From a virus: 27,548 nt of DNA. Positions 1-27,548 of the stretch are shown here, one piece after another. The stretch is taken from positions 1 to 27,548 of IMG/VR virus record IMGVR_UViG_3300013307_000044; one strand, given 5' to 3'. The translations under genes and the position numbers were made by a program. The stretch's first letter is position 1. The number at the start of each line of letters is the position of its first letter. A model generated the notes under the pieces. That model searched no databases, was not told where the DNA came from, and saw only the letters and a program-made list of their open reading frames with translations.

Positions 1-1664
1 AATCTGAATACTGGATTGATATGGATTACACCGAAGAAGAGATCAACGCTCTCGGGAAAGTAATTGACCATAATAAAAACTTGGATTATGATTACAGCGT
101 CTTACGTCAGATGGAAGATAAATGTCTGGTGCGTGATGTAATCAACGGAGTAGTACACGAAACTCCTCAGTTCCTGTTTATGGGCCTGGCGATGAAAGTG
201 ATGGAGAAGCAGCCTAAAGAAACTCGTCTCCTGGATGTTACTCAACTGTACACATACACCAGCGATTTGAAGATCAACCTGCCATCTCCGTATCTGACAA
301 CAGTACGTACTCGGATCTTGGGTAGCGCTTCTTGCTGTCTGTTCCGTGCAGATGATACTGCTCAGTCTCAGCGTATCGCTAATACGATTGCTCACGAGTA
401 TACACTGAATAACGCAGGTATTGGTGTTAACATCTCTACTCGTGCTACAGGCCAGGGCGTAAAGAATAACCGAATCGTTCACGGCGGTATGCTTCCTTAC
501 CTTCGTTGGATGGAGAGCAGCGTTGGTGCGTCGAAACAAGCCTCTCGTGGTGGTAGTGCAACAATTACGTTCACCTGCTTGGAGCCGGACTTTGATGACC
601 TTGTACGACTGAAAAACCCAACTACACCAAATAACAAACGTGTAGATAAACTGGACTACTCAGTTGTGGTGAATAACGCATTCCTTCGTCGTGCAGCACA
701 AGGCAAGGAGTGGATGCTGGTGAGTGTTAACGAAGCTCCGGAACTGTATGATGCGCTCTACGCCTCAGAAGAAGAGTTTGAGGAAGTATATGAGCGTGTA
801 AGTCGTAAACGAATCAAGAAGACTGTGGTTAAGGCTCGTGATATGCTGGTGGAAATCATCAAGCAACGTGCAGAGACCGGACGTATTTATATTTTCTTCG
901 CAGATAACGTAAACCGTCATACACCTTTCTTGGACACGATCTTCCAGTCAAATTTGTGTCAGGAGATCTTCTTGCCTACAAAGGCATTCCAGAAAATGAG
1001 TGATCTGGATACTGGTGAGAATACTGATACATCAGAACTGGCGCTGTGCTTCCTAGCTTCTATTGTTGCAGGACGTGTTACACCAGAAGAGTACGAGGAT
1101 GTTGCTTACTACACAGTATTAACGATTGACAACATTATCGAAGATATGGTATATCCATTCTATCATAATGAAGTAACAGCTAAGGCTCGTCGTTCTATCG
1201 GTGTTGGTATCACAAACTTAGCTCACTACCTGGCAGCAAGTGACGCATCTTATACCGACGAAAAAGGTAAGGTGTTAATGCACGAACTGGCAGAACGCCA
1301 TTACTTCTGGTTGGCTAAAGCCTCTCTTCGCTTAGGTAAAGAGAAAGGTAATGCCGAGTGGATGGATAAAACCAAATGGCCTCAAGGTTGGTTGCCTATT
1401 GACACTTACTCTAAAGCTGTGGATGATATTGCAGACTTTGAGTTGAAGATGGATTGGGAAACACTCCGTTCAGAGATCATCGCTAACGGAGGTATCCGTA
1501 ATAGTGTGCTGACCGCAGTTGCACCGAATGAATCATCTTCTTTGGTGAGTAATACAACAAACAGTCTGTACCCTGTGCGTGACACAATTATCTTTAAGCA
1601 GAGTCAGAAAGGTAACGTACTGTTCATCGTTCCTGAATATGATCGACTGAAAGATAAATACTAG
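1..1664 (+). CDS. nrdA: Class Ia ribonucleotide reductase large subunit, main part (5' end off-window, ends at in-frame TAG)
   Basis: This is the catalytic body of NrdA, which reduces ribonucleoside diphosphates to deoxyribonucleoside diphosphates together with NrdB. The frame is open from the first bases of the window, so the ATG at 21 is internal (it lies in the conserved DYTEEE segment) and the true start is upstream. Numbered from that Met, C105 (SASCCLFR) and C343 (ALCFLA) match the redox pair C225/C462 of the E. coli enzyme. N311, C313 and E315 in NLCQEI match N437/C439/E441, the thiyl-radical site. The frame stops at TAG 1662-1664, exactly where family members continue with a Y-E-L-L-W-type segment. 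The homologous C-terminal part follows in the same frame with no insertion. Without that part, the radical-transfer tyrosines and the tail cysteines are missing. Identity is certain; whether the split gene is functional is not. Confidence 0.97.
   Translation, partial: SEYWIDMDYTEEEINALGKVIDHNKNLDYDYSVLRQMEDKCLVRDVINGVVHETPQFLFMGLAMKVMEKQPKETRLLDVTQLYTYTSDLKINLPSPYLTTVRTRILGSASCCLFRADDTAQSQRIANTIAHEYTLNNAGIGVNISTRATGQGVKNNRIVHGGMLPYLRWMESSVGASKQASRGGSATITFTCLEPDFDDLVRLKNPTTPNNKRVDKLDYSVVVNNAFLRRAAQGKEWMLVSVNEAPELYDALYASEEEFEEVYERVSRKRIKKTVVKARDMLVEIIKQRAETGRIYIFFADNVNRHTPFLDTIFQSNLCQEIFLPTKAFQKMSDLDTGENTDTSELALCFLASIVAGRVTPEEYEDVAYYTVLTIDNIIEDMVYPFYHNEVTAKARRSIGVGITNLAHYLAASDASYTDEKGKVLMHELAERHYFWLAKASLRLGKEKGNAEWMDKTKWPQGWLPIDTYSKAVDDIADFELKMDWETLRSEIIANGGIRNSVLTAVAPNESSSLVSNTTNSLYPVRDTIIFKQSQKGNVLFIVPEYDRLKDKY
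1662..1664 (+). other. In-frame amber codon inside nrdA
   Basis: TAG interrupts a frame that is otherwise continuous and homologous to NrdA on both sides. The codons before it encode RLKDKY and those after it encode IAWDVPHKH. E. coli and T4 NrdA have Glu at the start of the matching YELLWEMP segment. A single-base change from CAG (Gln) or GAG (Glu) would create it. TAG is otherwise rare as a terminator here: I found it ending only one other gene, at 16646-16648. Confidence 0.9.
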
Positions 1665-1985
1665 ATTGCCTGGGATGTACCTCATAAGCATATGGCTGAA
1701 TGCTACGGCATCTTCACTAAGTTTATGGATCAGGGTATCTCTTGTGATGAATGGGCTGATTACACCAAGTCAGAAGACGGAAAACTGTCTTACAAGACGG
1801 AGATTCAGTTTATCCTGACAATGGCTAAGCTGGGGGCTAAATCTCTGTACTATATGAACAGCCGCACCAAATCCTCTGAAACAATGGCAGATCAAGATCT
1901 TAAAGCCTTGGGTATGGAAGCAAATGCACTTGAACAGCTTCCTGACGAAGAGGAAGAAGATGGTTGTGAAGCGTGTAAAATGTGA
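1665..1985 (+). CDS. nrdA: Class Ia ribonucleotide reductase large subunit, C-terminal part (in frame after TAG)
   Basis: This is the last ~106 residues of NrdA, in the same frame as the upstream part. It carries the LYYMN motif, equivalent to the Y730/Y731 pair that passes the radical from NrdB. It ends in a GCEACKM tail, equivalent to the C754/C759 tail that shuttles electrons from glutaredoxin or thioredoxin. The tail here is C-x2-C, while E. coli has C-x4-C. If translated on its own, the first ATG is at 1692. It has no convincing Shine-Dalgarno sequence and lies 27 bases after the stop, so readthrough or weak reinitiation would be needed. The stop TGA is followed at once by a strong terminator. 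Confidence 0.93.
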   Translation: MAWDVPHKHMAECYGIFTKFMDQGISCDEWADYTKSEDGKLSYKTEIQFILTMAKLGAKSLYYMNSRTKSSETMADQDLKALGMEANALEQLPDEEEEDGCEACKM

Positions 1986-1987
1986 AT

Positions 1988-2010
1988 AAAGGGCTTCGGC
2001 CCTTTTTCTT
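1988..2010 (+). terminator. Intrinsic terminator after nrdA
   Basis: A 7-bp stem AAAGGGC/GCCCTTT closes a TTCG tetraloop and is followed by a T-rich run. It sits three bases after the nrdA stop codon. Confidence 0.9.
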
Positions 2011-2021
2011 TGGGAGTAAGA

Positions 2022-2501
2022 ATGTACCTACCGATAAATGATGGCGTAGATCATATTAACATCTACACCAAAGGAAAGACGCTTCTAGGTAGACGGTTAA
2101 CGAACTTATCCAATGATAAAGTTGAAGTTACTGGTTACGGAAAGTTTGCATCTCTCGAAGGTTTCTGGTATTATTATCTGACGGGATCTAAAGACGAATC
2201 TCTCAGAGGTATGTCTGGATTCGAAGCAAAGAAGCACGGACGTAAGATCGAAGGCAGGATTGAAGAAGGAATGACCGAAGAACACAAAGATGTGTTAAGA
2301 GAAGCTATCCGGTGCAAACTACGTCAGAATAAAGACCTGCTTAAAATGTTGGTGGAATCTACTCTACCTCTCACTCATTATTATTTCTACGGGAAAGAAG
2401 ATAACCCCCGAGTTCACTACTTGGAGCAGTTTGATTGGATTACCGAGGAAATAGAAAGAATACGAACAGTATGTAAGGAGCACTATGGGATCTCTAATTG
2501 A
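2022..2501 (+). CDS. NADAR-like (YbiA/DUF1768-type) protein
   Basis: This 159-residue protein resembles the NADAR superfamily, N-glycosidases linked to NAD/ADP-ribose metabolism. Visible family features are LTNLSN (26-31), FASLEGFW with the conserved Glu46, AKKHGRKI (69-76), LREAIRCKLRQN (92-103) and a PLTHYYFYG segment near 116-124. Length is normal for the family. The ATG at 2022 was chosen because GGGAG lies five bases upstream; an in-frame TTG at 2010 falls inside the terminator. A bacterial NADAR protein is reported to remove ADP-ribose from guanine and act as the antitoxin of DarT-type toxins. A phage copy could therefore protect phage DNA or RNA (inference). Family assignment rests on motif pattern only. 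Confidence 0.7.
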   Translation: MYLPINDGVDHINIYTKGKTLLGRRLTNLSNDKVEVTGYGKFASLEGFWYYYLTGSKDESLRGMSGFEAKKHGRKIEGRIEEGMTEEHKDVLREAIRCKLRQNKDLLKMLVESTLPLTHYYFYGKEDNPRVHYLEQFDWITEEIERIRTVCKEHYGISN

Positions 2502-2640
2502 AGTTAAACTATCACTAGGTGAACTATCAGCCTTGATTGACCTTATTGAGATGGCTCAAGATCACAATATTTCCCTGAGCGACTCTCAGAAGGAAGTTTA
2601 TAAATATTTACAAAGCAAAGAAGCGGAGGAACTAATCTAA
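2485..2640 (+). CDS. Small protein between NADAR-like gene and nrdB
   Basis: This 51-residue protein starts at an ATG overlapping the end of the NADAR-like gene by 17 bases, with TAAGGAG four bases upstream. Its TAA shares one base with the nrdB ATG (TAATG), which implies coupled translation. It is mostly helical by composition (SLGELSALIDLIEMAQ near residues 9-24), followed by a polar second half. I do not recognise the family. Its place directly before nrdB may be a matter of packing rather than function. Confidence 0.8.
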   Translation: MGSLIEVKLSLGELSALIDLIEMAQDHNISLSDSQKEVYKYLQSKEAEELI

Positions 2641-3734
2641 TGGCAGCAATCAACCTTAAGAATGACAACTATAAAAGCGGCATCTACCCTGTATTCTTAG
2701 GACAACAGTTAGGCATCTACGACAGTATCAATAAAGCCTATCCAGAAATGTTTGACCTGTATAAAAAGCAAAAGGCGCAAGATTGGGCAGAGGATGAAGT
2801 TGATCTAGACCAGTCACGTAAAGACTTTGCAACCTGCTCTCAGAACAACTTTGACGTTATGATCAAGACGCTTAGTTTTCAGTGGGAAAACGACTCCCTA
2901 GCAAAATCAATTATCACATTGTTTGCTCCGTTCTTGACAAACAATGAAGCAAGTGCAATGATGCTGAAACAATCTGAGGTGGAACTGCTTCACGCACTCA
3001 CCTATTCAGAGATTGTGCGTCAGTGCGTTAAAGACCCAAACAAAGTTATTGATGAAATCGTTAAGAACGAAAGCATCTTCAACCGTATGGGTATCGTAGA
3101 AGAAGTAATGTCAGAACTTGAGATTGCAGGACACAAGTACGCTCTCGGGATGCTGACAGTAGAGAATGACGGCCCTTATATCAGACAGCTTCTGCTGGAA
3201 GGTATGGTTGCTCTGATTGCCTTAGAAGGTATTCAGTTTATGTCTTCGTTCTCTGCAACGTTTGCCCTGGCTGAACAAGGCTTGTTCATCGGTGCAGCTA
3301 AACTGGTTCAGAAAATTATGCTGGATGAAATGTTGCACGTCCGTATGGACTATGCTATCATCGACGCATTGTTAAAAGATCCTGTTTGGGCAGAAGCCTA
3401 TGAAACAGCTAAACCACGTCTGAAACTTATCTTAGACACGGTGGTTGACCAGGAACGACAGTGGGCTAAGTATATGTTTAGCGAAGGACGTGTTGTTGTA
3501 GGCTTGAATGAAGTACTGATGATGGAATGGGTGTATTACAATTGTGCTCCTATTTATCGTCGTCTGAAACTCAAAGCAGACTTCAAAGCCCCTAAGCAAA
3601 ACCCTACTCCTTGGATGGACTTCTGGACTGATCCAGATAAAACTCAAGCAGCAGCACAAGAGATTCAGCTCACAAACTATAAACTCAACTCAATGAAACA
3701 AGATTTCAGCGACGAAGAGAAATTTGATTTTTAA
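2640..3734 (+). CDS. nrdB: Class Ia ribonucleotide reductase small subunit
   Basis: This is the radical-generating beta subunit (364 residues, normal length) that pairs with NrdA. The di-iron ligands are visible: D85 (ENDSLA), E115 and H118 (VELLH), E196 (ALEGIQF), and E230 with H233 (LDEMLH). The radical tyrosine is Y122, with the same E-x2-H-x3-Y spacing as in E. coli. The acidic C-terminus FSDEEKFDF is the usual NrdA-docking tail. The start overlaps the previous stop (TAATG), and GGAGG lies about ten bases upstream. This subunit is intact, in contrast to the interrupted nrdA. Confidence 0.98.
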   Translation: MAAINLKNDNYKSGIYPVFLGQQLGIYDSINKAYPEMFDLYKKQKAQDWAEDEVDLDQSRKDFATCSQNNFDVMIKTLSFQWENDSLAKSIITLFAPFLTNNEASAMMLKQSEVELLHALTYSEIVRQCVKDPNKVIDEIVKNESIFNRMGIVEEVMSELEIAGHKYALGMLTVENDGPYIRQLLLEGMVALIALEGIQFMSSFSATFALAEQGLFIGAAKLVQKIMLDEMLHVRMDYAIIDALLKDPVWAEAYETAKPRLKLILDTVVDQERQWAKYMFSEGRVVVGLNEVLMMEWVYYNCAPIYRRLKLKADFKAPKQNPTPWMDFWTDPDKTQAAAQEIQLTNYKLNSMKQDFSDEEKFDF

Positions 3735-3743
3735 GGAGCACTA

Positions 3744-4004
3744 ATGACAGCAGTATATCAGAAGCCAGTGTATGATGTTGTAGTCGGTGACGAGATCCTA
3801 TATACAGAAGATGAAGACGGTGGAAACCAGATCTTCAAGAAAGTAGTAGGTGAACCGTTCACTGTTTATGAACCATATGACACTAATAAGTATGGGACTT
3901 TCTGGGCAAGTGGAGATGTAATTTTCCAGCTTGAAGACGATACATACACTGGCGGTGATCGTGGAACGATTATCACTGTCAAAGACCAATCAGCAGGAGA
4001 GTAA
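3744..4004 (+). CDS. Small acidic protein of unknown function
   Basis: This 86-residue protein starts nine bases after nrdB with a clear AAGGAG site. It is rich in Asp/Glu and Tyr, with beta-type hydrophobic alternation (YDVVVGDEILY near residues 10-20) that could form a small SH3-like barrel. It has no signal peptide, membrane segment or recognised motif. It is followed two bases later by a second small acidic gene with a similar opening style, so the two may be related in fold. Confidence 0.8.
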   Translation: MTAVYQKPVYDVVVGDEILYTEDEDGGNQIFKKVVGEPFTVYEPYDTNKYGTFWASGDVIFQLEDDTYTGGDRGTIITVKDQSAGE

Positions 4005-4006
4005 TA

Positions 4007-4225
4007 ATGACTACGAGTATTGTTAAACTGTCAGACATTAAGAAAGGCGATTATCTGGAAGTTCAAGAAGACTTCTATATGACTGCCAATCAGGACGCAG
4101 AACTATTAACAGAAGATGTGGATTTCCCTATTCATATCGATGCTGGTAATTGGTTAGTTGTTACCGATACCCAAGCTTTCATCTACGGCCCTGCCGATTT
4201 GGAACTTACTTTAGTAACATCGTAA
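4007..4225 (+). CDS. Small acidic protein of unknown function
   Basis: This 72-residue protein starts at an ATG that follows the previous stop by two bases (TAATAATG), with AGGAG about seven bases upstream. It contains KLSDIKKGDYLEVQEDFYM near residues 7-25, a pattern typical of a small beta barrel. I do not recognise it. It is the last gene before a strong terminator that separates the nrdB unit from the rhamnose cassette. Confidence 0.8.
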   Translation: MTTSIVKLSDIKKGDYLEVQEDFYMTANQDAELLTEDVDFPIHIDAGNWLVVTDTQAFIYGPADLELTLVTS

Positions 4226-4230
4226 TATTC

Positions 4231-4252
4231 AAGGGGCTTCGGCCCCTTTTTT
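4231..4252 (+). terminator. Intrinsic terminator before rml cassette
   Basis: A stem AAGGGGC/GCCCCTT with a TTCG loop is followed by six T residues. Confidence 0.9.
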
Positions 4253-4267
4253 AGATTGATGAGACGT

Positions 4268-5257
4268 ATGAGAATTCTAGTAACAGGTGGAGCAGGCTTT
4301 ATTGGAAGTGCTGTTGTTCGCCAACTTCTTGAGACCACTGACGCTCAGATAGCTGTCGTGGATAAAATGGGATATGCGTCTGATCTGAGAAACGCACCTA
4401 TTCTGGAAAACCAAAGAGTAGTGTTTTATGAGTTTGACCTGGCGTTGCCGTTCAGAGTAAACTCTATGATCGAAGATTTCGATCCACACATCATTATGCA
4501 TCTCGCAGCAGAGAGTCACGTTGACAATTCTATCGGAGATCCTGCGCCATTTATTTATTCGAACATAATTGGAACTTTCAACTTACTGGAAGCAGTAAGG
4601 AATCGTTCCAACAGTTTAATGTTGTTCCATCACATTTCAACCGACGAGGTGTATGGGGATCTGAGTGATCGAGAAGAAGAGAATGCCAAGTTCAAGGAGA
4701 CAGATGCCTACGATCCTAGTAGCCCTTATTCTGCATCTAAAGCAGCCAGTGATCATTTAGTCAGATCTTGGGGAAGAACATATAAAATCCCTGTGGTGGT
4801 AACAAACTGCTCTAACAACTACGGGCCATACCATCACCCTGAAAAACTAATCCCTTCTGTAATCACAAATGCGCTAAAAGGTAGTCCGATCCGTGTCTAC
4901 GGCAAGGGAAACCAAATTCGTGATTGGCTATATGTAGAAGATCACGCAAGAGCGCTGATTCAGGTAGCAACAAGCGGTAAAGATGGTGAGACATATAACA
5001 TTGGTGGATGTAACGAACGTACCAATCTACAGGTCGTACAAGCGATTCTAAGCCGTCTTAAAGAAAAGACAGGCAAAGACTACAGTCAACTCGTTACGCA
5101 CGTCCCAGACCGTCCAGTGCACGATTATCGCTATGCTATCAATGCTGACAAGATTATTTCTGAATTGGGCTGGTATCCGCAGGAAACCTTCGAGTCAGGT
5201 ATTGTGAAAACTGTCGATTGGTATCTGGAAAACTTGGATTGGGTAGAGGGTAAATAA
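4268..5257 (+). CDS. rmlB: dTDP-glucose 4,6-dehydratase
   Basis: RmlB converts dTDP-glucose to dTDP-4-keto-6-deoxyglucose, the second step of dTDP-L-rhamnose synthesis. The 329-residue protein is a full-length extended SDR. It has a Rossmann NAD motif TGGAGFIG (6-13), the catalytic T125-D126-E127 (STDEVYG), Y154-x3-K158 (YSASK), and [17 protein letters not shown] (180-196), which is typical of RmlB. I chose the ATG at 4268 because MRILVTGG is the usual family N-terminus. An ATG at 4259 would add three residues, and no strong ribosome site decides between them. The stop overlaps the rmlA start (TAATG). Confidence 0.97.
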
Positions 5258-6135
5258 TGAAAGGAATTATTCTGGCTGGCGGGAGTGGAACCCGCCTACA
5301 TCCAGTGACAAAAGGCGTAAGCAAACAGTTATTGCCTGTCTATGATAAACCAATGGTGTACTATCCACTCTCAGTGCTTATGCTAGCAGGAATACGTGAG
5401 ATTCTAATCATCACTACACCCAAAGATAAGGCAGCATTCGTAGAGCTACTTGGGGATGGGAGTACTTGGGGATTAACCCTGTCCTATGCTACACAAGATC
5501 AGCCTAACGGTTTGGCAGAAGCATTCATTATTGGGGAAGACTTCATTGCAGGTGATGATGTTGCGTTGGTATTAGGAGATAATCTATTCTTTGGGGAAAG
5601 CTTCACAGAGAAACTAATTCGAGTCCGAACCAGGGTGGAACAATATGGAGGTGCGGGTATCTTTGCTTATGAGGTAAAAGACCCTCAGAGATTTGGTGTT
5701 GTCTGTAAAGACGAACGCAACCGTGTGGTGTCTATCGAAGAAAAGCCAACTGACCCTAAGTCAAACCTAGCTGTAACAGGCTTGTACTTCTATGATTATA
5801 CAGTTGTAGAAAAAGCGAAAAGTGTTAAACCTTCCAAGCGGGGAGAGTTAGAGATTACCGATATAAATAACTTTTATATCGAAGATGAAAATCTTTCTGT
5901 AGAGGTATTGGGGCGTGGTTTTGCTTGGTTAGATACAGGAACACACGAAAGTCTTCTGGAAGCCGCTGGATATGTAAGAACACTCCAACGACAGCAAGGA
6001 ACTTATATTGCCTGCTTGGAAGAGATTGCTTTCAAGAAGGGCTGGATTAATCGAGAACAACTGTTAGCCAGTGGTCAGGAGTTGTCTAAGATCGAATACG
6101 GATCATACATTTTAAAATTGTTTGGAGACTATTAA
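5257..6135 (+). CDS. rmlA: Glucose-1-phosphate thymidylyltransferase
   Basis: RmlA joins glucose-1-phosphate and dTTP to make dTDP-glucose, the entry step of the rhamnose pathway. The protein (292 residues, normal for the short RmlA type) opens with the nucleotide-binding loop GGSGTRLHP (8-16), followed by [12 protein letters not shown]. Further on are [12 protein letters not shown] and [15 protein letters not shown], all standard for the family. The start overlaps the rmlB stop by one base. By using dTTP it links the pathway to the nucleotide supply made by the phage reductase. Confidence 0.97.
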
Positions 6136-6687
6136 GTGAAAGTAAAGAGTTTTGATATTGAGGGGTTGAAACTTTTCAGTCCCAAGATCTTCGGGGATGA
6201 AAGAGGTTATTTCTACGAGTCTTTCAACCAAGCGGATTATGACGAACACATTGGTTATGAGATATTCGTTCAGGACAACGTTTCCAAGTCTAAGAGAGGA
6301 GTGCTTCGTGGTATGCACTTCCAGACACAGAACCCTCAAGGTAAACTTGTCCGTGTAATGTCGGGTAGCGTCTACGATGTAGCTGTTGACCTGAGAGAAG
6401 GATCTTCTACCTTTGGTCAGTGGGAAGGCGTGGTTTTGAGTGATCGTAATAAGGATATCTTCTGGATTCCACCTGGCTTTGCTCACGGTTTTGTTGTAAT
6501 GAGCGAAGAGGTTATTTTTGAATACAAATGCACTCAGTTCTATCACCCAGCCTCAGAGGTAAGTTTGGCTTGGGATGATCCTGATGTTGGGATTGATTGG
6601 GGATTTGACTTAATGGGCAAGAACTTCAAAGTCACTCTATCGGATAAAGATGCAAATGCAAAATCACTTAAGGAGATCTTTGGATGA
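6136..6687 (+). CDS. rmlC: dTDP-4-dehydrorhamnose 3,5-epimerase
   Basis: RmlC epimerises dTDP-4-keto-6-deoxyglucose at C3 and C5. The 183-residue cupin contains LRGMHFQ with the catalytic base H61, PQGKLVRV with K70, and EYKCTQFYHP with Y130, the usual acid/base set. It starts with GTG directly after the rmlA TAA, with GGAG eight bases upstream. Its TGA overlaps the rmlD ATG by four bases (ATGA), so the cassette is translated as a coupled unit. Confidence 0.96.
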   Translation: MKVKSFDIEGLKLFSPKIFGDERGYFYESFNQADYDEHIGYEIFVQDNVSKSKRGVLRGMHFQTQNPQGKLVRVMSGSVYDVAVDLREGSSTFGQWEGVVLSDRNKDIFWIPPGFAHGFVVMSEEVIFEYKCTQFYHPASEVSLAWDDPDVGIDWGFDLMGKNFKVTLSDKDANAKSLKEIFG

Positions 6688-7505
6688 AATATTTAGTCTT
6701 TGGTGGATATGGGCAGCTAGGATCTGCCCTAGCAAAATATAAGCCAGAAGGTGTTCAGGTTATTCAGCTAGATAGCGGAGCAGATATCACTGATTACTTC
6801 AAGGTTAAATCTATTATTGATGAAGTTATGCCTGACGTTGTGGTTAACTGTGCAGCCTACACAAACGTTAATAAAGCAGAACAGGAACAAGATAAAGCAT
6901 TCTCCATTAATGCTCTTGGGCCTTCTATTCTGACCAAGCTTTGTTCAGACCGTCAGATCCGATTCATTCATATTTCATCGGACTATGTTTTCGATGGAAG
7001 AAAATCTGCACCTTATAACTCTTGGGATGATACAAACCCTCTGAACGTGTACGGGGTGACAAAAGAAGCAGGAGAGATCTTTGCATCTGGTCACAAGTGG
7101 TATAGCCCTCTGGTAATTAGAACATCTTGGGTGTATAGTGAGTTTGGAAACAACTTTGCTAAGACCATTCTGAAACGATTAGAAAATGGTATCACCGAGT
7201 TCAACGTAGTAGATGATCAGATAGGCACACCGACATACGCCGGACACATCGCGGAAGCTATCTTTGAATATTATGGCAAAGGCGACCTGTTCTTAGAGAC
7301 AGGTATTGTTCACTTCTCGGGTAATCGAGCATTGAGTTGGTATGACTTCACAAAGTTATTGACACAGGATGTTGATTCTGTTATAGTCTCTCCAACGAAA
7401 ACAGTGTCGCAAGTAGAGCGTCCAGCGTATTCCGCTTTAGCCTCTTCTTTTGGTATTTATAGCGATATCGAAGAAGGTATTCTGAGAACAAAACAAAATC
7501 TTTAA
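6684..7505 (+). CDS. rmlD: dTDP-4-dehydrorhamnose reductase
   Basis: RmlD performs the last step, reducing the keto sugar to dTDP-L-rhamnose. The 273-residue SDR has the GGYGQLG cofactor loop (7-13), NCAAYTNVNKAE, SDYVFDG (99-105) and the Y123-x3-K127 catalytic pair (YGVTK). Length is slightly shorter than typical bacterial RmlD but the family core is complete. With rmlB, rmlA and rmlC it forms a complete four-enzyme pathway in one tight operon. No rhamnosyltransferase is present in the window, so the acceptor (host surface sugar, virion protein or DNA) cannot be told. Confidence 0.94.
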   Translation: MKYLVFGGYGQLGSALAKYKPEGVQVIQLDSGADITDYFKVKSIIDEVMPDVVVNCAAYTNVNKAEQEQDKAFSINALGPSILTKLCSDRQIRFIHISSDYVFDGRKSAPYNSWDDTNPLNVYGVTKEAGEIFASGHKWYSPLVIRTSWVYSEFGNNFAKTILKRLENGITEFNVVDDQIGTPTYAGHIAEAIFEYYGKGDLFLETGIVHFSGNRALSWYDFTKLLTQDVDSVIVSPTKTVSQVERPAYSALASSFGIYSDIEEGILRTKQNL

Positions 7506-7516
7506 TAGGAGAAAAG

Positions 7517-7771
7517 ATGGTATTCACTATTTATGGCAAACCAAACTGCCCATATTGCACTCGTGCAACTGAAACTTTAATTTCCAAAGGTATTCACTTC
7601 GTGTACCTTACACTGGATGAAGATTTCACAGTACCAGAACTTATTGAACTGGTAGTTGCGAAAACAGGAGTTCGTCCCTCTACATTCCCTCAGATTTTCG
7701 TAAGAGATGAAGAGGAAACGGACACAACACACGTAGGAGGCTTTACTGAGTTAGTAAACTTCCTTAAGTAA
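7517..7771 (+). CDS. Glutaredoxin
   Basis: This 84-residue glutaredoxin has a C11-P-Y-C14 redox motif, a TFPQIF cis-proline loop and a C-terminal GGFTEL, which are the standard glutathione-binding elements. It probably reduces the C-terminal cysteine tail of the phage NrdA. A strong AGGAG site precedes the ATG. It lies after rmlD rather than next to nrdAB. Confidence 0.93.
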   Translation: MVFTIYGKPNCPYCTRATETLISKGIHFVYLTLDEDFTVPELIELVVAKTGVRPSTFPQIFVRDEEETDTTHVGGFTELVNFLK

Positions 7772-7782
7772 AAGGAAAATAG

Positions 7783-8283
7783 ATGCCTAATGTATCAGAC
7801 GTTTTCGGTATGTTGAAGCTGGACGAAGGTTTAAAGCTTAAGACATATAAGGACACAGAAGGTTACTGGACTATTGGGATCGGTCATCTTTTAACTAAGA
7901 AACCGTCCCTGGATGTAGCAATAAGTGTTTTGGATTCTCAAGTAGGTAGAAAGACTCAAGGGTCTATCACCGAAGACGAAGCCCGAAAGCTGTTCCAAAG
8001 TGATGTTAACTCTGCTGTTAAGTCGATCAAGGTTGATTCAACACTCGGCCCACTTTACGCCAAATATGATGATGCAAGGAAACAAGCACTGATTAATATG
8101 GTGTTCCAAATGGGGAGTGCAGGCACTGCATCTTTCAAAAATAGCTTAGGCTTGATTGCGGATAAGAATTACGCAGTTGCTGGGGCTAATATGAGGAAGA
8201 GTAAGTGGTATCGCCAGACGCCGAATAGAGCAGAACGTGTTATTAAGGTGTTAACAACAGGCACATTTGATGCCTACAACTAA
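7783..8283 (+). CDS. T4-type lysozyme (endolysin)
   Basis: This 166-residue N-acetylmuramidase is close to T4 gpe in length and sequence pattern (YKDTEGYWTIGIGHLLTK, ALINMVFQMG, KWYRQTPNRAERVI). The catalytic triad is E15, D24 and T30, matching E11/D20/T26 of T4. It cleaves peptidoglycan at lysis. It has no signal peptide, so it should need a holin to cross the inner membrane; no clear holin is identified here. It is followed by a hairpin that overlaps the space before phoH. Confidence 0.96.
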   Translation: MPNVSDVFGMLKLDEGLKLKTYKDTEGYWTIGIGHLLTKKPSLDVAISVLDSQVGRKTQGSITEDEARKLFQSDVNSAVKSIKVDSTLGPLYAKYDDARKQALINMVFQMGSAGTASFKNSLGLIADKNYAVAGANMRKSKWYRQTPNRAERVIKVLTTGTFDAYN

Positions 8284-8285
8284 TT

Positions 8286-8303
8286 AAGGGGCTTTGCCCC
8301 TTT
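8286..8303 (+). terminator. Weak intrinsic terminator after lysozyme
   Basis: A stem AAGGGGC/GCCCCTT with a TTT loop is followed by only a short T run, so termination may be partial and phoH may be reached by readthrough. Confidence 0.65.
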
Positions 8304-8314
8304 CAGGAGCAATA

Positions 8315-9049
8315 ATGGGAAAGAGTAGCCGTAAGTCTATTAAATCTTTTGATACCTCCGCACCACGTAGCAAATATCAAGAGAAGAACGCAGAAACAGC
8401 ACCCGATTATAAGCTGGGAGATTTCATCCCTACCGAAAAACAGAATCAGATTGTCAATAGTATCGAATGGAATGATCTGACAATCGTAAACGGTAAAGCT
8501 GGGACGGGTAAGACCTCTACCGCACTTTGGGCTGCAATCAAGAAGCTCAAGCAAGGGGAAACACGTAGAGTGCTATTCTTCAAGAACCCAACAGAAGTAG
8601 GTGACGATCAGATTGGCTTCCTTTCTGGTGACAAAAAGGATAAACTTGTCGCTCACTATGCTACAACAAAAAGAGTGTTCCATCAGTTTGTATCACCAGG
8701 TAAGTTAGAGTCAGATATTGCCAATGGTAAGATTGAACTTGAAATTCCAAACTACGCTTTAGGTGCGACTTGGGATGATTCGATTGTTATCATTGACGAG
8801 AGCCAGTTAATGTCGCCTGAAACAATCAAGCTACTGCTTGAGCGTACAGGACAGAACACAAAAGTGGTAATTGTTGGTGATGTGACGCAAACTTACGCAG
8901 TTAAGAAGCGCCAGAACGGTTTAGCAGATTTAGTAAGTAGAGTAACCGACAACGGAGTTCCAAACAGGGACTTTATCGGGTATATTACGCTGGAATCTGA
9001 GGACAACCAGAGGTCAAGACTTTCTCAGTACATTACTGAGGTATATTAA
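8315..9049 (+). CDS. phoH: PhoH-family P-loop ATPase
   Basis: This 244-residue PhoH-like protein has Walker A GKAGTGKT, Walker B VIIDESQ, and the following GDVTQ segment of this helicase-like ATPase family. PhoH is common in large lytic phages. Its role is uncertain, with RNA metabolism or phosphate-stress links proposed. The first ~45 residues are polar and basic, probably disordered. The ATG at 8315 is chosen for AGGAG five bases upstream; an upstream in-frame TTG lies inside the terminator hairpin. Confidence 0.92.
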   Translation: MGKSSRKSIKSFDTSAPRSKYQEKNAETAPDYKLGDFIPTEKQNQIVNSIEWNDLTIVNGKAGTGKTSTALWAAIKKLKQGETRRVLFFKNPTEVGDDQIGFLSGDKKDKLVAHYATTKRVFHQFVSPGKLESDIANGKIELEIPNYALGATWDDSIVIIDESQLMSPETIKLLLERTGQNTKVVIVGDVTQTYAVKKRQNGLADLVSRVTDNGVPNRDFIGYITLESEDNQRSRLSQYITEVY

Positions 9050-9090
9050 ATAAGCAATGGGCAGGGAAGCCCTTATAACGAGGAGAATGT

Positions 9091-9567
9091 ATGCAGTTAG
9101 TTGAGATTGATCGTAGTGGTGTTGAAGCCTGCTATCAGGCAGGTATGGTTAAGCCAAACGAGTTTCGTCAGATTTTTATGGATCTTCTTGCAAAAGAGGT
9201 ACAACTTCGGTTAGAGTCCACCACTCCTTTCCAGGCAGTGTCTGCTCTGTTCACTCAAGAGTACTTTCTTGAATTCTATCAGAAGCTGGCGGGAACAAAA
9301 GATGATTTAGTTCAATGCGTGATCGATATCGCAACTTCCGAGCCAGAACTGCTGCTGATTGACCAAGAAGAAGCTAAACGCCTTTTCTTGAGCTATGTGT
9401 TCTACCGTAAAGCAGTTATTGTCCGTGATTGTAGTGATATCTTTAAGCACGAGCTAGTAGAGTCCAGCACGATTATGGTTGACAAAGAAACCCTCCGTGC
9501 TATAGAATACTTATCCGTCCATTCCTCCGGGGGTCGGGACTTAATTAAAACTTATTATCAAAACTAA
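9091..9567 (+). CDS. Unknown helical protein
   Basis: This 158-residue soluble protein starts at an ATG with GAGGAG upstream. It is predicted largely helical, with acidic and hydrophobic alternation throughout, and has no membrane segment or recognised motif. It lies between phoH and the proteasome-like hydrolase. The gap to the next gene is nine bases and contains an AAGGAGG site, so the two are probably co-transcribed. Confidence 0.8.
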   Translation: MQLVEIDRSGVEACYQAGMVKPNEFRQIFMDLLAKEVQLRLESTTPFQAVSALFTQEYFLEFYQKLAGTKDDLVQCVIDIATSEPELLLIDQEEAKRLFLSYVFYRKAVIVRDCSDIFKHELVESSTIMVDKETLRAIEYLSVHSSGGRDLIKTYYQN

Positions 9568-9576
9568 GGAGGTTGA

Positions 9577-10218
9577 ATGACTACAATTATTGCTACCCGA
9601 GATGCAATCTATAGTGACGGGATGATTACAGTAGGGGATCGTGTTGACAGCGTTAACTTCAACAAGGTAAGAAAGATTGAAGGATACCTTGTAGGCGGTG
9701 CTGGTCGCTTATCCTCTATCCTAACATTCTTCTCTTGGATGGAAGAACGTATCAAAGCAGAACGTCTGTCCGAAGAACTACCCAGCTTGGATTTTGATAA
9801 TGATCCAGAAAAAGACGACGAAGAGTTTACTGCTTTAGTTGTTCATCCTGACGGTGAAATCTATTTGCACGAAGGTAATGATCCTTCACGAGCATATCCA
9901 ATTGATACGGAGTATTATGCAGTCGGAAGCGGTAGTGACTACGCATTAGCAGCATTAGATGCAGGAGCCACACCAGAAGCTGCTATGGATGTTGCCAAGT
10001 TCAGAGATGCATTCTCAGGTGGAGCAACATTCTCAGAACATATCCCGCCAGAAGAAAAGAAAGTCGAACTTACGGATGAAGTTATGGGACTTATGAGCAA
10101 GGAAGAGTTGATGCACCTTATCAAAACAGGAGTACCACTTGGAAAACCCGAACAAGTATTTGTTAGCAACAGACCAAATCCTGAGCCTGACACCAGAAGC
10201 CAAACACCTACTGGCTGA
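9577..10218 (+). CDS. HslV/proteasome-beta-like Ntn hydrolase
   Basis: This 213-residue protein matches the N-terminal nucleophile fold of HslV. After Met removal it begins T1-T-I-I-A, so Thr would be the catalytic nucleophile. Asp13 (IYSDG) and Lys29 (NKVRKI) are 16 residues apart, exactly like D17 and K33 of HslV. An AVGSGSDYALAALDAG segment corresponds to the GSGG-YA-A region. It has an internal acidic insertion (around residues 64-82) and a Pro-rich tail beyond the usual domain. No HslU-like ATPase is in the window, so it may act alone or with a host unfoldase. Whether it cleaves peptides is not shown. The start has a perfect AAGGAGGT-type site. Confidence 0.82.
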   Translation: MTTIIATRDAIYSDGMITVGDRVDSVNFNKVRKIEGYLVGGAGRLSSILTFFSWMEERIKAERLSEELPSLDFDNDPEKDDEEFTALVVHPDGEIYLHEGNDPSRAYPIDTEYYAVGSGSDYALAALDAGATPEAAMDVAKFRDAFSGGATFSEHIPPEEKKVELTDEVMGLMSKEELMHLIKTGVPLGKPEQVFVSNRPNPEPDTRSQTPTG

Positions 10219-10312
10219 GTTGATCGAGGAAGCCGAGAAATCGGCTTTTAAAGACGGCTTCAATAAAGGATATAATGCAGGTTTCATTGAGCATAAGTAT
10301 TTACCTTTCTAA
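10139..10312 (+). CDS. Small overlapping gene with TTG start
   Basis: This 57-residue reading frame overlaps the last 80 bases of the Ntn hydrolase gene in the +1 frame and fills the gap before the next gene. The TTG at 10139 has AGGAG six bases upstream, inside the hydrolase gene. The protein has a Leu/Glu-rich helix (residues ~18-33, TPEAKHLLAELIEEAE) followed by a Gly/aromatic C-terminus. Its stop lies just before the next gene's ribosome site. I do not recognise it. A +1 frameshift fusion to the hydrolase is possible but less likely given the clear start site. Confidence 0.65.
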   Translation: MENPNKYLLATDQILSLTPEAKHLLAELIEEAEKSAFKDGFNKGYNAGFIEHKYLPF

Positions 10313-10320
10313 GGAGAAGT

Positions 10321-10563
10321 ATGTTAATTACTAAAGTGGAAGTATTGGCGAAACATTTCGCCTTTCAGCAAACGAGGAAGCTAGGCAGAAACCTAAGAAT
10401 CGCAATGGCACGTAAAATGTATTGGGTGCCTGGAAAAGGCATCTTCGGGAATTTCTATGACAACTACACCAACGTGTTTGGTGAGGCAATGTTAAAGAAT
10501 CCTAAAAAGGAAGAGATCCTTGATACGTTGCTTGCAATGGATAAGATTTCCGTGGTAAACTAA
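10321..10563 (+). CDS. Small basic protein of unknown function
   Basis: This 80-residue protein has an AAGGAG site seven bases upstream of its ATG. The N-terminal half is strongly basic (QQTRKLGRNLRIAMARK, residues 17-33), suggesting nucleic-acid contact. The second half has aromatic residues and an acidic helix. No family is recognised. Confidence 0.75.
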   Translation: MLITKVEVLAKHFAFQQTRKLGRNLRIAMARKMYWVPGKGIFGNFYDNYTNVFGEAMLKNPKKEEILDTLLAMDKISVVN

Positions 10564-10588
10564 TCTACTGGCCTTCTATGACGAAACT

Positions 10589-10744
10589 ATGCAGGGCGAA
10601 GAGATGTTCCAAGCGCTGCTAGCTAAGTTTGAAGATAAAGAAGAACTTGACATTGACGAAAGGTGTGTTACTATCGTTAGGTTCCTCGGAGACTTTAACG
10701 AAGAGACTCACGAAGGTAAGGGTGTGAAATGCCCGCAACTTTAA
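10589..10744 (+). CDS. Small acidic protein, start uncertain
   Basis: A coding-like frame fills the 165 bases between two genes. The frame is open from 10559, with plausible protein sequence from about 10565 on. The first ATG is at 10589, giving 51 acidic residues (QALLAKFEDKEELDID near the start), but it lacks a good ribosome site. It overlaps the methyltransferase start by 16 bases. Either the start is unusual or the frame is the tail of the upstream gene, reached by a +1 shift near 10558-10563. Confidence 0.5.
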   Translation: MQGEEMFQALLAKFEDKEELDIDERCVTIVRFLGDFNEETHEGKGVKCPQL

Positions 10745-11250
10745 AAAAGAAGTCTGAAAGAAATGCAAACGACTATTACCCAACGCCAGACTCGGCTATT
10801 GAGCCAATGTTGGAGGTCATTAACTACGGCAGCATTGTAAAGGATTGGCGGTTCGCTGAACCTTGCCGTGGGGAAGCAAAAGCAATATACAAGTACTTAC
10901 CTTTTGGGAGTGAGTACTGTGAGTTGTCGGAAGGGAAAGATTATCTACTGTCTGAATGGAATCAAAAGCCAGACTGCATAATCACAAACCCGCCCTTCTC
11001 GATAGCTACCGAATTCTTAGAGAAGAGTCTTGCAGAGGCTGATGTTTGTATCTTCCTCTTGCGTCTTGGTTTCTTAGAATCTGTGAGACGAAAGGAGTTC
11101 CACGATAAACATCCAGTGGATCATCTAATCGTCCTCAGTAAGCGTCCATCATTCTCGGGAGACGGAAAAACAGACGGCACAGCTTACGCTTGGTTTGTCT
11201 ATGATCCGAAGAAGAGATTAGGACTACAAAAATCGATATATGTCGTATAA
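10729..11250 (+). CDS. Short adenine-type DNA methyltransferase-like protein
   Basis: This 173-residue protein has the layout of phage N6-adenine methyltransferases: DYYPTPDSAIEPML (15-28), a cofactor loop FAEPCRGEA (42-50), and the catalytic NPPF tetrapeptide (87-90). It is short and has little room for a target-recognition domain. The cofactor loop reads RGEAKA rather than the usual G-x-G, so activity is uncertain. No restriction partner is nearby. It may protect phage DNA or be a decayed enzyme. Confidence 0.75.
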   Translation: MPATLKKKSERNANDYYPTPDSAIEPMLEVINYGSIVKDWRFAEPCRGEAKAIYKYLPFGSEYCELSEGKDYLLSEWNQKPDCIITNPPFSIATEFLEKSLAEADVCIFLLRLGFLESVRRKEFHDKHPVDHLIVLSKRPSFSGDGKTDGTAYAWFVYDPKKRLGLQKSIYVV

Positions 11251-11263
11251 TTAAGGAAATATA

Positions 11264-11455
11264 ATGGCCTCATATCAGAACTACCTAGTTGGTTACAGTG
11301 TTTCACAGAAGAGCACCATCGGTGCAGGCGTTGTGAGCACCACAGAGTCAGATGCAAAAGTAGCTGGAAGCAAAGTACTAGCCTCAGCCTTCGGTGTACC
11401 TGTCTCTCAGGATAAAGTATTCGTTTCAGTGATGGATACTCCGGTAACAACCTAA
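11264..11455 (+). CDS. Small protein of unknown function
   Basis: This 63-residue protein is rich in Ser, Thr, Val and Ala with few charges. It starts at an ATG with AAGGAA upstream and ends just before a strong terminator. The composition suggests a small beta structure. No motif, signal peptide or membrane segment is seen. Confidence 0.75.
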   Translation: MASYQNYLVGYSVSQKSTIGAGVVSTTESDAKVAGSKVLASAFGVPVSQDKVFVSVMDTPVTT

Positions 11456-11462
11456 AAATCTT

Positions 11463-11485
11463 GCCCTCTTTCGGGAGGGCTTTTT
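11463..11485 (+). terminator. Intrinsic terminator
   Basis: A stem GCCCTC/GAGGGC with a six-base loop is followed by five T residues, shortly after the stop of the small Ser/Thr-rich gene. Confidence 0.88.
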
Positions 11486-11499
11486 CGTAGGAGGGAATT

Positions 11500-11697
11500 A
11501 TGCAGCAACAAGTGGAAGTAGTTCAAACCTTCACTTCAAAATCAGCAGCATTAAACTTTATGCAGTTTTTGAATGTGGATCGTATCTTACTCGATAGTAC
11601 AGGCTCTGAATACAAGGTTGTATATGCCGCACTACGTAGCACAGTGGACGGTGAAGTTGTACCCAAAGAAGAAGAGACCAGTGTTATCACCTCATAA
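11500..11697 (+). CDS. Small protein of unknown function
   Basis: This 65-residue protein follows a terminator directly, with a strong TAGGAGGG ribosome site. It contains a mixed alpha/beta pattern (FTSKSAALNFMQFL near 11-24) and a Glu-rich end (KEEETS). A promoter would be expected between the terminator and the ATG, but only 14 bases separate them, so it may depend on terminator readthrough. Confidence 0.75.
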   Translation: MQQQVEVVQTFTSKSAALNFMQFLNVDRILLDSTGSEYKVVYAALRSTVDGEVVPKEEETSVITS

Positions 11698-11707
11698 GGG
11701 GTAATAA

Positions 11708-12295
11708 ATGCTCTTAAGTGCAAGTGGTTATGTCAGTTCCGAAATACTGACCAAAGCAATTCTACAGGCTGCGAAAGATCGTAAGCCACTTTCCTTGCCA
11801 ATGTGCGTAGATTTTGATAGTGTGTATCAGAGTCACATTTCACACTTATACGTGCGAAGGAATAACGTAGACAACGTAACAGAAAACACATTCTATGTTA
11901 CTACACCAAAGCAAGCTATCGTCAATCAGTCGAAGATGGATCTCTTGCCTAAGTCAGGACAGTATTTCAGTATTGTTCCTTGTAGAAACCTAGACGTAGA
12001 GGGAATGACGTGTGATTCTACTGAGATGTGTGTAGAGCTAATAGATATTGGTCACAATACAATGTCTAAGATTGTAACTGAGATTAAATCTTTCCTAGTA
12101 TCTCTTGGGATAGCACGGAAGCATATTGACTTCGTGATTTCAGAGAAAGAAGGAGAGGGTGTGGAAGTATGGGTAAACCTTATTAAGGTTGGTAATGTAA
12201 TTTGCTTTGATACTCCTAACGGATGTACCGTTACGGTAGGAACCCTTGCAAAAGAACCTTTATTGTCTTATGCTGTAGAGGTGTCAACAAGTTAA
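11708..12295 (+). CDS. Unknown 195-residue protein
   Basis: This soluble protein has mixed alpha/beta character and several cysteines (positions ~33, 92, 101, 107, 165, 170). They are not arranged as CxxC pairs. The ATG has AAGGGG upstream and follows the previous stop by ten bases. No recognisable motif is seen. It sits directly before the phosphatase gene, with a strong ribosome site between them, and is probably co-transcribed with it. Confidence 0.75.
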   Translation: MLLSASGYVSSEILTKAILQAAKDRKPLSLPMCVDFDSVYQSHISHLYVRRNNVDNVTENTFYVTTPKQAIVNQSKMDLLPKSGQYFSIVPCRNLDVEGMTCDSTEMCVELIDIGHNTMSKIVTEIKSFLVSLGIARKHIDFVISEKEGEGVEVWVNLIKVGNVICFDTPNGCTVTVGTLAKEPLLSYAVEVSTS

Positions 12296-12307
12296 ACGGA
12301 GGTAGTA

Positions 12308-13066
12308 ATGTTTCAGCAAAATGTTAAAGAGGGCGATGGTAAACGAGTTTTAGTGTTTGGTGATGTTCACGGAGCCTGGCACCTGCTGGAAAAAGCTATC
12401 CACGATCTAGCCATTGAGAAGGGGGATGTAAAAGTCTTCCTTGGCGATCTAACAGACCGAGGAACCGAAAACCTCAAGTGTGTTGACTACGCTGTTAACA
12501 CAGAAAACTCATATGTTGTTCGTGGTAATCACGATGATATGTTGATTCAAGGTTTGCTGGAAGGAGATCAGAGGAACTATCTAGGATGGTTACAGAATGG
12601 TGGAAAGACTGTATTAGCCGAAGTTGGTGAGGAAGGTAGTACTTGCTTAGCAGTGATGCTGGAGAACAAGTCCTATTATCTTATTACGATGGAAGTTAAC
12701 GGTAAGGTGTACGCTTTCAGTCACGCAGAATATCCGCTGGAATTGGAAGAAGTGCCACCTCAAGCTCTGGAAAAAGTTCTTGAGCGCTTGTATCCTAATG
12801 ATCTCGACCAAGCGAAAGCAGAGATTGCTCAAATGCTTTGCTGGAACAGAACTATTATCGGTGCGATTGAACAGGGATACAAACTCCCTGACGTACCTGG
12901 CGTGGAGATGATTTTCCACGGACATACCGGAGTGAAATATCCTGTTATTCACGGCAACCGAGCCTATATTGATACAGGATCAGTATTCACTCAGAAACTT
13001 ACAGTGGCTGTTATCGAACCTAATGGTGAGATCTGGTATTACAATACCAAGATGGAGGAGCTATGA
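12308..13066 (+). CDS. PPP-family metallophosphatase (lambda phosphatase/PphA-like)
   Basis: This 252-residue calcineurin-like phosphoesterase is of the bacterial/phage Ser/Thr phosphatase type. Metal and catalytic motifs are in order: GDVHG (18-22), GDLTDRG (46-52), RGNHD (72-76), a His at 139 (FSHAEYP) and FHGHTG (203-208). Lambda NinI-type enzymes dephosphorylate proteins and small phosphoesters using Mn. GGAGG precedes the ATG. Its TGA overlaps the next ATG (ATGA). Confidence 0.93.
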   Translation: MFQQNVKEGDGKRVLVFGDVHGAWHLLEKAIHDLAIEKGDVKVFLGDLTDRGTENLKCVDYAVNTENSYVVRGNHDDMLIQGLLEGDQRNYLGWLQNGGKTVLAEVGEEGSTCLAVMLENKSYYLITMEVNGKVYAFSHAEYPLELEEVPPQALEKVLERLYPNDLDQAKAEIAQMLCWNRTIIGAIEQGYKLPDVPGVEMIFHGHTGVKYPVIHGNRAYIDTGSVFTQKLTVAVIEPNGEIWYYNTKMEEL

Positions 13067-13245
13067 ATATTCAAGATATGATCGAAGATCGTGACTGCTA
13101 TTGCCGCAAATGCGGAGGGTTAGTGGACTTGAAAAACTCTCTGGCTAAACTAACTTCGCCACCGCAGTACCACTATCACTGCAAGGCTTGTTTTGCACAC
13201 GTATTAACCGTAAGAGGGGAGACATATACAAATGTTCAAGATTAA
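13063..13245 (+). CDS. Zinc-ribbon small protein
   Basis: This 60-residue protein has two cysteine clusters, DCYCRKCGG (11-19) and HYHCKACF (37-44), consistent with one zinc-ribbon site. It overlaps the phosphatase end by four bases and the next gene by 14. Such phage zinc-ribbons often contact nucleic acids or protein partners; the partner is unknown here. Confidence 0.8.
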   Translation: MNIQDMIEDRDCYCRKCGGLVDLKNSLAKLTSPPQYHYHCKACFAHVLTVRGETYTNVQD

Positions 13246-13453
13246 AGTAGTTAAGAAAGTTGGAGATGTAGAAACTATTGTCGAAGTGGATACAGATAGT
13301 GTTGATATGGCCTTAGCCATTCTACGCCACAACGATGTTATTTCAATTACCAGCGATGTATCAAACCGTAATATTGATTTCGATTGGCAAGATTTCATTC
13401 GGAAGTCTAAAGAATACGGTCTACCTCAGACACCTATGACGATCACTTGTTAA
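13232..13453 (+). CDS. Small protein of unknown function
   Basis: This 73-residue protein starts inside the end of the zinc-ribbon gene, with GGGGAG about ten bases upstream. The N-terminus is a basic beta strand (FKIKVVKKVG), then an acidic stretch and a helix. No family is recognised. It is followed by a perfect ribosome site for the SLOG gene. Confidence 0.75.
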   Translation: MFKIKVVKKVGDVETIVEVDTDSVDMALAILRHNDVISITSDVSNRNIDFDWQDFIRKSKEYGLPQTPMTITC

Positions 13454-13463
13454 GGAGGTAAAA

Positions 13464-14183
13464 GTGCTAGTTGGAGAACTTCCACCAGAAGTAAGAGAGT
13501 TGCATCACCTCTTGTGGAACTATGCAGATAAGTATAATCTGTCTTTTGAAGAGGCTGTATCTGAGGTAACAAGATTATCTCGGGAGTTTCAGGATTCCCA
13601 GGAAGAGCAGTCTCAAGAAGGCCCGAGCAACTTGCTAGCATACACTGGTGTGGGCAGTCGTGAAGTGAGTGATGAAGAGTTTGACCTTATGGAAGCCGTT
13701 GCAAAATGGTTGGCTGGTCAAGGCTATATACTTCGTAGCGGAAAAGCTCTCGGGAGTGACAGTGCATTTGAAAGCGGCGTAAATCTTGCAGGTGATATCT
13801 CTAAGAAAGAGATTTATACCCCTTGGGAAAAGTTTAACGGCAATGAGTTGGAAGGTGAGACAATCCCTCTGGGCAAACCTTCTACTGTTGACTTTGGAAT
13901 CTCGCTAAAACTTGTACGAGAGATCCATCCAGCAGCAGATAGACTGTCCCAGGGTGCGTTAAAGCTTCATCAACGTAACTGCCACCAAGTGTTAGGTAAG
14001 AGCCTAGAGAATCCCATTCCTTCACGTTTCCTGCTTGCCTGCGGTAAAGAAGATAAGGATGGAAATGTTCAAGGTGGTACTCGTACCGCTTGGATGCTAG
14101 CTAAGAAATATGGCGTCCCTTGCCTGAACATTCGAGGGAAGACGAAGAAAGAGATCTTCGCTTTCCTTAAGAAAGTGATGTAA
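13464..14183 (+). CDS. SLOG-superfamily (DprA/LOG-like) nucleotide-binding protein
   Basis: This 239-residue protein has a helical N-terminal part (1-55) and a SLOG/DprA-like Rossmann core. The core is shown by AYTGVGSRE (59-67), a RSGKALGSDSAFE loop (91-103), which is the typical R-x-GG-A-G-D-AFE-type signature, and QGGTRTAWMLAKKYGVPCLNI near the C-terminus. SLOG domains bind nucleotides or NAD-derived ligands; DprA itself binds single-stranded DNA. It begins with GTG after a perfect AAGGAGGT site. Its role in the phage is unknown. Sensing or sequestering a nucleotide signal is an inference. Confidence 0.8.
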   Translation: MLVGELPPEVRELHHLLWNYADKYNLSFEEAVSEVTRLSREFQDSQEEQSQEGPSNLLAYTGVGSREVSDEEFDLMEAVAKWLAGQGYILRSGKALGSDSAFESGVNLAGDISKKEIYTPWEKFNGNELEGETIPLGKPSTVDFGISLKLVREIHPAADRLSQGALKLHQRNCHQVLGKSLENPIPSRFLLACGKEDKDGNVQGGTRTAWMLAKKYGVPCLNIRGKTKKEIFAFLKKVM

Positions 14184-14189
14184 CATAGC

Positions 14190-14225
14190 AGGGACACAAC
14201 TGTTTAAATAGCGGTTAGTGTCCTT
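14190..14225 (+). other. Imperfect inverted repeat / hairpin between genes
   Basis: GGACACAAC (14192-14200) pairs with GTT-A-GTGTCC (14214-14223) around a 13-base loop, with one bulged A and two more outer pairs. It fills most of a 70-base intergenic gap after the SLOG gene. There is no T run after it, so it is not a standard terminator. It could be an RNA-processing or regulatory site. Confidence 0.45.
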
Positions 14226-14253
14226 AATCAAACACCCTACAGAGGAGAAGAAT

Positions 14254-14538
14254 ATGTCAGAACATATAATTGCAGAAAATGGAATGGAAGCTAGCTTTGT
14301 AAAAAGCTGGGAAGGTTGGGATGAAATGGATACCTCCGATCTCTATTTCTATGACGTAAAGCTGCTGCCAGGTATTTTCCCTGCACACGTCTACGAACGT
14401 GAAGCAGAAGTTAAAGCTTCCGGTGGTCAGATTGATCTAGGTATCTGGGGCCAAACCAGTGTTATCGAACTTTATGACTGCAACGAAGAGCCAATCTTCA
14501 AATCTCAGTTTAAACTCGTATTAGTGGAGGAAGTATAA
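14254..14538 (+). CDS. Small acidic protein of unknown function
   Basis: This 94-residue protein starts at an ATG with AGAGGAG six bases upstream. An in-frame GTG at 14218 lies inside the hairpin and was rejected. It is acidic, with a Trp-rich N-terminal part (SWEGWDEMD). The rest has alternating strands. Its stop overlaps the next ATG (TAATG). Confidence 0.78.
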   Translation: MSEHIIAENGMEASFVKSWEGWDEMDTSDLYFYDVKLLPGIFPAHVYEREAEVKASGGQIDLGIWGQTSVIELYDCNEEPIFKSQFKLVLVEEV

Positions 14539-14957
14539 TGGCAAAGTTAGGTGAAGTATTTATTGATCGTTGGGATGACGAAGCTTATATCTGTATCTAT
14601 GACGGAAAGACACGTCTTGATCAAGCAAATCCTACTCAGCTTGTAGATTGGAACTTTGATCCAGAAGCTTTGGATGAACACGTTTCAGAATACCCAGGCA
14701 CAGCAGCATACCTTAGCGAATACGGTGATGTGGAAGACTATGATAGTATGATGGATGATCGCAACTTACGTTCTCAGAGTGATATTGAAGAAGGCAAAAA
14801 GCTATACAAGAAAATCAAGAAAGCCTTACAGCAAGTAGAAGGTTTAGATTTAGATAACCTAATTCTTTCTGATGGTGTTGTCTACAACGGTAACAGTGCG
14901 TGTTGTGATTACATCCAAGGTACTTATGCTTGGTGTTCAAGTTCAATGGAGTGCTAA
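14538..14957 (+). CDS. Acidic protein of unknown function
   Basis: This 139-residue, strongly acidic protein starts at TAATG with GGAGGAAG upstream. It has a Lys-rich helix (KKLYKKIKKALQQVE, ~87-101) and a Cys-rich end (two adjacent Cys near 121, further Cys near 132 and at the C-terminus). Metal binding is possible but no clear motif is present. No family is recognised. Confidence 0.78.
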   Translation: MAKLGEVFIDRWDDEAYICIYDGKTRLDQANPTQLVDWNFDPEALDEHVSEYPGTAAYLSEYGDVEDYDSMMDDRNLRSQSDIEEGKKLYKKIKKALQQVEGLDLDNLILSDGVVYNGNSACCDYIQGTYAWCSSSMEC

Positions 14958-15419
14958 ATGATTGCATACAAAGAGCCAACAAAACGTTTTAATATTGACA
15001 AGCTTCAATTTTCAGACTATGGTTCTGCGTTGACAAAGTTACTGTTTGATCGTCTTCCTTCCGCTATGAAGATCGAACTATCCACCTCCGATGTGTTTCA
15101 CAGACCTTCGGAGGAACCGATAAAATTGGTTCAGTATACTTTTGATGCAGAGTTAGATAAACAGGACATTCGGGAACTAGGATTCATTGCACAAGGGCTG
15201 ACTCCAGATCACGGAACTTTCTTTGAGAAGATCCTGACAGTTATCTACAATCAGATTCACGCCGAAGTGAAGCATTTGTTTGAGCACGGAGTTCCGAAGG
15301 ATTTTCAGACTTTAGTATTCCAAGCAAACCCAGCCGGATATGCTATCACCGTATATGTCAGGGATAATACGATCAGCATTACAACCGTGTTTAAGGTGGT
15401 GTCTAATGTTACAAACTAA
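14958..15419 (+). CDS. Unknown 153-residue protein
   Basis: This soluble mixed alpha/beta protein starts immediately after the previous TAA, with GGAG upstream. It ends 14 bases inside the P-loop protein gene. No motif is recognised. The overlap at both ends suggests coupled expression with its neighbours. Confidence 0.75.
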   Translation: MIAYKEPTKRFNIDKLQFSDYGSALTKLLFDRLPSAMKIELSTSDVFHRPSEEPIKLVQYTFDAELDKQDIRELGFIAQGLTPDHGTFFEKILTVIYNQIHAEVKHLFEHGVPKDFQTLVFQANPAGYAITVYVRDNTISITTVFKVVSNVTN

Positions 15420-15945
15420 GGTAATATCTCTGGTTGCTGGCCCTGGGGCTGGCAAATCCACTACAGCCGCTGGTATCTTCCATAATATGAAGATCGACCA
15501 GAAGTACAAGGTGGAGTTGGTTACTGAGGTAATCAAAGATGCAGTGTATGATGACAATACAGGTATGCTGGATGACCAATTACTGCTAACTGCAACTCAG
15601 AACCACGCCCTGCATCGTTTAGTCGGAAAGGTAGATTACGTTATCAGTGATGCTTGTCTTCTAAATGGTATCGTGTATAATCGTTTTTACAATACGCCAA
15701 GTATCTTGGATAATCTGATTCTCACCTTATTCAAGGACTACGACAATACAGTAATTATGTTGCCTCGTAAGGCAAAGTATGAGGGATACGGCAGAAGCCA
15801 GACAGAACAAGAAGCCAAGGATATTGACCAACTTTTCATTGACGTTCTGGAGGAACTTGGTGTACCATATCACGACTTAAGACAATGTGGACTCACCACA
15901 AGAGAGTTACCACTTCATATCATCGACTTAATTGGAGGTAAATAA
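15406..15945 (+). CDS. P-loop NTPase, nucleotide-kinase-like (AAA family)
   Basis: This 179-residue P-loop protein has Walker A GPGAGKST (12-19), followed by a VELVTEVIKDAVYDD segment and a VDYVISDACLLN Walker B-like region. This is the pattern of phage AAA/NadR-kinase-like proteins, which phosphorylate nucleotides or related substrates. The substrate is not evident. The ATG at 15406 is chosen because AAGGTGG precedes it and the Walker A then lies at the usual distance; earlier in-frame starts lie deep in the upstream gene. Confidence 0.8.
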   Translation: MLQTKVISLVAGPGAGKSTTAAGIFHNMKIDQKYKVELVTEVIKDAVYDDNTGMLDDQLLLTATQNHALHRLVGKVDYVISDACLLNGIVYNRFYNTPSILDNLILTLFKDYDNTVIMLPRKAKYEGYGRSQTEQEAKDIDQLFIDVLEELGVPYHDLRQCGLTTRELPLHIIDLIGGK

Positions 15946-16142
15946 TGGATTCAACTAAAGCACGTAAGGTAGTACAGAATGCAATCAACTCTATCACCCC
16001 TAACCTGACAGAGGGCCGTAACAGCTTCACTCTGGAAGACGGTGTTGAAGTTGTTATCAATGTACCTCAGAAAGAGGTAGAGTCTCACGAAGAATCTTGG
16101 TGGGAATCCTCAGAAGAATATTGGGACGATAGTGGTTGCTAA
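15945..16142 (+). CDS. Small acidic Trp-rich protein
   Basis: This 65-residue protein starts at TAATG after a GGAGG site. Its first half is ordinary. The second half is highly acidic with several Trp (ESWWESSEEYWDDSGC). Such acidic small proteins in phages sometimes mimic DNA or bind host enzymes, but nothing here proves that. Confidence 0.75.
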   Translation: MDSTKARKVVQNAINSITPNLTEGRNSFTLEDGVEVVINVPQKEVESHEESWWESSEEYWDDSGC

Positions 16143-16159
16143 TCCCAACAATATTTGAT

Positions 16160-16182
16160 AGCCTACTTCGGTAGGCTTTTTT
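16160..16182 (+). terminator. Intrinsic terminator
   Basis: A stem AGCCTAC/GTAGGCT with a TTCG loop is followed by a T6 run. Confidence 0.92.
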
Positions 16183-16200
16183 ACGTTAGGAGGAAATGAA

Positions 16201-16461
16201 ATGAGAGCAGTATCTGGTGATTGTGTTTTTGGTGGATGTATAGCGATTGTATTTGGTTTGGACGATGAATACCCTATGGGAGCTACAGTTCACGTCCAGC
16301 ATCGTATAGATGAAAACCCTATCTGGTTTTGCATCTATGACTGTCCAGTAGACGGCTACAAAGAAGTATACCTGGATGAAAAGAATCTGAGTCGAGTCAC
16401 CCCAGAAGACGAGGATACAATTGAGCGTTATTGGGGATCTAATGGAGGTGTGTATGCGTGA
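16201..16461 (+). CDS. Small protein of unknown function
   Basis: This 86-residue acidic protein has TAGGAGG about seven bases upstream of its ATG. Two Cys near the N-terminus (DCVFGGC) and two further on (FCIYDC) could bind a metal, but the spacing matches no known ribbon. Its end overlaps the next gene by eight bases. Confidence 0.75.
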   Translation: MRAVSGDCVFGGCIAIVFGLDDEYPMGATVHVQHRIDENPIWFCIYDCPVDGYKEVYLDEKNLSRVTPEDEDTIERYWGSNGGVYA

Positions 16462-16648
16462 CATTGTTTTTATGATTATTGATGAACACGGAATTCCAAC
16501 GTGGTTCCCTACGACTGCTCTGGCTAACCACTATATTGAAAAGAGTGGGCTGGAGGGATACACAGAGATTCATCGTATCGATATCCCTAAGATTCAAGAG
16601 GAACTACTTACCTCTAAAGAATCCATCGAAGAACTGTTTAACTTTTAG
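16454..16648 (+). CDS. Small protein of unknown function (ends in TAG)
   Basis: This 64-residue protein starts with a GGAGG site five bases upstream of the ATG. It is acidic, with a hydrophobic N-terminal strand and a helical end. It is the only gene I found that ends with TAG as a normal stop. The stop is part of the next gene's TAGGAG ribosome site, so TAG must end translation here at least some of the time. Confidence 0.75.
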   Translation: MRDIVFMIIDEHGIPTWFPTTALANHYIEKSGLEGYTEIHRIDIPKIQEELLTSKESIEELFNF

Positions 16649-16656
16649 GAGAACGT

Positions 16657-16743
16657 ATGTCACTACACTTGCACGGCTTAGGTAACGTTTTAATATTCAC
16701 TGTCATCCTCGTAGTAGCTTGGGAATGGTGGAAACGGAGTTAA
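16657..16743 (+). CDS. 28-residue single-pass membrane peptide
   Basis: The ATG follows TAGGAGAACGT and a 28-residue frame ends in TAA just before the terminator. Residues ~10-22 are hydrophobic (NVLIFTVILVVAW) and the end is basic and aromatic (EWWKRS), as expected for a tiny inner-membrane protein. Function is unknown. It is the last gene of the plus-strand block. Confidence 0.6.
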   Translation: MSLHLHGLGNVLIFTVILVVAWEWWKRS

Positions 16744-16747
16744 CAAG

Positions 16748-16773
16748 AGGAGCCTAACGGCTCCTTTTCTTTT
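16748..16773 (+). terminator. Intrinsic terminator ending the plus-strand block
   Basis: A stem AGGAGCC/GGCTCCT with a TAAC loop is followed by TTTTCTTTT. It faces the minus-strand terminator about 100 bases away. Confidence 0.88.
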
Positions 16774-16870
16774 ATATAAGACACTCTAAGAGCCTCTAAC
16801 AGGTCAGCAATACGTTTCCCTACCTTAGTATCATAAAACCTCTTAGAATCGCTCCCACGAATCGTAGGCA

Positions 16871-16894
16871 ATAAAAAAGGAGCCTTTCGGCTCC
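16871..16894 (-). terminator. Intrinsic terminator ending the minus-strand block
   Basis: On the minus strand GGAGCC/GGCTCC closes a GAAA loop and is followed by TTTTTTATT. The arms are the same six bases as in the plus-strand terminator at 16748. Confidence 0.9.
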
Positions 16895-16899
16895 CTCTC

Positions 16900-17718
16900 T
16901 CATCCTTCCAGATGCTTTTCGATAATCTCACAGAACTCTGGGTCACTGAAAACGTCTCCAGCGCCTTTCCTCCAGATTTTACCTCCTGCCTCTTGGATAA
17001 TCTGCTCTTCGTGATACAAACCGTGAGGGTTTACCTCGTGTACCTGCAAACCAAACCTACGGGCCTTTGGGATCAGTTCACTCCAGAAGTTAATCACTAA
17101 GTTAGAGCAACCTACAACAACCACCATATCTTGAACTGTCAGATTATCCAGAACGTGATACATCTCAGTGTAAGCTGGGGCATTCTCGTAGAAGAACACA
17201 ATGTTAGGCTTAACAAAGAAGTGCTCAGAAACATCCACAGCATTGTATCCAACATCGATTACACGCCTAGGATCGCCAGGTGAGTCTTGGGTAATCACTT
17301 CTGGCAAATAACCGTGAATATGGAGGATATCAGATTTAACACCAGCACGTTCCAACAGGTTATCAACGTTAGTAGTCAGGTTAATCACTTGACCAGGGAA
17401 ACGGTTAGCCCATTCTGCAATACGGCAATGAGCTAAGTTTGGCTCAACAGTACCCAATTCTTCACGGCGCTTGTTGTAAAACTCATTGGTTAGAGTGTAC
17501 AGGTCAACACCTTTATCATTCTCATACAGCCAGTGAGCCTTAACCTCTGCTCCAGTATACTTCTCAAAACCTGCACGGAAAGCGCGTAAGTCGCAAACCT
17601 CCCCAATATCATACTCGTCCCACATACTGCTGCCAGAAGCTGTATCAGTACGGAAAGCGCGTACTCCGCTCTCAACACTTAATCCAGCACCTGATATTAC
17701 GATTAAACGTCTAGGCAT
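16900..17718 (-). CDS. Sir2-family NAD-dependent protein without zinc cysteines
   Basis: This 272-residue Sir2 protein has the NAD loop GAGLSVESG (10-18) with RAFR after it, LTTNVDNLLERAG (114-126) and the catalytic HIHG (His135). Later come KPNIVFFYENAP, like the RPxVVxFGE stretch of CobB, and VVVVGCSNL. The zinc-binding CxxC pairs normally found between the last two regions are absent. Sir2 enzymes remove acyl groups from lysines using NAD; some family members instead degrade NAD. The ATG at 17718 has GGAGG upstream and gives the normal N-terminus. Its start overlaps the upstream gene by eight bases. Confidence 0.88.
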   Translation of the reverse strand: MPRRLIVISGAGLSVESGVRAFRTDTASGSSMWDEYDIGEVCDLRAFRAGFEKYTGAEVKAHWLYENDKGVDLYTLTNEFYNKRREELGTVEPNLAHCRIAEWANRFPGQVINLTTNVDNLLERAGVKSDILHIHGYLPEVITQDSPGDPRRVIDVGYNAVDVSEHFFVKPNIVFFYENAPAYTEMYHVLDNLTVQDMVVVVGCSNLVINFWSELIPKARRFGLQVHEVNPHGLYHEEQIIQEAGGKIWRKGAGDVFSDPEFCEIIEKHLEG

Positions 17719-17989
17719 CTTTCTTTTCCTCCAACTTAATAGTTTCTTTCTTGACAACACGACCGCTAAACTCCTGACGGTATGTGTAGTATTTCATTGC
17801 GATAATACGTCTTGCTTCAATCTCAGTGCAAACTTCTACTACATCAACCCACTTAGAGAAGTATGTGATGATATCTACGAGAGCACTCATACCGAAACGG
17901 CGTTTCTGCACCATATAGGTAGGTGGCCCAGAATCGTGATGCAGTTTCTGTAACCGGAACATCTGGGACTTTGTTTTCATTTCTGACAT
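17711..17989 (-). CDS. Small basic protein of unknown function
   Basis: This 92-residue protein is basic with many Lys/Arg at both ends. A central amphipathic helix is likely. GGAGG lies five bases before the ATG at 17989. It overlaps the Sir2 start and the end of the upstream gene, so all three are coupled. No family is recognised. Confidence 0.75.
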   Translation of the reverse strand: MSEMKTKSQMFRLQKLHHDSGPPTYMVQKRRFGMSALVDIITYFSKWVDVVEVCTEIEARRIIAMKYYTYRQEFSGRVVKKETIKLEEKKDA

Positions 17990-18639
17990 TCTTTCCTCCA
18001 ATCATCGTAAGCCTGCTGATCCCCATAAGCCACGTACACCTGTATATTCTCAATAGGAGTATCGTGATCCTGCCAACGGATACTACCACCATATTTACTA
18101 CCAGGGAAAGTGAATTCTGCGATCTTAGTGAACATTGGGTAATCACACTGCCACTTAGTAACCTCATACTCAGGGAAGTTCTTCTCAACGTAAGCTTTAA
18201 AGTCTTCTCCAGCCTTAAAGAATCCATCTAAGTAGTGTGCGTGTTGCTCTACTTCTTTCATATTGAGATAGATGTGCTTACGGTTAGGACTTTCCACAAG
18301 TTCATCGGGGATGTACAAACCATCCATATGATCAGGGTATTCTTTTTCCAACTCGTCGTACTGCTCCCGTGTCACTGGTTCGTTCATCCGGCGCTGCCAG
18401 TATTCACTGTAAATATACCAGCCTTCCTCTAAGAAAGCCTTCTCCGGCACATACCCCAAAACAGCCCACTTGTCAAACTTAGGATCACGTTTGACGGAGT
18501 ATTCAGTTTCTTCGTAGTAGTGGCCCATACGACTAGCTCCTAAACGTCGAGCCTGCAATCCGTGGGTAGCGAATACAATAACAGCACCATCTTCATAATC
18601 AGGTGCAGTGACAACAAAAGCTCTAGCAATATTTTCCAT
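17977..18639 (-). CDS. Unknown 220-residue protein
   Basis: This acidic, aromatic-rich soluble protein contains an ARRLGASRMGHY segment near residue 31 and many Tyr and Glu residues. I do not recognise the family. The ATG at 18639 is chosen for GGAGG upstream; a longer frame from 18678 would run into the upstream hairpin. It overlaps the next gene by 13 bases and is in one unit with the Sir2 gene. Confidence 0.78.
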   Translation of the reverse strand: MENIARAFVVTAPDYEDGAVIVFATHGLQARRLGASRMGHYYEETEYSVKRDPKFDKWAVLGYVPEKAFLEEGWYIYSEYWQRRMNEPVTREQYDELEKEYPDHMDGLYIPDELVESPNRKHIYLNMKEVEQHAHYLDGFFKAGEDFKAYVEKNFPEYEVTKWQCDYPMFTKIAEFTFPGSKYGGSIRWQDHDTPIENIQVYVAYGDQQAYDDWRKECQK

Positions 18640-18660
18640 TATTTTTCCTCCAGAAACGAC

Positions 18661-18689
18661 AAAAGGAGAAGGTATCACACCCTCTCCTT
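18661..18689 (-). terminator. Long hairpin, possible partial terminator
   Basis: On the minus strand an 11-bp stem (AAGGAGAGGGT pairing with ACCTTCTCCTT, one G-T pair) with a five-base loop is followed by a short T run. It sits between two genes and may end some transcripts. Confidence 0.6.
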
Positions 18690-18693
18690 AGAA

Positions 18694-19140
18694 TCAACCT
18701 TCGATTACAACACTTACTTTGTTTTTCTGACCAAACTCGTCATAGTAGAACACTTCAAACCCTTCGAGAGACTGGTAAATACCATCCATATCGTAATCTT
18801 CGGGCCAGCTTTCGATCCAATCCCCTCCAATATACTTGTCGTAGTTTTCCACATTCTCGTAAGAGTCATAACCACCTTTACCGTTCCGATACAGGTTTGC
18901 ACAGTCAACCAAGAACTGTAAAAACTCGTACATAGATTCAGATTCAGTAACAGGGAAAGCTTTCTCTTCGATAATCTCACCATCTGCATCTCCAATCATA
19001 AACTTGGCACTCACCAAGTAAGAGTTGAAGAACCGAGGTGCCACGCTTTCAGCAATCATTACAGTTCGCACCTTTCCGAGATGTGGCTGTCTGAAAGCAG
19101 GTGAAATAAAACCTTTATGCACTTTGATAGAATTCTTCAT
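18694..19140 (-). CDS. Unknown 148-residue acidic protein
   Basis: This soluble protein has a basic N-terminal ~25 residues and a strongly acidic, Tyr-rich second half (ENVENYDKYIGGDW near the middle). GGAGG lies before the ATG at 19140. No family is recognised. It ends just before a long hairpin that may terminate transcription. Confidence 0.75.
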   Translation of the reverse strand: MKNSIKVHKGFISPAFRQPHLGKVRTVMIAESVAPRFFNSYLVSAKFMIGDADGEIIEEKAFPVTESESMYEFLQFLVDCANLYRNGKGGYDSYENVENYDKYIGGDWIESWPEDYDMDGIYQSLEGFEVFYYDEFGQKNKVSVVIEG

Positions 19141-19151
19141 CTTCCCTCCTG

Positions 19152-19280
19152 TTATGCCCAACGGATATGAACGATCATTTCATAAATTAACCACACGGTA
19201 CCGACGATACTTGCAATGGCTCCCACACCCGCCATAATGAACAGGATCATAAACATCCCTTCCCAGCCTTTACCGAACAT
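19152..19280 (-). CDS. Tiny membrane protein
   Basis: This 42-residue protein has a single hydrophobic span (about residues 9-34, MFMILFIMAGVGAIASIVG). AGAGGAG lies seven bases before the ATG. It overlaps the previous gene's end by 11 bases. Function unknown; a membrane microprotein of the early region. Confidence 0.65.
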   Translation of the reverse strand: MFGKGWEGMFMILFIMAGVGAIASIVGTVWLIYEMIVHIRWA

Positions 19281-19404
19281 CTTCTTTCTCCTCTAATAGT
19301 TTGCGTAAACGCAACACTTCATAAGCCAACACTCGCTCCAGACCGTTACGACTATCGTCCCGAAGGTGAACAAGCAACTCTTCTGTTAGTTCTAATTGTT
19401 TCAT
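19270..19404 (-). CDS. Tiny helical protein
   Basis: This 44-residue protein is rich in Leu, Glu and Arg and should form one or two amphipathic helices (LRLRKLLEEKE near the end). Its ATG overlaps the upstream stop (TAATG), with GGAG nine bases earlier. No family is recognised. Confidence 0.65.
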   Translation of the reverse strand: MKQLELTEELLVHLRDDSRNGLERVLAYEVLRLRKLLEEKEDVR

Positions 19405-19580
19405 TACTTTCTGCTCCAAGTGATTTCAATAACATCGTAGTCATCTGCAATCTCGGCATTCATCTTATTAAGAATACAATCCCAAGCCGCAGCCTTCGAA
19501 GAGAAAATTAGGAACTGCTTAGTTTCACTCTGCCAAGCAATACCGTCTTTTTCCTTATGGTAAACTGCCCACATAGTCAT
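19404..19580 (-). CDS. Small protein of unknown function
   Basis: This 58-residue protein starts at an ATGA overlap with the upstream membrane gene. A second ATG six bases later is better spaced from GGAG and would give 56 residues. It has a compact alpha/beta look (TKQFLIFSSKAAAWDCIL in the middle). No family is recognised. Confidence 0.7.
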   Translation of the reverse strand: MTMWAVYHKEKDGIAWQSETKQFLIFSSKAAAWDCILNKMNAEIADDYDVIEITWSRK

Positions 19581-19741
19581 CTCCAATACGTCAACCATAT
19601 ACCACCAGCAATTATCAGACAGGTAAGAATACCAAATGTCCATCTTGCCCAGCGACGCTCAAGTAATCCAGGAAACTCAATGATAGCCTCAAACATACAA
19701 GCAATCAACTGAAAGATTGCCTCAATGATTTCTCCTTCCAT
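19577..19741 (-). CDS. Small membrane protein
   Basis: This 54-residue protein starts at TGATG, sharing a base with the C5-methyltransferase stop. It has an amphipathic first half (EAIFQLIACMFEAIIEF) and a C-terminal membrane span (about 34-50), with Arg-rich residues between them. Function unknown. Confidence 0.65.
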   Translation of the reverse strand: MEGEIIEAIFQLIACMFEAIIEFPGLLERRWARWTFGILTCLIIAGGIWLTYWR

Positions 19742-20439
19742 CAGCTATTCTCTAAGAAGACAGCTTGGGAAAAACCCCGAGGAGTGAGAGAGCGGATCAT
19801 TTTAGTCTTTGCAGACTTGCCTCCCAACTTTTTGTATTGTACAGAGAATCCTTCATCTAAGTCAACAGGTTTCTTCTCTGGCATCTTAAACCCTTCGCTC
19901 ACCCACAGACAGGTTTTCTTTGGATAAGCATCTCTTGCCTTGATAAACTCAGGGAAAGCCGGATGCTGGTCGTCTTCCGGTAAATAACCACCATACTCGT
20001 GAGGGTCAAATATGTGGTTTGGCTTTCTCCACATAGAAGACAGAACACTTACGGGATTCTCGATCATATACTCTGCCATATATTTCTCAGCCAGTTCCGC
20101 AGCAATCTTAGCAGTAGCAACAGCCTTCTCCTGGAACAGAGGATCTTTCTCCCGCTTAGCTTCAAAATGACGAGCACCACTTACAGCCATATCAGTGCAA
20201 GGAGGAAAGGCAAAGATTAGATCTGGAGCCTCAATCATCACACCGTTTACACGTTCACCAATAGGATCGAAGCCAGGCTCAATCCACTGGTTTACATAAT
20301 GCATATTAGGATGCTGTACTTTGCACGAATATTCTCCGTGGTCGCCTTCGTCTGCATTGAACAGGAAGACAGTGTGACCTGCCTCCGCCCAATCCTTAGC
20401 CGCATATCCCGATCCATCAAACAAGGAAAAGATAATCAT
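19741..20439 (-). CDS. C5-cytosine DNA methyltransferase-like protein
   Basis: This 232-residue protein has the cofactor motif FSLFDGSG (4-11), the catalytic FPPC with Cys81, and the ENP motif at 127-129. A C-terminal RSLTPRGFSQAVF segment resembles the end of phage C5-methyltransferases. It is short for the family, leaving little room for a target-recognition domain, and no restriction enzyme is nearby. It probably methylates cytosine in phage DNA, or is a reduced enzyme. Its start overlaps the upstream zinc-ribbon gene by four bases (ATGA). Confidence 0.8.
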   Translation of the reverse strand: MIIFSLFDGSGYAAKDWAEAGHTVFLFNADEGDHGEYSCKVQHPNMHYVNQWIEPGFDPIGERVNGVMIEAPDLIFAFPPCTDMAVSGARHFEAKREKDPLFQEKAVATAKIAAELAEKYMAEYMIENPVSVLSSMWRKPNHIFDPHEYGGYLPEDDQHPAFPEFIKARDAYPKKTCLWVSEGFKMPEKKPVDLDEGFSVQYKKLGGKSAKTKMIRSLTPRGFSQAVFLENS

Positions 20440-20627
20440 TCGACACCTTCCCACACAGGGAAAGCAATTCCATCGTCAGTATACACTTCTCCAATGGCTT
20501 GACAGTTATTGCAAGAGATATGATCTCCCTCGTAAAACCAGTTAGGTTTCGTTGCGTCTGTTGTTACAGTAACATTGGATGCTCCGCAGTTATCACATTC
20601 CATCCAATCACACACTACTTTTTGCAT
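20436..20627 (-). CDS. Zinc-ribbon small protein
   Basis: This 63-residue protein has two CxxC pairs, ECDNCG (10-15) and SCNNCQ (38-43), typical of a zinc ribbon. AGGAG lies before the ATG at 20627. It overlaps its neighbours on both sides and is coupled to the C5-methyltransferase gene. Partner unknown. Confidence 0.8.
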   Translation of the reverse strand: MQKVVCDWMECDNCGASNVTVTTDATKPNWFYEGDHISCNNCQAIGEVYTDDGIAFPVWEGVE

Positions 20628-20797
20628 TTGATCTCCTCTATGAATCCCCAGCGAATAAACTTCTCCAAGCTGTTCTTTGTGTGGTGAGACTTGTACCAAC
20701 CACCAGCCTGATCCTGCGCTTCTACGCCGTTGCTCTTGCTTGTACGATATTTACGGTCAGCACCGCCAATCTTACCTGTAGAAACGTAGTATTTCAT
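20615..20797 (-). CDS. Small basic protein of unknown function
   Basis: This 60-residue basic protein has a clear AGGAG site before its ATG. Its N-terminal part is rich in Lys, Arg and Gly (KIGGADRKYRTSKSNG), then a helix follows (NSLEKFIRWGFIEEI). Nucleic-acid contact is possible. No family is recognised. Confidence 0.72.
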   Translation of the reverse strand: MKYYVSTGKIGGADRKYRTSKSNGVEAQDQAGGWYKSHHTKNSLEKFIRWGFIEEIKCKK

Positions 20798-20798
20798 T

Positions 20799-21725
20799 TT
20801 ACTCTCCTTTATAAGGTCTACAATTATGCTGATTCGCTTTGAATCGCTCTATGTAATCTGTCTTACCCAAGCTGTGATAAAGATTCACAACCTTGAAGTA
20901 GTTCTCCCACGCATAGGTACGAAAACGCCCTGATGTGATTGAAGTACAGATTTTCATTAATGCTATCATAAAACTTCGTTCTGGGTCAATCTCAAAGTTG
21001 TTTGGGATCTGAGAACGTTCTAACGCAAGCACACAAGCCTCTTCATAAACACCTAACAGACGGTATTCCTCTTCCACCTCAAAGAATTTATCCATAGAGG
21101 TGAGGACTTGAGCACCTTCAACCATATAATACCGGAAAGCTGGCTTGTCGTAAAGAGCAATTGCATCGTGAATATCGTCGTGCTGATAAACGTAGTTTAC
21201 ACCATCCCCAGAGAAAAACTCTCCACTAGATACATTTAGCTTAGGGTGAGAGTAGTTGTAGGTCTCTTTCATACGCTTATTGTAGATATCAACAAGCTCA
21301 CCCGTAATCTCAGCACCTAATGACCGCATAAAGTGGATATCCTTCATAGTTTTCAGGAAATGTACTGAGTTTTTCTTGAAACGATGTGACATTTTTAGCA
21401 GGTACAGGATGTTCAAAGGAACACACATACCTAAGCCGTCTGTTTGGATCTTTAAATGATTGCGATTGGTATAGCACCAAAGAAGGATATCATAGCCACT
21501 ACTACCTTCTTGAGCAATCTCATACTCTTCAATTATGTGACCATCTTTCTTGATTAATCATTTGTCTCCGGTACGGCTGACAGTGTACCCAGCAGCTTCT
21601 GAGCGATAAGAAACATTACTCCACTCCCGTTCAGAACAGATGTAATCGATATCCAGCATTGTTTTACGCAGCTTAATACCTTCTGGAACATACTCTAGCA
21701 AAGCCTGACTTCCGATAATAACCAT
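20799..21725 (-). pseudogene. Nucleotidyltransferase-like phage protein interrupted by in-frame TGA
   Basis: One minus-strand frame of 308 sense codons runs from an ATG at 21725 (GGAGGG upstream) to 20799, broken only by TGA at 21560-21558 (codon 56). The part before it begins VIIGSQAL and contains MLDIDYIC, a G-S...D-x-D arrangement like nucleotidyltransferase folds. The part after continues without a gap (LIKKDGHIIEEYEIAQ, then LLKMSHRFKKNSVHFLKTM). Similar phage proteins of this architecture exist to my memory (DUF7275-type), but I cannot check. The downstream part could only start at an ATG at 21428, which has no ribosome site. A CGA-to-TGA change would explain the break. The gene is likely inactive unless TGA is read through. 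Confidence 0.75.
21558..21560 (-). other. In-frame TGA codon inside the nucleotidyltransferase-like gene
   Basis: The minus-strand codons read GAC-AAA-TGA-TTA-ATC-AAG. Coding continues in the same frame on both sides. A single C-to-T change from CGA (Arg) is the simplest origin. Confidence 0.85.
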
Positions 21726-21740
21726 AATACCCTCCTTACA

Positions 21741-21762
21741 AGAAATCCCGCCGAAGCGGGAT
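21741..21762 (-). terminator. Intrinsic terminator on minus strand
   Basis: On the minus strand ATCCCGC/GCGGGAT closes a TTCG loop and is followed by TTCTT. It lies between the KOW-like protein gene and the broken nucleotidyltransferase-like gene. Confidence 0.75.
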
Positions 21763-21767
21763 ATATT

Positions 21768-22304
21768 TTAGTGTTGCTTGACACCCATAGTTTCGTTGTC
21801 AGTGTAAGTCTCTTGAGACGCTATCACTTTATTATCTTCAAAGTGATATGCGTGACGCTTACCTGTAGCCACATCTTCGAACATAGCACAAGCTAGATAC
21901 TCAAATGGGACGATGGTGTTTTGATTGATAGTGATCAGGTCGATTGTTTTGGTGTTATCAATCTTAACCTGATTGGTACGTGTGTCAACGATAAAACCTT
22001 TAACACGACTGAAATTGTAAAGCTTACCGTCTGCATAAACTAGTACAACCTTACGATTCGTTGGTTTTTCTTTTTTGATCTCTTTCACAGTTCCTTTCTC
22101 CTTTGTCAGCTTTAAATCCGAATGGTTATACCCATTTGATGTACCGTTATCCCAATCCACTGTAACAGGAAGAAACCCGCGAAAACGTTCTGTTATGGCT
22201 CTCTGCACTGTCCCTACACAATCTGATGGGTTACTACAGGTTTCAGATTGTCCATAATACCGAGAACCTTCTGCAATCTCAACACGATCACCTACTTTAA
22301 ACAT
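21768..22304 (-). CDS. Protein with SH3/KOW-like N-terminus
   Basis: This 178-residue protein opens with FKVGDRVEI, typical of an SH3- or KOW-type beta barrel. A DNGTSNGYNHSDL segment (about 53-64) is in keeping with that fold. The second half (from ~80) is a separate beta-rich region. The ATG has AGGTGA upstream. No precise family is known; nucleic-acid or ribosome contact is possible. It ends shortly before a terminator. Confidence 0.75.
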   Translation of the reverse strand: MFKVGDRVEIAEGSRYYGQSETCSNPSDCVGTVQRAITERFRGFLPVTVDWDNGTSNGYNHSDLKLTKEKGTVKEIKKEKPTNRKVVLVYADGKLYNFSRVKGFIVDTRTNQVKIDNTKTIDLITINQNTIVPFEYLACAMFEDVATGKRHAYHFEDNKVIASQETYTDNETMGVKQH

Positions 22305-22312
22305 AAATCACC

Positions 22313-22582
22313 TCACTTACTTAGTTGATAAAAAGTTTCATATTGATCCCGAGTGATAATATCAGGGCAGCCCTTCGTTCCTTTGATGAAAGGCGGTTCA
22401 ACCACCATACGATTGTTGATTAGACAATCTTCACCACGCATAAAGATTCCACGAGGAGTCTTGACAATGGCTCCTTTAGTCTTGGTAGAGAATTTAATCT
22501 CACCATCAAAATCACGCATAACGCTCATTGCGTTTGGGGGCCACTCCACACCAGAGTTAATCACTTCTTGCACCAGTTCCAT
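22313..22582 (-). CDS. Small protein of unknown function
   Basis: This 89-residue protein starts at TAATG overlapping the membrane gene upstream, with AGGAG about nine bases earlier. It is mixed alpha/beta with several short basic strands (KFSTKTKGAIVKTPRG). No family is recognised. Confidence 0.72.
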   Translation of the reverse strand: MELVQEVINSGVEWPPNAMSVMRDFDGEIKFSTKTKGAIVKTPRGIFMRGEDCLINNRMVVEPPFIKGTKGCPDIITRDQYETFYQLSK

Positions 22583-22857
22583 TACTTAGTTCTCCTTGCC
22601 ATTTTAATTGTCAGCTTAGATAAAGGCGAGAATACAAACTTGCATAGTAAAATAATCACTAGCATAGGCAACCAGAAGGTTGCAGGCCAGAAGTTATTCG
22701 TAAACAAGTCAAAACATTTATCCGTATCAACTTCTTTATCGATGTTTTTCTTCTGTTCATCATACAGATCCATCAGGTAAAACACAACCATAAAGAATGG
22801 AATCAAGATAATGTAGCAGAAGAAAGGGTGATACATCACCCAATCCAATACAATCAT
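22582..22857 (-). CDS. Two-span membrane protein
   Basis: This 91-residue protein has a first membrane span at about residues 11-30 (FFCYIILIPFFMVVFYLMDL) and a second at about 57-75, with a charged loop between and a basic C-terminus. The ATG overlaps the end of the upstream gene by four bases. Function unknown; inner membrane expected. Confidence 0.72.
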   Translation of the reverse strand: MIVLDWVMYHPFFCYIILIPFFMVVFYLMDLYDEQKKNIDKEVDTDKCFDLFTNNFWPATFWLPMLVIILLCKFVFSPLSKLTIKMARRTK

Positions 22858-23213
22858 CGTAACACCATTACCTTATGATCGTCAGAAGGTCGTGATGCTA
22901 AGTACTCATTGTACTCCTGAACCTTAGCTTTCGCTTCCTCTCTCAGCTTATCTGCAACAGACAGGCTCCAGTTAGGATCTTTCTCTTTGTTTGTGCTTTG
23001 AGTCAAGTTCTCGTAGTAGACATACATCTCGTCACCCACACTCATAGACCGACTGCCAGTAGAAACGATTTTGAAAGTAGGACAATCACTGTCGTCATCA
23101 TTTGTAAGCTTCACAATATCGCCAGGGACAAGTCCGTCTTCGTGGTCAATTACTGTAAAATGAGCCTTTAGATCGTATTTATTATTTTCGCAATATTCTT
23201 GAAATTGAGTCAT
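22854..23213 (-). CDS. Acidic protein of unknown function
   Basis: This 119-residue acidic protein has AAGGAG before the ATG at 23213. A central GDIVKLTNDDDSDCP...FKIVSTGSR region suggests a small beta barrel. The C-terminus is a helix rich in Glu and Lys. No family is recognised. Confidence 0.75.
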   Translation of the reverse strand: MTQFQEYCENNKYDLKAHFTVIDHEDGLVPGDIVKLTNDDDSDCPTFKIVSTGSRSMSVGDEMYVYYENLTQSTNKEKDPNWSLSVADKLREEAKAKVQEYNEYLASRPSDDHKVMVLR

Positions 23214-23223
23214 CTTTTTCTCC

Positions 23224-23397
23224 TTAAATGGTAGGTTTGTCAGCCAGAGGCTTATCATAGTTTGGGCTAAAGATGTGCAGCTTGTCAAACGCATTGAAAG
23301 AGCTACGCGATGATTTAGGGCAATGCAGTACCTTAGCTTGGTGTTCGCCGTGTTCCTTACCGCAGTGCAGGCACAGATACTGAGTTTTATATTCCAT
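23224..23397 (-). CDS. Small Cys/His-rich protein
   Basis: This 57-residue protein carries C9-x2-C12, then His residues and C26 (LHCGKEHGEHQAKVLHC), suggesting one zinc site. It overlaps the end of the upstream membrane gene by 11 bases and ends 11 bases before the next ATG. No family is recognised. Confidence 0.7.
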   Translation of the reverse strand: MEYKTQYLCLHCGKEHGEHQAKVLHCPKSSRSSFNAFDKLHIFSPNYDKPLADKPTI

Positions 23398-23584
23398 TTT
23401 CATTCTCCGGTTCCACTACAGCTTTACGAACAGAACGTACAACATCACTGGTGATAGCACCGCACATAAAGATCCAGATGAACACGTTGTTATCCACATC
23501 CTTGAAGAAGATGTACTGGAAGCTCAGGGCCATAATAACCCACACTAACATTCCCCACAGAAAACCTTTAGTCTCTTTTTTCAT
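23387..23584 (-). CDS. Two-span membrane protein
   Basis: This 65-residue protein has two hydrophobic spans (about residues 8-27 and 33-50) with basic residues at the N-terminus and a polar tail. AAGGAG precedes the ATG. Holin-like size, but nothing else supports a holin role and the lysozyme is far away on the other strand. Confidence 0.7.
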   Translation of the reverse strand: MKKETKGFLWGMLVWVIMALSFQYIFFKDVDNNVFIWIFMCGAITSDVVRSVRKAVVEPENENGI

Positions 23585-23594
23585 CTCTTACTCC

Positions 23595-23873
23595 TTATTT
23601 AACGAAAGTTCCAATATTGTAAGGCTGTGCTCTTACTTTACCAATGATACCGCATTCAGCATCTAAGAACAAGTACTTAATATCAAAATAAATCGTGTTG
23701 GTCATTGATGCATTTTGACGTGACTTGATCACTTTGTAATTCTGCCCTGTCTCCATAAACACGAGGTCAGCATACTTCATCGCATCCATAAACTGATCGT
23801 ACTTATCTCCAAAATGATCGTTTTCAGTTTCAAGATAGCACAGAACTCCGTTTCTTGCAAAGTACATAATCAT
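23595..23873 (-). CDS. Small protein of unknown function
   Basis: This 92-residue soluble protein starts at an ATG with GGGAG six bases upstream and shares a base with the upstream stop. A second ATG six bases on is also possible. Mixed alpha/beta pattern; no motif recognised. Confidence 0.7.
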   Translation of the reverse strand: MIMYFARNGVLCYLETENDHFGDKYDQFMDAMKYADLVFMETGQNYKVIKSRQNASMTNTIYFDIKYLFLDAECGIIGKVRAQPYNIGTFVK

Positions 23874-24082
23874 TATAAACTCCCGCAGAAGCAAATAAAA
23901 CAGATGACCGTAGCTAACAGTGTCCAGATAGCCATTAAGATACGAGCACCTTCACTCCACTGGAAGATACCTACTTGCAACCACTCGCCCTGAACCATAG
24001 AACCCAAGAACCAGAGAAAGTAAGGAGGCAGAAAGATCACCAAAACTAACATAACGAGAAAACCGATAAACTCTTCCATCAT
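23873..24082 (-). CDS. Two-span membrane protein
   Basis: This 69-residue protein has two membrane spans (about residues 5-28 and 46-66) and very few charges. Its ATG overlaps the lipoprotein stop (ATGA), implying coupled synthesis with the lipoprotein. Function unknown. Confidence 0.7.
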   Translation of the reverse strand: MMEEFIGFLVMLVLVIFLPPYFLWFLGSMVQGEWLQVGIFQWSEGARILMAIWTLLATVICFICFCGSL

Positions 24083-24333
24083 TTTTCTCCTGTTTTGTAC
24101 TCGTCAAAACATCCTAGCAGAGTCATACCACCTTGACTAGTAATAAGTGCATACTGGCAACCAGTTTTGTGATCAGTAATTACATAATCAACCCAACCTG
24201 TTACACGCTGCTGTTCCATACGTCCAGCTTCAAAGCTACCTGTCTGCAACGGATTGACAGGTTCCGCTGCTGTTACATCGCCATCACATGCAGTAAGACA
24301 AAGCAATGCAATACCAATAAGAATCTTTTTCAT
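24079..24333 (-). CDS. Lipoprotein with DUF6440-like C-terminus
   Basis: This 84-residue protein has a type II signal: KK, a hydrophobic stretch and the lipobox LTAC with Cys16. The residue after the Cys is Asp, the classic signal to stay in the inner membrane. The rest (VDYVITDHKTGCQYALITSQ then GGMTLLG) resembles a small phage/bacterial family (DUF6440-type). It may act in superinfection exclusion or envelope remodelling (inference). Coupled to a membrane protein gene downstream. Confidence 0.75.
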   Translation of the reverse strand: MKKILIGIALLCLTACDGDVTAAEPVNPLQTGSFEAGRMEQQRVTGWVDYVITDHKTGCQYALITSQGGMTLLGCFDEYKTGEK

Positions 24334-24518
24334 TTAAAACCCTCCTCGCGTAAGAATTCTTTCACCTTCTCAATGTCCGTGAAAGTTTTGATTGTGAAGT
24401 AATCGTAATGCAGACCATAAGACTTGGGGTTATCCCCTTCCATCCACTTCTTAACGTAGAAGTACTGGAGTAAATGGTGTTGCACTACCTGATAACCATC
24501 CTTTTGCCAAATGATCAT
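24330..24518 (-). CDS. Small protein of unknown function
   Basis: This 62-residue protein starts and ends in ATGA-type overlaps with its neighbours. It is rich in aromatic and basic residues (LLQYFYVKKW) with an acidic helical end. No family is recognised. Confidence 0.68.
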   Translation of the reverse strand: MIIWQKDGYQVVQHHLLQYFYVKKWMEGDNPKSYGLHYDYFTIKTFTDIEKVKEFLREEGFK

Positions 24519-24718
24519 TCAACCTCTCCTATACTTTCCGCAGAACCATCCCAAGCACCGATGATATCCATCGCGGTTGATCTTTTCACTCCAAAATACT
24601 TTGACATTGCCTCGACAATATCCTCCGTACTAGGAGAAACGCCTGGCTCTTTCCTTTCTACCCTTTCAAAGTAAATAGTGAGCCATTTATGATAAGTCAT
24701 CCAGTTACGGACACTCAC
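24515..24718 (-). CDS. Small protein with possible helix-turn-helix
   Basis: This 67-residue protein starts with GTG overlapping the upstream stop (GTGA). Residues ~29-55 (TEDIVEAMSKYFGVKRSTAM) could form a helix-turn-helix, so DNA binding is possible but unproven. No strong ribosome site; translation is probably coupled. Confidence 0.65.
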   Translation of the reverse strand: MSVRNWMTYHKWLTIYFERVERKEPGVSPSTEDIVEAMSKYFGVKRSTAMDIIGAWDGSAESIGEVE

Positions 24719-24909
24719 CGACGAAAACCTTTCTTGCGATCTGCAAGCTTCTTAGCATAGCTACTGCCATAATCTTTGCCGGAATCTTTGTGATAAAGAC
24801 CACGGTCAGAATCTTTACTCGGACGTTTTCCGATTGCTACCTGTACCACATAGAGGCGGTTGCCTACACCAGCAGCATCGGTTGTTGTTAGTTGTTTTAA
24901 TGAAGCCAT
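24715..24909 (-). CDS. Small basic protein, first gene after candidate promoter
   Basis: This 64-residue protein is very basic, with Arg/Lys/Asp/Gly-rich middle (KRPSKDSDRGLYHKDSGKD) and a KKLADRKKGFRR end. AGGAGG lies before the ATG at 24909. It is the first gene after a promoter-like sequence and so may start a unit. Nucleic-acid binding is plausible. No family is recognised. Confidence 0.7.
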   Translation of the reverse strand: MASLKQLTTTDAAGVGNRLYVVQVAIGKRPSKDSDRGLYHKDSGKDYGSSYAKKLADRKKGFRR

Positions 24910-24936
24910 TGTATCCTCCTGTTGTTTGATGTACAC

Positions 24937-24965
24937 ACTCTACCTAACATCTAAGAGAAGTGCAA
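24937..24965 (-). promoter_or_regulatory. Candidate sigma70-type promoter
   Basis: On the minus strand TTGCAC (-35, half matching consensus) and TAGAGT (-10, four of six) are 17 bases apart. They lie in one of the few non-coding gaps of the minus block, upstream of a strong AGGAGG site. Support is modest. Confidence 0.35.
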
Positions 24966-24972
24966 GTAGTTT

Positions 24973-25554
24973 TTAGAGATCTAGTGAGAAATCTTCTGAG
25001 ATATCATCACTCATTTCTTGGGTAAAGCCAATATAGAACAGTGTTGCAGCCGGAGACGTTTGTCCCAGAAGCTTAGTGATACGCTCAATTTGAATACCGT
25101 TCTCGAATAAGATACGACCCTTACTCTTACGAGGGGTGTGAGTTCCCACTTCCAAAATACCACAACGACGACCTGCCTTACCAAAAGCTTCCAGCACAGC
25201 ATTATGACTAACTGGAGAACCTTTTGATCGTTTGTCCGAAAGAGAGAATACATATTCACCAAACATATCGCGAGACGAAGCTTCCTTTAGACGCTCAGAT
25301 ACAATCTGACGCATAGTGTCAGTGATCTTCACCTTGATAGTTTTGCCTGTCTTCTTCTGCTTTAACGATACGTGAGTAGCAGAATGAGAAAAGTCGCTCC
25401 ACTTCAACTGAGTTGCATCGGAGAACCGCAGGGCAGTGTCATACTGCATCACCCACAAACTGTAGAATAAGTTGGTTGCACGGTTATCCTTAAGGATCTT
25501 CGCCACCTTCTTTACATCTTCGACAGATTTAAGTGATGCTGCTGCTTTACCCAT
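24973..25554 (-). CDS. Tyrosine recombinase catalytic domain (integrase-like)
   Basis: This 193-residue protein is a tyrosine recombinase core. R43 (TALRFSD), K68 (QKKTGK), H139 and R142 (HTPRKSKGR), and Y174 (LFYIGF) match the catalytic set. The usual second His is Gln165 in LGQTSPAAT. The N-terminal DNA-binding arm domain is nearly absent. No att site, repressor or excisionase was seen, so lysogeny is not implied. Dimer resolution or inversion is possible. GAGGAG precedes the ATG. Confidence 0.88.
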   Translation of the reverse strand: MGKAAASLKSVEDVKKVAKILKDNRATNLFYSLWVMQYDTALRFSDATQLKWSDFSHSATHVSLKQKKTGKTIKVKITDTMRQIVSERLKEASSRDMFGEYVFSLSDKRSKGSPVSHNAVLEAFGKAGRRCGILEVGTHTPRKSKGRILFENGIQIERITKLLGQTSPAATLFYIGFTQEMSDDISEDFSLDL

Positions 25555-25590
25555 TACGATTCTCCTCTCAAGTTGATGGAAGTATCTTAC

Positions 25591-25845
25591 CTACTCCTGA
25601 ACCTCATAGCAAGCAAAATTATACACGTTACGGATTTTATTCGAGTCTGCATCCATAAACGTATATTTCCCATTATCCCAGCCAATCTCTCCCGTATAGT
25701 GGAAGCTGTACATATAATTGCTATCCGTACAAGCTAAAGTCTTACTTCCTGGCGGCCCTGCTGTTGGTGAAGGCGAGCATCCGGCTAAGAAAGCCAGAAC
25801 TAAAGCAATAGCTCCTACTTTAACAACATCCTTCATCTTCGTCAT
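25591..25845 (-). CDS. Small lipoprotein
   Basis: This 84-residue protein has a lipoprotein signal: a basic start, a hydrophobic stretch (VGAIALVLAFLAGC) and Cys23 in a LAGC lipobox. Ser follows, which favours outer-membrane sorting. The mature part has two Cys and many aromatic residues. The ATG at 25845 is chosen for GGAGG upstream. It overlaps the upstream gene by 26 bases. Could be an outer-membrane spanin or exclusion factor, but there is no direct evidence. Confidence 0.75.
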   Translation of the reverse strand: MTKMKDVVKVGAIALVLAFLAGCSPSPTAGPPGSKTLACTDSNYMYSFHYTGEIGWDNGKYTFMDADSNKIRNVYNFACYEVQE

Positions 25846-26095
25846 TTGATTCCTCCTCTTCGTCATATGGTTTTTCAATAGACTCAAAGGAGTGCAGAAC
25901 GTTATCAAAATAACCTCCGCTCTTCTGGTCTAGTTTTGCACCCGTTACACAGCTACCTGCGTATGCATCATTCTGAGAATCAGCGTAGGATTTGGCTACA
26001 GAGATGGCTCCTTGTTCTGTACTGAACAATCCAAGAATACCTTCGCTGTGCTCCCAACCATCAGACCAATCCCACCAGGCAATATAAATTTCCAT
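25820..26095 (-). CDS. Small acidic protein of unknown function
   Basis: This 91-residue protein has a Trp-rich beginning (YIAWWDWSDGWEHS) and an extremely acidic end (DEEEESNDEDEGCC). AGGAG precedes the ATG. Its first half resembles small phage proteins with an alpha/beta fold that also follows in the gene at 26191 (a VEDAISFA-like helix). No family name is known. Confidence 0.72.
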   Translation of the reverse strand: MEIYIAWWDWSDGWEHSEGILGLFSTEQGAISVAKSYADSQNDAYAGSCVTGAKLDQKSGGYFDNVLHSFESIEKPYDEEEESNDEDEGCC

Positions 26096-26110
26096 AATAG
26101 GTTTCTCCTA

Positions 26111-26191
26111 TCAATCGATGTGTTTTTGAACGTAAGCCTTTATCAACTGATCAAGATCTGCGTTCGTAAATAAAGGAGGATTTTCTTGCAT
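26111..26191 (-). CDS. 26-residue microprotein
   Basis: A short frame starts at TGATG, sharing a base with the upstream stop, and ends in TGA 16 bases before the next gene. An in-frame ATG at 26197 would add two residues. The peptide has a helical pattern (NADLDQLIKAYVQKH). Coupled translation and good packing support it, but it is small enough to be chance. Confidence 0.45.
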   Translation of the reverse strand: MQENPPLFTNADLDQLIKAYVQKHID

Positions 26192-26394
26192 CAACATTTA
26201 CTCCACAGGCTATCATCAATGTACCCCTGATCCACAACTTCCATTGTAGAGGTAGTTACCTGATAAATATCATTCGTCAAGTGGTTAACAGCAAAGCTGA
26301 TAGCATCTTCTACAGAGTCAAAAGATTCCACGTAGTCCTTAGCACCGCCGCTAGGGTAATAATTGTCAAAGGCAAACAGATGATATTTTTCCAT
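26191..26394 (-). CDS. Small acidic protein of unknown function
   Basis: This 67-residue protein starts at a TAATG overlap. It has aromatic N-terminal strands and a helix SVEDAISFAVNHL (27-39) like the one in the gene at 25820, which suggests the two are distant relatives. No known family name. Confidence 0.7.
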   Translation of the reverse strand: MEKYHLFAFDNYYPSGGAKDYVESFDSVEDAISFAVNHLTNDIYQVTTSTMEVVDQGYIDDSLWSKC

Positions 26395-26711
26395 TAATCT
26401 ACTCGCTCCACGATAGGAAGTAAATTATTACCCAATGCACCAGCAACCCACAACCGGAAAAGATTGTGCTCTTTTCGTAACTCTTTGTCAACGCCTTTCA
26501 TACCGTTGTGAATGTACACGGGTAATCCCATTCCGTTGATGATAAAGATAACGTAACCTTCCTCCCAAGCTTTGTTTAGAAAGCACATCTGAGAAGTGTG
26601 TACGTGATCACCATCTTTTGCTGCATCAAAAGCAAAATCGGTTTCACCGTAGCCTGTTAACAACTGTCCATCCTTATAATCAGAGAACGGATAGAACATT
26701 GCCATTTTCAT
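26394..26711 (-). CDS. Small protein of unknown function
   Basis: This 105-residue soluble protein has GGAGG four bases before the ATG at 26711. Mixed alpha/beta composition; no motif or membrane span is clear. It ends in a TAATG overlap with the next gene. Confidence 0.7.
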   Translation of the reverse strand: MKMAMFYPFSDYKDGQLLTGYGETDFAFDAAKDGDHVHTSQMCFLNKAWEEGYVIFIINGMGLPVYIHNGMKGVDKELRKEHNLFRLWVAGALGNNLLPIVERVD

Positions 26712-26719
26712 AACACCTC

Positions 26720-27010
26720 CTACCACTTAACAATAACATTTTCGATAACATCCGACTCGCTACGAGAGTACAGATACACAACTTCAAAACCAGCTACCTC
26801 CAGCATACGTTTATACGGCTCTAACTCTGATTTCTGGCGGTATCTAGCGTAATAAGGAGGATCAACTTGAAAGTGATCTTCTGGAGACAGGTAGACTTCG
26901 AATCGTCCACAACCAGCCGCTGACTCTATAGCACCAATAATATCAGCATTGATCTTATCTTTGTTAGCCTGGACAGACCGCTGACGTACTTCTTCTGCAT
27001 TTACCAACAT
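26720..27010 (-). CDS. Small protein of unknown function
   Basis: This 96-residue protein starts at an ATG at 27010 with GGGGGA upstream; an in-frame ATG at 27022 is an alternative. It has a helical, charged N-terminus, then a PEDHFQVDPPYYARYRQK segment and a beta-type end. It overlaps the upstream gene by ten bases. No family is recognised. Confidence 0.68.
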   Translation of the reverse strand: MLVNAEEVRQRSVQANKDKINADIIGAIESAAGCGRFEVYLSPEDHFQVDPPYYARYRQKSELEPYKRMLEVAGFEVVYLYSRSESDVIENVIVKW

Positions 27011-27243
27011 TCCATCCCCCATTTATCCGTTACTTCAACACCCATTGCCACCTCGAAGGCCATACTGTATTGCCCTTTATTAAAGAACAGTTCAAACCTG
27101 TAGAAATGGTCGGGACACCTTTCTGATGTAAACTCTGTCGTCACTCCTGTATTAGGATTGAAGATCTTAGCCACACCATTCATCAGGGAAACATCTTCCT
27201 CTCGGAAGATCTCCCCTCTTTGTAGTAGTTTGTATCGTAGCAT
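27001..27243 (-). CDS. Small protein of unknown function
   Basis: This 80-residue protein starts two bases after the upstream stop, without a strong ribosome site, so coupling is likely. It is basic at the start and beta-rich after, with a C-terminal EVTDKWGMECW. No family is recognised. Confidence 0.65.
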   Translation of the reverse strand: MLRYKLLQRGEIFREEDVSLMNGVAKIFNPNTGVTTEFTSERCPDHFYRFELFFNKGQYSMAFEVAMGVEVTDKWGMECW

Positions 27244-27245
27244 AG

Positions 27246-27464
27246 TTATTCGAAAATCCAAACAAGAATGCCAACAAAACACCCAAGAATGAAAGCAAAC
27301 CTGACATTTTTCCAGTCAATGTTAAAGAAACCTTGGATAAACATATTCCAATCCCAATTAACAAAGCTGATACCAAAGAGAACAACAAAGGCTAGTGCAA
27401 GCAGCCCAACAACAAAGATTACACAGAAAGCTAGTACCATACCGATGTTACGAATTAAATCCAC
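27246..27464 (-). CDS. Two-span membrane protein
   Basis: This 72-residue protein has two hydrophobic spans (about 8-33 and 53-70). The GTG start at 27464 is chosen because GGAGG lies five bases upstream; the same frame continues upstream only as out-of-frame coding of the next gene. Function unknown. Confidence 0.68.
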   Translation of the reverse strand: MDLIRNIGMVLAFCVIFVVGLLALAFVVLFGISFVNWDWNMFIQGFFNIDWKNVRFAFILGCFVGILVWIFE

Positions 27465-27477
27465 ACACGCCTCCTGA

Positions 27478-27548
27478 TTAATAAAGTTGAGCAACATCTT
27501 CTGAGAAGCCGTAGTCATAGAGCATAAGAGTTCCACGAGAGTTGACAC
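27478..27548 (-). CDS. C-terminal end of a gene running off the window
   Basis: About 22 codons of a minus-strand frame end in TAA, four bases before the ribosome site of the next gene. The visible residues (LMLYDYGFSEDVAQLY) are soluble-type. Too little remains to name it. Confidence 0.5.
   Translation of the reverse strand, partial: VNSRGTLMLYDYGFSEDVAQLY

Follow-up and report, generated by a model that had tools for sequence, protein, structure and literature searches.

A TAG codon within the nrdA frame of a single metagenome-derived phage contig is, with high probability, a private and unselected change, either an error or a recent null allele. Every close relative examined has Gln at this position, and we therefore favor an error or a recent knock-out over a split or read-through enzyme. 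Sequencing or assembly error has about an even chance of being the cause, and a real nonsense allele that arose very recently in a minor phage variant is a strong candidate at somewhat under even chances. A functional split or read-through product finds no support and is quite improbable, with no special decoding mechanism involved, and our verdict on the split nrdA is that it is ordinary.

The nrdA Frame and Its Interruption

The window, as used here, is the whole stretch of DNA that was analyzed, a 27,548-base IMG/VR record that is probably a fragment. The contig begins mid-gene, with the 5′ end of nrdA off its edge. The features discussed below are:

3..1664, + strand: nrdA as far as the TAG (large subunit of class Ia RNR; 553 codons lie in the window; PF02867 1.3e-91, PF00317 1.9e-9, alignment A1)
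123..125, + strand: second nrdA change confined to the window, replacing a near-invariant Tyr by Cys; base 123 is where contig L010 ends
1662..1664, + strand: in-frame TAG; Gln codon in the relatives L002-L008 (relatives' sequences)
1665..1985, + strand: rest of the nrdA frame, with the radical-transfer Tyr-Tyr motif and the Cys-X2-Cys tail, ending in TGA
2640..3734, + strand: intact nrdB, for the small subunit of class Ia RNR (PF00268 5.7e-35)

The first-pass annotation described one nrdA frame split by a single amber codon, and this description is borne out. Window positions 3-1985 form a single class Ia NrdA frame whose sole interruption is the TAG at 1662-1664, beyond which the same frame runs gap-free to the TGA at 1983-1985. 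The PF02867 match (327-1856) spans the whole Pfam model (1-523) and contains exactly one internal TAG. With the TAG read through, the frame carries both the full-length barrel domain and the catalytic Cys and Tyr residues of an NrdA; one uninterrupted ORF is found in all seven relatives covering the site and not in the window. The motifs in alignment A1 likewise place the cysteines and the radical-transfer tyrosines where the annotation had them, the barrel cysteines (SASCC, SNLCQE, ALCF) all upstream of the TAG and the SLYYMNSR motif and GCEACKM tail downstream. The claim of a gapless break also stands: relatives align straight through the site, zero bases are inserted in the window relative to contigs G004 or G007 (the contigs of relatives L005 and L008), and no homing endonuclease, intein or intron is present there. 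The HNH gene of phage vB_Ec-G1 sits after nrdA rather than inside it.

One rival is a working enzyme made of two fragments: translation would begin again beyond the stop, perhaps at ATG 1692, and the resulting chains would associate like those of the NrdA of Aeromonas phage Aeh1, which is split yet fully active (PMC2988022). The downstream frame is intact and this ATG lies 28 bases past the stop, but it corresponds to a normal Met within the chain of the intact relatives, no ribosome-binding site is evident ahead of it, and a start there would lose nine residues including the near-invariant AWD. The earlier remark that the second part lacks a good start signal thus holds. Additionally, the gene is split in no relative. 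We consider a two-fragment enzyme of this kind highly improbable.

Relatives Encode Glutamine at the TAG Position

IMG/VR was scanned with the upstream NrdA protein as query. The matches comprised L002-L005 at ~100% protein identity, L006 and L008 at 93%, L007 at 84%, and the distant L009 at 38%, together with L010, which has only the first 123 bases of the window in common with it. Seven of them (L002-L008) span the site; each has Gln at the TAG position within an uninterrupted frame, and their open nrdA frames encode 774-779 aa with no internal stop. A stop conserved among relatives is thereby rejected. A search of IMG/VR with the first base of the codon left free returned only the four near-identical records, all with Gln, and the exact TAG variant occurs in no other IMG/VR record. 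Of eight annotated phage records taken, the NrdAs of seven were aligned (alignment A1); Gln occupies the site in five of five Stephanstirmvirinae-like phage NrdAs, and Thr and Ile occupy it in two more distant ones. A scan of genome contigs with a degenerate 18-base pattern of the TAG context returned 53 hits from diverse bacteria and archaea, which are presumably due to chance, the pattern being so short.

The first-pass annotation had named beforehand, as the second of two outcomes that would speak against it, close relatives all having an uninterrupted gene while this isolate grows with no NrdA tail. The first half of that outcome is what the comparison of relatives revealed.

Decoding of the TAG Codon

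Full-length NrdA could also arise by read-through of the TAG, through a phage or host suppressor tRNA or through leaky termination. An amber suppressor that inserts Gln would bring back the ancestral residue that the TAG replaced. In-frame stops under purifying selection have been reported in bacteria (PMC7918605). The present stop, however, is not conserved in any relative, and RNA structure at the junction is no better than that of shuffled sequences. No tRNA gene was found in the 27,548-base window, and none of the 18 tRNA genes of the 141-kb G004 has an amber, ochre or opal anticodon. A tRNA with a CTA anticodon was accordingly found neither in the window, which is only part of its own phage genome, nor in G004. 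That the phage itself carries a suppressor is unlikely, with the qualification that most of its genome lies outside the window, and we give read-through as a whole very little credence.

Use of genetic code 15, in which TAG is read as Gln, would fit the identity of the replaced residue and has been demonstrated in two crAss-like phages (PMC9523058). Phages using this code would be expected to carry many in-frame TAGs in conserved genes and not to use TAG as a terminator, and neither is observed here. Because TAG is the terminator of other ORFs both in the window and in G004, and because among the genes shared with G004 an in-frame TAG interrupts nrdA alone, recoding is very unlikely; with G004 also lacking a suppressor tRNA, code 15 itself is extremely improbable.

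The possibilities that remain if the bare amber is real and NrdA is nonetheless made, either as two assembling fragments with no mobile element or at full length in a TAG-suppressing host, are together improbable. Either, if true, would represent a phage RNR that tolerates a bare nonsense split.

Selection on nrdA and an Apparent Excess of Unselected Changes

Compared with G004, the nrdA frame of the window has 38 differences, three of which are non-synonymous: Tyr to Cys (codon 123), Leu to Arg (codon 795) and Gln to stop (codon 1662). With G007 as outgroup, the codon 795 change falls on the G004 branch, and the two changes on the window branch (123 and 1662) are both at residues conserved in both outgroups. 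Because 35 of the 38 differences are synonymous and both window-branch changes hit conserved residues, strong purifying selection held nrdA intact until the stop arose, very recently.

The record as a whole appears, from comparison with its relatives, to carry an excess of unselected changes. Each of the contigs G001, G002 and G003 departs from G004 at just 1-4 positions over 8-35 kb, while between the window and G004 there are 859 substitutions, unevenly distributed at 3 to 218 per kb. In the first 10 kb the synonymous changes divide about equally between the window branch (63) and the G004 branch (57). Changes at residues that both outgroups (G007 and G006) conserve number nine on the window branch and none on the G004 branch in the same interval, a contrast with a Fisher p of 0.0046 that is indicative only, the comparison having been designed post hoc.

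Lesions elsewhere in the same contig accompany the TAG and were counted in favor of a private change. First, a 2-base deletion at ~10560 splits the phrog_15078 gene (window 10321-10744), which encodes 141 aa in G004. Second, an opal codon lies in the DUF7275/phrog_2141 gene (20799-21725, minus strand; function unassigned) where G004 has Gly. The direction of these two lesions, which have no outgroup coverage, rests on the intact gene in G004. Third, a 2-base deletion at ~6123 alters the RfbA C-terminus relative to G004, and finally, a G-to-T change falls in the Shine-Dalgarno-like GAGGAG ahead of rfbB; at both of these sites G007 agrees with G004.

Other features of the window were observed in passing. 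Positions 26000-27000 are a divergence hot spot relative to G004, with 218 differences per kb against a background of ~5-10, which suggests recombination. About 165 bases at 13065-13229 are absent from G004; the 60-aa ORF there (13063-13245) has no PHROG match. Four consecutive sugar-nucleotide genes (4256-7505) directly follow the RNR genes and resemble a dTDP-rhamnose rfb set, named from their own sequences and from the neighboring annotation in Citrobacter phage Tr1. At 9577-10218 there is a faint resemblance to the proteasome-subunit fold (PF00227), which at 20.3 bits falls short of the 22.4-bit cut-off.

A Probable Error or Recent Null Allele

The last 123 bases of a second contig, L010/G008 (IMGVR_UViG_3300013307_000074), are identical to the first 123 of the window, and the next base, 124, is the site of the window's Tyr-to-Cys change. 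The two contigs would seem to come from the same sample, and the simplest reading is that one assembly forked at base 124, with more than one allele present. This fork and the excess of changes at conserved sites would fit an error or a null allele. Two 2-base deletions, unusual as short-read errors, lean toward a real allele, as does the length of the contig, since 27.5 kb usually needs several-fold depth. That one record has this many disruptive changes speaks rather for error.

If the TAG is genuine, translation would stop 107 codons before the normal end. The residues lost are those that RNR chemistry needs for radical transfer and re-reduction. The truncated NrdA, missing the radical-transfer tyrosines and shuttle cysteines, would leave the aerobic RNR inactive, and the phage would, by established RNR chemistry, then rely on the host RNR. 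No backup anaerobic RNR (PF13597) was found in G002, G004 or G007. Were the allele real and common, it would be a case of a phage giving up its own aerobic RNR, which would say something modest about dependence on host nucleotide supply.

Among the three readings first offered for the split gene, a nonsense mutation, or the sequence error that was also allowed for, thus fits the comparison with relatives, and read-through and two-fragment assembly do not: the stop occurs in no relative, no suppressor tRNA was found in the window or the 141-kb G004, and no restart signal is evident. The case is mainly of interest as a caution, in that without a comparison of relatives a private stop in one metagenome contig can pass for a split or recoded enzyme.

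Comparison with Known Systems

The closest intact counterparts are the class Ia nrdA genes of the Stephanstirmvirinae phages (Phapecoctavirus, Justusliebigvirus and relatives), which belong to the same family, are ~78-79% identical in alignment A1, and share with the window the order nrdA, small gene, nrdB. Unlike the window, the aligned NrdAs of these phages have no internal stop and retain Gln at the site. In Aeromonas phage Aeh1, as here, the NrdA coding sequence is in two pieces. The Aeh1 gene, however, was split by insertion of the homing endonuclease gene mobE and remains functional (PMC2988022), whereas the window has no insert, and therefore no homing endonuclease gene at the split, and its stop is private to one record. 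The TAG agrees, in all that the data show, with a private nonsense change in a single record, whether error or null allele, which would likewise be absent from all relatives and have other unselected changes alongside it.
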